A DNA stretch of 64,000 bases. Source: Halorarius halobius (GTDB lineage Archaea; Halobacteriota; Halobacteria; Halobacteriales; Haloarculaceae). Positions 1 to 64,000 of the stretch are shown one piece after another (position 1 is the stretch's first letter; every line of letters begins with the position of its first letter). A program made the translations under genes and the position numbers. The stretch spans positions 3,555,227-3,619,226 of the forward strand of contig NZ_CP101161.1 of NCBI RefSeq assembly GCF_024298865.1. Direction: 5' to 3'. The notes beneath the pieces were generated by a model, which saw only the letters and a program-made list of their open reading frames with translations, was not told the DNA's origin and did no database searches.

Positions 1-388
1 CTGCAAGCGTCGTTTTCACGGAAGCTATGTATTCGAGAACGGTGTGCGCGATGGCTGTATTATCATCGCCTGCGCCGAAATATGCAAGAATCCCATCACC
101 AGTGTTCTTCTCGAAGTAACCATCGTAGTCACGGACCAGCTCCATCACCTCCGGTACGAAGAGATTCAACATGAAGAGAACATCCTCGTCATCCTGATTG
201 CTGGTATACTCGGTGAAGCCAGCAATATCGAGGAATACCGCCCCTAATCGAAATTCCTTGGCGGTCCCGATGGTCATATCCTCCAAATCGGGCATACTGT
301 AACTGCTTGGTATGTCCTCTAATCGCTCCTCCACGTTTTCAGCTCGGTCTTCTACTCTCTCTTCGACATCACCCCTGCTAAATGACAT
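1..388 (-). CDS. class III nucleotidyl cyclase, C-terminus cut by window edge
   Basis: Reading from an ATG at 388 to the window edge gives about 129 residues that closely match the cyclase gene on the other strand at 457. Seen: a short charged N-terminus, then the first metal-binding motif FLDIAGFT, the block LFMLNLFVPEVMELVRDY, and the second metal motif with NTGDGILAYFG. These are the two aspartate motifs of class III adenylate/guanylate cyclase domains. There is no membrane segment or receiver domain in the visible part. The two start codons face away from each other across 68 bp, so the genes look like a diverged duplicate pair sharing a promoter region. The product nucleotide cannot be told from this part. 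Confidence 0.85.
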   Translation of the reverse strand, partial: MSFSRGDVEERVEDRAENVEERLEDIPSSYSMPDLEDMTIGTAKEFRLGAVFLDIAGFTEYTSNQDDEDVLFMLNLFVPEVMELVRDYDGYFEKNTGDGILAYFGAGDDNTAIAHTVLEYIASVKTTLA

Positions 389-456
389 ACTCCCACATTC
401 GGAGACCTCTCCCTAAACGATTGGTGAGTGGAGATAGAAGCGACCTATAACGATAC
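389..456. promoter_or_regulatory. shared divergent promoter region of the two cyclase genes
   Basis: The 68 bp between two divergent ATG codons must hold both promoters. The right half contains CCTATAACGATAC just before the ATG at 457, which is close to the start for a TATA box. No clear operator was recognised. Confidence 0.4.
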
Positions 457-1215
457 ATGGCTCCTACTCCCGGCGAAATTGAGACTCGCGTAAACGAACA
501 GGTGTCGATAGTCGAAGAGCGTCTAGAGCATATTCCGGATAGTTATAGTATGCCGGAATTAGAGGATATGACTCTCCACACGGCCAAGAAGTTCGACCTT
601 GGTATCGTTTTTATCGACATCAATGACTTCACTGACTACACAGATAGGAACGACTACGATGAGGTCCTCTTCATGCTGAATCTCTTCGTACCGGAGGCGA
701 TGGAGTTGGTCCGTGATTATGAGGGATATTTTGAGAAGAACACTGGCGACGGTATCATGGCCTACTTCGGAGCAGGAGAGGATGATACAGATACGGCAAC
801 ACTTGTTATCGAGTATCTCTCAGCTCTCAAGTACGCGCTCGCAAACCACATCAATCCCTGCCTCCGCGACCACGGAATCGAACCAATCAGTATCAGTGCC
901 GGGGCAACTATGGGCGAAGCATACATTTCCCGTATTGGAGTCCACAGTCTAAACCGCCGGACGGCCATCTCAACCGCAGCGAATGTCGCTTCAAAATTAG
1001 AGCACGCTTCTGAGTCAAACGAGTTCTACGTTGGCGAAGGTATCTACGAATATACCCACGAGAGCTTCGATGAGAACCCCTTCGAGAAGCTAGGCCATTT
1101 CACTCCGTACGTCTGGGAGAATGAAGAGACTGGGAAGCGAGTCCCATACAACCATTACAACTTCATCGGAGGGTGGGAAGGAACAGAGTGGTCAAATCTA
1201 CGGCCACCACAGTAG
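457..1215 (+). CDS. class III nucleotidyl cyclase (possible Pycsar-like signalling cyclase)
   Basis: Soluble 252-aa protein with a single class III cyclase domain. Seen: metal-binding Asp54 in FIDINDFT; Lys94 and Asp98 in EKNTGDGIMAYFG; and Asn176 in TAANVASKLE, where the usual transition-state Arg four residues later is Lys180. By eye the base-selecting Asp that normally lies nine residues before that Asn is Arg167. Family knowledge: ATP-specific cyclases use a Lys/Asp pair, so loss of the Asp suggests altered base choice. Stand-alone cyclases of this size occur in antiphage Pycsar systems, which make cCMP or cUMP. No effector with a cyclic-nucleotide-binding domain is visible nearby; it could lie left of the window. 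It is divergent from a close paralogue. Confidence 0.85.
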   Translation: MAPTPGEIETRVNEQVSIVEERLEHIPDSYSMPELEDMTLHTAKKFDLGIVFIDINDFTDYTDRNDYDEVLFMLNLFVPEAMELVRDYEGYFEKNTGDGIMAYFGAGEDDTDTATLVIEYLSALKYALANHINPCLRDHGIEPISISAGATMGEAYISRIGVHSLNRRTAISTAANVASKLEHASESNEFYVGEGIYEYTHESFDENPFEKLGHFTPYVWENEETGKRVPYNHYNFIGGWEGTEWSNLRPPQ

Positions 1216-1229
1216 GGTGGACAAGGGAA

Positions 1230-1631
1230 TTATTCGAGCCCAGCGACGACGGTCCCACACTCAGAGCATGCGATGTGATTGGATTTGAAGACTGGCTTCT
1301 TTTCCTCAAGTTTCTTCCCACACTCCGGACATTCTCCATTGATAGCTGCTGAAGATGCCGTTGCCAATATATCAATGAATCTCTCAAGTTCGTCAATTTT
1401 CTCTTGTTGCTGTTCGAGCTGCGACTCAAGCTTGTTGACGCGCTGTTCTGGAACTAGTCCGAATGCGCTGGGCTGTTCGAGTATATCGTCTATAAGCCCC
1501 TGCGTGTGATTGACGTATTCACTGACGGGGATTGGGTCATCAAGATAGTCCACCGATACCATCGGTTCAGCACTTTTGTCGGTCTTCTCAGTTGATGTTG
1601 AGCCGTGATTATCTGGCTTGGTGATGCGCAT
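1230..1631 (-). CDS. coiled-coil protein with C-terminal zinc ribbon
   Basis: 133 aa. The N-terminal third is polar and probably disordered. Residues about 60-90 form a charged heptad-like helix (VNKLESQLEQQQEKIDELER), and the C-terminus has two CxxC knuckles (CPECGKK and CSECGT) that make a zinc ribbon. It is convergent with the cyclase gene, ending 14 bp from it. The architecture suggests a DNA-binding or scaffold protein; no specific function can be assigned. Start: the first ATG of the frame, with no strong alternative. Confidence 0.65.
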   Translation of the reverse strand: MRITKPDNHGSTSTEKTDKSAEPMVSVDYLDDPIPVSEYVNHTQGLIDDILEQPSAFGLVPEQRVNKLESQLEQQQEKIDELERFIDILATASSAAINGECPECGKKLEEKKPVFKSNHIACSECGTVVAGLE

Positions 1632-1768
1632 AGATACCTGTATGTGAGTGTACCAGTGGGAAGTGTCTAACCCTGAGTTCTACTGTTGTAGCGAATATTT
1701 CTCCGGGGATTCGCACCGGCCGGTCGTGGCGGGACTACCCCTTTGCAGTCCCTCAGCGTCTCGACGGT

Positions 1769-1930
1769 ATGCCTCCATATTGTCCAGATGAACTGAACGA
1801 GAAACCCCAACTCCGGGCAGAGCCGTCCGGCTATTGGGTCTGTCTCGGCTGTGGGCAAATCTTCGGTCAGTCGTACACTCGCGCGATTTCACGTTGGAAG
1901 AAGCACCTCGTTGAAGATGACAATTCGTGA
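1769..1930 (+). CDS. 53-aa zinc-finger protein, paralogue of the gene at 22892
   Basis: Starts MPPYCPDEL and contains CLGCGQIFG followed by a WKKHL helix, so Cys-x2-Cys plus a more distal Cys and His could bind zinc. It is supported as a real gene because a paralogue 21 kb away (22892-23053) has exactly the same length and shares PSGYWVCLGCGQIFG and YTRAI. The upstream DNA (CTTTGCA...TGGTATG) is also conserved. Likely a small DNA- or protein-binding factor carried by mobile DNA. Confidence 0.6.
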   Translation: MPPYCPDELNEKPQLRAEPSGYWVCLGCGQIFGQSYTRAISRWKKHLVEDDNS

Positions 1931-2436
1931 ACCTCGGCCGGGGCTGCCAACTCGTCGACGGGGGAGTAGAGTATAACTTAGCGGCGGCGGTTGATTGGCC
2001 ACCTCTGTATCGCGCGCATGGGTTAGCTTACACCCCATCCTTACAGAGCCTTCCAGAGCCTTGCCTGCCAGAGTCAGAGGAACCAATTACGCCTCTGATT
2101 GGATGAATTGGAAGGCTCCGAAAGTCTGCTGAAAGGCTCCTCCCTTACACAGAAAACCGTGTTACGACACTGAGGTCTCGCCCTCGTGTAGGGCTGTCAG
2201 GCACTCTCCGAGTACACCCCCCATTTGCTGCTAAAGGGGGGTGGGTGCATCTCCACGCGCAATAATGGGGTAGGCGGTCTCCGGAGTGTCACCGCCAATG
2301 GTGAATTGGCAGATATCTTACCCCGTATTTCTAAACCGATACTGTATGGAAAGACTACTGAAACGGCCCAATACGGGTGTTTGATGGGTTATGGCCAACC
2401 CGAATGGCTATAACCTCTCGTACCATCTGTCATAGT
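1931..2436. other. intergenic stretch without a supported gene
   Basis: About 500 bp with short open frames only, none with convincing composition. It contains a local near-duplication (AGCCTTCCAGAGCCTT, again AAGGCTCC twice near 2110-2135) and GGTAGGCGGTCTCCGGAGTG, partly self-complementary with the downstream CACCGCC. Could be leader or remnant DNA. Confidence 0.4.
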
Positions 2437-2760
2437 ATGGCTGACACGTACAGCCCGGGTCTGCCGCCTGTGACGGCGGATGTGACCTTCAAGACGAAAG
2501 AAGGAGACAGTGTCCGCCCACGCGGTCGTCTCCCTCCTCGAATCAGGGACGAGCTCTCCACTTCTGACCCAATAGTGGTCATGGAAGAGGGGCCAACTGT
2601 CCAGTGGACCATTGACGAATATGGTCGTGGGACACTCCCCGTCGAGATTCGGGATGAAGTCGAGGCTCGAACGTTCCGAATCGTCGTCAGCGACGCTTCA
2701 ACGCTCAGCTTTCACCCAGTTCCGGAACGTCGTCGGTCAAACCAAGAAGCCCTCAGCTAA
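2437..2760 (+). CDS. AbrB/MazE-like DNA-binding protein with two related halves
   Basis: 107 aa from an ATG at 2437 (the frame is open upstream to 2377, but that extension is atypical). Two segments resemble the swapped-hairpin motif of AbrB/MazE proteins: PRGRLPPRIRDELS near residue 27 and GRGTLPVEIRDEVEARTF near residue 68. The second half matches the common pattern G-R-x-T-(I/L)-P-x-E-I-R-x-x-L well. Such proteins act as transition-state regulators or antitoxins. It lies 22 bp before the 466-aa gene and may regulate that operon. The family assignment is by eye. Confidence 0.5.
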   Translation: MADTYSPGLPPVTADVTFKTKEGDSVRPRGRLPPRIRDELSTSDPIVVMEEGPTVQWTIDEYGRGTLPVEIRDEVEARTFRIVVSDASTLSFHPVPERRRSNQEALS

Positions 2761-2782
2761 CTGAGGAAGAGAAAAGGAAGCA

Positions 2783-4183
2783 ATGTCACCTATAGATACA
2801 TCTCCAGACAAGATAGCTGTATCGCCGTCACGACTCCTAACGGATGGAGGAATCGACGAGAACGTTCTATCACCAGATGCCTCGCAGCCATCCCTCCATC
2901 CCGAAACGGAGAGCGTGAGTTCGGGCACCCCGCAACCGGAGGTTGCGTCAGAAGCCCCTCCTGAGCCAGCAGAGGAATCCGACGGTGCCACAGGCACCAA
3001 TAATCGGGATGACGAGGAAAGCGCCGGAGGGGCCAAACCAGATTCCGACACTCATCGACTCATCTCACTCGAATCTCTCGACCCTAATCGCGAACTTGCT
3101 CAGCGAGTTCGTCGAGAGGCTTCCGTGCTGGTTGACACCTATGACGTAGAGGATGATGGGGGCCTTGACCTCGAATATCCGGTCTACCCTGTTGGAAAAA
3201 ACTACGGGTTGCACATCATCCCGGCGGATGACAATCCACTCTTCGCGCTGGTCGACACTGTTGCGGAGCAGATTGTTGTCTCGGAGTACAAGTCATTTGA
3301 TAAGGTCCGGTCAGGAGCCCAACTCAACCAGTTTGTCCCCAGATGGGCACAAATACTGACTGCTGACGAGACAGAAAGGGCTAGACGTGCGATTGAGTCC
3401 GCCTTTTCTGATGCAGTCAAAGACTTCGATGAGGGCAGAACAGAGAATTTCATCGCACCACCTGCGGCTCGGTTCCTCAAGCGGCAGACCGACTCTGTTC
3501 GCTTGATTGTCCCCACAGGCATCGAGACCGAGGATGCTGAGTACGAGGTGAGGTTCAAGCCCGACCCTCGACGAGAAATCGGTGAGTTCGGGTCTGTACG
3601 TTTCAGTGTGGCTTTCGCAAATGACCCGTCAGCGAGAGTAATCGCCGATGCATACTCTAACCGGCTTTCAGGTGTGATTCGGGGATTCGAAGCAGACTGG
3701 GCCGCTGCGTGGCTGTTCGACTATTGGGATGAGATGGCTCAGGAAGAGACCGTTCAGAATGAGCAAGAACAGGCACTCATTGAGATGTTCTGCACCCAGA
3801 TGAGCAACCTGAAAATTGGCTCTCTAACAGAACACGTGGTCACCGAGTGGTGGCAACCGAACAACACGCGGGGTATCTACGTTGAGCCCGACGATGGTTC
3901 TCCGTTTGTAGTCGTTGGGGGCCAGTACATCAAGAATTTCGTTGACCAGCACCGTCACGAGGTGCGAGGGTCTATCTCTGAGCTTCTGTATCGTGATGGT
4001 GTTCTCGTCGAACGTCCGGGAAACAGAACGTCGGCGAACAATCTCCTGTGTGAGAAGGGACTCAAAGACAAGCCCTCTGTGTGGATGGTTCGAGCTTCCC
4101 GTCTTGATTTCGACCCTGAAGCACTCTCTGACGATGAAGACGGGTCTAGCGACGGTGGCTTGTCCCCGAACGTAGCTCCCTGA
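2783..4183 (+). CDS. unknown 466-aa partner of the SF1 helicase
   Basis: Residues 1-90 are acidic, Ser/Pro-rich and probably disordered. The centre is an unrecognised globular domain. The C-terminus (about residues 375-445) contains GGQYIKNFVDQHRHEV...GSISELLYRDGVLV...SVWMVRASRL, which reads like a winged helix of the sort found at the ends of plasmid or virus primases and helicases. The stop codon is two bases before the ATG of the helicase gene at 4186, so the two are almost certainly translated together. This may be the replication- or defence-specific subunit that brings the helicase to DNA. No nuclease motif was seen. Confidence 0.6.
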   Translation: MSPIDTSPDKIAVSPSRLLTDGGIDENVLSPDASQPSLHPETESVSSGTPQPEVASEAPPEPAEESDGATGTNNRDDEESAGGAKPDSDTHRLISLESLDPNRELAQRVRREASVLVDTYDVEDDGGLDLEYPVYPVGKNYGLHIIPADDNPLFALVDTVAEQIVVSEYKSFDKVRSGAQLNQFVPRWAQILTADETERARRAIESAFSDAVKDFDEGRTENFIAPPAARFLKRQTDSVRLIVPTGIETEDAEYEVRFKPDPRREIGEFGSVRFSVAFANDPSARVIADAYSNRLSGVIRGFEADWAAAWLFDYWDEMAQEETVQNEQEQALIEMFCTQMSNLKIGSLTEHVVTEWWQPNNTRGIYVEPDDGSPFVVVGGQYIKNFVDQHRHEVRGSISELLYRDGVLVERPGNRTSANNLLCEKGLKDKPSVWMVRASRLDFDPEALSDDEDGSSDGGLSPNVAP

Positions 4184-4185
4184 CC

Positions 4186-5937
4186 ATGACGAGAGTAACT
4201 CGAATAGTTGGGATGGCGGGCTCGGGAAAGTCGACGGAGTGTAATCAACGACTTTTGGAGCTGCTCAACGACGACGAGGTCGAGCCAAGTGATATCCTCA
4301 TCACTGCGTTCAATAGGGCGAATATCCACGATATCATCGCACGCTGGGAGGACCCTGACTTGGTGGAAGCGGTCCACGGGCTGGAGTGGGTAGTGGACAA
4401 AGGCCAGTTCGATGATGAAGGAATCACTGTCCGTACGTTCAACAGTATCTGCTACAATCTAGTCCGGGAAGACAAGGAGTTTCACTTCGACCGGTTAGTG
4501 GTAATGGACCGGGAATCAGACGAAGAAATCTTCCAGCAGTTCTTCGATGAATGTGCTCCTCGATTCGAATACCGGTACGTTCCACCATCGCAGGCAGACG
4601 ATGCCGCTGACCGCGGAAGCCTTCCGGTAGCGAATCAGATTCTTCGTGCGTACAACTATCTACGTGCGCTTGGGTACGGTGACACACCGGAAGAGTACCG
4701 TGTCTATTCGCGAATGGAGACACAAGTTGCAGCCCCTGAAAGTAGGGTAATCGAGGTAATGCAACAGTGGGACGTGTGGAAGGAATCGAACGGTATCGTC
4801 CAGCACGACGACTGCGTTCGTGGTGCGATTGAATTGGAGAAAACTCCGTCTGGTAAGGTACTCGTCATCGACGAATTTCAAGACCTCTCGCCGCTCCAAT
4901 ACCGTCTGTACAAGCTCTGGCGGGACAGTCAGCAGTTTGACCACATCATTATCGCCGGTGACGAGGCACAGGCTATCTACGGATTCAGAGGAACGAGAGG
5001 GAGATATCTACGTGAGACTTACTGTGACGAATCGATAGAGTTGACTAAGAGCTGGCGCTGCGCCCCGAAAATCGTTGAGAAAGCCCAAGAAGTCATTGCT
5101 GGCTACGGCTATTTCGACGAAACGCTATCCTCGCATGGTGACGATTCCGATGCCATCGAGGAGAAGGTGGAAGTAGCAGGAAAAACTGCTGAAGACCTCC
5201 GTCCAGTGGTTGAAGAAGTTCTGACGGACCTCGGGCACGACAGTTCAGTAATGATTCTGGGCCGTACAAATCTTGACGTACAGCGCGTCGCGAAAGCTTT
5301 GAACGAGCTCGGATATCCGAATCAACCCATCGTACCAGCTGACGGTGAACGGAAACGAGGCCTCTGGTACTGGGAAGCGCCTGCTCCCGAAGTTCTCCAC
5401 ACGCTTCGTCGCTGGCGTGAAGGAGAGCAATTGTATCCGCCGTACGTCGAAGTCCTACTCTCGATTGCGGATGTCGACCACGCTTGGGTTGACCACGCGG
5501 TTGCGGGGAAGCTCACTAAGTATTCGAAAGCAGATGAGGGCTATCACGACTATCCGGTGCTGCTGGATAGGATAATGTATTCTCCTGATGTGATGGACGA
5601 GGTCTTCGACTTCCCGGAGTCTACCGAATCTGTTCTCAATTGCCTCCGCCTCGATGATGCTCGGCGGGAGGTCCTTCGACGGGCGCTCGATAGCGAGCAT
5701 GATATTCGCCCAGACCAAATCAGAGTGGGGACCATCCACTCCGCAAAGGGCCAAGAGAGCTCACGAGTTCTGTTGCTGGCTGGCTATGCGTATCGGCAGG
5801 CGGAACGGTATCGATATGAACCGGGTGTTGAGGAAGAGGAGCGACGGCTATACCACGTTGCGGTAACCCGGGCGGCTGACCAGTTGTATATCGTGACTGG
5901 CTGGAACGGGAGTGAACCGTGCCCGATATTCCTCTAA
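4186..5937 (+). CDS. UvrD/Rep-type superfamily 1 DNA helicase
   Basis: 583 aa. Seen: Walker A GMAGSGKST at residues 9-17; Walker B VLVIDEFQDLS (DE at 229-230); motif III GDEAQAIYGFRG at 258-269; the late motifs TIHSAKGQESS and RLYHVAVTRAADQLY near the C-terminus. This is a complete set of UvrD-like ATP-dependent 3'-5' translocase motifs in a protein shorter than chromosomal UvrD (about 700 aa). Family members unwind DNA in repair, plasmid replication and several defence systems such as Gabija, but the partner gene upstream is not an OLD nuclease, so Gabija is not supported. It forms a two-gene operon with 2783-4183. Confidence 0.9.
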   Translation: MTRVTRIVGMAGSGKSTECNQRLLELLNDDEVEPSDILITAFNRANIHDIIARWEDPDLVEAVHGLEWVVDKGQFDDEGITVRTFNSICYNLVREDKEFHFDRLVVMDRESDEEIFQQFFDECAPRFEYRYVPPSQADDAADRGSLPVANQILRAYNYLRALGYGDTPEEYRVYSRMETQVAAPESRVIEVMQQWDVWKESNGIVQHDDCVRGAIELEKTPSGKVLVIDEFQDLSPLQYRLYKLWRDSQQFDHIIIAGDEAQAIYGFRGTRGRYLRETYCDESIELTKSWRCAPKIVEKAQEVIAGYGYFDETLSSHGDDSDAIEEKVEVAGKTAEDLRPVVEEVLTDLGHDSSVMILGRTNLDVQRVAKALNELGYPNQPIVPADGERKRGLWYWEAPAPEVLHTLRRWREGEQLYPPYVEVLLSIADVDHAWVDHAVAGKLTKYSKADEGYHDYPVLLDRIMYSPDVMDEVFDFPESTESVLNCLRLDDARREVLRRALDSEHDIRPDQIRVGTIHSAKGQESSRVLLLAGYAYRQAERYRYEPGVEEEERRLYHVAVTRAADQLYIVTGWNGSEPCPIFL

Positions 5938-6049
5938 GTTGCCAGCTTGGAAGCCAGCGAGCTGTTTCCACTCGCTTTGAATACCGGTGTGCAGAAAACG
6001 AGATTAGCAATATCGTTCCAAAGCTAACTGACCCCGAAGTGTTAGAGAG

Positions 6050-6277
6050 CTAGTCCTCATTCACTTCGTCTAGGACGATGTCGACGTGATGATAGCCATG
6101 AATCTCTATCAGGTGTCCAATAGCATCAAGCTCTGAATGCGTACTCCCACACGTCTTGCAGGTATATTCTTCACTCTCTTCGTCGACCTCGAAGTGCTTC
6201 TCTCGAATATTTGGCATCCCTCGAACCATGCAGTCGAAACGCGCTTCGACTGCTTTGGTACTTGGTAGGATAATCAT
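6050..6277 (-). CDS. 75-aa C2H2-like zinc-finger protein
   Basis: Contains CKTCGSTHSELDAIGHLIEI followed by HGYHH: Cys-x2-Cys, about 12 residues, then His spaced as in a C2H2 finger. The rest is acidic. Small single-finger proteins like this are frequent in haloarchaeal plasmids and viruses, usually as predicted regulators. Transcribed on the minus strand behind the winged-helix gene at 6374, separated by about 100 bp. Confidence 0.6.
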   Translation of the reverse strand: MIILPSTKAVEARFDCMVRGMPNIREKHFEVDEESEEYTCKTCGSTHSELDAIGHLIEIHGYHHVDIVLDEVNED

Positions 6278-6373
6278 GGTCGATTGAATAGACGGCAGCT
6301 CTCCTACGGCTGGTTTGTGACTATTGGTGAGAGCGTCCTCTTCGACTCTGAAGGGAAATAGTTGATTGCTGTG

Positions 6374-6907
6374 TCATAGCATTCCCGGTGGTGCACAGTC
6401 CTCACAGTACGTGACCCATCCGTTCCCTGCCGCGTCGTTCGAGCCTTCGTAGCGGAACCAATGAGATTCGTAAACGGTATCCTCAGAGGAGAGTTCACAG
6501 CCGCAGTTGTTACACGTTCCAAGAGAGGAGCTACCGATTTCGTCTTGACTCGTTAAGGGGGAGTCTGTTATTGTATTTCCGGAAGTCTTTCCTCGTAATT
6601 CTCGGAGAATCTCGCTTGCCGGCCGGTCATCCTCTGGGTCCGTGTCATCACGCGCATCCTGCCAGTCATCCTCACTTGTTGGACGTACTGGTTTCGGGAG
6701 GTTCAGACAGCGTTGAGCAACTGGTCCAGCGCCCCAAACTGGCGGGTCGTCACTTCGCTTCGTTAGCCAACCAAGTTTTTCCATATCTTGCAAGGTTCGC
6801 TTTGCAGAAACCAATTGGCTCCTTGAGAATGGAAGTTTGAGGAGACTCACGACCTCTCCCTCAGCGAGGAATTGGAGCGCTTGGTCCCAGAGTTCGTCTC
6901 TCAACAT
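6374..6907 (-). CDS. winged-helix protein with C-terminal zinc ribbon
   Basis: 177 aa. N-terminal residues 1-75 (LWDQALQFL...LQDMEKLGWLTK...VWGAGP) match, by eye, the 83-aa protein at 24512, which has the same L-x-D-M-x-x-x-G and W-x-A-G-P pattern; this is a likely winged helix. The middle is acidic and disordered. The C-terminus has CNNCGCEL and CEDCAPPG, a zinc ribbon. Its start overlaps the end of the upstream gene (6901-7452) by 7 bp, so the two are translated together. A regulator role is inferred only from the folds. Confidence 0.6.
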   Translation of the reverse strand: MLRDELWDQALQFLAEGEVVSLLKLPFSRSQLVSAKRTLQDMEKLGWLTKRSDDPPVWGAGPVAQRCLNLPKPVRPTSEDDWQDARDDTDPEDDRPASEILRELRGKTSGNTITDSPLTSQDEIGSSSLGTCNNCGCELSSEDTVYESHWFRYEGSNDAAGNGWVTYCEDCAPPGML

Positions 6908-7452
6908 CCTAGGTATCGCCTGAATCGGTCAAACGGCATCACTCCATCCACATTTTCAAGTATGAACACGGGAATGCCGAGCACCTCGCGATACTCCTCT
7001 GCAAGGGCTTCGTCTCCTTGAGCAGCGATGAGGACATCACACTCTTCCATGTCCCAGCTGTTCATGTCCTGTGCCGGACCGTTGGTTCGTCCTTGTGTTT
7101 TCAGCGGAGGTGTAGAACCGGGTTCCGGGTCAACTCGTGCATCACTCAGATACAATTTCATCTCGGCCTGACCGAGTCTTCCCAATTTTTCCCGGTCCCC
7201 CATCCAACCGTCTGGAGCCCACTTGGACAGGCCGATATTTAATTTCGCTATGTAATCTCGTCGGCGTACATTCACGGGTAGGATTGTGTCCAGATTTCGT
7301 TCAAGGCTCAGAGGAAGGTCATGGAAATAGTGTTCCAAATAGGCGTTAGCGGCCATTGACCGTGTCCACGAAGCTGATGAGTGAGCGCTAACAATTTCAT
7401 TCATGTTCGGCAGTAGCGTTGCTTTTGATTCTCTGTATGGGCGTCTTCCCAT
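6901..7452 (-). CDS. hypothetical protein, first gene of a two-gene operon
   Basis: 183 aa from ATG 7452 (MGRRPYRES); the in-frame extension to 7500 is hydrophobic and upstream of a likely promoter, so the shorter start is preferred. No family recognised. Near the C-terminus EECDVLIAAQGDEALAEEY and GIPVFILENVDG look like the strands and helices of an alpha/beta domain, perhaps Rossmann-like. It overlaps the winged-helix/zinc-ribbon gene downstream, suggesting joint function. Confidence 0.5.
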   Translation of the reverse strand: MGRRPYRESKATLLPNMNEIVSAHSSASWTRSMAANAYLEHYFHDLPLSLERNLDTILPVNVRRRDYIAKLNIGLSKWAPDGWMGDREKLGRLGQAEMKLYLSDARVDPEPGSTPPLKTQGRTNGPAQDMNSWDMEECDVLIAAQGDEALAEEYREVLGIPVFILENVDGVMPFDRFRRYLGC

Positions 7453-7724
7453 GACTATACGAGGCAGATATAGTGACTTAACAAACACTAATGGAAACAC
7501 ATTTACCGATGCAGTCGTAAATATTAATCGTGGTTTTCCATCGATTTGGGCTGAAATACCTATTTATAGTTTAAAAATCTAATATAGCCACAATACAGTA
7601 GAGTCCCCAGTAAATTGCAAATACTATCACGGCGACCGTCGGTAGTTCCCAGAGTACGATATTTCGGGAAATGTTCTGCTCAGCGGTCTATCCTTCAATT
7701 GGCCTTCTCGTCAAGGAAATCGCT

Positions 7725-8507
7725 CTATTCAGAGCGGGGTACGAATCGCTGTGGCTGCCATCGATGGCCGTTTGAACGGAGATACTCCTCAATCTCTTGA
7801 ACTCGTCTTTCGAGCTCGCGTAGCTCAGTCTGGACTGAATCCGTCTCCTGTTCAGTCTTGTCTATACGTTTGCCCAAAGTCGACTGCACGCTTCTGAGAT
7901 AAGGAATCTGCTCTTCGAGAAGGTCGAGAGCTTCATTTACTCCAGAATAATCACGACTTCCGTTATCTTCCGTGTAAATCGTACCAAGAAGCATTGAGAT
8001 GCGCTGACGATGCTCCTGTAGGTCATCCACGAGGGAGCTCATTTCACTCTCCCGCTGACTGACGGTCGTTCGTAGTTCGGTAAGTACAGAACTCCATTTC
8101 TCATAATAGGTCATACTCTCCTGCCGGTACTCGTCAAGGAGACCTTCGATAAGGTCGAGCCGGTCGAATATCTCCTCATATGTGCGAGGGTCTGCAGTCT
8201 CCGGGATTTTCTCGAACATCGCATCCTTCAGGCCTTGATTGTGGATGTGCTCTATTGCGACCTCGGTGAGTGTCGCCACTCGGGGAGGAGTCCGATTGGT
8301 CTCAATTTCATCTGATGAGCGATAGGAGATACTGATGAAGCCGAGCTCTTCGAGCCGGCCAAGACGATAATCTAAACGGTCATACTTCCACCCGAGCCAT
8401 TCTCGGAGTTGGGAGAAATCTGCACGTTGATGGCCCTCTTCGTCTTTCTCTTGGGAAGAACGGATAGCTAGCAACACGCGTTGGTCGTCGAGCGAAAGGT
8501 CTGGCAT
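7725..8507 (-). CDS. winged-helix plus long coiled-coil protein
   Basis: 260 aa from ATG 8507 (MPDLSLDDQR). Residues 1-80 resemble a winged helix that reads DNA (REWLGWKYDRLDYRLGRLEELGFISI). The rest, from about 105 to 250, is a charged helical coiled coil ending in Arg/Gln-rich residues. The same architecture occurs in the 145-aa protein at 25636, with no close sequence identity seen. Such proteins in haloarchaeal elements are probably regulators or partition-like DNA-binding dimers; no enzyme motif is visible. Confidence 0.55.
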   Translation of the reverse strand: MPDLSLDDQRVLLAIRSSQEKDEEGHQRADFSQLREWLGWKYDRLDYRLGRLEELGFISISYRSSDEIETNRTPPRVATLTEVAIEHIHNQGLKDAMFEKIPETADPRTYEEIFDRLDLIEGLLDEYRQESMTYYEKWSSVLTELRTTVSQRESEMSSLVDDLQEHRQRISMLLGTIYTEDNGSRDYSGVNEALDLLEEQIPYLRSVQSTLGKRIDKTEQETDSVQTELRELERRVQEIEEYLRSNGHRWQPQRFVPRSE

Positions 8508-8602
8508 AATACTACTCCAGCAACAGCTTGCTAAGGGGTTGCGCCAGCGGGGGTAATTCACGGGGATAAACGGGGGGAAACCCTTGGAACGACTGGCTTC
8601 TA

Positions 8603-8629
8603 AAAAAGGGTTTCATAGAAACCCTTTTT
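8603..8629. promoter_or_regulatory. perfect 12-bp inverted repeat (likely operator)
   Basis: Arms AAAAAGGGTTTC (8603-8614) and GAAACCCTTTTT (8618-8629) around ATA. It lies between the divergent winged-helix gene (start 8507) and the truncated frame at 8660, about 30 bp before the latter, the usual place for an archaeal operator. A transcript hairpin is possible too. Confidence 0.5.
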
Positions 8630-8659
8630 GTAAGCGATTTTGGTCGGTAGGTCACAACC

Positions 8660-8728
8660 ATGGTGCTCAAGACGCCCGATTCCCTCGATGTCTCGAACGG
8701 GACCCGCCCGCAAATCACAATAGAGTAG
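8660..8728 (+). pseudogene. 22-codon frame cut by the adjacent inverted-repeat element
   Basis: ATG at 8660 reads MVLKTPDSLDVSNGTRPQIT and ends at TAG 8726, one base before the first inverted repeat (8730). It has its own upstream palindrome and looks like the 5' end of a gene interrupted by insertion. No continuation was identified beyond 9119. Confidence 0.3.
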
Positions 8729-8729
8729 A

Positions 8730-9119
8730 GGGTGTCATAGAACAGTTCCCACACTGCTGCTACGCTCCCGTTGAATCGCTAAGTACAGATGAGCTATTGA
8801 CCAAGGCAGGGAGGATTATCAACAGGCAGCACGTTCCGTTAGACAATGGAGTCATATCTCAAGTTCACTCTCGTTGCTTTAGCGAGCATACTGGTTGGGA
8901 TTCCGTTGTGGACCGCCATCTTTGCTCCTGAGCGACTGTCCATCACGATGTTCACAGAATTGAGATTCTGGATACCAGCGGTGATTGGAATGGCTTTGAT
9001 GCTGTTTGGTTTTTGGATTGGTCAGCGAGCAGATATTGCTTAATTCGCACACCCACTTAGCGAGTGATTCCATACCTTTCACCTGAAAACTACACCGCGT
9101 GAATAGTTCTATGACACCC
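8730..9119. mobile_element. small inverted-repeat element 1 (no transposase)
   Basis: The left end begins GGGTGTCATAGAACAGTTC and the right end is the complement of GGGTGTCATAGAACTATTC. Subterminal parts also match (left ...GAATCGCTAAGTAC, right complement ...TCACTCGCTAAGTGGG), so each repeat spans roughly 57-66 bp. Element 2 (10381-11277) has the same ends in the same orientations. The interior carries only a 65-aa membrane protein. No target duplication is obvious. It resembles a MITE or a non-autonomous derivative of an insertion sequence. Confidence 0.6.
8846..9043 (+). CDS. 65-aa protein with two membrane segments, inside element 1
   Basis: Two hydrophobic stretches: FTLVALASILVGIPLWTAIF (about residues 7-26) and FWIPAVIGMALMLFGFWIG (about 41-59), separated by a short charged loop. 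No known family was recognised. It lies wholly between the inverted repeats, and the sister element also carries a membrane protein, so it may be the element's cargo. Confidence 0.5.
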   Translation: MESYLKFTLVALASILVGIPLWTAIFAPERLSITMFTELRFWIPAVIGMALMLFGFWIGQRADIA

Positions 9120-9182
9120 TGTCCTACTCCGAGATTCGTTCGCAGGGTTTGATAAGCCGCCGCTGTGACGTGACAGAACAAC

Positions 9183-10340
9183 ATGGACAGGGACGCTGTT
9201 AGGAAGTATGTCGAACAATCTGACGCCGTTCTCGACGCTGCTCCGCAGATGGACGAAGCGAACACAAAGGCCGCCATTCTGCGTGATTTCTTGAGCCTTC
9301 TCGACTGGCAGATTCCGCAAAATACCCAGCTCGAATACTCCGTCGAGGCGTTCGGACAGACATATAAGGTGGACTATGCTCTGATTCTCGATGGAACACC
9401 GGTCGCATTTCTCGAAGCCAAGGGCGCGGACACAGCCCTAACTGCCGACCACGATGAACAACTCTCGTCCTATATGATGAACAAGAACGTCAACTACGGG
9501 ATTCTGACGAACGGGAAGCAGTATCGCTTCTTTCAGCGCCGAGTTGACGCTTCGAACGTGAATGTTCAGCAGGTCGGTAACGTAGACCTCGAAGACCTGC
9601 CCAACCGTCTTGCCGTTCTGAAAGCATACGAGAAGGACGCTATCGAGTCGGGCGAATCGGGGAAGATACTCGGTCGCATTAATGAACTCCGTGAAGCCCG
9701 CCGAACCCTCAAAACGGACAAGGACGACTTAGCAGTCGAACTCTCGAACACGCTGGCTGACGAAGTTTCTGACTCTATCTCGTCGCTCGCGGAGACGCAG
9801 GCGAAGGAAATGATTGACCGGCTCGTTGAGGATATTGATTCTGAAATCGACGCTGACGGCGGAGGTGCTGACGAACCGGTTGGTGGCGGCAGTGGCGGCA
9901 TTGAGCCAACAGGAAATCATATCGTCGGGACAATCCGACGGACTGAGATTGACGGCAACGACGACGCGAAAGTCGCGGTGTTCCCCACGAAGGAGTCAGG
10001 TCTACCGTTTCTCAAGGAGAACAACGCGTGGGGATTCGTTCGGGTTGGAAGCGAGTTCGAGTATGTTGCGATGTACGTGACTGGCGACGTGCGTCAGGTC
10101 AAATATTTCGCTACGGTCAGGGACGTAGTTCCACCCGAAGAGGCGAATTTATCTCGTCCAATCGAAGAGTACGCTGACGGCGCGAAAATCGCAGAGGACA
10201 AGATGGTAATTCGCTTCGAGCCGGAGAGTCTGTACGAGTTGGAAAACCCGGTTCCATATGAGTCAAAGTACCCCCAAGGACTTCGATATACTACGCTCGG
10301 AGCGATTCGGTCAGCAGAGACGACCGACGATATGCTCTGA
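9183..10340 (+). CDS. HsdR-N-type PD-(D/E)XK endonuclease with EVE/PUA-like C-terminus
   Basis: 385 aa. Residues 1-120 form the nuclease fold of type I restriction HsdR N-termini: Asp64 in YKVDYALI and Glu78-x-Lys80 in AFLEAKG, with Glu51 upstream. A helical region follows (about 150-225). Residues 240-385 contain NAWGFVRVGSEFEYVAMYV and PYESKYPQGLRYTTL, which look to me like a PUA/EVE-type domain that could read modified DNA. No methylase or helicase gene is adjacent, so a stand-alone, possibly modification-dependent, restriction enzyme is inferred. The first 226 codons and about 54 bp upstream are nearly identical to 27424-28512, and then the sequences diverge. A TATA-like TTTGATAAG lies about 30 bp upstream, fitting a leaderless transcript. 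Confidence 0.75.
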   Translation: MDRDAVRKYVEQSDAVLDAAPQMDEANTKAAILRDFLSLLDWQIPQNTQLEYSVEAFGQTYKVDYALILDGTPVAFLEAKGADTALTADHDEQLSSYMMNKNVNYGILTNGKQYRFFQRRVDASNVNVQQVGNVDLEDLPNRLAVLKAYEKDAIESGESGKILGRINELREARRTLKTDKDDLAVELSNTLADEVSDSISSLAETQAKEMIDRLVEDIDSEIDADGGGADEPVGGGSGGIEPTGNHIVGTIRRTEIDGNDDAKVAVFPTKESGLPFLKENNAWGFVRVGSEFEYVAMYVTGDVRQVKYFATVRDVVPPEEANLSRPIEEYADGAKIAEDKMVIRFEPESLYELENPVPYESKYPQGLRYTTLGAIRSAETTDDML

Positions 10341-10380
10341 CTGATTTAACGGAGAACATGATGGGTTCGTCTCTTCTTGA

Positions 10381-11277
10381 GGGAGTCATAGAACAGTTCA
10401 CACACTGCTGCTTCACTCGCGTTGAATCGCTAAGTACATGCTCTGTAGTTACCGATGAAGCGAGAACGTCGCTGACTAGATGTCGTAGTCCCCTTATGCG
10501 AAACCACCTTCTCTCGCCCGAGCTTCCTGATTCTGGGGTGTGATTTATGCATCGATAGGGTGGAATGTCGAGATGTGAAGCAGGAGACATCCGCCGAAGA
10601 GCACCCCGACACCGAAGACCGGTCGGAGGAGGAACTTCGAGAAGACCTCTACGAGCAATTCGGCGTGCCGGCGAAGGGAGGTGCAATGATTAAGTGGATA
10701 CTCCCACTGCTGGAGCTCGTAGTGAACACCGAGGAGCGATACGACATCAACGCTCGCTCGAAAATCCTCGCGGAAATTGCGCTGTATCAAGCTTACGAAC
10801 GAGAACCCAAGTTCAAGCTGTTTCTCTGGGCAGCACTACTGATTGGCGGGTACGACCTCCTGCAACCTCTCAACCCCGACATCTACAGCATCCTGTTCCT
10901 CGCACTCGCCACCATCAACGGGTTCGCATCCTCCCTGCGCTCCCCACCGATGCTCGCCGCCGAAGTCGAAGGAGTACCTGACGAGAACGGAATGCCCGCA
11001 GACTACCGAACAACAGCACTTTCCAGCGCCAACACGAACGTCACACTCGTCCTGTTCGTTATTGCTGTCGGCGTGCAGTTACTGCTAGCGAGCACCATTG
11101 TTGAGGGGGAACTGGTGGCGAGGAACATTGCTGCCGGAGTCGTCAATCCAGTCGTTTCTGGGGTACTGCTACTTCTGCTCCCGGTGGCTTGGCGAAAATG
11201 GAGACGCATTCCCACTTAGCGGGTGATTCGATACATCTTGACTGAAACTATCCCGTGTGAATAGTTCTATGACACCC
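10381..11277. mobile_element. inverted-repeat element 2 (no transposase)
   Basis: Same ends as element 1: left GGGAGTCATAGAACAGTTCA continuing with CACTGCTGC and GTTGAATCGCTAAGTAC; right the complement of GGGTGTCATAGAACTATTCA with CCCGCTAAGTGGG. Length about 0.9 kb. The only plausible gene inside is a membrane protein. It begins 40 bp after the nuclease gene, so the nuclease is flanked on both sides by copies of the same element. Confidence 0.6.
10560..11219 (+). CDS. membrane protein inside element 2
   Basis: Up to 219 aa from a GTG at 10560; ATG 10686 (MIKWILPLLE) is an alternative. The N-terminus is acidic. Hydrophobic segments include LFLWAALLIGGYDLL, YSILFLALATINGFA, VTLVLFVIAVGVQLLLA and VNPVVSGVLLLLLPVAW, so about four membrane passes. 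The stop codon lies at the start of the right inverted repeat. No family recognised; it could be an effector or immunity protein moved by the element. Confidence 0.5.
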   Translation: MECRDVKQETSAEEHPDTEDRSEEELREDLYEQFGVPAKGGAMIKWILPLLELVVNTEERYDINARSKILAEIALYQAYEREPKFKLFLWAALLIGGYDLLQPLNPDIYSILFLALATINGFASSLRSPPMLAAEVEGVPDENGMPADYRTTALSSANTNVTLVLFVIAVGVQLLLASTIVEGELVARNIAAGVVNPVVSGVLLLLLPVAWRKWRRIPT

Positions 11278-11340
11278 TCTAGAGTAGGTAATATCCCTCC
11301 TGTCTCGGAACGTCTGCCTTCACGGCAAGCCCGTGCTCCA

Positions 11341-11814
11341 CTACTTGCCAGACCGCTCAGCGACTGAGAGATATAATGCGTAGTTACCGGTGTATTGGTT
11401 CGTATCACGTACTTTCGTTCTCTTTAGATTGATTTCGACTCGCGTTTCATCGTTTTCCAAGTCAAGTAACGGCTTCAGCAATCCCGCAACGGTCTCGATA
11501 AAACGTGCGTCACCCGTAACTCGAATATTCGAAATATCTGTCTCGAACGTGCTTCCTGTGAACCCGGCCGGTTTTGGGAGGACAGAACTCTTCAGCTCCG
11601 TAGCGGTTGGCCTATCGAGACCGTGCAGCCACTCCATTAAATCACGCTTTCGAATTGCTCCACTCTTGGTTGACCGTAAGGCGTCTAAATCGCCTCCTGT
11701 ACCCTGCGCTTTCCGTGAGAGTATTCTCGCTCCTTTCGATGGGTTGCAGTCCAGACAGCGGCTGCTGGAGGCCTTAGGTGCGATGAGAACTCCACAATCT
11801 TCGCAGAAGTTCAT
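11341..11814 (-). CDS. hypothetical protein with N-terminal zinc ribbon
   Basis: 157 aa. Begins MNFCEDCGVLI and has RCLDCNPSKG shortly after, a four-Cys ribbon. The rest (about 60-157) is an unrecognised alpha/beta region containing FETDISNIRVTGDARFIETV. The gene starts about 65 bp left of cassette A and reads away from it. No function assigned. Confidence 0.5.
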   Translation of the reverse strand: MNFCEDCGVLIAPKASSSRCLDCNPSKGARILSRKAQGTGGDLDALRSTKSGAIRKRDLMEWLHGLDRPTATELKSSVLPKPAGFTGSTFETDISNIRVTGDARFIETVAGLLKPLLDLENDETRVEINLKRTKVRDTNQYTGNYALYLSVAERSGK

Positions 11815-11879
11815 GTGACGTACAGAATCGGAGACAAGATAATCATATGCTATGTGGCGCTCCCGACGAAGTTGTCGTC

Positions 11880-12285
11880 CTCAGTCGAATTTCTTGGGTA
11901 AGAGGTCGGTCTTTTGCAAAGGGTATCTCGACCGAAATGGCCCCGGCATCTTATTGGACAATCGTCTAATATTGGCCAGAATATAGAGCGGCACCTAGGG
12001 AAGAAATCCGATGTGAAAATGCCGATTATTCTCGGACCGCGCGAGCAATCAAAATCTGGTTATAGGGCGCAGTACCGCTGAATTTGGCTATTTAACTTCT
12101 TCTACTTTTCTAGCCCGGTTCCGTTCTAGTATATGAGCCCTTCTACTTTAGAAACTCCAAAAGTAGCCACACTTATACTGCATTCTGCCGTTTATTGGGG
12201 TAATGAAAACGAATGAATCGGCAGTGATTGGCCCGTGCATGAACCCCTGCGAAATGCCATCTTCCTTCCGTGAGGTGAGCCACAA
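11880..12285 (+). promoter_or_regulatory. conserved left end and leader of the 385-aa recombinase
   Basis: About 400 bp non-coding, strongly conserved with 32018-32424. It holds a TATA-like GGCTATTTAACTTC and three related motifs kept in both copies: CTACTTTT near 12103, TTCTACTTTAGAA near 12141 (itself TTCTA-CTT-TAGAA, an inverted repeat) and the complement AAAAGTAG near 12159. These could be recombinase or repressor binding sites. Confidence 0.45.
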
Positions 12286-13443
12286 ATGAGTGCTGCTGAC
12301 GACACCTCTACGAAGGTTTCTGACCTGTCTGCGGAAGAGATGATGCAGATGTTTACGGACAAGATGTCGGAGCAACTGAGTCCGTCACTCTCGTCGAAGA
12401 CTCCGAAGGAGGCCGTGGACAAATACTTCCAGACTCGAAATCTGGAGGCGGGAACCGAATACACTCACCGTTCTGCCTTGTACAATCACTTCGTTGTCTG
12501 GTGTGATGAAGTGAGGGGAATCGATGACATGAGTGAATTAACGGGTAACGACCTTGCTGATTACCGCGTCTGGAGGCGGGAAGAAGCGCCGACGAGGGTA
12601 AAGAAACTACGACCAAAGTCGGAAGAGACGCAGCAAAAGATTCTTCGAGTGTTCATCAAGCGGTGTGAGCAGTGGGAATTCGTCACGCCCGGTTTACACG
12701 AGTACGTCCTCATACCGAAGGTCAGCCGGAGTGACGAGGTTCGAGATGAAATTCTCGATTCACACACTGCGAAGCAAATACTCGATTGGCTTGCTCGGTA
12801 CGAGTATGCGAGTCTTCACCACGTCATCTGGCTTCTGTACGCAGAGAGTGGAGCACGATTGGGCGGAATTCATTCGCTTGACGTGTCGGACTACGTGTCT
12901 CAAAGGGATGGTGGGTATCTGAAACTGAGACACCGTCCAGAGGAAGGAACCACATTGAAGAATGGAGAGGAAGGTGAGCGAGATGTCAGTATTACGCTGG
13001 ACGTTTGTGACGTTCTGGATGACTACCTTGAGGATAAGCGGGTGGACCAGACCGACGAGTACGGCCGAGCTCCGTTGCTGACTACCTCGCATGGGCGGGT
13101 TTCGAAGTCAACAATTCGTACGTACTTCTACGCGTGGACGCGTCCTTGCGTTATCGGCATGGGGTGTCCCTACGGTCGCGACCCGCGTGAGTGCGATGCC
13201 GCAAAGAGAAATAACTGGGCATTCAGGTGTCCAGACAGTCTGAGCACTCATCCAGTTCGGAAAGGGTACATCACGGCCGAGCTTAAGGGAGGGATTCCGA
13301 AGATGGTCCTCTCAGAGAGGTGTGACGTGTCCGAGAAGATTCTCGACCGGCACTACGACTTCCGGACCGAGCAAGAAAAGATGGAGGCCCGGATGAGGTT
13401 GATGAAGATGGCGCACCAACGAAACCCGAGATATGGCGCATAG
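12286..13443 (+). CDS. tyrosine recombinase, 385 aa, left gene of cassette A
   Basis: The N-terminal half is a SAM-like core-binding domain (residues about 50-150). The catalytic domain shows Arg in ESGARLGGIHSLDV, Lys in TTLKNGEEGER, His-x-x-Arg in LSTHPVRKGYIT, and the nucleophile Tyr in ILDRHYDFRT. The usual box III His position is Cys/Asp (SERCDVS). Between box I and HxxR there is a cysteine insertion, CPYGRDPRECDAAK...RCPDS, shared with the 339-aa recombinase; this may bind zinc. The protein is about 90% identical by eye to the product of 32425-33582. The active-site set looks intact, so the enzyme could be functional. Confidence 0.9.
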   Translation: MSAADDTSTKVSDLSAEEMMQMFTDKMSEQLSPSLSSKTPKEAVDKYFQTRNLEAGTEYTHRSALYNHFVVWCDEVRGIDDMSELTGNDLADYRVWRREEAPTRVKKLRPKSEETQQKILRVFIKRCEQWEFVTPGLHEYVLIPKVSRSDEVRDEILDSHTAKQILDWLARYEYASLHHVIWLLYAESGARLGGIHSLDVSDYVSQRDGGYLKLRHRPEEGTTLKNGEEGERDVSITLDVCDVLDDYLEDKRVDQTDEYGRAPLLTTSHGRVSKSTIRTYFYAWTRPCVIGMGCPYGRDPRECDAAKRNNWAFRCPDSLSTHPVRKGYITAELKGGIPKMVLSERCDVSEKILDRHYDFRTEQEKMEARMRLMKMAHQRNPRYGA

Positions 13444-13608
13444 GACCCCGTTAGTTAGATAAGTGCCACGTGGAGTAGTTTATCAGATAGCGGTAGCTCT
13501 CGCGGTTCATACGAGGTCTAACAGCCAGTAATTGAGAAGCAATTCTCAGAGAAGACTACACTAGAAAACGACAGGGGTACTATTATACTGCGGAACTCGC
13601 GATGATGT

Positions 13609-14199
13609 ATGTCAAATAATGCTAGTTGGGGAGAACTTCTAGTCGGCGCGTATCACCAATTAGAGAACGAGTGCGAGGTTGTCAGTTACAACAACCGGTC
13701 AGAAGAACCCGGCAACCAGATGGAAGCCGACGTGCTTGCGATAGATAACGACAGGGAGAGCGGAGAGCAGCACGTCTATATTTGCGAAGTAGTGACACAT
13801 CTGAAGGGAAATTTGTATTCTGGCTCGCCAAAGGACGAAGAGGGATGGTGGATGGAGTATTCCAACACAAGTGCCTACCATCGCTCATTAGAGAAGTTGT
13901 GGAGGAAATTCTCGGATAACCATCGTTACGTACGCCAGACGTTCCCCCACGCGAACGAGTATTCATTCGAATTTTGGGCACCGGTGGTTAAGGGGTCGAA
14001 AACGGAAGGACCGCTCATCAAGGGTCTCAACAGACTTTCCGAAGAATTCGAGAAAGAAACCGACGAAAAGCTGGAACTGTTTATCAACGAAAAGTACACC
14101 ACGCGTATCGACTTGTTACGTGAGAAAGCGGAAGATGATACTAGTGGCCGTGGTGCTCCTGCATATCGTTTCCTTCAGATATTGGAACATCTTCGATAA
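13609..14199 (+). CDS. cassette A cargo: possible degenerate PD-(D/E)XK nuclease-like protein
   Basis: 196 aa. The segment NQMEADVLAIDNDRESGEQH then VYICEVVTHLKG resembles the Asp...Glu core of restriction-like nucleases, but the usual Lys after Glu is replaced by Val-Thr, so the assignment is weak. The remainder is Trp/Tyr-rich and helical (WWMEYSNTSAYHRSLEKLWR). No signal peptide or membrane segment. It is the only plus-strand cargo gene, facing the HEPN gene. It may be a nuclease-fold effector or an unknown cargo protein. Confidence 0.45.
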   Translation: MSNNASWGELLVGAYHQLENECEVVSYNNRSEEPGNQMEADVLAIDNDRESGEQHVYICEVVTHLKGNLYSGSPKDEEGWWMEYSNTSAYHRSLEKLWRKFSDNHRYVRQTFPHANEYSFEFWAPVVKGSKTEGPLIKGLNRLSEEFEKETDEKLELFINEKYTTRIDLLREKAEDDTSGRGAPAYRFLQILEHLR

Positions 14200-14234
14200 C
14201 GCGTATATAACATACTGGAATAAAGGGGGCGTAC

Positions 14235-14918
14235 TTATTCTCCTTCTTCACTCCAAAATCGTTCTCCTTCAAGCATATAGTGTAGTTCGTTGATACTGTA
14301 CATCCCCTTATCAACTTCGAGCATGACACCATCCTGAAAATCAAATGCTTGACGGAAGTCTTTTTTATGTACCAAGTCATTCCGATGGTCTCGGAAGGAC
14401 CTCATATTCTTGTACAGCTTATGGCCTATGACTCCACATCTGTATAGCAAATGCTCTCGAACCGGCTGAGACATTCTCCGGTCGAGCGTCTTCATCGTCT
14501 CGTTGGTACCTCGGAAGTCCTCCTCAATGAGTTCCTCATTTAACACGTCTATAGAGTAGATTTCGATGAAGTCCTGTGCGAGAATGAAAAACATCAGGAT
14601 ATCGTCGTGCATATAAATTCTCGCTAGTAGCGATTCAGCACGGTCCTGCCTTTCATCTTCGAGGTCCTCAATCGCTGACCCCTCAATCATCTCATTCAGT
14701 TCCTTCACTTTGTCACGCAGATTCCCGTAAATACGGTTCAACCCCGAAAGAGTGTTGAGACGCTGTAAACTCTCAGGCACTTCCTCTCCTCGGTCTTCAG
14801 CAAGTAGTTGAATACCCGCTTCAACCATCTTAACACGTAACTCATCGGGAAATTCAATCCCGTATTCTTCTTCTAAATTGTTAATCTCAGAAACAAAGGG
14901 GGCAGTGTCTTCACTCAT
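14235..14918 (-). CDS. cassette A cargo: HEPN-like RNase candidate
   Basis: 227 aa, strongly helical and acidic. The stretch RSFRDHRNDLVHKK holds Arg179-x4-His184, the R-x4-6-H signature of HEPN ribonucleases, placed on a C-terminal helix as in that superfamily; DDILMFFILAQDFIEIY is a second long helix. Family knowledge: HEPN proteins are RNA-cutting toxins or defence effectors, often paired with a nucleotidyltransferase antitoxin. No MNT partner is seen; the neighbour upstream (14991-15305) is a zinc protein. The assignment rests on the motif and helical content. Confidence 0.5.
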   Translation of the reverse strand: MSEDTAPFVSEINNLEEEYGIEFPDELRVKMVEAGIQLLAEDRGEEVPESLQRLNTLSGLNRIYGNLRDKVKELNEMIEGSAIEDLEDERQDRAESLLARIYMHDDILMFFILAQDFIEIYSIDVLNEELIEEDFRGTNETMKTLDRRMSQPVREHLLYRCGVIGHKLYKNMRSFRDHRNDLVHKKDFRQAFDFQDGVMLEVDKGMYSINELHYMLEGERFWSEEGE

Positions 14919-14990
14919 ACGAACTGCTACTGAGGTGACTTGTATACTACTGTCGGAAACCTGTGCTCTTGAGACAACTGGATAATACTG

Positions 14991-15305
14991 CTATTTTGAG
15001 AGGTCCCTTTCTGAAACGAGTTCAGTATAGGTGAGTGAAATCTGGTCATATTTATTGCTAAGATTATCTAAGTCGCCCGGCGCGAGGTCATTATCGTTGA
15101 GACACTCGGGACAGACACCGATTTTTACTGCAAACGCCTGCCTCGCTTCACGTTTCTGTTGGTTGCTTCCCTGCATTTGCGTCACGGCGCCATTACTTAG
15201 GGTCTCAAAGATTTCCCCGATACGTTGAGGATTTCCAGAGGGACCTCTATTGTAGAGACCGTCACCACAGAACGCACAGTAATTCGGGTCTGGCTCGCCA
15301 GTCAT
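14991..15305 (-). CDS. cassette A cargo: 104-aa zinc-ribbon protein
   Basis: Begins MTGEPDPNYC with CAFCGDGLY, and a second pair CPECLND about 60 residues later, so four Cys form a ribbon around a helical insertion. Lies 72 bp upstream of the HEPN candidate on the same strand, so it may be its regulator or neutraliser. ATG 15305 is preferred to 15338 because the longer N-terminus has no matching composition. Confidence 0.5.
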   Translation of the reverse strand: MTGEPDPNYCAFCGDGLYNRGPSGNPQRIGEIFETLSNGAVTQMQGSNQQKREARQAFAVKIGVCPECLNDNDLAPGDLDNLSNKYDQISLTYTELVSERDLSK

Positions 15306-15464
15306 AGTATCATCGTCATTTGGCTGCTTGAAAATCATTACGTCGGTCCTAGATTACGTCGTACTGCGCACATCCTCTCTGTCTTGCACGGCGATTTTTA
15401 CTGATATAAGATTCAATAGGCTGGAAATGCCTCCAGCTAGTATAAAAGAGACGAAAGAACTGTT

Positions 15465-16484
15465 TTAGAGGTTGTTGAGGTACTTCCGCCGCTGCTCCAT
15501 CTTCGTCTTCTCATCACGCCGGTCGTAGTGTTTGTCGAGAGTATCCGGGTTAACGTTCGCACGAGCCGAGACTACCTCAACCGGAACATCCGAACTGAGA
15601 TGATGCGTTATCGCACCTCGGCGAACAGCGTGCGATGACACGCTCTCAGGACACTTCGATGCGTGGACGTACTCCGCGGCTTCGCATTCTTCCGGGTCCC
15701 GATTGAGAGGACAGGAAAGCCCGATTCGACACGGTCGCGACCAGTTGTACACAATCGTCGTCGGCGTAGTAGTATGCATTCGACCATGTGAAGTTGCGAT
15801 GAGTGGCTCTCGTCCGTATTCATCAACAACGTCCGGTCGTTGGTTCTCTATCCAGTCATCAAGCAGACCGCAGACTTCGGAAGAGAGCGCGACGAACCGT
15901 TCTCCCTTCATTTTGTTCTTGATGGGCGTGTCCGTCTCTGGTCGATGGCGAATTTCCAGCGATTTTTCTTCTGGGTGGTAGTCAGACAAATCGAGTGTTC
16001 GGACTGCTCCGCGACGGAGCATGGTGTGCCACTGGAGTGTAAGCACCATGTGAGCTCGCGAGGCGTACTCGAATTTTCCCAGATGAGTCAGGATGGCTTC
16101 AGCCTGCTCGGGCGTGAGCCGGTCGTCTCGGACGTTTTCGTCGGCATCAAGGTCGGGCGAGAGAACTTTCTCGCTGAGGTCGGGTTTGACCGCGTCGACG
16201 GTCTCTAGGAATCGGATGAATACGCGAAGCGTATCCATCTGCGTTTTTTCGGTGACGGGTTTGATTTCTCCGTCATGGCTTCGTCGCCATAGGCGGAACT
16301 CGTGGAGCAGGCGGCCGGTGAGCTCGTTGAGATTCGTGAGCTCCTTTTCGTGTTCACACCAGCGGACGAAGTGTCCGAGGCGAGATTTGTGGGAGCGAAG
16401 GGTTGATTTGGCCACTTCGCGTCGTCGATGGTCGATATACAGTGCGAGTGCTTCGTCGGGCGCGATTGGTTCGAGGTCGTCCAT
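15465..16484 (-). CDS. tyrosine recombinase, 339 aa, right gene of cassette A
   Basis: Core-binding domain about residues 10-110, then the catalytic domain: Arg in HTMLRRGAVRTLDL, Lys in TPIKNKMKGER, HAVRRGAIT (His-x-x-Arg), and Tyr in DTLDKHYDRR. A Cys-rich insertion, CPLNRDPEECEAAE...KCPES, matches that of the 385-aa recombinase, so the two are distant members of one haloarchaeal family. The box III His position is not His. Nearly identical to 34531-35550. Transcribed inward from the right end, convergent with the 385-aa gene. Confidence 0.9.
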   Translation of the reverse strand: MDDLEPIAPDEALALYIDHRRREVAKSTLRSHKSRLGHFVRWCEHEKELTNLNELTGRLLHEFRLWRRSHDGEIKPVTEKTQMDTLRVFIRFLETVDAVKPDLSEKVLSPDLDADENVRDDRLTPEQAEAILTHLGKFEYASRAHMVLTLQWHTMLRRGAVRTLDLSDYHPEEKSLEIRHRPETDTPIKNKMKGERFVALSSEVCGLLDDWIENQRPDVVDEYGREPLIATSHGRMHTTTPTTIVYNWSRPCRIGLSCPLNRDPEECEAAEYVHASKCPESVSSHAVRRGAITHHLSSDVPVEVVSARANVNPDTLDKHYDRRDEKTKMEQRRKYLNNL

Positions 16485-16544
16485 GGTTGGTCCAGCAAAT
16501 CCCAGTCGGGAGGGGGCGATTCTGAACCAGCCTGTTGATTGATA

Positions 16545-16667
16545 CTAGGTTGTTACGGGGTGGACAGGGTTCCTGCAGAGTTTAAGATATTCCCGGAGTG
16601 CGAAGGGGTCGCTTTTTGCTTTCGGTATAAACGGAAAATTATCATTATAACGTATTCGGTCAGCCAT
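16545..16667 (-). pseudogene. 40-codon chimaeric frame across the right end of cassette A
   Basis: ATG 16667 reads MADRIRYNDNFPFIPKAKSD, continues with PFALREYLKL, and then crosses the CTGCAG boundary at 16578 into element sequence (CRNPVHPVTT) to a TAG shared with cassette B. The host part looks protein-like, so the element may have inserted near the 5' end of a small gene. A short functional peptide ahead of the recombinase cannot be excluded. Confidence 0.35.
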
Positions 16668-16906
16668 ATCTACACCTGCCACTAATCGCGGGGCCTGGCT
16701 CAAAACAGATTCGCTCTTCGGATACTCAATCGGCTAATTATGACTCTCTTCTTCTGCAGGTTTCGTGATTCTCTCAGCCACGTCAGTGCATAAGCGTCAG
16801 AATCAAGACTCTCGTGAAGGTTAACCGTGTGACCCAAGTTCTGCACAGGTCGTGGGCTATTATATGGTTTCAATCTGATTCACCTGTATCTTCTCAGAGT
16901 TCTTAA

Positions 16907-17224
16907 GTGGTGTCAGAAGTATCCGAGGAGACCGAATCTGACTTGGAGGCCGTCGTTGAATATCGCTGTGAAACAATGACTGAGTTCGGTCAGGGAGACA
17001 GGGTGCGGGTAGACATTCCTGACGAGACCGACCCAGACCACGAACGCTTTCACGGCCAGCATGGGATAATCCTCAGGAAGATTTCTGACGATGCAGGAAG
17101 TCTTACCAATGATAACCGTGATTCAGTCGTTTACCGGGTAGAGCTTGACCCAGGAGAAACGATGGACTTCAGGAGGCGTGATTTGCGTCCACCTCTTGAT
17201 GGAGAGTCGATGGACTCCGAATAA
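16907..17224 (+). CDS. small protein with SH3/KOW-like barrel pattern
   Basis: 105 aa from GTG 16907; ATG 16976 is a good alternative that removes an acidic tail. The core reads FGQGDRVRVDIPDETDPDHE...HGQHGIIL...VYRVELDPGETMDFRRRDLRPP, with the pattern G-D-x-V-x-V, a loop, then G-x-x-G-x-I typical of small beta-barrels that bind nucleic acid or protein. Such proteins are common as haloarchaeal hypotheticals. Located between cassette A and the PrimPol gene, which reads toward it. Confidence 0.55.
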   Translation: MVSEVSEETESDLEAVVEYRCETMTEFGQGDRVRVDIPDETDPDHERFHGQHGIILRKISDDAGSLTNDNRDSVVYRVELDPGETMDFRRRDLRPPLDGESMDSE

Positions 17225-17434
17225 TATCCCTTTCTCGGAATAACCCAAAAAGGGTCTTGAATATATACGGCTGCAGCTACCCCGGAAAGGATGAACGAAT
17301 CATCCCCAGACAGGGAAAACAGAACGAGCACGTCGCCTTCTACGCGCGTACTTCGGCCGATAGCCAGACGTAGAGGATAGAGTCATAAACACTCCTGAGA
17401 GGTCGTAGAGGGCTGAATTCGACTTGATGGCCCT

Positions 17435-18844
17435 TCATCTCAGTTCAGCGTTGGATGTCGAATCGTATAGAGTCCGGGCTATCGGGTAGAGGTCTCCCAG
17501 TATCTCACGTTCCGCCTCAATAAGGTCAAAGTGACGAGCAATTCCAACGATTGCACGATACGGAGGAGAACCACTGAACCCGTATGTATCACGTGCGGTC
17601 AAGCAGAGACGGGCGAATTCTTCGTCTGTTAGTTTGTCCAGGGCCCGAGGCCCCGTGCAGTCTCCACATTCCAAGAACCCCTCAATAGTCGCAACAAGAT
17701 GGAGAGCATTACCCCCGGCTCCTTCGTGGCCACTAGAGTAACAGCGCCAGAGTTTGTCGTCACTCGATACGGCGAAGTTTGTTCCATTTGACCCCCCATG
17801 AGCGGGATGGTCGCTTCTGAGCTCTCGCCCCATCGACGTGAGTTTTGTGCCGGCGGCTCGTGCCACACGGGTAACTGAATGGCTGTAGTAAGGTGATTGC
17901 TCGCTAGTGGTAGAACGCGGTTCCGACTCACGTTGGCTTGCTGCAGCCTTATCTTCGAGAACCTGGGCGGCTTGACGCTCGTCAGGCTGGAATTCGTCGA
18001 TGATGTCGTCAATTGCCGCCTGAGCTTCGTGTACATCGTCTGGAGTACCTAGAAGATGTCGTCCAGTGACAGCGGCCCACCGCCCCTGTTGGTACATCTC
18101 GATACTAGGAAGTTTGTCTGACTCCGGGACAAACACGTCATCAGCGATAGGCGAATCAAACGATGTGAACCGTTCTGGGAGCCGTCCATATACGAAGAGG
18201 TGTAGGCCAGTCCCACTCTGAGAGATTTCCGTGAAACTCGCGAGGTTATCGACTAGCTCACGAGCACGAGGATGTAACTCCCCAGTGGTTGGAATTCGGA
18301 CAGCATCTAAATCAACGAATACAATCACGTCGCCGGTTGGTGGGACATCTGAAGGGAGCAGAAACCCCAGCTCAACCTCATCTCTATCGATGTTGTCGAG
18401 ATTCGTAGGGAGATGTTCAATCACCTCGTGTTGGGCCCACTTTGCGGCCTGTTCGAACGATGTTTCGGGCCGTTCCTCAGCAGCTAGGTCGCCGCTCCAG
18501 CGACATGGGTACATATCCGACTTGACCCACGGTGCCCTCGGAATCTTATCCCTAGTCCACAAGAGCCACTGTGGACGGTCACGGAGACCGTTTGGATAAA
18601 GGAGATTCTCTCGCGGCTTCGAAGCGGCTTCGGCAGTAGCAGACTCTGCTATCAGCGAGAACTCGTCGCCTTGTTTTATAATCCATCCCTGGTCAATCGC
18701 TCTCGATAGCTCAGCCTTAGCGTCAGCCACAGACATCCCGAAGTCCTCAATGAGGGCATCCAATACCTGCCTTCGCTGAAGATAAGACGACTTAGCCTCG
18801 GCCGAGTGTTCGAAGAGGTCGTACCAATCTGGCCTCGTAGTCAT
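17435..18844 (-). CDS. PrimPol-type bifunctional DNA primase/polymerase
   Basis: 469 aa. N-terminal residues 1-70 look like a winged helix. The archaeo-eukaryotic primase catalytic motifs follow: VFVDLD (Asp178 and Asp180), SGTGLHLFV (His215) and the RWAAVTGRH stretch near 255-264. The C-terminal third has WRCYSSGHEG and a Cys-rich ECGDCTGPRA, perhaps a metal-binding primase C-terminal module. Such enzymes start and copy DNA for plasmids and viruses. Its ATG overlaps the helicase stop by four bases, so it is the last gene of a three-gene replication operon. Confidence 0.8.
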   Translation of the reverse strand: MTTRPDWYDLFEHSAEAKSSYLQRRQVLDALIEDFGMSVADAKAELSRAIDQGWIIKQGDEFSLIAESATAEAASKPRENLLYPNGLRDRPQWLLWTRDKIPRAPWVKSDMYPCRWSGDLAAEERPETSFEQAAKWAQHEVIEHLPTNLDNIDRDEVELGFLLPSDVPPTGDVIVFVDLDAVRIPTTGELHPRARELVDNLASFTEISQSGTGLHLFVYGRLPERFTSFDSPIADDVFVPESDKLPSIEMYQQGRWAAVTGRHLLGTPDDVHEAQAAIDDIIDEFQPDERQAAQVLEDKAAASQRESEPRSTTSEQSPYYSHSVTRVARAAGTKLTSMGRELRSDHPAHGGSNGTNFAVSSDDKLWRCYSSGHEGAGGNALHLVATIEGFLECGDCTGPRALDKLTDEEFARLCLTARDTYGFSGSPPYRAIVGIARHFDLIEAEREILGDLYPIARTLYDSTSNAELR

Positions 18845-20817
18845 TCGTCACCTTTCCGGGTAGGCTGGATGCCGTATGGAATGTAACTACTTGTCCAACT
18901 GAAGCCGTCGCGGAGAACCACGACTCGTTCCTTCGCGCGGGTACATCCGACATACCAGATGCGGTCCTCGGAAGCGCGCGCCGCTGGAGAGTACAGCTCG
19001 TTACGAATGCGACGCGTAATCCCATCATACAGTATCACGGTATCGGCTTCAAATCCCTTGGAGCCATGCAGTGACATCACGCGGGGGAATCCAGCGAAAT
19101 TCAGCGCGAATCGACCCTGGTTCTCGAAGGTGGGAATGAGCCCACGGTTACGAGCAAGCGCCGCTTGGAGAGTATTTCGTTCACGAGTATTCTGAATCAC
19201 GCAGTGTTTGACCGATACTGGACCGTTGCTGAACAGTTCTGTCCAGCGTATTGGGTCAGTTATCGGGGCGAAGAACTCCTGAAGCGTGACGGGTAGCTCG
19301 TCGTTCACCCATGCCCGACCGAGAGCAGCTGTCTCATCTCTATCCCAGGCTAGTAACGAGGATGGAGTGGCTTTGAGCAGAGCCTGAGCTTCCTCGGCAC
19401 AGAGCTCAGTCGGAGGTTCGTCAAGGAGCGCCTCCTCACTCAGGATGAGCGTCCATCTCTTCCAGCCACGTTGTTCACACGTGAGGCCGCGGAAACGCTG
19501 GAGGCCATTATAAAGATGTGCGCGGTCGAGGTTCTTGTTCCATGCCCCGGTTCCTTGTTGCCCTGCGTAGATGATACCGGTCTTCCGCAGGGCCAATCCA
19601 ATAAGCCAAATCTGTAGCTGTGTCCGAGCGAGGTACAGAATGGTATTTTCGTCATGACTCGCTGCGTGGGCACCACCATCACCCGACAATAACGGTCCCT
19701 CTTGACTGAACTCGTAAAGAAGGTCCGGCGGGCTGAATCGTTTGTCGACAGAAGTTGTATGAACACCTGTACGACGGTTGAATTCCATAGGTGGCGCTTG
19801 CCGTACCAGAATTTCTCCAGGCTTATCGCTCGCGATGTCCAGTGCTGGCGGTGTGTGGGTTCGGCCCAAGATAGTCGTCGCTGCGTCCCAGATGTTTTTG
19901 GGTACACGCCAGGTAGTCGGAAGCTGAAGTTCAGGGAGGGGAAGTCGTTCGAAGTATTTGGGGTCTGCTCCCTCATGCCGGTTCATCACTTGATGTGGGT
20001 CACCCGCTACAATCGCTATCTCTGCGCCAGCGAGCCACTTCCGGGCAACGCTGTCCATCAGCGGGGTGAAGTCGTGATACTCGTCGACAATCACGACCTG
20101 CTGCGGCGGTAGCTCCTCTGAGTCGAGAGCTTCCGTAAGCATTTCATGGAAATCGAAGAGCTTGTTTTCACTCTTGTAATCCTCCCAAGATGCTGCAACC
20201 TCCGAGAGCGGAGGATGAGTATTCCAGCACGAACGGAGCCGGTCGTACGAGGGGGCTTCATAGTGCTTTGAGAACGGCCGCTGGTTATGAATTAGCCAGT
20301 GGTATACCTCGAACAGTCGCTTCCCTGGGCTTTCATCCCACGCCTCTGTGTCGGGTGTGTCGTAATGTCGTCCATACTTCTCAGAGAGAAAATCTACGTA
20401 GTCTTGTCGCTCAGCAATCCCCCAAGCATGACCCATCCACTCCCCCTTCCCAGCAACGCGCATCGCAACACTGTGAAGAGTTCCAATATGTCGTGTTCGT
20501 CCTTTTGTAGGCTGGATAAAATCATCCTCATTGAGAACTGCTGCTTCTCGAAGTTTGCTGAAGACATCCTCGGCAAGGTCTCGTCGAAATGTTATCCAAG
20601 TGATATCGCGAAGATTGATATCGTATTCTGACTCCAGTAGCGATAGCCGTCGAACGAGTTCTGTCGACTTGCCCGTTCCGGGAGGACCATTCAGTTTGAT
20701 ACTTTCATCCGGAGCCACTGATTCAGTCTTAGGAGACACTTCGAGCGAGTCCAACCACTCTTGCTGCTGGCGCTGCCGAGCAGCTTTTTGCTCCATGTAA
20801 TCAGTTGCCTCACTCAT
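18841..20817 (-). CDS. UvrD-like SF1 helicase of the replication operon
   Basis: 658 aa from ATG 20817, which overlaps the previous gene's stop (ATGAGTGA); the frame is open to 20853. Seen: Walker A GPPGTGKST; motif Ia-like ITWITFRRDLAEDV; Walker B VVIVDEYHDF; motif III GDPHQVMNRHEG; motif V SLHGSKGFEADTVILYDG; motif VI WYVGCTRAKERVVV. The complete motif set suggests an active 3'-5' DNA translocase. It is not closely similar to the helicase at 4186. With PrimPol downstream it probably serves element replication. Confidence 0.85.
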   Translation of the reverse strand: MSEATDYMEQKAARQRQQQEWLDSLEVSPKTESVAPDESIKLNGPPGTGKSTELVRRLSLLESEYDINLRDITWITFRRDLAEDVFSKLREAAVLNEDDFIQPTKGRTRHIGTLHSVAMRVAGKGEWMGHAWGIAERQDYVDFLSEKYGRHYDTPDTEAWDESPGKRLFEVYHWLIHNQRPFSKHYEAPSYDRLRSCWNTHPPLSEVAASWEDYKSENKLFDFHEMLTEALDSEELPPQQVVIVDEYHDFTPLMDSVARKWLAGAEIAIVAGDPHQVMNRHEGADPKYFERLPLPELQLPTTWRVPKNIWDAATTILGRTHTPPALDIASDKPGEILVRQAPPMEFNRRTGVHTTSVDKRFSPPDLLYEFSQEGPLLSGDGGAHAASHDENTILYLARTQLQIWLIGLALRKTGIIYAGQQGTGAWNKNLDRAHLYNGLQRFRGLTCEQRGWKRWTLILSEEALLDEPPTELCAEEAQALLKATPSSLLAWDRDETAALGRAWVNDELPVTLQEFFAPITDPIRWTELFSNGPVSVKHCVIQNTRERNTLQAALARNRGLIPTFENQGRFALNFAGFPRVMSLHGSKGFEADTVILYDGITRRIRNELYSPAARASEDRIWYVGCTRAKERVVVLRDGFSWTSSYIPYGIQPTRKGDE

Positions 20818-21793
20818 CGGTCTCACCAAAATCCCACTCATCGTCCTCTTCACTCATCCCTATCTGTTCATCATCGGTCTCGATTTCAGCTGGCTCTGCA
20901 AACGACCGCTTCAGACACCACCAGCGAACTGGTGTCCCATCGCCCAGTTGCGTCGTCTCGACTTTCCGCGCTAGGTAGTCTTTGGCGCTCATTTCCGCGT
21001 ATAGGGCTCTCATTGAGACCGACTCATGAGGTGCAATCGCCCGCTGTACGACTCGTGACTCAACGCGAACTGTATCGTTTGTCTCCTCATCTCGAAGGCA
21101 AAGCAGTTCCATCTTGTACGCTGTCTCTTGTGACGTTACAGCCGTCATAGATGAGACAGTACGGCGGAGGTCTTCGATAGCTTGAGTCCGGGGCCCCTCT
21201 GAGATATCAACGATACTCGGGTCTCGCTGTTTCCATCGCATGATGAACCGCTCCACCCAATCACTCCAAGGTGTACAGCCATCACTGGGTTCTGCAACGT
21301 GCTCGGCTGTTGCGTCGAAATAGTTGCCTCGGAAGTGGTGCGCTGACTTGTGGGACCCCTCTGTTTCAATTGTAACTGGTCCATCATCGGTCTCAAAGGT
21401 CCACTGATACGCCGCGTTCTCATTGGTATCCGTCGACTGAATGATGCGCAGCGTCAAGAGTCGCTCACGGAGCAGCCTATCGAGCGGATAAATTTCGACG
21501 GTAGCTGGGTCTTCCCCAGTGACCTCTGCGTTTGACACTGCCTTCGTCCGCTCGTCGTAGATTTCCCGAAGTGCAGTCTTCGTTACCGAGTGAGAATCTA
21601 AATTATGCAGTGAGCCGATGAGATTATCGATGGTCCCATCACTGATTTCACCGTCAGCGCGGGCCTTAGCGAGGAGGGCTAGGAATTGCTCAATGACGGT
21701 GGCTTTCTCAACTTCTGAGGCGTCCTCTACTTGTCCCCGGATTTGTGTCCAGGCTTGCGATACACCTTCCTTTGTTGGGTTGAAATCGTTCAT
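20810..21793 (-). CDS. unknown first gene of the helicase-PrimPol operon
   Basis: 327 aa. No family recognised. The N-terminal half is helical and acidic. The region around 230-310 (VVQRAIAPHESVSMRALYAE...RWWCLKRSF) resembles a winged helix and is followed by a very acidic tail ending EDDEWDFGETDE. In layout it parallels the 466-aa protein before the other helicase (C-terminal winged-helix-like region, acidic tail, overlapping helicase gene), so it may be an origin-binding or loader protein. This is inference from position. Confidence 0.55.
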   Translation of the reverse strand: MNDFNPTKEGVSQAWTQIRGQVEDASEVEKATVIEQFLALLAKARADGEISDGTIDNLIGSLHNLDSHSVTKTALREIYDERTKAVSNAEVTGEDPATVEIYPLDRLLRERLLTLRIIQSTDTNENAAYQWTFETDDGPVTIETEGSHKSAHHFRGNYFDATAEHVAEPSDGCTPWSDWVERFIMRWKQRDPSIVDISEGPRTQAIEDLRRTVSSMTAVTSQETAYKMELLCLRDEETNDTVRVESRVVQRAIAPHESVSMRALYAEMSAKDYLARKVETTQLGDGTPVRWWCLKRSFAEPAEIETDDEQIGMSEEDDEWDFGETDE

Positions 21794-21858
21794 ATTCCGA
21801 GTCTGTGTGTTGAAGCAAACTCGGCAGCAACTGGGTCGGAGTGGCGGAATCTATTAGA

Positions 21859-21877
21859 TACTGCACGACGTACAGTA
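21859..21877. promoter_or_regulatory. 19-bp palindrome upstream of the replication operon
   Basis: TACTGCACGACGTACAGTA is a palindrome except for one mismatched pair around the centre. It lies about 65 bp before the 327-aa gene start and 80 bp after the RHH-like gene, so it is a candidate operator for that regulator or a replication-initiator site. Confidence 0.4.
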
Positions 21878-21956
21878 TGTGTAGCTCCCAATACAGACCA
21901 TCACCAGTGGGCTGCGAGTTTACGAAGAGTGTTCCAGCACTCTTCCCAAACGGCTT

Positions 21957-22112
21957 TTATCTGAGAAAGAGCTCCTGCTCTTCCTTCTGTAGCTCGCGTT
22001 GTGCGAGTAGGTCGAGATACGCTTTCAGACTGAGAGACGGAGAGACACGGTCGCGTGCCTCCCTCAAATTCTCCGCAGTTTCTTTCGTCACCTCAACCGA
22101 CGTTCGGTTCAT
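21957..22112 (-). CDS. 51-aa ribbon-helix-helix-like regulator
   Basis: From ATG 22112: MNRTSVEVTKETAENLREAR, then a helix with YLDLLAQRELQKEEQE. A beta-strand with alternating polar residues (TSVEVTKE) followed by two helices is the RHH/antitoxin pattern. The open frame upstream to 22169 lacks an ATG at its end. It reads toward the replication operon and may autoregulate it; no toxin gene is adjacent, so copy-number control is more likely than an antitoxin role. Confidence 0.5.
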   Translation of the reverse strand: MNRTSVEVTKETAENLREARDRVSPSLSLKAYLDLLAQRELQKEEQELFLR

Positions 22113-22525
22113 ATTAACCATGTCGGGACCATGGTACATATACATTCCCTCAGAATGGATTAGCCTCAAAACACTATACAGGGAGTGAATGAGCGCTATT
22201 GTACTGTATGATGGGACTACAAAGAAATATGATATATTTCATATCAAGAATTATGTTTACAAGTATCTAATGACCACACTAGGGATGCTTCGGGTTTGCC
22301 GACTAATCCTCTCCTCAACATCGTTTGTTTCGACTCGGAACGAGACTTTTGGCATCTGTACGGGAAATCGGTAAGCGTGTAGTCGGTTACGTTTCCACTC
22401 TCGGTATTCAATCCTTCTGCCAGTAGCGACGCTGGATACCCTGTCAACGAGATAACTGAGGGATTCGAATTAGAAGTCTTCCAGGTTGAGGACGGCTTGG
22501 CCTATGCGAGACGACACTGGGTAGA
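22113..22525. other. AT-rich intergenic stretch, possible remnant frame
   Basis: No convincing gene. A plus-strand frame without a start, from about 22387 to a stop at 22539, reads like protein (for example PLSVFNPSASSDAGYPVNEI and FQVEDGLAYARRHWVDYG) and may be the 3' remnant of a lost gene. The first part, around 22200-22300, is the most AT-rich of the window and could hold promoter or origin elements. Confidence 0.3.
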
Positions 22526-22801
22526 CTACGGTTCATAACGCTTGACACACCCCTCGCTTTTAGAGAACTCGACTCCGGGTTTCCGCTGTAAACTGGTTAG
22601 ACCGGCAGTGTCAGTACAACAGATACGTCCCCACTGACTTCTTGAATCGTGACTTCCTGTGAGACGAGCGGACAGAAACTGGTCATCAAGAATTTGCTTC
22701 GACTCGAACGCGAGTTCAGCTTCGACGAGATAGTTTACTGGCCTCTCGATGAAGCACCGTTCAGGCTGGCCGATTGAACCTGAGATATCCATCTCGACCA
22801 T
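22526..22801 (-). CDS. possible 91-aa hypothetical protein
   Basis: From ATG 22801 the frame reads MVEMDISGSIGQPERCF, then RPVNYLVEAELAFESKQILD and QFLSARLTGSH. Composition is protein-like and the frame is longer than expected by chance here, but no family is recognised. The same frame stays open upstream across the antisense of the small zinc-finger gene; that part is an artefact. Confidence 0.35.
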   Translation of the reverse strand: MVEMDISGSIGQPERCFIERPVNYLVEAELAFESKQILDDQFLSARLTGSHDSRSQWGRICCTDTAGLTSLQRKPGVEFSKSEGCVKRYEP

Positions 22802-22891
22802 CCCAATTTTATGTGTATGATTATATGAAGCACTCTCATCAAGCGCACGTGCCGGGGATGCTCCTTTGCAATCTCTCCACGTCTTGTTGGT

Positions 22892-23053
22892 ATGCCTCGG
22901 TATTGCCCAGAAGAACAGGACAAGAAACCACAACTCCGTGAAGAACCATCTGGCTACTGGGTCTGTCTCGGCTGTGGACAAATCTTCGGTCGGACGTACA
23001 CTCGTGCGATTGTACAGTGGAAGGACCACCTCATAGAGGACAACCGTCCGTGA
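22892..23053 (+). CDS. 53-aa zinc-finger protein, paralogue of the gene at 1769
   Basis: Starts MPRYCPEEQ and shares PSGYWVCLGCGQIFG, YTRAI and a WKDHL helix with the gene at 1769-1930, with the same length. Conserved Cys residues (YCP, CLGCG) and a His would bind one zinc. The leader CTCCTTTGCA also matches. Two copies 21 kb apart suggest duplication within the element or two related elements. Confidence 0.6.
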   Translation: MPRYCPEEQDKKPQLREEPSGYWVCLGCGQIFGRTYTRAIVQWKDHLIEDNRP

Positions 23054-23274
23054 AACCCGGCCGGCACTGCTCACTCTAACATACGGTTCGGGTGGTAAAG
23101 CTTCTTGATTACTCGGGGAAGTGCGTTGTAGGGCACGGCGGCGTCACTCTCTCACTATGTCAGCAGTTGTCCTTGAGCTCGGAGTACAGGACTCTCAGCG
23201 AGGAGATATGGGGGCTACATTCAGAGCGGGTGGGAGTCCATACTTATCATACCTAAATGAGAATCAGGTATGAT

Positions 23275-23859
23275 ATGCGAAGACGAACGCTGCTAAGACT
23301 TGGGGGTCTTGGAGGTGTTGCACTACTCAGTGGATGTACAGGTGAACCTGAACCGACTGGTACCGCAAACCCGAGCGGAAATTCACAGAACTCTACAACA
23401 ACTCCTTCACAGAACTCCACATCAAATCCAGAAGTAACGCCACAAGCCTCGCCTGATGAGACTCCGGAGATGGTCGAAAAAACATTCAGTTCTGAGTATT
23501 ACAGTGGAGACCAGCAGTTCACCCGAACTGCCTGCGACTCTTCAGAGGATGAGTTCGTAACACTGGTTGAAGCAGGACGAGGACGATACCTCTTAGGTGT
23601 CGGATTAAATGGTACAATCGGTTGTGAGGAGGTGACTGTTCTGGATAATCGTTTTGAGCCAGAAACAAGAGAATACAACGTGAGGCTCAGCTTCAAACCG
23701 AGGTCAGGTGCGAACGATTGCGATTCAGGATGTACTGTGACGTATTTTCTTTATGCAAGCTATACTGCGACATCTACGACTAAACTCATAAAGAATATGA
23801 CCGTTACTGTAGAACGGATTGATGAGACAACTGTATTCAACCCTGTTGAACCCGAGTGA
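23275..23859 (+). CDS. Tat-exported lipoprotein of unknown function
   Basis: 194 aa from ATG 23275. The N-terminus MRRRTLLRLGGLGGVALLSG has Arg-Arg and a hydrophobic core and ends in a lipobox (LLSGC), the haloarchaeal Tat lipoprotein signal. A Ser/Thr/Asn/Gln-rich linker (residues about 25-70) leads to a beta-rich domain with paired Cys residues (ACDSSED, GCEE, NDCDSGCTV) that could form disulphides. Acts outside the cell, membrane-anchored. No known domain recognised. It is the only exported protein in the accessory region. Confidence 0.75.
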   Translation: MRRRTLLRLGGLGGVALLSGCTGEPEPTGTANPSGNSQNSTTTPSQNSTSNPEVTPQASPDETPEMVEKTFSSEYYSGDQQFTRTACDSSEDEFVTLVEAGRGRYLLGVGLNGTIGCEEVTVLDNRFEPETREYNVRLSFKPRSGANDCDSGCTVTYFLYASYTATSTTKLIKNMTVTVERIDETTVFNPVEPE

Positions 23860-24511
23860 GAATTTGTGCCGCTGGTTTTCGAAAGCGAGGTATTCGATGC
23901 TGAGCCACATGACGAAGTGCTCGCAATGCGTAGTGAATATCTCCTCTGTAGTGAGCAAGTGAGGGGGTCAGGAACGATTGGGTAAACGACTGTATGGCCC
24001 TCTTTACGGTATTCTGGGACAACTAAATGACTAGGAAAGTATATATTCGGGCGAAGCCTACCTTGTTGTGCCGTTAGGCAGTTCCAGAAGTAGTTACAGA
24101 AACACCCGGGTTGGACCGCCAACCCACATGGGATTGAAAATGCGGAATCCCTTTCTGGAACCTGTTACAGAAAACCCGCTGGGCTGAGAAATTCGGCCCA
24201 ACTGGGATTGAAACGATAATGGTCAATCGATGACCGACCTAATTTCGCCTATCGGTCTTCCTCTCCCCACCACACACGTACCACGTTGAGACGGCTTTCA
24301 AATCTGCATACAGCGGACTGAAAGTAGCAGACTCTGCTACTGCTTCCTGAGGCTCCTCGAATTCCTTTCTCGGTATCTCTTTGAAATCGAACAACGCGGT
24401 TTCGAGTGAGAAACCTATTTGACGAGATATTCAAGCTGGCTACTCTCGTGCTTCCCCGGTGGCAGGGCAGTCAGCGCGGTGTCTAGGTCCGGCGTTATTG
24501 TCTTCATGTCC
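23860..24511. other. 650-bp stretch without protein gene; holds structured repeats
   Basis: No reading frame with good support. It contains the two hairpin repeats at 24093-24213 and, at about 24324, the palindrome AGTAGCAGA-C-TCTGCTACT; most of this sequence recurs inside the PrimPol gene near 18636. The stretch may encode a non-coding RNA. Confidence 0.4.
24093..24213 (+). repeat. two CRISPR-repeat-like hairpin units, 23 nt apart
   Basis: Unit 1 (24093-24140) and unit 2 (24164-24213) both start GTTACAGAAA and end TGGGATTGAAA, the typical 5' and 3' ends of haloarchaeal type I-B CRISPR repeats. Between these ends each has an extra stem: GGGTTGG-ACCG-CCAACCC in unit 1, and TGGGCTGA-GAAAT-TCGGCCCA in unit 2. 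The stems differ in sequence but keep pairing, and an outer CCC/GGG pair is kept too. No cas genes are present. This could be a degenerate mini-array, a repeat-mimic RNA, or transposon ends. Confidence 0.45.
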
Positions 24512-24763
24512 TCAACGGAGTCGTTCCAGCCTCTCTTCACTCAGATTCATTAGCTTCGTTACCTTCGGGCCTGCCTTCCAGACGAGCTCTCCACCAGTAG
24601 TGCCTTCGAGAAAGCCAGAGGCTTCCATATCCCCGAGAACGGTCAGTACCTTCGCTTCTTCGTCCGTACTGTAGGGGAAGTCAGCCAAGCGGAACTCGCC
24701 GGTCGTCACAAGGTAGTCCAGCACACTCTCCCAATGCTGCTCTATGAAATCCATTCTTCTCAT
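24512..24763 (-). CDS. 83-aa winged-helix protein related to the gene at 6374
   Basis: Reads MDFIEQHWESVLDYLVTTGE (second ATG, 24754) and then LGDMEASGFLE, VWKAGPKVTKLMNL. The pattern W-x-x-x-L-x-x-L, L-x-D-M-x-x-x-G-x-L and W-x-A-G-P is shared with the first 75 residues of the protein at 6374, without that protein's zinc ribbon. Likely a small DNA-binding regulator. Confidence 0.5.
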   Translation of the reverse strand: MRRMDFIEQHWESVLDYLVTTGEFRLADFPYSTDEEAKVLTVLGDMEASGFLEGTTGGELVWKAGPKVTKLMNLSEERLERLR

Positions 24764-24860
24764 GGATTCTAATGTTGCTGAGTATATGAATCAGCAATTT
24801 TAGTTCTCAGCCAATTCTGACGGAAGAATACCAATATTCTCGTCGAGAGTCTATGACAAC

Positions 24861-25019
24861 ATGACCGTTCGGTCCGAGCTATTGACAGACGGGGTTCTTT
24901 GGCATCGACACGAGGAAGCAGAATTCTATCGGTGCCTATCCTGCGGCGTAAAGACCAGCTCACGCTGTATCCTCGAACGAATCCATCTTCACCGGTGTAA
25001 GTTCAGTAGGGGTGGGTAA
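24861..25019 (+). CDS. 52-aa zinc-finger protein
   Basis: MTVRSELLTDGVLWHRHEEA then YRCLSCGVKTSSRC and ERIHLHRCKF: Cys-x2-Cys followed by His-x-His-x2-Cys on a helix, a plausible single zinc finger. The frame is short, but composition and motif support a gene. It ends 11 bp before the convergent gene at 25030. Confidence 0.45.
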   Translation: MTVRSELLTDGVLWHRHEEAEFYRCLSCGVKTSSRCILERIHLHRCKFSRGG

Positions 25020-25029
25020 GAGTCCGGCT

Positions 25030-25476
25030 CTACGAGCGACCGTAATGCTCAGCGCGGTTTCGTAGCTGTTCGAGGGTGTACAGGGCATCGAACAAATCGT
25101 CGACAACAGGGTCAAACTCCTCAACGCTTTTGAGGTCGCGAATCGCATCGTTAATCGCTATTTTCGCATCATCGAGAGCTTGCTCTTCCCATTTCGTGAG
25201 ACCAATCTCAATTAGCGGTTCCAACTCGCCTTTGACGTAATCTTTGACCCGCTCTATGGCATGTTCCCAGTTTGTGAGCCCCGTCCAACGGATAATCTCT
25301 TCCCGTTCCTTGTCGAGTTCTTCGAATTGTGTGCTGAAGGTATTCCACTCTTCCGCTGAATGGTAATGGAATGCGAGGGTTTCCAGTTCAAGAATTTCGT
25401 TGAATGTCAGGTCATCGTATTCTGCGACAACGACCTCAACAACCTCCTGTTCTCCATTACCCGATTCAGTTGCCAT
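25030..25476 (-). CDS. acidic helical hypothetical protein
   Basis: 148 aa, mostly alpha-helical and acidic (EEWNTFSTQFEELDKEREEI; AIERVKDYVKGELEPLIEIG), without Cys clusters, signal peptide or membrane segments. No family is recognised. It may bind another element protein. Convergent with the small zinc-finger gene at 24861. Confidence 0.5.
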   Translation of the reverse strand: MATESGNGEQEVVEVVVAEYDDLTFNEILELETLAFHYHSAEEWNTFSTQFEELDKEREEIIRWTGLTNWEHAIERVKDYVKGELEPLIEIGLTKWEEQALDDAKIAINDAIRDLKSVEEFDPVVDDLFDALYTLEQLRNRAEHYGRS

Positions 25477-25635
25477 GCTATATCAGAAGCTGTATCCGAC
25501 TATATACATTCCTCTTGAAACAGCCGTTTCAGACCATAATACAGTGAATTTCGATTGGTTAGGGTGCTTGGGGGAGCATCTGAATGCACTCGATACACAG
25601 CCAGCAGCTGCCGTGGTTTTCAAAAATCGAATAGC

Positions 25636-26073
25636 CTATTCGTGAGTTCCTTCACGCGCTTCTAACGCTTCTAACCGCTTTGTGTTCTCCTCCATCCGCC
25701 GATAGAGATTCGTGCTCACGTACTCGTGAGTTTCCTCAATTGTCGCTTGTAACTCGTCGAGTTTCTCTGCGAGCTCCACCACGTCCACTTTTGTCCGCTC
25801 CGGTTGCCGGTCGTGCGAGACAAGCGACTTCGCTTCTCGGAGTTTATCCTCAGGGATAACCGCGATTTTCATCCTTGACCCCGACTGCGACGGAATCTCT
25901 GACCGCTCAATCTCGATGATGCTATGACGCTCCAACTTTCGGAACTGATGGTGTAACTGGCCTTCAGTCAAGTCCGTTCGTCGCCGAATTGCCGCGGTAT
26001 CCGCTCGCCCGTCCTCTTCGAGAATCGCGCCGACGAATTGGCGCGTTTCCTCGGTCTGGTTAATGCGGTTCAT
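25636..26073 (-). CDS. winged-helix regulator with C-terminal coiled coil
   Basis: 145 aa. Residues 5-65 form a winged-helix pattern (TRQFVGAILEEDGRADTAAI, then LTEGQLHHQFRKLERHSIIE). Residues about 95-140 are a leucine/charged coiled coil (ELAEKLDELQATIEETHEYV). The architecture is that of small haloarchaeal dimeric repressors and parallels the longer protein at 7725. Probably an element regulator; target unknown. Confidence 0.6.
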   Translation of the reverse strand: MNRINQTEETRQFVGAILEEDGRADTAAIRRRTDLTEGQLHHQFRKLERHSIIEIERSEIPSQSGSRMKIAVIPEDKLREAKSLVSHDRQPERTKVDVVELAEKLDELQATIEETHEYVSTNLYRRMEENTKRLEALEAREGTHE

Positions 26074-26263
26074 ATTGGAATATCGTTAAGAAAATTGCAA
26101 AGGTGTATCGACGGCAAAGGGTGCGGAAGCATGGTGTCCCAGCCTTCGGCGGGGTATAATCCATAGCCTTGGTGAGAGGCTTCGATAGCCTATAGGAACC
26201 CGGAACGACTCTTTCCCTTGGACACACCCCCCTCAAGGAGACCGCACGCAGTTTGGTAAGCGT

Positions 26264-26398
26264 ATGAGCGACGAACAGAACCTGAATGAGATTCGCATAC
26301 CTGCCAACCGAGAGGAAGTAATCGATATGGCTGGCGCGGCACAAGACGAGAAAAGGAGCCCCCGCTGTTGCACAGGCTCGCCTGATGGAAGGCATTGA
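26264..26398 (+). CDS. possible 44-aa protein
   Basis: MSDEQNLNEIRIPANREEVI then DMAGAAQDEKRSPRCCTG. The leader TTGGTAAG-x(3)-ATGAGCGACGAA resembles the one before the gene at 31626, which suggests a shared expression signal. It could be a truncated zinc protein. Weak support. Confidence 0.3.
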   Translation: MSDEQNLNEIRIPANREEVIDMAGAAQDEKRSPRCCTGSPDGRH

Positions 26399-26418
26399 CT
26401 GACGAGTCCCACACCTGT

Positions 26419-26574
26419 CTACCCCGAAATCCGATAACGTCCTATCTCGTCCGACCCACAGTCCGGACATTCATCCGCGTCCGCAGAGAGATTCGCGCCA
26501 CACTGGCGGCACTCCACGACGACCTCTGTATCGTCACCGGAGAATAGCCGAGCGAGTACCGCGCGGACACCCAT
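26419..26574 (-). CDS. 51-aa zinc-ribbon protein
   Basis: Begins MGVRAVLARLFSGDDTEVVV and has CRQCGANL and CPDCGSDEI, a complete four-Cys ribbon. Very similar small proteins are common in haloarchaea (family knowledge). Function unknown; possibly nucleic-acid binding. Confidence 0.6.
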   Translation of the reverse strand: MGVRAVLARLFSGDDTEVVVECRQCGANLSADADECPDCGSDEIGRYRISG

Positions 26575-26735
26575 GGATTTTGAGATACCGGTGGCTATGA
26601 GTTAATCTTACTGGAGGCCCCTATTCACCAGAAATCCGGTGTGCTCGACCCGCAAACCCACCAAAGGCTTACGTTCGAAGATGATTAAATTTCGATTGGA
26701 AGGAACACTGTCACACGCTCCTTCCATCCCTTCCC

Positions 26736-26888
26736 ATGCCCGACGACACGCAGATACTCGGTCGCTGTCCGAATTGCGGCGAGCGCATCTCTACGGCGTG
26801 GCGTCTTATTGATTATGAGAAGGACGACGGCACCGAGGGCGTTTGGGCGGAGTGTCCGGCGTGTAGCGAGGTCGTCGCGCCGGAGTAG
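26736..26888 (+). CDS. 50-aa zinc-ribbon protein
   Basis: MPDDTQILGRCPNCGERIST then WAECPACSEVVAPE: two CxxC knuckles about 30 residues apart, the usual arrangement of short haloarchaeal zinc ribbons. Located 55 bp before the TRAM gene on the same strand and possibly cotranscribed. Confidence 0.6.
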   Translation: MPDDTQILGRCPNCGERISTAWRLIDYEKDDGTEGVWAECPACSEVVAPE

Positions 26889-26943
26889 CGGAGACAGCAG
26901 AGTCAAGTGTTCTCCGTCGTGTATCTCGTTCAAGACGCTACAA

Positions 26944-27357
26944 ATGGAAATTTCCGACCGACTTCGCTGTCTGTTCTCTACTACCGTCGAAGAGCGGGGC
27001 GACTCCTACGTTGTCGAAGTCCCCGAACAAGAAGTTCGACTTGGCGACCTTCAGCAGGGCGAGATATATCGTGTGGCTGTTCTCCCATCACCATCCGACG
27101 GCGAAATCAACGACACCGAGACAGAACCAGAGCGCGTGCGCGGGGCACCGAAGCCACCAGTCGAAGAGGGCGAACAGCGTACCGTCGAAATCGAAGATAT
27201 TGGCGACCAAGGCGACGGTATTACCCGGGTCGAGCGCGGTTTCGTCGTTATTGTTCCCGACACCGAACAGGGCGAGCGCGTCACCGTCGAGATTACCGAC
27301 GTGAGAGAGAATGTTGCTTTTGCCGAGGTCGTCAAGCGTGTGAGTTACTACGACTGA
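26944..27357 (+). CDS. TRAM-domain RNA-binding protein
   Basis: 137 aa from ATG 26944; the open extension to 26809 has the wrong composition. The C-terminal 65 residues form a TRAM beta-barrel: TVEIEDIGDQGDGITRVE, FVVIVPDTEQGERVTVEITD, then VAFAEVV. The N-terminal half (MEISDRLRCLFSTTVEERGD) is typical of haloarchaeal TRAM proteins. TRAM domains bind RNA; archaeal ones are thought to be chaperones or translation-linked factors. This copy lies in accessory DNA, directly before the duplicated leader of the nuclease gene. Confidence 0.8.
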   Translation: MEISDRLRCLFSTTVEERGDSYVVEVPEQEVRLGDLQQGEIYRVAVLPSPSDGEINDTETEPERVRGAPKPPVEEGEQRTVEIEDIGDQGDGITRVERGFVVIVPDTEQGERVTVEITDVRENVAFAEVVKRVSYYD

Positions 27358-27423
27358 CATCCGCTTTCTCCGAGATTCGTTCGCAGGGTTTGATAAGCCG
27401 CCGCTGTGACGTGACATGACAAG

Positions 27424-28512
27424 ATGAATAGGGACGCTGTGAGGGAGTACATCGAACAATCTGACGCCGTTCTCGAATCTTCTCCGCAAATGGACGAGGC
27501 TAACACGAAGGCCGCTGTTCTCCGTGATTTTTTAGACCTTCTCGACTGGCAAATCCCCGAGAACACCCAACTCGAATACTCCGTTGAAGCGTTCGGGCAG
27601 ACCTACAAGGTAGACTATGCCCTGATTCTCGATGGAACACCGGTCGCGTTTCTTGAAGCCAAAGGCGCGGACACAGCCCTGACTGCCGACCACGACGAAC
27701 AACTCTCGTCCTATATGATGAACAAGAACGTCAACTACGGGGTTCTAACGAACGGGAAGCAGTACCGCTTCTTTCAGCGCCGTGTAGACGCCTCGAACGT
27801 GGACGTTCAGAAGGTGGGCAACGTATCCCTTGAAGACCTACCTAACCGCCTCGCTGTTCTCAAGGCCTACGAGAAAGACGCTATCGAGTCCGGTGAGTCC
27901 GGCAAAATCCTTGGTCGAATCAATGAACTACGGGAAGCCCGGCGAACCCTCGAAGCCGATAAGGACGACTTGGCAGTCGAACTCTCGAACGTATTGGCGG
28001 ACGAGGTTTCTGATTCTATCTCGTCGCTCGCGGAAACACAGGCGAAGGAAATGATTGACCGGCTCGTCGCAGATATTGAGTCGGAGATTGACGCCGACGG
28101 GAAGAAGTCGAAGCGAGAAATCGCTGGTTCGCTCGGTGAAACGCCGGAAAAGGTAGAGGCTTCAGATGTAGACGGAGAGTATGTTATCGAGATACAGGGG
28201 GACGAAAGTACCCTCGTTGTTCTTGATGGTGACAACCAGAGCGACGTAATGGCTAACGCTGTAGACTATCTCATTCAGAATCACGACCTGATTTCGCGTG
28301 TCGAACCACTACCGTATGTCCCCGGAAATAAAAACGCCCTAATCAATAACCAGCCAGTTCATCCCGACGGTGAACGCGATATGAGAACATATCGTGAGTT
28401 GACAAACGGCTACTATCTGTTCACGAGTTTCAATAAGCGTGACAAGAAGCGCCATATACAACGACTGGCAGACAAATGCGACCTCGCTGTTGAATCAAGA
28501 GGCGAGTGGTAG
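27424..28512 (+). CDS. second HsdR-N-type endonuclease with a different C-terminal domain
   Basis: 362 aa. Residues 1-226 nearly copy the protein at 9183, with the same catalytic Asp64, Glu78 and Lys80 (YKVDYALI...FLEAKG). From about residue 227 the sequence is unrelated: SKREIAGSLGETPEKVEASD, then a domain with NAVDYLIQNHDLISRVEPLP and ELTNGYYLFTSFNKRDKKRH. The 54 bp before the start, including TTTGATAAGCCGCCGCTGTG, also match, so the duplication unit includes promoter plus nuclease domain. A modular nuclease whose targeting domain has been exchanged is inferred. The next frame (28506) overlaps the stop. Confidence 0.75.
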   Translation: MNRDAVREYIEQSDAVLESSPQMDEANTKAAVLRDFLDLLDWQIPENTQLEYSVEAFGQTYKVDYALILDGTPVAFLEAKGADTALTADHDEQLSSYMMNKNVNYGVLTNGKQYRFFQRRVDASNVDVQKVGNVSLEDLPNRLAVLKAYEKDAIESGESGKILGRINELREARRTLEADKDDLAVELSNVLADEVSDSISSLAETQAKEMIDRLVADIESEIDADGKKSKREIAGSLGETPEKVEASDVDGEYVIEIQGDESTLVVLDGDNQSDVMANAVDYLIQNHDLISRVEPLPYVPGNKNALINNQPVHPDGERDMRTYRELTNGYYLFTSFNKRDKKRHIQRLADKCDLAVESRGEW

Positions 28513-28802
28513 TCGATTCCGAGAGTATCGCCACCAAACGAATTACCGAAGCACATCACGCACCCGCGTCTATCACCTTCTGTATCCCCGACGAGCGCGG
28601 GCTGTCGCCCCGAACAATCGCGTTCGTTTTAGCGGAGAAAGCGAGTCGTGTCACTGTTCAGGCTGAAAGCCTCGGCTTCCTTCGGCCTTGGCGTCACGAA
28701 TTACGGTGGCGACGTGTGGGTCAAAGGCAACGACCTCGAAAGGTCGGTCTTCGTCGTGGAACTGCCGACAGCCGGGTGAGACGTGTCGCTTCCGTTCCGT
28801 GA
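28506..28802 (+). pseudogene. broken frame ending in a histidine-kinase ATPase remnant
   Basis: The frame starts at GTG 28506 and reads ITFCIPDERGLSPRTIAFVL, weakly HPr-like (Ser where the phospho-His would be). From about 28680 the +1-shifted frame reads GLGVTNYGGDVWVKGNDLER and SVFVVELPTAG to a stop near 28783. That is clearly the C-terminal end (G2 and last strands) of a histidine-kinase HATPase domain. The kinase remnant lacks all upstream parts, so this is a junction of fragments rather than a working gene. Confidence 0.55.
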
Positions 28803-28839
28803 GAGAAGATACAAGCCCGACGCATCCTACGATTCGAAT

Positions 28840-29049
28840 ATGGGAGAAAAGAATGTCGGTGGACGCGACCGACTCGCCCGCGCACTACTCGCCGCCCTGT
28901 TGACCATCGTAGCCATAAGCACGCTCCGGAAGGGCAAGCGCAAGACTGGCCTGCTGGCTCTCGTTGGAGCGTTCGGGTTTGGGTTCAACGCGACCACCTG
29001 CTTCTGCGGGCTGAACAAGACGCTCGGTATCGACACAACTGACGAGTAG
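28840..29049 (+). CDS. DUF2892 (YgaP-type) small membrane protein
   Basis: 69 aa from ATG 28840: MGEKNVGGRDRLARALLAAL begins with the characteristic K-N-V-G-x-x-D-R-x-x-R pattern of DUF2892, then two membrane segments (ALLTIVAISTLR and LLALVGAFGFGFNATT) and a short tail with CFCGLNKTLGI. Family members are integral membrane proteins, some fused to rhodanese domains; function not settled. Likely displaced chromosomal DNA within the accessory region. Confidence 0.75.
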   Translation: MGEKNVGGRDRLARALLAALLTIVAISTLRKGKRKTGLLALVGAFGFGFNATTCFCGLNKTLGIDTTDE

Positions 29050-29176
29050 ACGCCTACGCTGTGCGCTAATTAGAGCTTCGACGGATAGTAATTCAATTTA
29101 ACCAATGAGCGACTGGATAACTATTCTCTTGTTGGTTAATTCTGTATCTCGGAAACAGTCCGGACGAAGACGGTAA

Positions 29177-29506
29177 TCAACCACCAGTAGCCGACTCGTG
29201 GAACGACCTTCCGCTTCTGAACTCGGTCAGTTCCGATATGCGCTCTTCGAGTTCTTCGATTTCTTCGCGGAGTTCGTCCGCTTCCTCGCCTTCGGTGGCC
29301 GCGAGTTGGTCTTTCAGCCCTTGTAAGCGTGTCTCCTTCTCATCTTCGTCCACGTCGGCCTTTCGGACGTACTCGCTCTCTTCGATTTCGTACACGTCGC
29401 TCTCGGAGAGTTCAGTTACATCAAGCGCTTCGTCCACCTTGCCCGAATCGACAGTAGTCAGTCGTTCGCGCTCAATCCCTGCCGCCTCGAAAGCGTTCAG
29501 CACCAC
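29177..29506 (-). CDS. acidic coiled-coil protein, probably operon partner of 29573-30166
   Basis: About 109 aa from GTG 29506 (a GTG lies just before it too). N-terminus LNAFEAAGIERERLTTVDSG; residues 55-95 are a coiled coil (KDQLAATEGEEADELREEI). The frame continues open back to the stop of the upstream gene at 29573, so the true start could be earlier with an unusual codon. No enzyme motif. Function unknown. Confidence 0.45.
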   Translation of the reverse strand: MVLNAFEAAGIERERLTTVDSGKVDEALDVTELSESDVYEIEESEYVRKADVDEDEKETRLQGLKDQLAATEGEEADELREEIEELEERISELTEFRSGRSFHESATGG

Positions 29507-29572
29507 CTCGTCGTCTTTGAGCGAACGGTTTCGACGACTCGTCCGCTGAACCGACCCGAACCGACCGGATAC

Positions 29573-30166
29573 CTACTGGTCGTGATGGAGTCGGTCAAGA
29601 AGCACGCTCCGCACGTCTTGACGAAGGTCGTTCGCGTTGCGCTGTACGTCCGACAACAGGGTGTACAGATTCACGAGGCCGGGGGTTTCCACATCTTCGA
29701 GCGTGGCCACGTCGTGGCGTTCGAGCGCGTCAATGACCAACAGAGTGTCCGCATATAGGTCCAAATCCGGCTCTTGGCGCTCTTCGCTAGTGTCGTCAAC
29801 ATCCCCTCGGGCTTCCACCAACGGCGAGCCTGTTAGCGTCTCCGACTCGGTTAGCGTTCCCTCTCGGTCGTCTACCTCGAAGCGTGGGTGAAGGGACAGT
29901 ACGGTCGCGTAGGGTTCGGCATCCGGTGGGAGCCGGTCAAGGTCGAACCCGCCGTGGGCGTCTTGGATACGACGGTACAGTGTCTCGAACTGGTCTTTCT
30001 GGAGTGGAATGGTATCGTCGTCGTCGCGGTACTGAATCAGCACTCGATGTTCCTGAATATCGGTCACACCGAAGGCTTTCCGCGAGAGTGGGGTGATGAG
30101 GGTTGCCTCCGAGGGCAGTTCATCAAGATTGTCGAGTAAGTTCTGCCACGTTGAACTGAAGCTCAT
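29573..30166 (-). CDS. hypothetical protein
   Basis: 197 aa starting MSFSSTWQNLLDNLDELPSE. The first 100 residues contain AFGVTDIQEHRVLIQYRDDD and FETLYRRIQDAHGGFDLDRL, a compact alpha/beta region that recalls haloarchaeal hypotheticals of unknown role. The C-terminal half is helical. Transcribed in the same direction and about 65 bp before the coiled-coil gene at 29177. No membrane segment. Confidence 0.55.
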   Translation of the reverse strand: MSFSSTWQNLLDNLDELPSEATLITPLSRKAFGVTDIQEHRVLIQYRDDDDTIPLQKDQFETLYRRIQDAHGGFDLDRLPPDAEPYATVLSLHPRFEVDDREGTLTESETLTGSPLVEARGDVDDTSEERQEPDLDLYADTLLVIDALERHDVATLEDVETPGLVNLYTLLSDVQRNANDLRQDVRSVLLDRLHHDQ

Positions 30167-30214
30167 GCGAGCGGGTACGAGCGAACGGGATAAAATGTTC
30201 AGGTGGAAATCCCG

Positions 30215-30856
30215 TTACCAGATTTGCTCTGCGGTGCTATTCCGTGTTTTCGCGTCCGAGTGAAGGTACTTCATTGTCGCATTCAGGCCCTTGTGGCGCA
30301 ATTGCTCTTTCGCGTGGTGCGGGCCACCGTGGTTGGCCCAATATGTTGCCACCCCATACCGAATAGAGCACCACGAGATTTCAGTATGCTCAGGAATCGG
30401 AACGTCATCGCTCTCGATTATCTGGTGAGGGAGAGCGTTGTACGGTTTGGAACTGTATGGCGACGATTTCTGCGCTAGCCACAACTCGTCGCCGTCGTCG
30501 TACTTACCCATCGACGCCCGTTCACCAAGTCAGCGTTTCAGGGTATCCACCATCCGGCCCTTGATGATGCAGTTCCGTGCCTCGTTCTTCGTAGCTCCGT
30601 CTTTCGGGATGTTCGGTTCGTTGTCTTCGAGGTCCACGCACGAAGCCTCCACCCATCCAATCTCGATAGAACGTAGTCTGGTGTCGAACGTGACCGCTAT
30701 CATAGGCGTGTACTTCCGCGAGTTCGCTTCCCTGAACTCTGCCGGAACAACCTTCTCCTTGGGGATACCAAGCCACTGCGCTACGAAGGACTTCAGTTGA
30801 CAACATTCGTCGGATGACAAATCAGACGTGCGAGATACAGGGCGCATATCGGTCAC
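30215..30856 (-). pseudogene. tyrosine recombinase broken by an in-frame TGA
   Basis: Two frames in the same phase, 30530-30856 and 30215-30511, join into one catalytic domain: FDTRLRSIEIGWVEASCVDL and NIPKDGATKNEA (box I Arg and hairpin Lys), then TGA at 30532-30530 where a Trp would fit (LKR-stop-LGERAS), then ISWCSIRYGVATYWANHGGP and QLRHKGLNATMKYLH (Arg and Tyr present). The N-terminal core-binding domain is largely missing. This is a decayed integrase of the common haloarchaeal type, unrelated in detail to the cassette recombinases, and probably marks the end of an older integrated element. Confidence 0.7.
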
Positions 30857-30892
30857 GACACTGATTTCTCATTCGATGACTGACGGAATAAT

Positions 30893-31384
30893 ATGCCAAA
30901 TGACCAGTACCAGTACGAGTCAATTGGGGTAATTCGGACACCTTTTGAATCGCCGGAAGGGATGCCGATTCAACCAGCTGGAGCGGATACCGTAGAAGGA
31001 ACTGTCGAGGTAAGGGAGTCATACGCCGATGGGTTACAGGACCTAAGCGGGTTTTCCCACTGTATCTTGCTGTATCATTTTCACGCAGCTGCTGACACCG
31101 CTTCGTTGCAGGTTGAACCGTTTCTTGATAACGAAAAAAGAGGTGTCTTTGCTACGCGAGCACCACAGCGCCCGAATCAAATTGGTCTCTCTGTTGTTGA
31201 AATTGCTTCAATCACAAGCCCCGAAGTGACTGTCCGAGGAATTGATGTCGTTGATGAGACACCGTTGCTAGATATCAAACCGTTCGTCCCTGACTTCGAT
31301 GTTCCAGCTGATGTAGACACAGGCTGGCTCAACGCATCGAAGTCAACAATCAAATCCAAACAGGCGGATGAACGGTTCCTTTGA
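30893..31384 (+). CDS. trmO: tRNA m6t6A37 methyltransferase TrmO-like
   Basis: 163 aa. Seen: YESIGVIRTPFESPEGMPIQ at the N-terminus, then FSHCILLYHFH, VFATRAPQRPNQIGLSVVEI and LLDIKPFVPDFD. These are the hallmark blocks of the TrmO/YaeB (VirR) family beta-barrel enzyme, which uses S-adenosylmethionine to methylate t6A37 in tRNA. The length fits the stand-alone archaeal form. A housekeeping gene lying between two mobile-element remnants; it may be original chromosome or displaced. Confidence 0.85.
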   Translation: MPNDQYQYESIGVIRTPFESPEGMPIQPAGADTVEGTVEVRESYADGLQDLSGFSHCILLYHFHAAADTASLQVEPFLDNEKRGVFATRAPQRPNQIGLSVVEIASITSPEVTVRGIDVVDETPLLDIKPFVPDFDVPADVDTGWLNASKSTIKSKQADERFL

Positions 31385-31625
31385 TGGACCTACCCTCTGT
31401 ATGTAGCACGGTCGTTGAAATCTATCACCCACGGGGAATTTCAACAGAGACCGAATAGTAGCTTTTCACCGACGAGTGTTTGAGCGCCGCTTGGTGCAAC
31501 GGCTTGAACGCACTCCGTCGAAGGAAAGCCTGTTCTGAGGGCGGTGGGCGAAGCGCCCAGTCGACGCGGCGGCCCGCGTCGCAGTCGGCGAACCGTCTAA
31601 AATCGGCAAACCCCTTGGTAAGACT

Positions 31626-31865
31626 ATGAGCGACGAACCCGAGATAGAGTGGCCCGACGAACTCCAGTGTATCGAGTGCGGCGCAGTCGTCGGCGACGAC
31701 GGAGCAAAGATACAGTATGAGTCCCTCGTTACCCCGGTCGAACCCGAGATATACGCGTGGTGTGACGAGCACGCGCCCGAAACAGTCGAAGAAGAAGACG
31801 AACTATGGCAGAGCGTGAAGAAAGGAGAACTCATAGAGCAATCGCAATCGTGGGAGGACTACTGA
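31626..31865 (+). CDS. 79-aa zinc-binding acidic protein
   Basis: MSDEPEIEWPDELQCIECGA gives one CxxC; WCDEHAPE supplies Cys and His about 30 residues later, enough for a zinc site. The C-terminus is acidic and helical. Its leader (TTGGTAAGACT-ATGAGCGACGAA) resembles that of the small frame at 26264. The stop overlaps the convergent fragment at 31859. Confidence 0.5.
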   Translation: MSDEPEIEWPDELQCIECGAVVGDDGAKIQYESLVTPVEPEIYAWCDEHAPETVEEEDELWQSVKKGELIEQSQSWEDY

Positions 31866-32017
31866 GCGGCGAGAATCTCGTCGTAGAGTTCCTTCCGTCG
31901 TGCTCGCGTGAACTCTTTGAGCTCGCGTACGTGCTCGGCGTTGAGGTCGGGGTTATACTTGATACAATCCTGGGTCGTTAAGACGTGTTCAATATGCTTA
32001 CAGAGGCCGTCGTCGTC
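31859..32017 (-). pseudogene. 3' fragment of a gene cut by cassette B (SWIM-like Cys/His)
   Basis: The last 50 codons read DDDGLCKHIEHVLTTQDCIK then NAEHVRELKEFTRARRKELY to a stop at 31859. CKH-I recalls the end of a SWIM zinc finger. Upstream of about 32018 the frame enters cassette B and loses protein character, so only the 3' part of the gene is left here. The protein-like fragment on the same strand at 35646-35863 may be its 5' portion. Confidence 0.4.
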
Positions 32018-32424
32018 ATCGGTCGAGCTTCTTGGGTAAGAGGTCGGTCTTTTGCAGGGTATGTCTCCACCGAAATAGATTCGGAGAGTGATTGGACAAA
32101 CGTCTAATATAGGCCAGAATATAGAGCGGCGTATTGGGAAGAAACCCGACGCAAAATCACCCATTATTCTCGGACCGCGCGAGCAGTCAAAATCTGGCCA
32201 TGAGGCACAGAAGTGCTAAATTTTGGCTATTTAACTTCTTCTACTTTTTCAGTCCAATTTGATTCTAGTATATAGAGCCTTCTACTTTAGAAATTCCAAA
32301 AGTAGCCACACTTATACTGCATTCGACCGTTTGTAGGAGTAATGAAAACGAATGAATCGGCTGTGATTGACCCGAGCATAAACCTCTGTGAAATGCCGTC
32401 TTCCTTCCGCGAGGTGAATCACAA

Positions 32425-33582
32425 ATGAGTGCTGCTGACGACACCTCTCCGAAGGTCTCCGACCTGTCTGCGGAAGAGATGATGCAGATGTTCTCGGACA
32501 CGATGTCGGACCAACTGAATCCTTCACTCACATCGAAGACTCCGCAGGAGGCTGTGGACAAATACTTCCAGACTCGAAATTTGAAGGCCGGTACTGAAGC
32601 CACCCACCGTTCTGCCTTGTACAATCACTTTGTCGCCTGGTGTGAGGAGGTGAGAGGAATCGATGACATAAGTGAATTGACGGGCAACGACCTCGCAGAT
32701 TACCGCGTCTGGAGGCGAGAGAAAGCGCCGACGAAGGTGAAGAAACTACGACCTAAGTCCGAAGAAACGCAGCAGAAGATTCTTCGAGTGTTCATCAAGC
32801 GGTGTGAGCAGTGGGAATTCGTCAATCCCGGTCTACACGAGTACGTCCTCATACCGAAGGTCAGCCGAAGTGACGAGGTTCGAGATGAGATTCTCGATTC
32901 AGACACTGCGAAGCAAATACTTGATTGGCTTGCTCGGTACGAGTATGCGAGTCTTCACCACGTTATCTGGCTTCTCTACGCAGAAAGTGGAGCACGATTG
33001 GGCGGAATTCATTCGCTTGACGTGTCGGACTACGTGTCTCAGAGGGACGGTGGGTATCTGAAACTGAGACACCGACCGAAGACGGGAACGACACTGAAGA
33101 ATGGTGAGGAGGGTGAACGCGATGTCAGTATTACTCTGGGCATTTGTAACGTTCTGGATGACTACCTTGATGATAAGCGGGTGGACCAGACAGATGAGCA
33201 CGGTCGAAGCCCGCTGCTTACGACCACGCATGGGCGAGTTTCGAAGTCGACCATTCGCACGTACTTCTACGCGTGGACGCGTCCCTGCGCTATCGGTATG
33301 GAGTGTCCCTACGGTAGAGACCCGCGTGAGTGCGATGCCGCAAAGAGAAATAACTGGGCATTCAAGTGCCCAGACAGTCTGAGCACCCATCCGGTTCGGA
33401 AAGGGTATATCACGGCCAGTCTCAAGGATGCGATTCCAAAGATGGTACTCTCAGAGAGGTGCGACGTGTCCGAGAAGATTCTCGACCGGCACTACGACTT
33501 CCGGACCAAGCAAGAAAAGATGGAGGCCCGGATGAGGTTGATAAAGATGGCACACCAACAAAACCAGAAATATGGCGCATAG
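32425..33582 (+). CDS. tyrosine recombinase, 385 aa, left gene of cassette B
   Basis: Same length and domain plan as 12286-13443. Catalytic residues are kept: Arg in ESGARLGGIHSL, Lys in TTLKNGEEGER, LSTHPVRKGYIT, ILDRHYDFRT. The Cys insertion (CPYGRDPRECDAAK...KCPDS) is also kept. Differences are scattered and mostly conservative, with many silent changes in the DNA, which suggests selection for function after the copies separated. Leader motifs are shared with A. Confidence 0.9.
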   Translation: MSAADDTSPKVSDLSAEEMMQMFSDTMSDQLNPSLTSKTPQEAVDKYFQTRNLKAGTEATHRSALYNHFVAWCEEVRGIDDISELTGNDLADYRVWRREKAPTKVKKLRPKSEETQQKILRVFIKRCEQWEFVNPGLHEYVLIPKVSRSDEVRDEILDSDTAKQILDWLARYEYASLHHVIWLLYAESGARLGGIHSLDVSDYVSQRDGGYLKLRHRPKTGTTLKNGEEGERDVSITLGICNVLDDYLDDKRVDQTDEHGRSPLLTTTHGRVSKSTIRTYFYAWTRPCAIGMECPYGRDPRECDAAKRNNWAFKCPDSLSTHPVRKGYITASLKDAIPKMVLSERCDVSEKILDRHYDFRTKQEKMEARMRLIKMAHQQNQKYGA

Positions 33583-33767
33583 AGGCCTTTCCATCAAATA
33601 ATTCCACAGAGGGCACGAAACAGCAGATAGCGGAAGCTGAATCTTCCGACAGTAGTTGATAGTCTGACTGAAATCACAATGACCCTCATCGATGGTTTCC
33701 AGACATCCACTTTCGGAGCTGGTAGCGAGGGAGTAGATTTATAGCGATGAATCTCTTAACTGCTCGT

Positions 33768-33914
33768 ATGTCGACTGAATTCGCTCGGGAACCCGCTCAG
33801 TCAGAGGGAGACGATGAGCCCTCTGTACCGGTAGAGGTTCTCGAAGCGATTGATAACCTTGCAGAGGGCAACACCGCTAGCAAGGACGAAATCGAAGCCG
33901 TTCTCAAATTTTAA
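33768..33914 (+). CDS. cassette B cargo: antitoxin-like 48-aa protein
   Basis: From ATG 33768 (in-frame ATG 33747 also possible): MSTEFAREPAQSEGDDEPSV then EVLEAIDNLAEGNTASKDEI. Small, acidic and helical, ending 34 bp before the toxin-like gene on the same strand, the usual antitoxin-first order. No DNA-binding motif recognised, so the call depends on size and context. Confidence 0.45.
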   Translation: MSTEFAREPAQSEGDDEPSVPVEVLEAIDNLAEGNTASKDEIEAVLKF

Positions 33915-33948
33915 ACTTTTAAGTCGTATTACCGCCTCTTGAAGCTGT

Positions 33949-34398
33949 GTGGCGCATATTCCTCTAGGTGGGTCTGAAGAGACGCACATTATATTTGACG
34001 GGAGGTTCCCTAACCACCTCGCTAGTCTGAGTGCTTCCGAACAGAGGAACTTACTAACGAAACTCAGGAATATCGCGAAGGAAACTGCGCCGCCTGACGG
34101 GTATGTTTACGAACAAATCGGAAACTTAGATATAATCAAATTCAGCGAAGCGGGCCGTGTATACGCAAAAGTAGTCACGTTCATCCCCGAGGGCAATACT
34201 AACTATCATATAATTTATGTTCTCTACGTTGACGAAGACCACGAATATGACCAAGGCGAACTGGGAAAATTCAGCCAGCAAGCTCAACAGAAACTTGATA
34301 TGATTACAGATTTGGACACCGTTGAAGATGTTGAATCGTATCTTGAGGAACATAATTCGCTGACCGCCGACGACTTAGATGGCCTTCTAGACGGGTAG
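33949..34398 (+). CDS. cassette B cargo: RelE/HigB-like toxin candidate
   Basis: 149 aa from GTG 33949. The centre reads YEQIGNLDIIKFSEAGRVYA, KVVTFIPEGNTNYHIIYVLY, ELGKFSQQAQQKL, which resembles the beta-strand core and terminal helix of RelE/HigB-type toxins (positions of E-x-K-x-x-x-x-G-R and the F-x-K-like helix). Catalytic residues cannot be assigned with confidence. Family members cut mRNA at the ribosome. The last 30 residues are acidic. With the small gene before it, it forms a likely addiction pair that would stabilise the cassette. Confidence 0.5.
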   Translation: MAHIPLGGSEETHIIFDGRFPNHLASLSASEQRNLLTKLRNIAKETAPPDGYVYEQIGNLDIIKFSEAGRVYAKVVTFIPEGNTNYHIIYVLYVDEDHEYDQGELGKFSQQAQQKLDMITDLDTVEDVESYLEEHNSLTADDLDGLLDG

Positions 34399-34530
34399 AT
34401 AACTTCTTACAAGTTTCCAGTAGAACGGTCCAGAGAGACGGGTAGCCAGACATCCTACGAGCACTGCCGGATACCGCAGGAGTAGTGAAAAAGTTGTGAA
34501 TACCAACTTACGGTTATTGTGTGATTTGAA

Positions 34531-35550
34531 TTATATATTGTTGAGATATTTTCTCCGCTGTTCCATCTTCGTTTTCTCATCCCGCCGGTCGTAGTGTTTG
34601 TCGAGAGTATCTGGGTTGACGTTCGCACGGGCTGAGACGACCTCAACCGGAACGTCTGAGCTGAGATGATGCGTTATCGCACCTCGGCGAACAGCGTGCG
34701 ATGACACGCTCTCAGGACACTTCGACGCGTGGACGTACTCCGCAGCTTCGCATTCTTCCGGGTCTCGATTGAGGGGACAGGAAAGCCCAATTCTACACGG
34801 TCGCGACCAGTTGTACACAATCGTCGTCGGCGTAGTAGTATGCATTCGACCGTGTGAAGTTGCGATGAGTGGCTCTCGTCCGAATTCATCAACAACATCT
34901 GGCCGCTGATTGTCAATCCAGTCATCAAGCAGGCTGCAGACTTCGGAAGAGAGCGCGACGAATCGCTCTCCCTTCATTTTGTTTTTGATTGGCGTGTCCG
35001 TCTGTGGTCGATGGCGAATTTCCAGCGACTGTTCTTCTGGGTGGTAGTCAGACAAATCGAGTGTGCGGACTGCTCCACGGCGGAGCATCGTGTGCCACTG
35101 GAGCGTAAGCACCACGTGAGCTCGCGAGGCGTACTCGAATTTTCCCAGATGAGTCAGGATGGCTTCGGCTTGTTCCGGCGTAAGCCGGTCATCCCGGACG
35201 TTTTCGTCGGCATCAAGCTCTGGTGAGAGAACCTTCTCGCTGAGGTCGGGCTTGACTGCGTCGACGGTCTCTAGGAACCGGATGAACACGCGGAGCGTAT
35301 CCATCTGGGTTTTTTCGGTGACGGGTTTGATTTCCCCATCGTGGCTTCGTCGCCATAGCCGGAACTCGTGGAGCAGGCGACCGGTGAGTTCGTTGAGATT
35401 CGTGAGCTCCTTTTCTTGTTCACACCAACGGACGAAGTGTCCAAGGCGGGATTTGTGGGAGCGAAGCGTCGATTGAGCCACTTCACGTTCACGGTGTTTG
35501 ATATACAGTGCGAGTGCTTCGTCGGGCGCGATTGGTTCGAGGTCGTCCAT
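34531..35550 (-). CDS. tyrosine recombinase, 339 aa, right gene of cassette B
   Basis: Almost identical to 15465-16484, with Arg (MLRRGAVRTL), Lys (PIKNKMKGER), HAVRRGAIT and DTLDKHYDRR conserved, as well as the CPLNRDPEECEAAE Cys insertion. The gene reads inward from the right end and converges on the 385-aa gene across the cargo. High identity to the A copy, higher than for the 385-aa pair, points to recent spread or gene conversion. Confidence 0.9.
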   Translation of the reverse strand: MDDLEPIAPDEALALYIKHREREVAQSTLRSHKSRLGHFVRWCEQEKELTNLNELTGRLLHEFRLWRRSHDGEIKPVTEKTQMDTLRVFIRFLETVDAVKPDLSEKVLSPELDADENVRDDRLTPEQAEAILTHLGKFEYASRAHVVLTLQWHTMLRRGAVRTLDLSDYHPEEQSLEIRHRPQTDTPIKNKMKGERFVALSSEVCSLLDDWIDNQRPDVVDEFGREPLIATSHGRMHTTTPTTIVYNWSRPCRIGLSCPLNRDPEECEAAEYVHASKCPESVSSHAVRRGAITHHLSSDVPVEVVSARANVNPDTLDKHYDRRDEKTKMEQRRKYLNNI

Positions 35551-35645
35551 GGTTGGTCCAGCAAATCCCAGTCGGGAGGGGGTGGATTCTGGACCAGCCT
35601 GCTGATTGATACTAGGTTGTTACGGGGTGGACAGGGTTCCTGCAG

Positions 35646-35863
35646 CGCCCATAAATTTTCGACGGGATAATCGCCCGGCGGCTCGCTGATAATCAGTCGA
35701 ACGACTGGGTAGGGTGCTTTCGTTCGATAGCCGAACGCTGGGTGGCCCATCGGTGGGATTCGCGTACGTCCAAACTGGTAGCGGTTCGGAAAATCAATCG
35801 CCGATTGAGCTTCGAACTCATCGTATTCCAACGGAGATGGCGTGCTGACTATCGAGTCTGGAC
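35646..35863 (-). pseudogene. gene fragment abutting the right end of cassette B
   Basis: The minus-strand frame reads LEYDEFEAQSAIDFPNRYQF, GRTRIPPMGHPAFGYRTKAP and VVRLIISEPPGDYPVENLWA up to the CTGCAG end of cassette B. It is protein-like, but no start is seen before the methyltransferase stop at 35864. It may be the 5' part of the gene whose 3' end lies at 31859-32017; joining the two would test this. No family recognised. Confidence 0.4.
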
Positions 35864-36931
35864 TCAACGTTTGTGTGCAATTCCCATACTCGCCGGCCCA
35901 TTCAAATGCTGAACCTGAACGTCCTCGAAGCCTGCATCCTCCGCCCACGACACGAACTGTTGTCCGGTGTAGTCGAAGGCGTCACCGTAGTAGACGAGCA
36001 TATTTAGCGACATCATCAGGCCCACGGTATTCGCCCGGCGCTCATCGTCGATGATGTGGTCGATAGCGACGAAGGTTCCTCCCGGGTTGACAGCGTCGTA
36101 GAATTTCTCCATGAGCGTCTTCTTCGTTTCCAGGTTCTCCTGATGCAGGATCAAACTCGCTGTCACCAGATCCGCGTCGGGTATCGGGTCCTCGTTGTAG
36201 TCACTGCTTACGGCGTCGATCCGATCCTCAAGGCCATCGGCCTGGATGCGCTCGCTGGCCAGTTCAGTTACCTCCGGCAGATCCGTCGTGGTAATCGAAA
36301 GGTGGGGTTCGCGTTGGGCCACGATTCGAGATAGGTCGGCGAGCGCACCGCCAACATCCGTCATCGTATCGTAGTCCGAGAAATCGAACTGCTCGGCGAA
36401 CGCGACGAAGTTCCCCTTCGACAGCCCGGCCATCCCCTCGGCGAACGCCTCCAGTTCCATGGGGTCATCGTACATCTCCTCCCACAGGGGTTCGCCCGTC
36501 TCGTCGATGACTCCCTGTGGTTCGCCTGTCCGCAGACTCTCTTCGAGACCACCCCATACGTCGTAGGTTTGCTGGTTGAAGATGTTGATCGCGCCACCGA
36601 TGTACCGTGGATCGTCATTGTTCAGAAATGCCGCCGTCTCCGGCGTGTTCCGGTACCGGGGATCGTCGCCGTCCCCGTCACGTTCGAGGAATCCGAGCGA
36701 TGCGAGCGTGTCGAGGAAATCTCTGGTCGCTCGGGGGTGCAAGCCGAGTTCCCGTTCGATCTCGGAGGCTCGAAGCCCCTCGTCTGGGAGGGCGGTGAAG
36801 AGTTCGAGATCGACGGCGGCACCCAACACTTTCGTTCCCCAAAACCCCGTCGCCACCTGCATGATGTGTTCCGGGCTCGGTTCGGCCTCTTCGGGTGTGT
36901 GTTCTCCTTGGTCTGGTGTGGTTTCTGCCAT
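35864..36931 (-). CDS. SAM-dependent O-methyltransferase (dimerisation plus methyltransferase domains)
   Basis: 355 aa from ATG 36931 (MAETTPDQGEH); the upstream 16 codons are Arg-rich and unlikely. The N-terminal winged-helix dimerisation domain (residues about 30-100) has KVLGAAVDLELFTALPDEGL and GLHPRATRDFLDTLASLGFL. The methyltransferase domain has TMTDVGGALADLSRIVA (motif I), LSITTTDLPEV (motif II) and PDADLVTASLILHQ; the His-containing IDHII and GGTFVAIDH are typical of the acetylserotonin O-methyltransferase/Methyltransf_2 family. The substrate is unknown. It ends beside cassette B. Confidence 0.8.
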   Translation of the reverse strand: MAETTPDQGEHTPEEAEPSPEHIMQVATGFWGTKVLGAAVDLELFTALPDEGLRASEIERELGLHPRATRDFLDTLASLGFLERDGDGDDPRYRNTPETAAFLNNDDPRYIGGAINIFNQQTYDVWGGLEESLRTGEPQGVIDETGEPLWEEMYDDPMELEAFAEGMAGLSKGNFVAFAEQFDFSDYDTMTDVGGALADLSRIVAQREPHLSITTTDLPEVTELASERIQADGLEDRIDAVSSDYNEDPIPDADLVTASLILHQENLETKKTLMEKFYDAVNPGGTFVAIDHIIDDERRANTVGLMMSLNMLVYYGDAFDYTGQQFVSWAEDAGFEDVQVQHLNGPASMGIAHKR

Positions 36932-37416
36932 GCGTACTCTCTGTGTAATCGGCCGTCGTCGGTTGTGCTTCCGCGTCACGTTCTACGTGGCACGCTGTAA
37001 CGCCCATCGTCCACGGGGTCGCGTAGCGGGCATCGCCGGTCGGCACTGTACCCTCATGACCCACCTAATGATACTGTTGAGCGGCGCAAAAGTGTAATCT
37101 GTACGAGGTTTCAGTAAGTACACTGTCTGTCTGATTCGCCCTGTACGTCGTGTCTCGCCGACACAGGCGCGTTGCTGGTCACGGTGTGGTTTCTGTTGAC
37201 TCCGGGGGGCGGCCCGAAGGCTCTATCAAGTTATATGTAGAAACCAGGACTCGGACGAGATGCAAATCGGTTCTCATATCCTGGTTCTGCCTCCTCGGGT
37301 GAACTCGTGTTCCAGTCCAAGAAAACTAGTCGCTGACTTGGCGTCGTCTGTGACCGAATGATAGAACAGGTGTAAGCTGATGTCAGTGATCTCGGAGCAC
37401 TCGCCCGGACTTCAGG
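36932..37416. other. intergenic stretch without a supported gene
   Basis: 485 bp. Contains an 8-bp inverted repeat (AACCAGGA near 37242 and TCCTGGTT near 37280) and a run of Gs near 37204. No coding frame with convincing composition. Confidence 0.4.
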
Positions 37417-38946
37417 TCACTCCCGTTGTGTGACGGAGGCCGATAGTCCGGCTGAGTTCGATCGCGTTACGGCTGCCACGACAGACGACTCGGAACTCTC
37501 GGTACTCCTGTCTCGAACTTCATGAGCGAATTCCAGAACGGCTTTGTAGGACCGATCGAGCTGTCGGGCAATTTGTGTCAACTCTGTTGTGTTCCTCTCT
37601 CGGATGATATGGACCATTTCCGGAATAGATAGTTGATGGTCGGCGAAGAGCGTCCCCGTCAGGTCGTTGAATTTGCGATCACAGGCGTGGCACTTGTACC
37701 GTTGTGCGTCCTTATTCGTCGTTCCTTTCTTGATCGTATCCGTACTGTTGCAGTTCGGGCATCGAGTTCCATTCGGCCATCGAGAGCGTCGGAGTGCCTG
37801 TAGGCAGTCCTCGGTGTCTGGAAGACTGACCGAATCCTCGCTCTCCGGTCTGTCTGTGGAGGTGACCTCACTAGAAGAATTGCTGGCAATCCGCTTGTTC
37901 GCGTCCCCCGCCGAGCCTTGATCGGACTCGCAGTCGTCGCGGCAGACGTCTACAACAGTGAGCCTCCCATCGAGGGTCAGGTAGAGCTCCGCTCTGTCAC
38001 ATTTGGCTGTCACGCGAATCCGAACGGGATCTCTGGAGATCACCGTCTGTTCCTTTTTAAGGCGATCAAACAACCGACCACAGACCTCGGGGTCGTCAAG
38101 GCCGTAGGTCATGTCGAATCCGTGCTCGTAGTAAAACGCGACAACTGCGGGGTGGTCGAAGACAGCGACCCACGCCGGATAGGACGCACTGTGCTTGCAG
38201 ACCGAGCACGCGTACCTGACCCGGGCTTCGTTCCAGCCACCACGTATCGACGTCCCACAATTGGGACAGAGTTCCCCGACTGGAGCGTCGTGGGACTCGC
38301 AGATTTGCAGCGATTTCCGGACCGGCCCGGAACATTCCGGACAGACACCCCTGATGAGTAACTTGACCGTTTGAAGGTATTCGATCGTCCCCGCTACGAA
38401 GACCTCCTCTGGCGTCCGGTGAGACAGGCCGGCGGGATTGAAATCGTCGTACACGATGAGCGTTCCCTCGGGCGTCTGTTCAGATGACTCGGGGCCGAGA
38501 TTCCCTTCGCACTGGGTACAGATCTGATAGAGTCGTTCGTCTTCGTAACTGAGTTCTACCGGGCCACCACAGTGGTAGCAGGATCGAGGGATTTCGGTTG
38601 ACGGGAGTCGGCGCGTTTCGAGACCCGAACCCGCGATAACTGCCCGGACGATTTTGAGCCCGGAGTTCCGGAGTCGGTAGCCATCGTCGGTCTCCTCGAC
38701 ATAGTGACCGACCAGCTTGTTGAGGTGGTAGCTGAAATTTCCGCTGTCGCGCACGCCGACACGGTCGAGCAGTTGTGAAAAAGAAATGGCGTTGTTCTCG
38801 GCATGGGGGTCGCAGATCTCCCACAATGCCAGCAGGATGGCCAATCGAACCTCGTCGCTCAATAGTTTGAACGCCTCAATCGCGTGAATGCCAGCGGTTC
38901 CAGCCGCTGACTCAAGCGGAGACGCGGACGCGTTCGAATTGTCCAT
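37417..38946 (-). CDS. ArsR-type winged-helix regulator fused to transposase-like zinc ribbon
   Basis: 509 aa from ATG 38946 (MDNSNASASP). Residues 20-100 are an ArsR-like winged helix (HAIEAFKLLSDEVRLAILLA; SFSQLLDRVGV; FSYHLNKLVGHYV). Several Cys pairs follow (CYHCGGP, CTQCEGN, CPECSGP, CPNCGTS, CSVCKHS). After an acidic linker, residues about 405-485 read LQALRRSRWPNGTRCPNCNS, YKCHACDRKFNDLTGTLFAD and LSIPEMVHIIRERN, the N-terminal zinc-ribbon/HTH domain of IS1595-type transposases, without any DDE catalytic domain. A regulator that has captured a transposase DNA-binding domain is inferred. Confidence 0.7.
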   Translation of the reverse strand: MDNSNASASPLESAAGTAGIHAIEAFKLLSDEVRLAILLALWEICDPHAENNAISFSQLLDRVGVRDSGNFSYHLNKLVGHYVEETDDGYRLRNSGLKIVRAVIAGSGLETRRLPSTEIPRSCYHCGGPVELSYEDERLYQICTQCEGNLGPESSEQTPEGTLIVYDDFNPAGLSHRTPEEVFVAGTIEYLQTVKLLIRGVCPECSGPVRKSLQICESHDAPVGELCPNCGTSIRGGWNEARVRYACSVCKHSASYPAWVAVFDHPAVVAFYYEHGFDMTYGLDDPEVCGRLFDRLKKEQTVISRDPVRIRVTAKCDRAELYLTLDGRLTVVDVCRDDCESDQGSAGDANKRIASNSSSEVTSTDRPESEDSVSLPDTEDCLQALRRSRWPNGTRCPNCNSTDTIKKGTTNKDAQRYKCHACDRKFNDLTGTLFADHQLSIPEMVHIIRERNTTELTQIARQLDRSYKAVLEFAHEVRDRSTESSESSVVAAVTRSNSAGLSASVTQRE

Positions 38947-39261
38947 GTGAGATATTACCACACACAGGTCAAAAACTGTTGGGCGAGGCGGTAGACGTAC
39001 TCCGACCGCAGGAAGAATTTGATACCCACCCAACATCCGTCAGAACATCCCACATTGAACCTCTCGAATTCGGCCGCCTCACGCCTGAAAGGTCGATTCG
39101 TTCGATAGTCGAACCGGAGCCTGTAGCGACCACTCTCCTGTACGGGCAACCACTTCCGTAGCCACATCGAATCCGGGCGCATACGGTTCGCTGTGAGGCT
39201 GGGTTCTCAGGCGCTGGGAACAGTCGACACGCCTTATCCCCGGGGGCGCGTATCGCCGTCC
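38947..39261. other. boundary stretch between accessory and core DNA
   Basis: 315 bp without a convincing gene; a 60-codon frame at 38979 (GTG start) has protein-like parts (EPLEFGRLTPERSIRSIVEP) but no partner. Base composition rises sharply to the right of about 39,190. No tRNA or obvious attachment site was found. Confidence 0.35.
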
Positions 39262-39885
39262 ATGTACGACAGGATTCTCGTCCCGACCGACGGGACGCCC
39301 GGCTCCGAGCGCGCCGTTCGAACAGGCCTCGACCTCGCGGGGAAGTACGACGCGACCGTATACGCCGTGTCGGTTCTCGACCGCGGGCCGCTGGGGCGCG
39401 ACGGGTCACGCGACCGACGCAAAGCCGACGCGGAGGAGGCGCTGTCCGCGGCGGAGTCGGAAGCCGCGGACGCCGACGTTCCGATCCGAACCGAACTGCT
39501 GGAGGGGAAGGTGACCGACGCGGTGCTTTCGTACATCGACGAGAACGACATCGACCTCGTGGTGATGGGCACCCACGGCCGTCAGGGGTTCAGCCGGGTC
39601 GTCGTCGGGAGCGTCAGCGAGCGCATCGTTCGGGAGGCGGACGTGCCCGTGTTGACGGTCAGTCTCGGCACCGACTCGGTGCGGGTCACGTCCACCGAGG
39701 CGGCCCGCGACATCGCCCGCGACGCGCTCGCGGCCCGCGAGTACGAGTCAATCGAGGTCGAACCCGGCGCGTACGACGAACGGAGCGCGTACGTGGTGCA
39801 AGCGGTCGCCGACGGGACGCGGTACAACGTCCACGTCGAGAAGGCGACCGGACAGGCGCATCTCGTCTCGCTCGGCGACGCCTGA
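39262..39885 (+). CDS. universal stress protein with C-terminal extension
   Basis: 207 aa from ATG 39262 (MYDRILVPTDGTPGSERAVR). The UspA domain covers residues 1-140, with DLVVMGTHGRQGFSRVVVGS (the ATP-binding G-x2-G-x9-G-S pattern) and VPVLTV. The remaining 65 residues (EAARDIARDALAAREYESIE; YVVQAVADGTRYNVHVEKAT) form an extra small alpha/beta domain, less usual for this family. Likely a nucleotide-binding stress protein. First gene of the GC-rich core. Confidence 0.85.
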   Translation: MYDRILVPTDGTPGSERAVRTGLDLAGKYDATVYAVSVLDRGPLGRDGSRDRRKADAEEALSAAESEAADADVPIRTELLEGKVTDAVLSYIDENDIDLVVMGTHGRQGFSRVVVGSVSERIVREADVPVLTVSLGTDSVRVTSTEAARDIARDALAAREYESIEVEPGAYDERSAYVVQAVADGTRYNVHVEKATGQAHLVSLGDA

Positions 39886-39962
39886 GCGGCGTCCGTCGCT
39901 GGCGGGCCACGAGCGAGCACGGCTCACGCGGTGTTGATGCTGTCGGCCGTCGAGCAAGCGGT

Positions 39963-40442
39963 ATGCACGAACTGGAGACGGCTATCGACATCGACGCGCC
40001 CGCCGACGTGGTCTGGGCCGTCCTCACCGACTTCGACGCCTACCCGGAGTGGAACCGCTACACCCGCGTCGACGGCGAGGCAGTCGCGGGGACGACCCTC
40101 GAAGTCGCACCCGGCCCCGACGCGAACCGCGTGCCGACGTTCCGCCCGGAGATTCTCCGCGCGGACGGCGGGGAACTCCGGTGGCTGGGCCACCTGATTG
40201 TGCCCGGCCTGTTCGACGGCGAACACCGGTTCGTCGTCGAACCGCTCGACGGCGACCGGTCGCGGCTCGTCCAGTCCGAGCAGTTCCGGGGTCTGCTCGT
40301 CCGGCCCGTGCTGTGGTACGCCGGCGCGGACACCGAGGCGACCTTCGAGGCGGTCAACCGCGCGGTGAAGGCGCGGGCCGAGGCGCTCGCCGCCGACATC
40401 GGGGGTGACGGTCCCCGGGGGGACCGCGCTCCCGCGGCGTGA
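39963..40442 (+). CDS. SRPBCC (START-like) family protein
   Basis: 159 aa. MHELETAIDIDAPADVVWAV then DFDAYPEWNRYTR is the standard start of the SRPBCC fold; RLVQSEQFRGLLVRPVL and the final amphipathic helix FEAVNRAVKARAEAL complete it. Members bind hydrophobic ligands in a deep pocket; the ligand here is unknown. Stands alone downstream of the stress protein. Confidence 0.8.
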   Translation: MHELETAIDIDAPADVVWAVLTDFDAYPEWNRYTRVDGEAVAGTTLEVAPGPDANRVPTFRPEILRADGGELRWLGHLIVPGLFDGEHRFVVEPLDGDRSRLVQSEQFRGLLVRPVLWYAGADTEATFEAVNRAVKARAEALAADIGGDGPRGDRAPAA

Positions 40443-40596
40443 GCCGACGCCACGGCCGGGCGGTACGAGCGACGTACCCGTCGGAAACGCGACCTTACCG
40501 TCGAGTCGGCGACCCCCGGACGGTCGCCCCACGGACCCCTACCCGGGAATACCGAGCGGCTAACAAAGGCTGACGGCCGCGGAGGGTCGCTCGTAC

Positions 40597-41037
40597 ATGG
40601 CTCGATACAACCCGTTCGAGGAACTGAGCGAGATATTCGACCGGATGAGTCGGCAGTTCGACGAGACGACCGACACGTGGCAGTCGGAGTTCGGCGACTG
40701 GTCGCTGACCGGCCGCACACCGAGTCTGGACCTGGTCGAACACGACGACGAGTTCCGCGTCACGGTCGACCTCCCCGGCTACACGAAAAGCGACGTCGAC
40801 GTCCGCGTCACGGACCACACGCTACACATCGAAGCCGAGCGCTCCGAGGAGGCCGAGGAGTCGAACGACCACTACCTGCGCCGCGAGCGGAGCCACCGAC
40901 AGGTTGGCCGGCAGATTCATCTCCCGGAATCGGTCGACGCCGACGCCGTCGAGGCGACGATGAAGAACGGCGTGCTGACGATAACCGTCCCGAAAGCCGA
41001 ACCAGCGACCCAGGGCCACGCCATCGAAATCGAGTGA
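40597..41037 (+). CDS. Hsp20 small heat-shock protein
   Basis: 146 aa. An N-terminal arm (MARYNPFEELSEIFDRMSRQ) is followed by the alpha-crystallin domain: LDLVEHDDEFRVTVDLPGYT, DVDVRVTDHTLHIEAE, RSHRQVGRQIHLPESVD, and the A-x-x-x-N-G-V-L-T-I motif (ATMKNGVLTITVPK), ending in a short tail. An ATP-independent chaperone that holds unfolded proteins. A TATA-like GCTAACAAAGG lies about 35 bp upstream. Confidence 0.9.
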   Translation: MARYNPFEELSEIFDRMSRQFDETTDTWQSEFGDWSLTGRTPSLDLVEHDDEFRVTVDLPGYTKSDVDVRVTDHTLHIEAERSEEAEESNDHYLRRERSHRQVGRQIHLPESVDADAVEATMKNGVLTITVPKAEPATQGHAIEIE

Positions 41038-41082
41038 GTGGTCGAGGCAAGGTTGTTGGTGACCGACGCGCTACACAGACAC

Positions 41083-41301
41083 ATGGACTACACCTGGCAG
41101 TACTACGACCTCCTGCTGGGCGGGGTCCTGGCGAGCATGCTCGCAGGTGCAGGCATCGGGGCGTTCACGCCCGTCGCGCTCCCGACGGCGGTGACGGCCT
41201 GTAGTCTGGTCGCGATTGCGCTCATCGGGCACGGCCTGTTCGTCAACGGCCCGGTCGACGACGCGAGCGACCTGACCGACGAGGTGGACGCGCTCAACTG
41301 A
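41083..41301 (+). CDS. 72-aa membrane protein
   Basis: From ATG 41083: MDYTWQYYDLLLGGVLASML, with two hydrophobic segments (LLLGGVLASMLAGAGIGAF and TAVTACSLVAIALIGHGLF) and an acidic tail (DDASDLTDEVDALN). Common in haloarchaea as an uncharacterised integral membrane protein. Lies 45 bp after hsp20. Confidence 0.7.
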   Translation: MDYTWQYYDLLLGGVLASMLAGAGIGAFTPVALPTAVTACSLVAIALIGHGLFVNGPVDDASDLTDEVDALN

Positions 41302-41342
41302 CAGACCGCCGCGTTCTTGTGGCGACCACGCCCAGAGCAGGC

Positions 41343-42113
41343 ATGGAGTTCACCGTCGCGGGGATGGTCCATCTCCCGCCGCTTCCGGGCGCACCCGAGT
41401 ACGGCGGCGACCGGGCGGCCATCCGGGAGCGTGCTCGCGCAGACGCACGGGCGCTGGAGGCGGGCGGCGCCGACGCCGTCGTCGTCGAGAACTTCGGCGA
41501 CGCGCCGTTCTACCCGGAGTCGGTGCCCAAACACGTCGTGGCCGACATGACCGCGCTGGTGGGCGCGGTGACCGACGCCGTCGACGTGCCCGTCGGCGTC
41601 AACGTCCTCCGGAACGACGCCGAGGCGGCGCTGTCCGTCGCGGCCGCGGCCGGCGCCGCGTTCGTCCGCGTGAACGTCCACGTCGGCGCCCGCGTCACCG
41701 ACCAGGGCATCGTGGAGGGGCGGGCCCACGAGACGCTCCGACTCCGCGAGCGTCTCGACGCCGACGTCTCGATTCTCGCGGACGTGGCCGTCAAACACTC
41801 CGCACCGCTGGCCGACCGGCCCGTCGAGGACCAGGCGCGAGAGACGCTGGAGCGGGGCCGCGCCGACGCGCTCGTCGTCTCCGGTCCGGGAACGGGCGAA
41901 GCGACCGACCGCTCGGTGCTCGACCGGGCGGCACCCGTCTGTGCGACGGCAGACGCGCCGCTGTACGTCGGGAGCGGCGTCACCGCCGACACCGTGGCCG
42001 ACTACCTCGCCGTCGCGGACGGCGTTATCGTCGGCACCGCCCTCAAGCGGGGCGACGACCCCGCGAACCCGGTCGACGAGGGACGGGTTCGGGAACTGGT
42101 CGCCGCGACGTAG
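41343..42113 (+). CDS. BtpA/SgcQ family TIM-barrel protein
   Basis: 256 aa from ATG 41343 (MEFTVAGMVHLPPLPGAPEY). Family blocks: M-V-H-L-x-P-L-P-G, GGADAVVVENFGDAPFYP, VGVNVLRNDAEAALSVAAAA, FVRVNVHVGARVTDQG, ADVAVKHSAPL, APLYVGSGVTADTVADYL, GVIVGTALKRG. This is the complete BtpA pattern. Cyanobacterial BtpA affects photosystem I assembly; archaeal members have no known reaction, though the fold and phosphate-binding loop suggest a sugar- or nucleoside-phosphate substrate. Confidence 0.85.
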   Translation: MEFTVAGMVHLPPLPGAPEYGGDRAAIRERARADARALEAGGADAVVVENFGDAPFYPESVPKHVVADMTALVGAVTDAVDVPVGVNVLRNDAEAALSVAAAAGAAFVRVNVHVGARVTDQGIVEGRAHETLRLRERLDADVSILADVAVKHSAPLADRPVEDQARETLERGRADALVVSGPGTGEATDRSVLDRAAPVCATADAPLYVGSGVTADTVADYLAVADGVIVGTALKRGDDPANPVDEGRVRELVAAT

Positions 42114-42155
42114 CGGGCCACAACGCTTTATCGGCCGCGCTGACTCCCCCCGGAC

Positions 42156-42515
42156 ATGGCGCTCGCCGACAACATCGTCGTCCTGCTCGTCAGCCTGTTC
42201 ATCGGTGGCATCGGCATCTACGTCGGGGCGGCACTGCTGGCTCAGTCGCGGAACTACGGCCACGCCGTCGTGACGGCCGGCATCGGCGCGGTCGTGTGGG
42301 CCGTGGTCGGTAGCCTGGTCGGCGGGGTGCCGCTTCTCGGCCCCCTCGTCACCTTCCTCGCGTACCTGCTCGTCATCAAGTGGCGCTACGGCACCGGCTG
42401 GCTCACCGCCGGCGGCATCGCCCTGGTGGCGTGGATAGCCGCGCTGGTCGTGCTCGCGTTGCTCGCAGACCTCGGCTACGCCGAGTTCTCGGCGGTCGGC
42501 ATCCCGAACGTCTGA
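42156..42515 (+). CDS. integral membrane protein
   Basis: 119 aa with about four hydrophobic segments (VVLLVSLFIGGIGIYVGAAL, AVVTAGIGAVVWAVVGSL, LLGPLVTFLAYLLVIKW, GGIALVAWIAALVVLALLA). No functional motif. A widespread type of haloarchaeal membrane protein. Its stop is next to the convergent dehydrogenase stop (42517). Confidence 0.7.
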   Translation: MALADNIVVLLVSLFIGGIGIYVGAALLAQSRNYGHAVVTAGIGAVVWAVVGSLVGGVPLLGPLVTFLAYLLVIKWRYGTGWLTAGGIALVAWIAALVVLALLADLGYAEFSAVGIPNV

Positions 42516-42516
42516 C

Positions 42517-43638
42517 TCACAACTCCTCGCGGACGAGCGCCGCCGCCTCACGGACCGCGCCCATCCCCCCGAGATACCCGGCACCTATCGTCGCTTTCGC
42601 GGCGCGGGCGGCCTGTCCCCGGAGCACGGTCGGGCCGACCTGAGCGACGGCACCGTCGCCGACCGAGACCACCCACCCCGGCGAATCGAACGTGTAGCGG
42701 TCGAGTCGCGGCGGGAACCCTTCGGGGTCGTCGAGGTCGTGAGCGACCAGCGCCGCCACGTTGTCGGCGGCGACCCGCGCCTCCCGGATGGCGGTCTGGG
42801 CGCTGGCGGGTACCGCCTCGCCGCCGGCGTCGACCACGCGGGCGGCGTCTCCCACGAGGAAGGTGCCGTTCTCGCCCCGGAGGTCCGAGCGCGTCTCCGG
42901 GCGCTGGCCGCCCATCGCCGGCGACCCCCGGATGCCACCGGTCCAGACGAACTGGTCGTACGCGAGCGCGTCGCCCGACGCCAGCGTGACGGCGTCGGCG
43001 TCGGCCCCGTCGACCGTCACGCCCGTCCGGATGGTCACGTCCCGGGCGTCGAGTGCCTCGCGGACGGCCGTGCTGAACGGCGCCGGAAAGCCGGGCGCGA
43101 CGCTGTCGAACTGCTCCAGAAGCACCACGTCGGCGTCGAACCCCTCCTCGTCGGCCGTCGCCGCCAGTTCGCCCGCCACCTGCACCCCCGAGAGCCCCGC
43201 GCCCCCGACGACGACGCGGCCCCCCTCGTCCGCGAAGAACTCGGCGCGGATGCGCTCGGCGTGTTCGAGCCGCTTCAGCGGCGTCGCGTGCGTCTCCACG
43301 TCAGCGAGGCCGTGGAAGTCGGTGACTGCGCCCAGCGCCACCACCCCGTAGTCGTAGTTCAGCGGCTCGCGACCGTCGAACGCGACGACGCCGTCGGCGG
43401 CGTCGACCGACTCGACCCGGGCGGTCACTATCTCGGCACGGTCCACCACCTCGTCGAGCGGTACCCGGATGACCTCGGCCAGTTCCGGCCGCCGAATCAC
43501 CCGGTGGAGTTCGTGCTGGACGAGATGGTAGTCCGTCTCGTCGACGAGGGTGATGTCGGCCCCGTCGGGGAGCGACCGCTCCAGTCGACGAGTCGCGGCG
43601 ACCCCCGCGTAGCCCGCACCGAGTACGGCGACGTGCAT
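42517..43638 (-). CDS. NDH-2-like FAD-dependent NADH dehydrogenase
   Basis: 373 aa. FAD-binding GAGYAGVAATRRLE at residues 7-20, then DYHLVQHELHRVIRRPE, NAD-binding VVVGGAGLSGVQVAGELA in the middle, and TFLVGDAARVVD (the second FAD-binding G-D motif). The architecture is the type II NADH:quinone oxidoreductase/sulfide:quinone reductase class. No paired redox Cys is seen, favouring NDH-2 over sulfide reductase. Probably peripheral on the membrane, passing electrons to menaquinone. Confidence 0.8.
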   Translation of the reverse strand: MHVAVLGAGYAGVAATRRLERSLPDGADITLVDETDYHLVQHELHRVIRRPELAEVIRVPLDEVVDRAEIVTARVESVDAADGVVAFDGREPLNYDYGVVALGAVTDFHGLADVETHATPLKRLEHAERIRAEFFADEGGRVVVGGAGLSGVQVAGELAATADEEGFDADVVLLEQFDSVAPGFPAPFSTAVREALDARDVTIRTGVTVDGADADAVTLASGDALAYDQFVWTGGIRGSPAMGGQRPETRSDLRGENGTFLVGDAARVVDAGGEAVPASAQTAIREARVAADNVAALVAHDLDDPEGFPPRLDRYTFDSPGWVVSVGDGAVAQVGPTVLRGQAARAAKATIGAGYLGGMGAVREAAALVREEL

Positions 43639-43695
43639 GGGCGAACTACGGCACGGCGTCGTTTCAGTCCTCGGGCGGCGGCCGGGGCCGCCGAT

Positions 43696-44667
43696 TCAGA
43701 ACAGCGCCTCGCTCTCCGGGAGCACCTGCGCGGGGCCCCCGACTTCCCACACGCGTGTCGGCACGAGTTCCGAGATGGCTTCCTCGACGCGGTCGACGTG
43801 TTCGGCGGTGGTGTTGACGTACACCGACGCGCCCGTGTCAGTCGAGAAGTAGACGGGGACGCCCTCCTCGTTTCGCAACTCCCGCACCCGCTCGAACACC
43901 TCCAGCGTCTCGGGTTGCCAGTACACCCACGCGGCGGGGCCGGTCATCGTCGTCGCCGCCAGCGACAGCGAGTCCTCCTCGGCGAGTTCGAAGGCGGCGT
44001 CGAAGTCGGCCGTCCGGAGCGCCTCACGCATGTCGGAAATCTGCTGGTGGATGTGCGCGAGCCGTGCCTCGAACATGTGGGAGGCCTCGGCCTCCTCGTG
44101 GGCCTGCTCGGTGTGTTTGAACGCGGGGACTTCGGCGGCGACGACGCGCAGGTCGTCCTCGAGGTCGGTCTCGATGCGGTGCGAGCGGCAGTCCTCGTCG
44201 TTCACGCCGGTCTCCAGGTGGGAGAACGCCCCCGTGACCGCCCGCGCCGCGGAGGCGGAGCCGCGCCGGGCGACCGTCGACATCTCGGGGTGCGAGAGGT
44301 CCAGCCCCGCCGCCTCGCAGAGCGCGACCGCCGCCGCCGCAAAGCCCGACGACGAGGAGCCGAAGCCGATGTTCGTCGGGAAGTCGTTCTCCGACTCGAA
44401 GCGGACGCGGTGGTCGATGCCGGCACGCTCGCGGACGTGGTCGACGACCGAGAGGACGCGCTCGCGGCCGCGACCCGTCACTTCGTCGCCATCGATGACG
44501 AGTCGGTCGTCGTCGAGCGCGGAGTCGAACGCGGCGGTCGTCTTCGAGCGTGCCGGCGCGGTGCTGACGCTGATGGAGTCGTGGTACGGGTAGCGGAGTT
44601 CGGAGTCCCGCATCCCGTGGTACTTCACGAGCCCCTGGATGGGGTGGGCTTTCGCGGTCGCCTTCAT
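43696..44667 (-). CDS. mvaD: phosphomevalonate decarboxylase (archaeal mevalonate pathway)
   Basis: 323 aa from ATG 44667 (MKATAKAHPIQGLVKYHGMR). GHMP-kinase fold with NIGFGSSSSGFAAAAVALCE (phosphate-binding loop), RRGSASAARAVTGAF and YFSTDTGASVYVNTT; these match the decarboxylase branch. Haloarchaea use phosphomevalonate decarboxylase to make isopentenyl phosphate for isoprenoid lipids. A TATA-like GGTTTATCGG lies 25-30 bp upstream of the chosen ATG, fitting a leaderless transcript and ruling out the longer frame start at 44712. Confidence 0.88.
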   Translation of the reverse strand: MKATAKAHPIQGLVKYHGMRDSELRYPYHDSISVSTAPARSKTTAAFDSALDDDRLVIDGDEVTGRGRERVLSVVDHVRERAGIDHRVRFESENDFPTNIGFGSSSSGFAAAAVALCEAAGLDLSHPEMSTVARRGSASAARAVTGAFSHLETGVNDEDCRSHRIETDLEDDLRVVAAEVPAFKHTEQAHEEAEASHMFEARLAHIHQQISDMREALRTADFDAAFELAEEDSLSLAATTMTGPAAWVYWQPETLEVFERVRELRNEEGVPVYFSTDTGASVYVNTTAEHVDRVEEAISELVPTRVWEVGGPAQVLPESEALF

Positions 44668-44755
44668 ACACGCCCGGGCGGCCGTCGGGCCGATAAACCT
44701 CCCGACCCGCACCGGGACCGACGGGTCTTTGGCCCGCCGGCCCTACGTTCCGGTG

Positions 44756-45169
44756 ATGACAGCAGACGCCGACGCTTCCGCGGTCAGCGACGCGCGGAAG
44801 GCCAGTCCGTGGCCGCTGTTCGTCGCGCTCGGCCTCGCGGTCGGCGAGGTGGGCGTGGTGATGGCGCTGTACCCGGTCGCCGTCGCGGGCCTGCTCCTGT
44901 TCGTCGGGAGCGTCGCCGGCATCGTCTCCGAGGCTGGGTACGCCGAACGGCCGTGGCGACTGCTCGCCGGGCTCGGGGCCGTGCTCGTCGTGTTCGGCCT
45001 GTGGGTCGTCTCGACGCAACTGTCGGCCGGCACCGCGTGGCTCGCCGCCGCCTCGACGGCCGACTCCATCGTCCTGCGCGGCTTCTCCATCGCCGCCGCG
45101 GGCGTCATCGCCGTCGCGGCGGGCGGTGCCGGCGGGGCCGTCGCCACGGACCCGGGGGCGAATCAATAG
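44756..45169 (+). CDS. membrane protein upstream of the cox genes
   Basis: 137 aa from ATG 44756 (MTADADASAVSDARKASPWP). Four hydrophobic segments (LFVALGLAVGEVGVVMALYP, VAGLLLFVGSVAGIVSEAG, LLAGLGAVLVVFGLWVVS, GFSIAAAGVIAVAAGGAGG). In haloarchaea, small membrane proteins of this kind accompany cytochrome oxidase genes, and it may be an assembly or accessory subunit. Divergent from mvaD. Confidence 0.7.
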   Translation: MTADADASAVSDARKASPWPLFVALGLAVGEVGVVMALYPVAVAGLLLFVGSVAGIVSEAGYAERPWRLLAGLGAVLVVFGLWVVSTQLSAGTAWLAAASTADSIVLRGFSIAAAGVIAVAAGGAGGAVATDPGANQ

Positions 45170-45200
45170 CCTCTTGGGGACCGTCTCCAAACGTCCCCCA

Positions 45201-45584
45201 ATGGCATCACGCACGTTCGACCGGGAAACGCTCCTGGACCTCACGGTGAACATGATTCCGCTCGGAATCATGCTGTTCTTCATCGGCGTGTTCGTCCTCT
45301 ACAACCCGTTCGGGACGGACCCGGTGGCGACGGCGCTACAGTTGACCATCGTCGGCGTCACGTTCCTCGCGCTTCTCGTGCTCACCTACTACTCCGGGAA
45401 GGCCATCTCCGAGGCCGAAGAGGAACTGGAGGCGGAGGCCGGCGAGCACGCCGAACCCGACATGGCCGACGAGGAGGTAGACGCCGACGTCGACGACGAG
45501 GGGTTCGACGAGGTCACGTCGGACGAACCCGCCGAAGGTGCCGCCGCGGTCGGCGTCGACGGCGAGCACGACGAGAACGCGTAA
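45201..45584 (+). CDS. small membrane protein of the cytochrome oxidase cluster
   Basis: 127 aa from ATG 45201 (MASRTFDRETLLDLTVNMIP). Two membrane segments (LGIMLFFIGVFVLYNPFG and LQLTIVGVTFLALLVLTYYSG) and a long, highly acidic cytoplasmic tail (about 50 residues, mostly Glu/Asp/Ala). Position directly before coxA suggests a haloarchaeal oxidase accessory subunit. Confidence 0.7.
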   Translation: MASRTFDRETLLDLTVNMIPLGIMLFFIGVFVLYNPFGTDPVATALQLTIVGVTFLALLVLTYYSGKAISEAEEELEAEAGEHAEPDMADEEVDADVDDEGFDEVTSDEPAEGAAAVGVDGEHDENA

Positions 45585-45722
45585 CCCGGCCGGATACCCC
45601 CGCAGTCGCGGCACACGCGACCGCCGAGCGCGAGCCACGGGTTTCCCCGAAGGCGGCAGGATTCGCCGCCGCGTCGGAGCGGGAACACAACCTTTCTAAC
45701 CCACCAGTCCTCAGGCCAAAGC

Positions 45723-47522
45723 ATGGCAGGAGAACAGCTTGCGCTAACCGTTCTCATGGGGGTCTTCCTCGTCGCCGTCGTCGCCCTCTTGGCCCGCATG
45801 GAGAACTGGCGTAGCTACACGCCGCTCGCCGGCGGTGGACTGGGCTACGGAGGCGAGACCGGACACTCCCACAAACCGTCCGGACTCACCCGCTGGCTCA
45901 CCACCGTCGACCACAAGGACATCGGAATCATGTACGGCCTGTACGCCACCATCGCGTTCGTGTGGGGCGGACTGGCCGTGATGCTCATGCGCGTCGAACT
46001 CGCCGCGCCCGGCACGGACGTCATGGCCCAGCCGTTCTACAACTCGCTTCTCACGAGTCACGGCATCACCATGCTGTTCCTGTTCGGGACGCCCATCATC
46101 GCCGCGTTCGCGAACTACTTCGTGCCGCTTCTCATCGGCGCGGACGACATGGCGTTCCCCCGCATCAACGCCATCGCGTTCTGGCTGCTGCCGCCGGGCG
46201 CGCTGCTCATCTGGGCCGGCTTCTTCACCGCCCCGCTGGGCATCGGCATCGACCCCGCACAGACGTCGTGGACGATGTACACGCCCCTCTCGGCGGAACA
46301 ACCGAACCCCGGAGTGGACCTGATGCTTCTGGGTCTCCACCTGACGGGCGTCTCCGCGACGATGGGGGCGATAAACTTCATCGTCACCATCTTCACCGAA
46401 CGTGGCGACGGGGTGAACTGGGCGAACCTCGACATCTTCTCGTGGACCATCCTCACCCAGTCGGCACTCATCCTGTTCGCGTTCCCGCTGCTCGGGAGCG
46501 CGCTCATCATGCTACTTTTGGACCGGAACTTCGCCACGACGTTCTTCACCGTCGAAGGCGGCTCCCCGATACTGTGGCAACATCTGTTCTGGTTCTTCGG
46601 CCACCCCGAGGTGTACATCCTCGTGCTCCCGCCGATGGGACTGGTCTCGTGGATACTACCGAAGTTCTCCGGCCGGAAACTGTTCGGCTACAAGTTCGTC
46701 ATCTACTCGACGCTGGCCATCGGCGTCCTCTCCTTCGGCGTCTGGGCCCACCACATGTTCTCGACGGGCATCGACCCCCGCGTCCGGGCGTCGTTCATGG
46801 CCGTCTCGCTCGCGATAGCGATACCATCCGCGGTGAAGACGTTCAACTGGATAACGACGATGTGGAACGGCCGCGTGCGGCTGACCGCACCGATGCTGTT
46901 CTCTATCGGCTTCGTCGCCAACTTCGTCATCGGGGGTATCACCGGCGTGTTCCTCGCCGCCATCCCCATCGACCTCGTGTTGCACGACACCTACTACGTC
47001 GTCGGCCACTTCCACTGGATAGTGATGGGAATGATAGCGTTCGCCGGCTTCGGAGCCATCTACTTCTGGTTCCCCATCGTCACGGGGAAGATGTACCAGC
47101 GCACGCTGGCGAAGTGGCACTTCTGGCTCTCGGAGATCGGCGTCGCAATCACGTTCTTCGCCATGCTCATCCTCGGCTACCTCGGCATGCCGCGCCGCTA
47201 CGCCACCTACGAGTTCGACGCCGCCATCGCGCCGCTGGCGCAGGTGACGACGCTCCACCAGATAGCGACGGTCGGCGCGTTCATCATCATGTTCGGGCAG
47301 ATGATCTGGGTCTGGAACATGGTCCAGTCGTACATCGAGGGGCCGACCGTCGAGGACGGCGACCCCTGGGACCTCAAGGAGACCGGCCAGCACTCCCGCG
47401 AGTTCGAGTGGTTCGAGGACCAGCTCCCGAGCGACATCGCGGTGACCGACGGCGGCGAGCAGGAGGACGTCGCCACCGACGGCGGCGTCGAGCCGGCCAT
47501 CCGCCGCGTCGACGACGAGTAA
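45723..47522 (+). CDS. coxA: haem-copper oxidase subunit I
   Basis: 599 aa, about 12 membrane spans. Haem and copper ligands: LTSHGITMLFLFG (His113), FFGHPEVYILVLPPMGLVSW (Cu-B His plus the Glu of the D-channel in G-H-P-E-V), WAHHMFSTG (two further Cu-B His), and HDTYYVVGHFHWIVM (haem a3 and a His). The HPEV glutamate places it with A-type oxidases. Reduces O2 to water and pumps protons. Subunit II is not adjacent; only small membrane genes flank it. The hydrophilic C-terminus is acidic, as in halophiles. Confidence 0.95.
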   Translation: MAGEQLALTVLMGVFLVAVVALLARMENWRSYTPLAGGGLGYGGETGHSHKPSGLTRWLTTVDHKDIGIMYGLYATIAFVWGGLAVMLMRVELAAPGTDVMAQPFYNSLLTSHGITMLFLFGTPIIAAFANYFVPLLIGADDMAFPRINAIAFWLLPPGALLIWAGFFTAPLGIGIDPAQTSWTMYTPLSAEQPNPGVDLMLLGLHLTGVSATMGAINFIVTIFTERGDGVNWANLDIFSWTILTQSALILFAFPLLGSALIMLLLDRNFATTFFTVEGGSPILWQHLFWFFGHPEVYILVLPPMGLVSWILPKFSGRKLFGYKFVIYSTLAIGVLSFGVWAHHMFSTGIDPRVRASFMAVSLAIAIPSAVKTFNWITTMWNGRVRLTAPMLFSIGFVANFVIGGITGVFLAAIPIDLVLHDTYYVVGHFHWIVMGMIAFAGFGAIYFWFPIVTGKMYQRTLAKWHFWLSEIGVAITFFAMLILGYLGMPRRYATYEFDAAIAPLAQVTTLHQIATVGAFIIMFGQMIWVWNMVQSYIEGPTVEDGDPWDLKETGQHSREFEWFEDQLPSDIAVTDGGEQEDVATDGGVEPAIRRVDDE

Positions 47523-47556
47523 CCGCTCGCTTTTCGTGTTTTCCGGCGCCGACCAG

Positions 47557-47652
47557 CTACGCGGGCGACGTGATGACGAGGACGATTCCCGTGATGAACA
47601 TCATCGCGGCGATGCCCGCGAGCACTCCAAGTAGCGCGTCCTTCTCGGTCAT
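47557..47652 (-). CDS. 31-aa single-span membrane protein next to coxA
   Basis: MTEKDALLGVLAGIAAMMFI then TGIVLVITSPA: one membrane helix with a charged start. Too short for standard gene callers, but composition and a clean start and stop in a gap between two cox-linked genes support it. It is antisense to the flanking genes and converges on coxA. Possibly a tiny oxidase subunit. Confidence 0.5.
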   Translation of the reverse strand: MTEKDALLGVLAGIAAMMFITGIVLVITSPA

Positions 47653-47712
47653 ACCCGGAGGTTGGGACCCCAGGTCAAAAGCCTCATCGTCCGCAGGCTC
47701 CGAGAAGGGAGC

Positions 47713-47976
47713 GTGAGCGATTCGGAGGTTACCCGGACCGGCGGCCCGCGTCTCGTGGTCGGACTGTACGTCGTCGTCGTCGCGCTGACCGCCGGACTGG
47801 GGTTCGTCCTCGGCGTCATCGCCCCACAGGGGCTCGACCCCGAGCTGTTCGGGGTCGTGCAGCTACCGCCCACGCCGCTCGGGATGGCGGTGTACGGCGC
47901 CGTGACCATCGGCACCCTGCTGGGTCTGCTTCTGGTTGCCGTCGTCTACGTCTCCGACCGGTACGCGGACGCGTAA
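47713..47976 (+). CDS. two-span membrane protein of the cox cluster
   Basis: 87 aa from GTG 47713 (MSDSEVTRTGGPRLVVGLYV). Two hydrophobic segments (LVVGLYVVVVALTAGLGFVL and GAVTIGTLLGLLLVAVVYV). GTG is preferred since the frame upstream overlaps the promoter of the 31-aa gene and is Arg-rich. An accessory membrane protein near coxA. Confidence 0.65.
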   Translation: MSDSEVTRTGGPRLVVGLYVVVVALTAGLGFVLGVIAPQGLDPELFGVVQLPPTPLGMAVYGAVTIGTLLGLLLVAVVYVSDRYADA

Positions 47977-48023
47977 CTGCGCGAAACGGAAGCTATTACC
48001 CGCTACCGGCCGACGTCGGTCCC

Positions 48024-48413
48024 ATGTACCACGTCGTGATGGGCATCGGCCCCGACGACGGGCAGGCGGGCGTGAAGGCGGATGCGGTCGTGGGCCTGCC
48101 GCGTGCCACCGACAGCGTCCGGGCGACCGTCGTCCACGCGAGCGACGACCCCGAACTCGACCCCCGCCGCGTCCCGTCGGTCGTGGTGGCACTCGACCAT
48201 CTCGAGGAGGCGGGCGTGGAGACGGAGACCCGCGTCGTCGACGGCGACCCCACCGACGCGGTCGTCGCGGCGGCCGAACGGCTCGAGGCCGACTGCATCT
48301 GCGTCGCCGGGCGCCGTCGCTCGCCGGCCGGCAAGATGCAGTTGAAGGGCGGCGCACAGCAGGTCATCCTCGGGACGGACCTGCCGGTGCTGGTGGCCGG
48401 ACGTGCCGACTAA
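48024..48413 (+). CDS. universal stress protein family
   Basis: 129 aa. MYHVVMGIGPDDGQAGVKAD then VRATVVHASDDPELDPRR, ADCICVAGRRRSPAGKMQLK and GGAQQVILGTDLPVLVAGRA show the UspA fold with the G-x-x-x-x-x-x-x-G-x-x-x-Q-x-V-I variant loop. Single-domain. Its last four bases overlap the convergent ligase gene. Confidence 0.8.
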   Translation: MYHVVMGIGPDDGQAGVKADAVVGLPRATDSVRATVVHASDDPELDPRRVPSVVVALDHLEEAGVETETRVVDGDPTDAVVAAAERLEADCICVAGRRRSPAGKMQLKGGAQQVILGTDLPVLVAGRAD

Positions 48414-50014
48414 CCCTGGCCGACCATCCGCTCCTCGTCGTCCCACTCGCGCTCGCGGAGTTCGTACTTCTGGACCTTCCCCGTCGCCGTGGTCGGTAGC
48501 TCCTCGACGAACTCAACGCGGCGCACCCGCTTGTAGGACGCGAGCTGGTCTTTGGTGAACGCCTTCAGTTCGTCGGCGGTGACGCCCGGCGCGTCGGTGT
48601 CGCCGTTGGCGGGCACGACGAACGCCTTCACCGTCTCGCCGTACTGGTCGGAGGGTGCCGGGATGACCGCCGCCGCGGCGACGGCGTCGTGGTCGTACAG
48701 CGCGTCCTCCACCTCGATGGAGGAGATGTTCTCCCCGCCCGAGATGATGATGTCCTTCTTCCGGTCCTGGATGGAGATCATCCCGTTGTCGTCCAGCGTC
48801 GCGAGGTCGCCGGTGTGGAACCAGCCTTCGAGGCGGGCGTTGAACGCCTCCTCGGTCGCCTCCGGCTTGTTCCAGTACTTCTCCATCACCTGATTGCCGC
48901 TGACGACCACCTCGCCGATGGTCTCGTCGTCGCGGGGCACCTCGGTGCCGTCCTCGTCGACGACGCGGACCTCGGTGCCGAGATACGACAGCCCCTGTCG
49001 CTTCTTGATCTCGAACCGGTTGTCGTCGCTCGTCAGCCGCGGCGTGTCGCTGGTGGTGACGAGCGGCCCCGTCTCCGTCAGCCCGTACACGTGCATCAGG
49101 TCCCAGCCGAAGTCCTCCTCGACGGTGCGGATGGTCGCCTCCGGCGGCGCCGACCCCGCGGTCGCACACCGGACGGGCGCGTCGCCAGTCGTCACCACCT
49201 CGTTGTCGGCGTAGTAGTCCAACAGCATGTTCAGCACCGTCGGCGCCGCACACATGTACGAGACGTCCTCCTCGCGAACCGCCTCGAAGATGTCGGCGGC
49301 GTCGACGCCCCGCGTACAGATGTGGCGCGCGCCGATGCCGGTGATGGCGAAGATGTGCCCCCAGCCGTTCGCGTGGAACATCGGGAGCGTCCACAGATAC
49401 GTGTCGTCGTCGGTGATGTGCTGGTGGCCGACCACCAGGTACGCGTGGAGCGTCTCCGTCCGGTGGGTCCGACAGACCCCCTTCGGGTCGCCCGTCGTCC
49501 CCGACGTGTAGTTGATGGTGATGATGTCGTCCTCCGACATCTCCGGGCGCTCGTACGCGCCGTCGTTGTCGACGGCCGCGTCGAACGACTCCCAGTCGCC
49601 CTCGACGGCGTCGGCGTCGTTCGTGATGAACGTCTCCGTCGGCACCTCGTCACGAATCGTTTCGATTTTCTCCGCATACTCGAAGTCGGCGTAGATGGCG
49701 TCGACGCCGGCGTCCGAGAGGATGTACGCGAAGTCGTCGGGCGTCAGCCGGTAGTTCAGCGGCGTGTGGACGCCGCCGACCTGCATGATTCCGTAGGCGG
49801 CCTCGAGGTGGTAGTGGGTGTTCGGGTCCAGCACCGCGACGCGGTCGCCCTTCTCGATGCCCCGCTCCTGGAGGGCGGCGGAGAACCCGTCGGCCCGCTC
49901 CCCCAGTTCGTCGTACGTGTAGCGGGTGCCGTCGGTGGCCAGCATCGCCTCCTGGTCGCCGTAGTGTCGCCGAGCCCTGTCGAGGAACTCGGTGACGAGT
50001 AGTGGTTTGCGCAT
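48410..50014 (-). CDS. AMP-forming acyl-CoA synthetase
   Basis: 534 aa. ANL-superfamily motifs: INYTSGTTGDPKGVCRTHR (P-loop-like A3), HVYGLTETGPLVTTS (A5), EGWFHTGDLATLDDNGMISI (A7), DRKKDIIISGGENISSIEVE (hinge, A8) and the catalytic Lys in TTATGKVQKYEL near the C-terminus. Activates a carboxylic acid, probably medium- or long-chain, to the acyl-CoA. Substrate not deducible. Distinct from the two acetate-type enzymes further right. Confidence 0.88.
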   Translation of the reverse strand: MRKPLLVTEFLDRARRHYGDQEAMLATDGTRYTYDELGERADGFSAALQERGIEKGDRVAVLDPNTHYHLEAAYGIMQVGGVHTPLNYRLTPDDFAYILSDAGVDAIYADFEYAEKIETIRDEVPTETFITNDADAVEGDWESFDAAVDNDGAYERPEMSEDDIITINYTSGTTGDPKGVCRTHRTETLHAYLVVGHQHITDDDTYLWTLPMFHANGWGHIFAITGIGARHICTRGVDAADIFEAVREEDVSYMCAAPTVLNMLLDYYADNEVVTTGDAPVRCATAGSAPPEATIRTVEEDFGWDLMHVYGLTETGPLVTTSDTPRLTSDDNRFEIKKRQGLSYLGTEVRVVDEDGTEVPRDDETIGEVVVSGNQVMEKYWNKPEATEEAFNARLEGWFHTGDLATLDDNGMISIQDRKKDIIISGGENISSIEVEDALYDHDAVAAAAVIPAPSDQYGETVKAFVVPANGDTDAPGVTADELKAFTKDQLASYKRVRRVEFVEELPTTATGKVQKYELREREWDDEERMVGQG

Positions 50015-50116
50015 ACGGGTACCGATTCGACTGGCCCCCTGTTAACCGTTCACCCTAGGGGTTTAGCGGCTCAACCCACGCGAGGGTTTAGGCGCCTCGC
50101 GCCCACAGGTGGTCGC

Positions 50117-50944
50117 ATGCGCGCCGGCGTGGCCGTCGTGGCGGTGCTCGCCCTCCTCGCGGGCTGTAGCGGAACCCCCGTCGGGGACGCGACCCCGACC
50201 CGGACGATAACGCCCGTCGAGGTGCCGGCGAGCGACCGCATCGCACCTGGCGTGACGGCCGACGGCGTCGTCGACCCGCAGGCGCTGGGGGCGGCCCACG
50301 CGGGCGCACTCGACGACCGGAGCTACACGCTGACCGCCAACCACAGCAGTACGTACGCCAACGGGAGCGTCCGGTCGGCCTACGACGTGCGGGTGTGGCT
50401 GAGCGCCGACCGCGACTACCGGGCAGTGAGTCGGACCGCGGGCCCCGAGGCGCCGGTGTTGCTCGGCGCGCCCCCCGCGAGCGGCGAGTTCTGGTCGAAC
50501 GGGACGACCTACGTGGCGGCGGTCAGTCACGCCAACGAGACCCGGTACAACCGGTTCCGGCCGCCGGACGGCTACGCCGGGACGTGGCGCTACTGGATCG
50601 AGGCGGTGGCGCTCGACGGCGACCCCGCGGCGGCCGTCGCTGGAGTCACGCGCGCGGCCGACCCCGAGCCGGTCGGCAAGCGCTCCGTCGGCGGGACCGT
50701 CGTCTACACGCTCGTCGGGGACTCGACCACGGCGCCGGCCGGGAGCGACGCGCTCGTCGACGCCCGTGACGCGGGGGTGACGGTGAACGTGACGGAGACG
50801 GGGCTGGTTCGCTCGTACACCCTACGGTACACCGCGACGACGGCGGCGGGTGCGACGGTCACCGTCGTCCGACGGGTGCGGTACGGGAACGTCGGGGCGA
50901 CGACGGTCGAACGCCCCGACTGGTTCGACCGGGCCGTTCAGTAA
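50117..50944 (+). CDS. secreted lipoprotein of unknown function
   Basis: 275 aa. The signal MRAGVAVVAVLALLAGCSGT has a lipobox (LLAGC) but no twin Arg, so Sec export is likely. The mature part is beta-rich with several N-x-S/T sites (NHSS, NGS, NGT, NET, NVT). Matches a class of haloarchaeal lipoproteins seen as hypotheticals. The end overlaps the thioredoxin-like gene by 7 bp on the opposite strand. Confidence 0.7.
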   Translation: MRAGVAVVAVLALLAGCSGTPVGDATPTRTITPVEVPASDRIAPGVTADGVVDPQALGAAHAGALDDRSYTLTANHSSTYANGSVRSAYDVRVWLSADRDYRAVSRTAGPEAPVLLGAPPASGEFWSNGTTYVAAVSHANETRYNRFRPPDGYAGTWRYWIEAVALDGDPAAAVAGVTRAADPEPVGKRSVGGTVVYTLVGDSTTAPAGSDALVDARDAGVTVNVTETGLVRSYTLRYTATTAAGATVTVVRRVRYGNVGATTVERPDWFDRAVQ

Positions 50945-51594
50945 TGGTCGGCGAACGCCTCGCGGAACCGGTCGGGGGACCCGTACCCCCTGAGCCGCGC
51001 GACCGGCTCGCCGTCGCGGAACAGGAGCGCAGTCGGTGCGGCCTCGACGTCGTACTCCCGGAGAAACGCCGGCGTTTCGGATGCATCGACGCCTGCGAAA
51101 TCCACGCGGTCGGGTGCGGCCGCGCGGATGGTCCCCAGGTCCCGCTTGAGCGCCTCGCAGGGGTCACAGCCGCGGTCGAACACGACCACGACGCGGTCCT
51201 CGCCGGCGAGATAGGTCGGAAAGTCGTCGTCCAGTTCCGGGATATCGTCGGGGACGGGCGAGTCGGGGGCGACCGCCTGAACCATCCCGACCATCGCCTG
51301 CAGTTGTTCGGGGTCGGCGCCGTCGACGTGCGACCGGAGCGACAGCAACACGCACAGCTGTTCGCGCGTGACGCCGAGGTCGGCCACCCGGTCGGCGGCC
51401 GTCGCCACGTCGAGGTCGAACAGCTCCGCGACGGTGGCGTGGAACTCTCCGTCGTCGGCGTCGCCGTACGTCGCCCGGTAGACATCGAGCGTCGACTCGA
51501 AGGCGTCGGTGCGGACGACGCCGTCCTCGCGTTCGGCGAGCACGTCCGCCTCGACGAGTCGGTCGAACAGTGCCTCGCGGTCGAGACCCGTCAT
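50938..51594 (-). CDS. thioredoxin-fold protein coupled to livF
   Basis: 218 aa from ATG 51594, whose start overlaps the livF stop (ATGA). The N-terminal 110 residues are helical, containing REALFDRLVEADVLAEREDG and VTREQLCVLLSLRSHVDGAD. The C-terminal thioredoxin domain has RVVVVFDRGCDPCEALKRDL (redox pair C-x2-C), DFAGVDASETPAF and EAAPTALLFRDGEPVARLRG (cis-Pro region). The role in the transporter operon is unclear; it may reduce a partner or regulate uptake. An unusual member of a liv-type operon. Confidence 0.75.
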   Translation of the reverse strand: MTGLDREALFDRLVEADVLAEREDGVVRTDAFESTLDVYRATYGDADDGEFHATVAELFDLDVATAADRVADLGVTREQLCVLLSLRSHVDGADPEQLQAMVGMVQAVAPDSPVPDDIPELDDDFPTYLAGEDRVVVVFDRGCDPCEALKRDLGTIRAAAPDRVDFAGVDASETPAFLREYDVEAAPTALLFRDGEPVARLRGYGSPDRFREAFADHY

Positions 51595-52334
51595 ACGCCC
51601 AGATAGCGCTGGCGCGTCTCCTCGTCGGCCTCCAGTTCGTCGGCCGTTCCCTCGAACACGACCTCTCCCTGGTCGACGACGTAGGCGCTGTCGGCTATCT
51701 TCGTCGCGGCGACGGCGTTCTGCTCGACCAGCAGGATGGTCTTGCCGTCCTCGCGGATGCGCTGGATTGCGGCCTCGACGCTCTCGATAATCTGGGGTGC
51801 CAGCCCCTCGTAGGGCTCGTCCAGCAACAGCAGGTCCGTCGGCTGACGGAGCGCCCGCCCGATGGCGAGCATCTGCTGTTCGCCGCCCGACAGCGTCCCG
51901 GCCCGCTGTTTGGTCCGCTCCTCGAGCCGGGGGAAGTAGTCGTACACCTCCTCGAGGGCCATCCCCTCGCGGGTGGTGGCGACCGACCGGCCGAGCCGGT
52001 TGGAGGCGTTCCGCGACACCTCCGGGAGCCGGAGGTTCTCCGCGACGGTGAGATTCGGGAACACCCGCCGCTCCTCCGGCACCAGCGAGATGCCGCGGGC
52101 GGCGATGTCCTCGGGCGCGTCGCTCGTCACCTCCGTGCCGGCGAACTCGACCGACCCGGAGCGCACCTCGGGCGGCGTCGCTCCCGCGATACACCGGAGG
52201 GTGGTCGTCTTGCCGGCGCCGTTGCGGCCGAGCAGGGTACAGATTTCGCCCTCCTCGACGCTCATCGAGACGCCACGGAGGATGTGACTCTCGCCGTAGT
52301 GAGCGTCCACGCCGGAGAGTTCGAGCAGGCTCAC
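51591..52334 (-). CDS. livF: branched-chain amino acid-type ABC transporter, ATPase LivF
   Basis: 247 aa, GTG start overlapping livG stop (GTGA). Walker A LLGRNGAGKTTTLRCI, signature LSGGEQQMLAIGRALR, Walker B LLLLDEPYEGLAP, H-loop region LLVEQNA. Gly/Leu content and length fit LivF. With LivG it powers uptake through LivH/LivM. Fourth gene after livH, livM and livG. Confidence 0.9.
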   Translation of the reverse strand: MSLLELSGVDAHYGESHILRGVSMSVEEGEICTLLGRNGAGKTTTLRCIAGATPPEVRSGSVEFAGTEVTSDAPEDIAARGISLVPEERRVFPNLTVAENLRLPEVSRNASNRLGRSVATTREGMALEEVYDYFPRLEERTKQRAGTLSGGEQQMLAIGRALRQPTDLLLLDEPYEGLAPQIIESVEAAIQRIREDGKTILLVEQNAVAATKIADSAYVVDQGEVVFEGTADELEADEETRQRYLGV

Positions 52335-53089
52335 GCCTCGACACCTCCGAGATACGCGTCCTGGACGCTTTCATCCTCGCGAATCTCCGCCGGCGGCCCC
52401 TCGGCGATGACTTCGCCGCGGTTGAGCACGATGATGCGGTCGGAGATGCTGAACACTATCTCCATGTCGTGTTCGACGAGGAGATAGGTGAGGTCGCGAC
52501 CCTCCTTCACCTCCTCGATGAGGTCGACGGTCGCTTGCGTCTCCTCGGGCGACATGCCGGCGGTCGGCTCGTCCATCAGGAGTAGATCCGGCTCGGCGGC
52601 CAGCGCGATGCCGATTTCGAGGCGGCGCTTGTCGCCGTACGGCAGGTCCTCGGCGGGCACGTCGCGCTGGCCCCACAGCCCCACGTCGGAGAGGGTGGTG
52701 CGGGCCAGTTCGTCGACCTCGGGGTAGGAGTCGAGCCGGCTGAGGAAGTTGAACCGGAACTTCCCGTGCTCGGCGGCCAGCGACGCGATGCGGGCGTTGT
52801 CGAGGACGGACAGCTCCGGGAAGATGGAGGCCGTCTGGAACGACTTGGAGACGCCACGCTGGACCACCTCGTGGGGGTCGAGCCCCAGGATGGAGTCGCC
52901 GTCGAACCGGATGTCGCCGCTCGTCGGCTCCAGCCGCCGGGTGACGAGGTTGATGAACGTCGACTTGCCGGCGCCGTTGGGGCCGATGAGGCTGACGCGC
53001 TCGTCTTCCTCGATGGTGACGTTCACGTCGTCGGTCGCGGTGACCCCGCCGAACTGCTTGACGAGGCCCTCGGTCTCTAGCAGCGGCAT
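52331..53089 (-). CDS. livG: branched-chain amino acid-type ABC transporter, ATPase LivG
   Basis: 252 aa from ATG 53089 (GTG one codon earlier also possible). Walker A IGPNGAGKSTFINLVT, the LivG-type insert RGVSKSFQTASIFPELSVLD, Walker B DLLLMDEPTAGMSPEETQAT, and the switch His in LLVEHDMEIVFSISDRI. The canonical LSGG signature is degenerate here (YGDKRRLEIGIALA), as is common in LivG. Coupled to livM by a TGATG overlap. Confidence 0.9.
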   Translation of the reverse strand: MPLLETEGLVKQFGGVTATDDVNVTIEEDERVSLIGPNGAGKSTFINLVTRRLEPTSGDIRFDGDSILGLDPHEVVQRGVSKSFQTASIFPELSVLDNARIASLAAEHGKFRFNFLSRLDSYPEVDELARTTLSDVGLWGQRDVPAEDLPYGDKRRLEIGIALAAEPDLLLMDEPTAGMSPEETQATVDLIEEVKEGRDLTYLLVEHDMEIVFSISDRIIVLNRGEVIAEGPPAEIREDESVQDAYLGGVEA

Positions 53090-54213
53090 CACTCCTCACC
53101 TCCGGTGGCGGCGCCGGTGCCGACGGCGCCGCGCACCCAGTCGCGAATCGTCGTGAGCGCCCCCCAGACGCCGCTGGGGAACGACCACACGACGACGACG
53201 AACACCACGCCCAGAAGCAGGTGCCAGAGACCGCCCACGAACGTGATGAGGATGTTCGACATGTACAGGTAGAGTGCGGCGCCGACGAAGCCGCCGAACA
53301 GCGTGCCGACGCCCCCGAGGATGCTCATGATGACCACGTCGCCGCTGATTATCCAGTAGAACGACGAGGCCGACGCCGAGGAGTTGTACAGCGTGAACAG
53401 CGCGCCGGCCAGTCCGGCGAACGCGCCGGAGATGACGAACGCCATCAGCTTGTACCGCCAGACGTTGAGCCCGACGAACTCCGCGCGCTGTTCGTTCTCG
53501 CGGACGGCCCTGAACACGAGCCCGTACGGCGAGTTGAGGATGCGGTAGGCGACGGCGACCGACACCACCGCGAACAGCCCGACGACGACGTAGAGCCACG
53601 ACGGGATGATACCCAGCGGCGACAGCACGGGAACGCCCGCCGACAGGGGGATGGCCCCGAGCAACGGCGGGATGTCCAGAAGCAGGCCGTCCTCGCCGCC
53701 GGTGATGCCGCCCAGCGGGCCGAACACGGTGTAGAATATCATCTGGCCGAACGCCAGCGTCAGGATGGCGAAGTAGATGCCACCCCGGCGCAACGACAGA
53801 TAGCCGATGAGCCACGCCAGCAGGACGCTGACGACGACGCCCGCGACGACGAGTACCAGCGGGTAGCCCACGCCCGCGTACTCGACGAGCATGCCGGCGA
53901 CCATCCCGCCAGCGCCCCAGAAGGCGGCGTGGCCGAACGACAGCAGGCCGGTGAACCCGTGGAGCAAGTCGTACCCCATCACGAAGATGCCCCAGATGAG
54001 GATGAGCGTCGTCAGCGCGGCGTAGCCGTTCAGCAGAGTGCTGACGACCGGCGCTTCGGCGAACAGGTACGGGAACACCAGCACGCCCAGCAGGGTGATG
54101 CCGACGATGCGGAGCTCGTCGCGGCCCAGAAACGTCGGCGAGGAGTCCCCGACCAGTTCTTCGTCCGCCTGGGCGGTCGCGCCGCCGTCGGTCTCGACGT
54201 TCGGGTCGGTCAC
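53089..54213 (-). CDS. livM: branched-chain amino acid-type ABC transporter, permease LivM
   Basis: 374 aa, GTG start overlapping livH stop. About ten membrane segments with the permease loop YLSLRRGGIYFAILTLAFGQ and RAVRENEQRAEFVGLNVWRY, both typical of LivM. The N-terminus (MTDPNVETDGGATAQADEEL) is acidic and cytoplasmic. Forms the pore with LivH. Confidence 0.9.
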   Translation of the reverse strand: MTDPNVETDGGATAQADEELVGDSSPTFLGRDELRIVGITLLGVLVFPYLFAEAPVVSTLLNGYAALTTLILIWGIFVMGYDLLHGFTGLLSFGHAAFWGAGGMVAGMLVEYAGVGYPLVLVVAGVVVSVLLAWLIGYLSLRRGGIYFAILTLAFGQMIFYTVFGPLGGITGGEDGLLLDIPPLLGAIPLSAGVPVLSPLGIIPSWLYVVVGLFAVVSVAVAYRILNSPYGLVFRAVRENEQRAEFVGLNVWRYKLMAFVISGAFAGLAGALFTLYNSSASASSFYWIISGDVVIMSILGGVGTLFGGFVGAALYLYMSNILITFVGGLWHLLLGVVFVVVVWSFPSGVWGALTTIRDWVRGAVGTGAATGGEE

Positions 54214-55160
54214 GCGCCGACCACCTCCTCGCCGAGCAGGCCCTGTGGCCGGACCAGCAGGATGACCGCCGCGATGGCGTAGATGCCCACCTTCGACCAG
54301 GGCGCGAGGTTGTACGCGCCGATGGACGTCTGGATGAGCACCGCCTGGGTCATCCCGAGCGTCAGTCCTGCGAGGACGGCCCCCCGGATGGAGCCGACCC
54401 CGCCGATGACGACGGTGAGGAACGCCGGAACCAGGATGTCGGTGCCTGCGCTCGGGTTAATCGGGGACAGTGGCCCGCCGACGACGCCCGCGACGCCCGC
54501 GAGCGCGGAACCGATGCCGAACACGACCAGATACGGCCGCGTGATTTTGATGCCGAGCAGGCGGACCATCTCGGCGTCGACCGTGCCCGCGCGCACGACC
54601 AGCCCGAAGTCGGTGTACTCGACGAGCGCGTAGACGCCGGCGACCAGAACGGCCGTGATGACGACGATGTAGACGCGCCACTCCGAGATGGCGATGCCCG
54701 GAATCGGGATGGGGCCGCTGGCCCAGGCCGGCTGGTCGAACGGCTGACTGCTCGACCCGAAGGTGACCCGCAGTATCTCCTGGACGATGATGGCGAGCCC
54801 GAAGGTGACGAGTATCTGGTCGGTGTCGGGTCGGTCGTAGAACTTCCGAGCGATGAACCGCTCGAACAGCAGACCGACCGCGAACACCACGACCGACACC
54901 GCGACGAGCGCGACGATGAAGCCGGCCCCGAGCCCGAGCTGTGAGAGGCCGAGCGCGGTGGCGTACCCCTCGTGGACGGTGATGCCCTGCGCGACGTACA
55001 GCCCGAAGTAGGCGCCGATGATGTACAGTGCGCCGTGTGCGAAGTTGACGAAATCGAGGGTCCCGAGGATGATCGACAGCCCGACCGCGAGCAGGACGTA
55101 GATGGCACCCTGCTGGAACCCGTTCAACAGTATCGAGACGACGTCCGTGGCGAGGCTCAC
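54210..55160 (-). CDS. livH: branched-chain amino acid-type ABC transporter, permease LivH
   Basis: 316 aa from GTG 55160 (MSLATDVVSILLNGFQQGAI). LivH hallmarks: YVLLAVGLSIILGTLDFVNF (with A-H-G-A-L-Y-I-I-G-A-Y), RAGTVDAEMVRLLGIKITRP and GGVGSIRGAVLAGLTLGMTQ. About eight membrane spans. First cotranscribed transporter gene 66 bp after the binding-protein gene. Confidence 0.9.
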   Translation of the reverse strand: MSLATDVVSILLNGFQQGAIYVLLAVGLSIILGTLDFVNFAHGALYIIGAYFGLYVAQGITVHEGYATALGLSQLGLGAGFIVALVAVSVVVFAVGLLFERFIARKFYDRPDTDQILVTFGLAIIVQEILRVTFGSSSQPFDQPAWASGPIPIPGIAISEWRVYIVVITAVLVAGVYALVEYTDFGLVVRAGTVDAEMVRLLGIKITRPYLVVFGIGSALAGVAGVVGGPLSPINPSAGTDILVPAFLTVVIGGVGSIRGAVLAGLTLGMTQAVLIQTSIGAYNLAPWSKVGIYAIAAVILLVRPQGLLGEEVVGA

Positions 55161-55226
55161 GATACCACCCCGGCGGACGTAGTTGTTGGCATGTTCATGT
55201 GCGTGAATGAGGATGGGGGGAGGTCG

Positions 55227-56561
55227 CTACTTGTAGGGGCCCAGCTCACACTCCGCGGCCGGTCCCTCGTCGCAGCCGTAGGTGACCTTCTCCGCGTCGG
55301 TGAGGTTGACGATCTCGTAGTAGTTGCCCGTCTCGATTTCGTCGCCGGGCAGGCCGCGGACGACCGGCACCGCCCGCTGGGCCTGGTGGTCGCAAGCCCG
55401 CATCGTCTCCTGGCCCATGCCGATGTTGTCGTACTGGTACCCCTCCAGTTCGCGGATGACGTCCGGCGGGTAGAACGACCCCGCGCGCTCGACGGCCGCC
55501 GCGTACTGGAGCGTCTGCGCGTACGCGAGCTGTGCCGGCCCCGAAGGGACGCGGTCGTACGCCTCCTGGAACACCTGCGTGAACTGGTTGGACGGCTCGT
55601 TGTCGATGGCGGAGTCCCACGCGACGGTGCCGAACACGCCGGAGATGGCGTCGCCCGCCGCCTCGGCCATCGGCCGGTTGTACAGCGGGACGACGATGGT
55701 CATCTCGTCTTTGAGCCCGGCGTCGACGGCCTGCTGGAGCGAGTTCGCCAGGTCCAGCCCGTAGTGGTCGAGCAGGAGCACGTCCGCCTCGGAGTTCGAC
55801 GCCTCCGAGAGGTACGACGAGTAGTCCTTCGTCCCCAGCGGCGTCGCCACCGAGTCGACCTGCTCCCAGCCGGCGTCCTCGGTGAGGAACTGGCGCATCG
55901 ACTGCTCGACGGACTGGCCCCACGTGTAGTCGGCGTACAGCTGGTAGAACTTGTTGTCCGAGCCGTACTCCTCCTGGAGGACGGGCGTCAGCGCCCGCGC
56001 GGTGTGGTAGGCGTCGAACACCTCCCGGAACCCGTATCGGACACAGTCCTTCCCGGTCGTCGCGTTGGAGTGGGTCAGACACGCCATGAACAGCACCTTC
56101 TGGTTCTGACACTCCGCCTGAACGTTGACCGCGACCGACGACGACGAGCCGCCGGAGATCATGATGGCGTTGTCCCGCTGGATGAGCTGGCGGGCGTTCT
56201 CCTTGGCCTTCGTCTTGTCCGTCTCCGTGTCGGTCGACTTGTAGTCGATGGTGTAGTCGAGTACGCCGTCACCCGACAGGTCGTCGAACTGGGAGTCGAC
56301 CCAGCCACCCCCGTTGTTGAGATGCTCCACCGCGAGCTTGTACGCCCGCAGTTCGTCCTGGCCCTCCGACCCGTAGGGGCCCGACAGCGGGACGTTGAAC
56401 CCGAACGTCGCCGTGTCGCCCTCGATGGGGTAGTTCCCGACCGATTCCTTCGAGCCACTGCCGCTCGTGAGTGAGTCCGTACAGCCGGCGAGCCCGGCGA
56501 TGCCGGTCGCGCCAGCCGCCTTCATCACGTCACGTCGCGTGCGATTGCTATTGTCCCTCAC
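55227..56561 (-). CDS. livK: Tat-exported substrate-binding lipoprotein of the Liv-type transporter
   Basis: 444 aa from GTG 56561. Signal RTRRDVMKAAGATGIAGLAG followed by Cys: twin Arg plus lipobox. Type I periplasmic-binding fold: FGFNVPLSGPYGSEGQDELR, MISGGSSSSVAVNVQAECQN, FYQLYADYTWGQSVEQSMRQ, DVLLLDHYGLDLANSLQQA. Several Cys residues occur (ECQNQ, TGKDCVR, MRACDH, TYGCDEG). Similar proteins bind branched-chain amino acids, amides or short carboxylates; the ligand cannot be fixed. A TATA box about 30 bp before the GTG supports this start over the TTG at 56576. Confidence 0.85.
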   Translation of the reverse strand: MRDNSNRTRRDVMKAAGATGIAGLAGCTDSLTSGSGSKESVGNYPIEGDTATFGFNVPLSGPYGSEGQDELRAYKLAVEHLNNGGGWVDSQFDDLSGDGVLDYTIDYKSTDTETDKTKAKENARQLIQRDNAIMISGGSSSSVAVNVQAECQNQKVLFMACLTHSNATTGKDCVRYGFREVFDAYHTARALTPVLQEEYGSDNKFYQLYADYTWGQSVEQSMRQFLTEDAGWEQVDSVATPLGTKDYSSYLSEASNSEADVLLLDHYGLDLANSLQQAVDAGLKDEMTIVVPLYNRPMAEAAGDAISGVFGTVAWDSAIDNEPSNQFTQVFQEAYDRVPSGPAQLAYAQTLQYAAAVERAGSFYPPDVIRELEGYQYDNIGMGQETMRACDHQAQRAVPVVRGLPGDEIETGNYYEIVNLTDAEKVTYGCDEGPAAECELGPYK

Positions 56562-56587
56562 GGCACCCAATAGCAAAGCACAGGACC

Positions 56588-56595
56588 TTATAAAA
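56588..56595 (-). promoter_or_regulatory. TATA box of the livK-livHMGF operon
   Basis: TTATAAAA on the + strand (TTTTATAA in the direction of transcription), 27-34 bp before the GTG of livK, the standard archaeal spacing for a leaderless transcript. AT-rich DNA around it contrasts with the surrounding GC. Confidence 0.6.
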
Positions 56596-56711
56596 GAACA
56601 GGATAATTATGTTAAACCCGGTCTCGGACGGCCGAGCGTCGGTAGAACGCACCCTTCAGAAAAAATTTATATGTATCTATTCGAGCGGGCTGACCCGCCG
56701 TTTCGGGGTCG

Positions 56712-58697
56712 TCAGTCGCCGTGCATCTGGTCGCGTATCTGTTCGGGGACCGAGGGGTCACGGAGCGTGGTCGTGTCGCCCAGTTCCTGCTCGTTCGAGA
56801 TGTTCTCCAGCAGGCGCCGCATGATCTTGCCCGACCGGGTCTTCGGCAGGTCGTCGACGAAGATGACGTTCGCCGGCCGCGCGAACTTCCCGATTTCGTC
56901 CTCGACGGCCGCGACTATCTCCTCCTTGACGGCGTCCGTCTCCTCGACGCCCTCGCGGACGACGACGTACACGTCGGGCACCTCGCCTTTCTCGGCGTCC
57001 TCGCGGGCCGCGACCGCCGCCTCGGCGACCTTCTCGACCTCCGCGACCGCCGACTCGAGTTCCATCGTGCCGAGGCGGTGGCCCGCGACGTTCATCACGT
57101 CGTCGAGCCGACCGAGGATGCGCCAGTAGCCGTCCTGGGCCTGGACCGCGCCGTCGCCGGCCTTGTAGTTCCAGTCGGTCCAGTCGTCGGAGTCCGTATC
57201 GGAGAAGTCCTCCCAGTAGGTGGAGATGAACCGCTCGTCGTTGCCGTACACCGTCTGGAGCATCGACGGCCACGGTCGCTCGATGATGAGGTTGCCGGCT
57301 TTCCCACTTGCGGGTTCGAGTTTCTCGCCGCCGTCGTCGACGAGCGCCGGTTCGATTCCGGGACAGGCCTTGCCCGCGCTCCCGGGCTTCATGTCCTCGA
57401 GCGCGGGGAGGTTCGTGATGAGGTGGCCGCCCGTCTCGGTCTGCCACCAGGTGTCGACGATGACGGCGTCCTCGTCGCCGATGTGCTTGTAGTACCACAG
57501 CCACGCCTCCGGCTGGATTGGCTCGCCGACGGTCGTCATGTGCCGGAAGTCGAAGTCGTACTCCTCGGGGTACTCCGGGCCCCACTTCATGAACATCCGC
57601 ACCGCCGTCGGCGAGGTGTGGAAGATGTCCACGTCGTACCGCTCGGCTATCTCCCAGATGCGACCCTTGTGGGGGTGGTCGGGCGTGTCCTCGTACATCA
57701 CCGAGGTGGTGCCCAGCGCCAGCGGGCCGTAGACGATGTAGGAGTGGCCGGTAATCCAGCCGATGTCGGCGGCACACCAGTAGGTGTCGCCCGGCTTGAT
57801 GTCCAGGACGTTCTTCGAGGTGGCCGCCACGTACGCGAGGTAGCCACCGGTGCGGTGTTGACACCCCTTCGGCTTGCCCGTCGTCCCCGACGTGTACATC
57901 AGGAACAGCGGGTCCTCGGCGTCGCGGCTCACCGGCTCGACCCGCTCGCGCTCGTGCTCGTCGAGGAGGCTCTCGACGTCCGTGTAGTCGTCGCTGACCT
58001 CGTCGCTGGGCTCCTCGTGGCGGCTCCACGCGAGCACCTGCGGGTCGCGGTCCATCTCCTCGAGCGCCTCGTCGGTCTTCTCGATGTGGTCGAGGAACTC
58101 GCCGCGCCGGTAGTAGCCGTCGATGGTGACGACGTAGTCGGAGTCGGCGCTGTCGACCCGCTCGGCGAGCGCCGACGCCGAGAACCCCGCGAACACGACG
58201 GAGTGGGGCGCGCCGATGCGGGCACACGCCAGCATCGTGATGGGGAGCGCGGGTACCATCGGCAGGTGGACGGTGACGACGTCGTCCTCCTCGACCCCCT
58301 GCGAGCGGAGCGCCGCCGCCATCTCGTTGACGCGCCGATGGAGGTCCTGATAGGTGATGTTCTCCTGCTCGCCGTCGGAGCCCTCCCACAGCAGTGCCGT
58401 CTGGTTCTTCCGCTCGTCGAGATGTCGGTCGACGCAGTTGTACGAGGCGTTGAGTTTCCCGCCGACGAACCACTCGAAGAACGGCGGGTTCGACCCGTCG
58501 AACACCTCGTCCCAGCGCTCGTCCCAGTCGAGAAGTTCGGCGTACTGCTCGAACCCGTCGGGGAACTCCCCGACCTCGTCGTAGATGTCCGGGTCGGAGG
58601 CGTTCGCCTGCCCGACGAACTTCGCGGGCGGGCGGAAGTAGTCCTGCTCGTGTAGCCGTGCTTCGATGGTCGCATCGGCGTCCGGTTGCTCCGACAT
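56712..58697 (-). CDS. acs: acetyl-CoA synthetase (AMP-forming)
   Basis: 661 aa from ATG 58697 (MSEQPDADATIEARLHEQDY). The Acs N-terminal linker FVGGKLNASYNCVDRHL is present; ATP-binding LFLMYTSGTTGKPKG; acetate-pocket region DTWWQTETGGHLITNLPA; hinge RLDDVMNVAGHRLGTMELES; catalytic Lys in KTRSGKIMRRLLENI. Full length for the Acs family. Converts acetate (perhaps propionate) to its CoA ester with ATP. A TATA-like ATTAATACGG lies about 30 bp upstream. Located between the liv operon and a Bat-type regulator. Confidence 0.92.
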   Translation of the reverse strand: MSEQPDADATIEARLHEQDYFRPPAKFVGQANASDPDIYDEVGEFPDGFEQYAELLDWDERWDEVFDGSNPPFFEWFVGGKLNASYNCVDRHLDERKNQTALLWEGSDGEQENITYQDLHRRVNEMAAALRSQGVEEDDVVTVHLPMVPALPITMLACARIGAPHSVVFAGFSASALAERVDSADSDYVVTIDGYYRRGEFLDHIEKTDEALEEMDRDPQVLAWSRHEEPSDEVSDDYTDVESLLDEHERERVEPVSRDAEDPLFLMYTSGTTGKPKGCQHRTGGYLAYVAATSKNVLDIKPGDTYWCAADIGWITGHSYIVYGPLALGTTSVMYEDTPDHPHKGRIWEIAERYDVDIFHTSPTAVRMFMKWGPEYPEEYDFDFRHMTTVGEPIQPEAWLWYYKHIGDEDAVIVDTWWQTETGGHLITNLPALEDMKPGSAGKACPGIEPALVDDGGEKLEPASGKAGNLIIERPWPSMLQTVYGNDERFISTYWEDFSDTDSDDWTDWNYKAGDGAVQAQDGYWRILGRLDDVMNVAGHRLGTMELESAVAEVEKVAEAAVAAREDAEKGEVPDVYVVVREGVEETDAVKEEIVAAVEDEIGKFARPANVIFVDDLPKTRSGKIMRRLLENISNEQELGDTTTLRDPSVPEQIRDQMHGD

Positions 58698-58774
58698 GCT
58701 ATACCGTAGCGTGACCAACCACCGTATTAATCCCGACCCCTAACTATGCAAACCGCACGGCGGGAAGGTCGTCG

Positions 58775-60835
58775 CTACGCATCGCCGTCCTCGAAGAACG
58801 CCGCGAGCAGTTTCCGCTGGGCCCGCCGCAGGTGGTTGTGTAGCGTCGGCGAGGAGACGCCGATGGAGTCAGCCAGCTCCTCGGCGGTCGACCCCCGCGG
58901 CCAGTCGAAGTAGCCGGCGTGGTAGGCCGCCTGTAACACCGACCGCTGTTTCGACGTGAGCCGCTCCTCGATGGCGCGCCGGAACTCCAGGGGCGTGTCG
59001 ACCGACCGCTCGACCTCCCGCTTTGCGACCATGTCGACCGTCGGATACGCCTCGGTGATGCCCGTCGCCAACTCGCGGACGTCGACGCTCGGCGCCACCT
59101 CACAGACCGCCCGGACGTGTCCCCCCTCGACGACGAGGTCCGTGAGATTCGCCCCCCAGTCGACGAGCGCGCCCGGAAGCGAGTCGCCGTCGGCGGTCAC
59201 CTCCAGTAGCGACTCGTCGCTGTAGTCGGCGATGAGCCGCGCGCTCGTCGCCGCCGCCTCGACGGTCGACAGCGCCTCCGCCGGTGGGACACCCGAGACG
59301 GTGACGTAGTACAGGAGCGACCCCCCTTCCAGCGGCACCAGCCCCTCGACCCGGATGTGACAGTCCAGCGCGGCCGACGCCTCCGCGAACAGCGAGTCGG
59401 CGCCCGACCCCTCGAACTCCAACTCGAGGACGGCGTCGGCAAGCAGGAGCCGCTTCCACTCGACGGCCGCCAGCGCGCCACCGATGCGCTCGCCGAGCGT
59501 GGCGAGTGCGGCCCGCTCGCGGTCGCCCGCCGGGTCGGGTGCGCGCCTGACGACGGTGAGGGTGCCGTACCGCGTCTCCCCGTGAGCCAGCGGAACGGCC
59601 GCCACCGCCAGCGGCCCCTCGTCGGCGTCGACGGTGGTGGTCCGCACCTCCCGTTCGTCGAGCGCGCGGGCGGCGAGTTCCCCGGCCGGGCCGCGGGGCA
59701 CCCCCTCGGCGGCGCCGGCGGCCACCGTCGGGGGCTCGGTGTCGTCGCCGGGCGCGTCGCTCGCCCAGGCCGCAAGGAAGGCGTCGCTGTCGGCGAGACG
59801 CTGGCATGCGAGCCGGAGTACCCCCTCCCGCGTCGAGGCGTCGGCGAGGGACTCCCCGGACGCCCGCGCGGCCGCCTGCACGTCGCGGAGCCTGTCGAGC
59901 GTTCGGCGGCCCGGCGGGTCCTCGCCCTCGGCGTCGTGAGGGCGGACGGTGGCGACGAACCCGTCGGGGCGGGGCCCGCCGCCGATGGCCGCGAGCGCGA
60001 GCCGTCCGCGGATGGGGTCGCCGTCGGGGACCCGGGTCGCCACTTCGCCGGCCCACCGCTCGCCGGCGACGACCGCCTCCCACATCTCGGCGTACTCGTG
60101 TTCGGCCACCGACTCCGCGAGGTCCCGGAGTTCGCGCCCGACCGCGTCGCCGCGGTCGAGTCCCGTCACCGCCTCGAACCGATGGTTGACGTGCTCGATG
60201 ACGCCGTCGGCGTCCAGGAGCGCGGCGGGGCTATCGAGGCGGTCGAACGCCGCCCGGAACCGGTCGTCGCCGGCCGACCCGTCCCGGTCGAACGCGGCGG
60301 CGATGCGCTCCCGGTCGGGGGAGTCGTCGGCCGCGAGGCTGTCGAGTCGCCGCCAGCCCCCGACGGCCATCACCACCGACGGCGGGACGCCCGCGTCGAG
60401 ATGTCGGCGAGCGAACCGGCGCCGGAGGTCGGCCGAGGAGACGGCGGCAAGCGAGCGGTCGCCGGTCGCCTCGGCCGCGCGGTCGGCCACCTCCGAGACC
60501 AGCATCTGTATCCGGCGCGCGCTCACGTCGAACAGTCGGTCGTCGGCGCCCACCGCGTTGCTCTCCGCGTAGCGGTCGAGTTCCCGCTCCACCGCGGCGG
60601 GCAGATACACGTCCCGCGGGCCGGTCTCGCCGTCGACGGTCAGGAAGTAGTGGACCGCGCCGTCGCTGACCGTCGCCGTCACGTCACCCGGACGGACCTC
60701 GACCATCTCCCCGGGTCGGAGTCCCGTCTCGCCCGCCAGTCGGACGACGAGTCGCTCCCGGTAGGTGCCTGTCTCGCGCCGGAGCGCCCGGTAGCCGTCG
60801 CCGTCGAGTGCTACCTCCGCGTCGCCCGTCGACAT
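58775..60835 (-). CDS. Bat-type regulator with integrase-like, PAS, GAF and HTH domains
   Basis: 686 aa from ATG 60835 (MSTGDAEVALDGDGY). Residues 10-190 resemble a tyrosine-recombinase catalytic domain without the full active site (GETGLRPGEMVEVRPGDV...SADLRRRFARRHLDAG), as found in bacterio-opsin activator Bat. A PAS domain follows (RLDSPAALLDADGVIEHVNH), then GAF (TREGVLRLACQRLADSDAFL), and the C-terminal HTH-10/Bat domain (LTSKQRSVLQAAYHAGYFDW; TAEELADSIGVSSPTLHNHL). Probably senses redox or metabolic state and regulates the two flanking acetyl-CoA synthetase genes, which is inference from position. Confidence 0.85.
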   Translation of the reverse strand: MSTGDAEVALDGDGYRALRRETGTYRERLVVRLAGETGLRPGEMVEVRPGDVTATVSDGAVHYFLTVDGETGPRDVYLPAAVERELDRYAESNAVGADDRLFDVSARRIQMLVSEVADRAAEATGDRSLAAVSSADLRRRFARRHLDAGVPPSVVMAVGGWRRLDSLAADDSPDRERIAAAFDRDGSAGDDRFRAAFDRLDSPAALLDADGVIEHVNHRFEAVTGLDRGDAVGRELRDLAESVAEHEYAEMWEAVVAGERWAGEVATRVPDGDPIRGRLALAAIGGGPRPDGFVATVRPHDAEGEDPPGRRTLDRLRDVQAAARASGESLADASTREGVLRLACQRLADSDAFLAAWASDAPGDDTEPPTVAAGAAEGVPRGPAGELAARALDEREVRTTTVDADEGPLAVAAVPLAHGETRYGTLTVVRRAPDPAGDRERAALATLGERIGGALAAVEWKRLLLADAVLELEFEGSGADSLFAEASAALDCHIRVEGLVPLEGGSLLYYVTVSGVPPAEALSTVEAAATSARLIADYSDESLLEVTADGDSLPGALVDWGANLTDLVVEGGHVRAVCEVAPSVDVRELATGITEAYPTVDMVAKREVERSVDTPLEFRRAIEERLTSKQRSVLQAAYHAGYFDWPRGSTAEELADSIGVSSPTLHNHLRRAQRKLLAAFFEDGDA

Positions 60836-60975
60836 ACTTCGGTATCTCACAAGATGCCGAAATAAGTCTAGGGGAGTTACGGTGACAGTGGCGTTACACC
60901 CCGCCGGGCCCCCAGCCTGACCTGTTTCAACGACAGTTTCGACGGTCGTTTCGGGTTACACGTTCGATGCGAAAA

Positions 60976-62871
60976 TCAGTCGTCGCGGCTGACCGTCTCT
61001 ATCTCCCCCACGGTCTCGGGGTTCCGGAGGGCGCTGGTGTCGCCGTACTCCTCGCCGTCCGCGATGGCCGACAGCAGTCGTCGCATTATCTTCCCCGAGT
61101 GGGTCTTCGGGAGTTCGGGAGTGAAGATGACCGCCTCGAACCGGGCGGTCGGGCCGAGCCGGTCGGCGACGTGGTTCTCGATGCGGGCGCGCAACGCGTC
61201 GTCGCCCTGCCGGTCGCGCTCGGTGCAGACGTACGCGACGGCCTTCTCGCCGGCCGTCTCGCTCTCGACGACGGCCGCCTCCGCGACCCCTCCGACCTCG
61301 ATGACGGCGCTCTCCAGGGTGGCCGGCCCGTAGGCCGTGTCGCCCACCGCCACGGTGTCGTCCTCGCGGCCGAGGAAGGTCACGTAGCCGTCCCCGTCGA
61401 CCACCGCGCGGTCGCTGGTCACGTACGTCCAGTCGTCGGCCACGGCCGCCTCCGCGAGCCCCCGGGGCATCCCCGGCCACGGCTCGGTCACCGCGAGGTG
61501 GCCCGGTTCGCCCGTCTCGACGGGGTCGCCGGTGTAGTCGACGACCGACACCTCGTGACCCGGGAGCGGCGGCCCGGCCGCGCCGGGCTTCATCGGGTCG
61601 ACGGCCGGCAACGTGGAGACGAGGATACCCCCGGTCTCGGTCTGCCACCATGTGTCGACGACCGGCGCGTCGCCGCCGCCGACGTGCTCCCGGTACCACG
61701 TCCAGGTCCGGGGGTCGATGGGTTCGCCGACCGTCCCCAACAGCCGGAGGCTGGAGAGGTCGTGGGCCGCGGGGTGTTCCTCGCCCCACTTCACGAACGC
61801 CCGCACCACCGTCGAGGCGGTGTAGAACACGTCGACGCGGTGGCGCTCGACCAGTTCCCACAGCCGGTCCTTCTCCGACTGGTCGGGCGCACCCTCGTAC
61901 AGCAACGTGGTCGTCCCGAGCGCCAGCGGCGCGTACACCATGTACGAGTGGCCCGTAATCCACGCCACGTCGGCGGCACACCAGTAGGTGTCCGACGGCT
62001 TGATGTCGAGCACCGACTCGCCGGTCCAGGTCACGTACGAGAGATACCCCCCAGTCGTGTGGACCACCTGGTCGGGCTCGCCCGTCGTCCCGGAGGTGTA
62101 GATGACGAACAGCGGGTCGTCGGCCGCTCGCTCGACGGGGTCGACCGTCGCGCCCGCGTGGTCGTCGAGCAGTTCGCCGTAATCGACGTGGTCGTCGCTG
62201 AGATACAGGTCGTCGTCCAGGCGGGTGACGACCACCGTCTCCACGTCGTGGTCGGCGGCCATCCGCGCGTTGTCGGCCTTGTTCTTCTGGTTGACCGCGG
62301 TGCCGCGCCGGTAGTAGCCGTCGCAGGTGACGAGATACTCCGAGCCGGTGCCGTCGAGCCGTTCGGCGAGTTCGTCCGCGGAGAAGCCAGCGAACACGAC
62401 GTTGTGGAGCGCCCCCAGTCGGGCACACGCCAGCATCACCACCGGCAGTTCCGGCATCACGGGCATGTACAGCGTCACCACGTCGCCGGCCTCGACGCCC
62501 AGCGAGCGGAGCCCCGCCGCCGCCTCGTTCACTTCGTGGTAGAGGTCGAGATACGTGTACGTGCGCGACTCGCCGGTCGTCCCCTCCCAGCGGATGGCGA
62601 CGTGGTTCTTCCGGTCGGCGAGATGCCTGTCGACGCAGTTGTACGAGGCGTTGAGCCGGCCGCCGTCGAACCAGCGGAGGGCGCCGTCCCGTTCGCGGAG
62701 CACCTCGTCGTACGGCTCGGACCAGTCGAGCGTGTCGGCGGCCCGCGACCACGCGTCGGGGCCCTCGCGTTCGAACTGCTCCCGAAGATCCTCGGTGACG
62801 TTCGCCCCCTCGACGAACGATGCGGGGGGCTGTATCGGCCCGTCGTGGTCGCCTACGTGGTCGCCTGCCAT
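60976..62871 (-). CDS. acs: second acetyl-CoA synthetase-type enzyme
   Basis: 631 aa from ATG 62871 (MAGDHVGDHDGPIQPPAS). Same family as 56712-58697: FDGGRLNASYNCVDRHLADR, VIYTSGTTGEPDQVVHTTGG (altered after the Gly-Glu-Pro, where Lys-Gly is usual), DTWWQTETGGILVSTLPA, GREDDTVAVGDTAYGPATLE and the catalytic Lys in KTHSGKIMRRLLSAI. The changed loop and shorter hinge may mean a different acid or weaker activity. A TATA-like TTTTAATCCG lies about 32 bp upstream. Confidence 0.9.
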   Translation of the reverse strand: MAGDHVGDHDGPIQPPASFVEGANVTEDLREQFEREGPDAWSRAADTLDWSEPYDEVLRERDGALRWFDGGRLNASYNCVDRHLADRKNHVAIRWEGTTGESRTYTYLDLYHEVNEAAAGLRSLGVEAGDVVTLYMPVMPELPVVMLACARLGALHNVVFAGFSADELAERLDGTGSEYLVTCDGYYRRGTAVNQKNKADNARMAADHDVETVVVTRLDDDLYLSDDHVDYGELLDDHAGATVDPVERAADDPLFVIYTSGTTGEPDQVVHTTGGYLSYVTWTGESVLDIKPSDTYWCAADVAWITGHSYMVYAPLALGTTTLLYEGAPDQSEKDRLWELVERHRVDVFYTASTVVRAFVKWGEEHPAAHDLSSLRLLGTVGEPIDPRTWTWYREHVGGGDAPVVDTWWQTETGGILVSTLPAVDPMKPGAAGPPLPGHEVSVVDYTGDPVETGEPGHLAVTEPWPGMPRGLAEAAVADDWTYVTSDRAVVDGDGYVTFLGREDDTVAVGDTAYGPATLESAVIEVGGVAEAAVVESETAGEKAVAYVCTERDRQGDDALRARIENHVADRLGPTARFEAVIFTPELPKTHSGKIMRRLLSAIADGEEYGDTSALRNPETVGEIETVSRDD

Positions 62872-62979
62872 ACAGTCACGTCCGCCGATACGGTAATCAC
62901 CGGATTAAAACGTTCGTCTAGCGACACCGCGTGAGAAGACTTTTACCGCCGCTGGCCGCCCCTCTGGTAGACGCCCTCC

Positions 62980-63891
62980 ATGTCAGCTATCCAGATAGAC
63001 GGCCTCACGAAACGGTTCGGCGACGTCGTCGCCGTCGACGACCTCTCGTTGTCGGTCGAGTCGGGCGAGGTGTTCGGCTTTCTCGGCCCGAACGGCGCCG
63101 GGAAGTCGACCACCATCAACGCGATGCTCGACTTCACCAAACCCACGTCGGGCCGCATCGAGGTGTTCGGCCACGACGCCAACCGCGGGTCGGTCGCCAT
63201 CCGTCGGCGTGCGGGCCTCCTCCTGGAAGGGTACGGCGCCTATCCGAACCTCACCGGCCGCGAACACGTCCAGCACGCCATCGACACGAAGGACGCCGAC
63301 GACGACGCCGGCGAACTGCTCGCTCGCGTGGGGCTGACGGACGCCGCCGACCGGCGGGCCGGCGGCTACTCGAAGGGGATGCGCCAGCGGATGGCGCTCG
63401 CCGTCGCGCTCGTCGGCGACCCGGACCTGCTCGTGTTGGACGAACCCTCGACGGGGCTGGACCCGAACGGCGCACGCACCCTGCGGGAACTCGTCCGCGA
63501 GGAGGCCGACCGCGGTGCGACCGTCTTCTTCTCGTCACACATCCTCGAACAGGTGGAGGCGGTCGCGGACCGCATCGGCATCCTGCTGGACGGTGACCTC
63601 GCCGCCGTCGGTGGCGTCGACGACCTGCGCCGCGAACTCGGCGCCGGCACCACGCTCGACGTCTCCGTGTCGGGCGCGCCAGACGCCCTGCTGGGTGACC
63701 TCCGCGCGCTCGACGGAGTGCGCGAGGTCCGCGCCCGGAACGGCCAGCTGGAGGTGGCCTGTGACGGCGACGGCAACACGAAACTCGCCGTGTTGCAGGC
63801 CGCGGCGGACGCGGGGGTCTACCGCGACTTCGCCCTCCGCGAGGCGTCGCTGGACGACGTGTTCTCGAAGTACACGGAGGCGGAAGCGTGA
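62980..63891 (+). CDS. ABC transporter ATP-binding protein (ABC-2 type)
   Basis: 303 aa. Walker A FGFLGPNGAGKSTTINAM, Q-loop region, signature GYSKGMRQRMALAVALVGDP, Walker B LLVLDEPSTGLDPNGARTL, H-loop FFSSHILEQ. The C-terminal 80 residues form the usual extension of ABC-2 exporters (LDGVREVRARNGQLEVACDG). Its stop overlaps the next gene's GTG (GTGA), so it pairs with the permease starting at 63888. Likely exporter of a lipid, drug or metal; substrate unknown. Divergent from acs. Confidence 0.88.
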   Translation: MSAIQIDGLTKRFGDVVAVDDLSLSVESGEVFGFLGPNGAGKSTTINAMLDFTKPTSGRIEVFGHDANRGSVAIRRRAGLLLEGYGAYPNLTGREHVQHAIDTKDADDDAGELLARVGLTDAADRRAGGYSKGMRQRMALAVALVGDPDLLVLDEPSTGLDPNGARTLRELVREEADRGATVFFSSHILEQVEAVADRIGILLDGDLAAVGGVDDLRRELGAGTTLDVSVSGAPDALLGDLRALDGVREVRARNGQLEVACDGDGNTKLAVLQAAADAGVYRDFALREASLDDVFSKYTEAEA

Positions 63892-64000
63892 CGTACCGCG
63901 ACGTGTTCCGCCGGGACATCCGGAGCGTCTACCGGTCCCGGACCGGGACGGCGGTGGCGGCCATCATCGCGCTCACGACGGTGGTCGCCGTCGGCCTGTT
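63888..64000 (+). CDS. ABC-2 type permease, 3' end beyond the window
   Basis: GTG 63888 overlaps the ATPase stop. The visible residues, MTYRDVFRRDIRSVYRSRTG then VAAIIALTTVVAVGLF, are a cationic cytoplasmic lead followed by the first membrane helix, the standard start of ABC-2 permeases. The rest lies outside the window. Confidence 0.75.
   Translation, partial: MTYRDVFRRDIRSVYRSRTGTAVAAIIALTTVVAVGL

Follow-up and report, generated by a model that had tools for sequence, protein, structure and literature searches.

Tandem CRISPR-repeat-like units with inserted hairpins in an integrated haloarchaeal element: a candidate RNA decoy

Repeat-derived RNAs of mobile elements have so far been described as plain or degenerate repeats. 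Racrs are solitary repeat units that resemble CRISPR repeats outside an array and lie on mobile elements with a likely promoter and without cas genes; under the SRUFinder rule, a unit is solitary if no further repeat, whether full or partial, lies within 100 bp (PMC10651486). In haloarchaea, the creA RNA of CreTA consists of two degenerate repeats that flank a spacer-like segment and give 8-nt and 22-nt handles; the middles of the repeats have diverged and the ends that are read by Cas proteins are kept (PMC8501985, PMC9458426). Viruses and plasmids carry mini-CRISPR arrays, in which two repeats enclose one spacer-like segment (PMC11656645). As for the haloarchaeal type I-B repeat itself, Cas6 is reported to bind its first 12 nt, and its last 8 nt form the handle bound by Cas5; the spacing of two motifs, AACCC and GTGGG, serves adaptation, and no conserved hairpin is seen (PMC9458426).

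Positions 1 to ~36,000 of the window (the whole stretch of 64,000 nt that was analysed) hold two related integrated elements, side by side. Their tyrosine recombinases (15465-16484 and 34531-35550) share 92% identity, and other blocks are 86%-89% identical between the elements, which also encode primase-like and UvrD-like helicase genes. The GC content of the elements is about 50%-55%, that of the chromosome to the right about 65%-72%. Each element has a 385-aa integrase-like protein (12286-13443 and 32425-33582) and an HSDR_N-like nuclease gene (9183-10340 and 27424-28512), and the UvrD/GajB-like helicases (4186-5937 and 18841-20853) each adjoin a primase-like or unidentified protein (2783-4183 and 17435-18844). 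A 217-bp repeat, 79% identical, occurs in both (1725-1941 and 22848-23064). At 457-1215 we also note a protein with a nucleotide-cyclase domain that matches models of PycC, the Pycsar cyclase (E 1.1e-21); its gene may serve in defence, here within an archaeal element.

In the second element, an intergenic region of 650 bp contains two repeat-like units, here U1 and U2, with the following features in and around them:

24034-24047, + strand: putative archaeal promoter, as read from the sequence; BRE/TATA-like GGAAAGTATATATT, TATA box at 24040
24070-24092, + strand: putative RNA 5′ end; small hairpin GCC-GTTA-GGC, then AGTTCCAGAA, able to pair with the linker (TTCTGGAACC)
24093-24139, + strand: U1, 47 nt; 5′ part GTTACAGAAACACCC, inserted hairpin, 3′ part TGGGATTGAAA
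24108-24125, + strand: inserted stem-loop of U1, GGGTTGG-ACCG-CCAACCC, 7 bp
24133-24140, + strand: presumed Cas5-binding 5′ handle of U1, ATTGAAAA, 8 nt, by analogy to PMC9458426
24140-24163, + strand: linker or short spacer, 24 nt, ATGCGGAATCCCTTTCTGGAACCT, with no convincing target
24164-24213, + strand: U2, 50 nt; GTTACAGAAAACCCG, inserted hairpin, TGGGATTGAAA(C); contains the I-D core CAGAAAACCCG...GGGATTGAAAC
24180-24200, + strand: inserted stem-loop of U2, TGGGCTGA-GAAAT-TCGGCCCA, 8 bp, one of them U-G
24214-24245, + strand: downstream tail with hairpin GGTCA-ATCGA-TGACC; possible RNA end, no clear terminator on the + strand

The two units have their start GTTACAGAAA and end TGGGATTGAAA in common, the terminal 10 and 11 nt being identical. 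The distance between them is 24 nt; the initial annotation placed the units correctly and gave the gap as 23 nt, a figure that is obtained when counting begins after the 8-nt handle ATTGAAAA, just 5′ of which the Cas6 cut would be expected by analogy. The pattern GTTACAGAAAN{20,45}TGGGATTGAAA has no match in 100 shuffles; for a looser, repeat-like pattern, shuffled sequence gives 0.013 matches per 36 kb. U1 and U2 are the only two matches to the former pattern in the host genome and in 392 genomes of its class.

Both inserts are predicted to fold far better than expected by chance: that of U1 reaches −12.3 kcal/mol, which 0.04% of its shuffles equal, and that of U2 −13.3 kcal/mol (0.18%). When the stems are compared, two of seven pairs have changed on both sides and one pair has become U-G, all 14 cells remaining paired, which bears out the initial observation that the stems differ in sequence yet keep pairing, a G-T pair included. 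As a test of covariation this is suggestive and not significant, with two sequences only and 128 of 500 shuffles equally good.

To relate the units to real CRISPR repeats, we built a covariance model (R2) from U1 and U2 and ran it over related haloarchaeal loci with arrays. Beyond U1 and U2 themselves, its matches fall inside CRISPR arrays, with 20.7 bits for I-D repeats and 19.1 bits for an I-B repeat, so that the likeness to CRISPR repeats first seen by eye is now backed by a model. These alignments run end to end, the 24-nt insert being shrunk to the natural 3-nt loop, and the insert is missing from every real repeat that we have seen. Since real repeats are matched with the insert deleted, the insert occupies the place that in ordinary haloarchaeal repeats belongs to a loop of 3-4 nt. 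Read in this way, the sequences of U1 and U2 are those of CRISPR repeats whose short CCC/GGG hairpin has had its loop swapped for a 21-24 nt segment predicted to form a stem-loop. That they derive from or mimic a CRISPR repeat is, in our judgment, highly probable.

Two kinds of repeat come into question as the model. In this family of haloarchaea, I-B repeats read GTT[A/T]CAGACGAACCCTTG[T/C]GGG[A/G]TTGAAGC; one on a plasmid, GTTACAGACGAACCCTTGTGGGATTGAAAC (locus L153), adjoins I-B cas6 and cas8b. Arrays of the second kind consist of repeats of 37 nt, for example GTCGCAGGAGTCAGAAAACCCGAACCGGGATTGAAAC. In one genome (G361), such arrays are flanked by Cas6d, Cas10d, Cas7d, Cas5d, Cas3d, and Cas1d, and we therefore assign them to type I-D. 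The Cas10d of this genome (L151, 1366-4304) is split into two adjacent frames of 832 and 147 aa, with the same sizes and order in a second genome (G269, L150). With the I-B repeat, the units share GTTACAGA, ACCC, and TGGGATTGAA in identical order, and the initial description of the units as I-B-like stands for their 5′ end, GTTACAGA. It is incomplete where the 3′ half is concerned: the handle ATTGAAAC and the CAGAAAACCCG core fit I-D better, U2 containing the entire conserved I-D core CAGAAAACCCG...GGGATTGAAAC together with the CCCG/(C or T)GGG stem, and the units' handle ends in AAA(A/C), whereas I-B handles commonly end in AAGC. The stem-loop segment distinguishes the units from both kinds, replacing a loop of 3-4 nt in I-B and of 3 nt (by a 24-nt segment) in I-D, and in the comparison with I-D the 5′ extension is unmatched. 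On sequence grounds, I-D appears at least as likely as I-B to be the system that is mimicked. Both ends reported to bind Cas proteins are retained, and the hairpin separates the two adaptation "anchors" (PMC9458426).

By its TATA box, its strong predicted structure, and the lack of a CRISPR leader, the locus looks like an RNA gene carried by the element. From haloarchaeal promoter spacing, transcription would be expected to start at about 24068-24073. The predicted fold of 24070-24245 has a free energy of −61.7 kcal/mol (z −4.2; none of 300 shuffles as good), resembles a three-way junction, and takes in both leader and linker. The linker can pair with the 5′ leader in a 10-bp run including G-U (286 of 20,000 shuffled linkers, or 1.4%, do as well) and also with the 3′ part of U1, and it appears to be a structural strand. 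A 39-codon GTG frame that starts at 24068, crosses U1, and ends in U2 has no sign of coding, and Rfam has no match anywhere in the window. Upstream of U1 there is no leader resembling that of plasmid mini-arrays (L155-L157 and L161). Three of these loci, on plasmids of Halobaculum, Halobacterium, and Natronorubrum, are themselves leader-bearing canonical I-B mini-arrays of one or two repeats (L156, 1501-1531; L157, 1501-1600; L161, 1501-1600), with no cas genes annotated within the 3 kb shown.

No cas genes lie beside the units. In the host genome (99.95% complete), we found no canonical CRISPR repeats, no Cas1, and no I-B Cas7, the last with a positive control in Haloferax volcanii, and the host thus offers no repeat against which the units could be compared, as the initial annotation had proposed; the absence of cas genes noted initially thus holds as far as Cas1 and I-B Cas7, the test for the Cas6 family having given no signal in its Haloferax control. 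A general search, without an Acr-specific library, recognised no anti-CRISPR gene near the units.

The initial annotation had proposed a covariance-model search for isolated copies; it found none in 392 haloarchaeal genomes, and neither model nor pattern revealed a second hairpin-extended locus there. The sole further model match, in G055 (E 0.41), proved to be an ordinary hairpin. Viral contigs match the tandem patterns, exact or loose, at chance level only, and the ten matches from a scan of genome contigs are scattered over non-haloarchaeal records, unrelated bacteria among them, at about the level of chance. Of the recurrent sub-threshold BLAST matches to 24220-24240, those examined closely belong to ordinary coding frames, either to their beginning or to their interior. 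For a neighbouring 83-aa protein, 11 other genomes encode relatives, with no repeats adjoining them, and we found no viral relatives of the primase-like and 327-aa proteins. Since this is a single locus with no relative in the genomes and viral contigs searched, selection on the stem is not demonstrable.

We tentatively favour the reading that the locus encodes a structured repeat-mimic RNA that would act as a Racr-like RNA anti-CRISPR in I-D or I-B hosts. The integrated element would encode a structured RNA of ~175 nt with two mimics of the CRISPR repeat, each keeping the Cas6-bound 5′ segment and the Cas5-bound 3′ 8-nt handle, with the short loop exchanged for a stable hairpin. When the element enters an I-D or I-B host, the RNA would occupy Cas6 and then Cascade; the hairpin may slow or misplace cleavage and spoil the spacer insertion site, leaving unproductive complexes. 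Transcription, Cas6 binding, and inhibition of interference are all inferred here from sequence. What speaks for the decoy is the anatomy of the units, their alignment with real repeats, a strong predicted fold, a TATA box with no CRISPR leader, the location on a mobile element, and a host without Cas1, I-B Cas7, or canonical repeats, together with a linker that pairs with the RNA's own 5′ part and not with any target found. Against it count the single locus without a relative, from which conservation cannot be demonstrated, the presence of two units instead of one, and a neighbourhood in which no anti-CRISPR gene was recognised. The likeness to Racrs lies in a repeat-like unit outside an array, on a mobile element, with a likely promoter and no cas genes; the differences are two units within 100 bp, the extra apical hairpin, a host without the tested cas genes, and an inhibition that is predicted. 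Because units 24 nt apart are not solitary and inhibition is only inferred, filing the locus as a Racr is not warranted. We hold it doubtful, though worth stating, that it represents a new class of RNA anti-CRISPR: tandem mimics whose apical hairpin, set between the 5′ segment for Cas6 binding and the segment with cleavage site and handle, would make a Cas6 substrate into an inhibitor of archaeal I-D and perhaps I-B systems.

The best rival to a decoy is that the RNA serves as a guide: Cas6 would make one crRNA-like RNA (handle ATTGAAAA, 23-nt guide, and 3′ repeat part) with which Cascade represses, rather than cuts, a gene of the host or of a competing element. This possibility was absent from the initial list of explanations, which correctly called the gap too short for a normal spacer; it opens because 20-24 nt is the length that represses without cutting, spacers of 20-24 bp in Haloarcula hispanica repressing transcription without interference (PMC10989794). 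Two diverged repeats around one short spacer are the layout of creA (PMC8501985), and divergence of repeats prevents loss of the spacer through recombination (PMC9458426). However, the ends of U1 and U2 are identical, their repeats are 17-20 nt longer than those of creA because of the hairpins, and CreTA repeats reportedly lack a conserved hairpin (PMC9458426). We recognised no creT-like gene or toxin candidate among the short frames and no adjoining cas operon, in a genome without Cas1 or I-B Cas7, and the window contains no seed match of the linker beyond chance of the kind that pairs creA with the creT promoter. Allowing three or fewer mismatches, the linker has six genome matches, itself included, versus five for a reversed-pattern control; no seed match in related loci exceeds 9 nt, and a lone viral 18-mer match is about as expected by chance, on a contig without haloarchaeal protein composition. 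Internal pairing of the linker can, moreover, hide the handle. We consider a guide unlikely. A decayed mini-array, taken up by the element, with insertions in its repeats, a truncated spacer, and no remaining function, would agree with the lack of a leader and with a host that has no Cas1, I-B Cas7, or canonical repeats, and the class has other genomes with degenerate-looking arrays (L080 and L085). Like the locus, canonical mini-arrays (L157 and L161) are element-borne pairs of repeats around one spacer-like segment; here the repeats are non-canonical, with no canonical repeats in their own genome to match, and the gap of 23-24 nt is shorter than a normal spacer. Decay would not be expected to leave identical terminal 10 and 11 nt and two separate near-perfect hairpins at the same place, and we regard it as improbable.

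The likeness to repeats could also be coincidental, the locus then serving the element as a structured signal, RNA or DNA, unconnected with CRISPR, such as a replication or copy-control RNA. A strong fold that includes leader and linker, a location between element genes, and occurrence in only one known element would all suit such a signal. Coincidence is nevertheless unlikely because GTTACAGA, ACCC, and TGGGATTGAA follow one another in the order and spacing of repeats; the rarity of the loose pattern in shuffled sequence and the confinement of the further R2 matches to CRISPR arrays also count against it, and we assign this explanation a low probability. Least probable by far is the option, raised initially, that the units are transposon ends, paired or palindromic, of the IS200/IS605 or TnpB type: hairpins that are short, have conserved flanks, and lie in a mobile region recall such ends, but the units are direct and not inverted, nothing lies in the 24 nt between them, there is no other copy in the genome, and the neighbouring ORFs scanned include no transposase or TnpB.

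If the decoy reading is true, RNA anti-CRISPRs would extend to archaeal I-D or I-B systems, and the presence of repeat-like DNA in an apparently CRISPR-less host would be explained by an element that travels to CRISPR-bearing hosts. Two repeats whose loops had given way to hairpins of different sequence would then offer a natural way of testing how a substrate is measured by archaeal Cas6.
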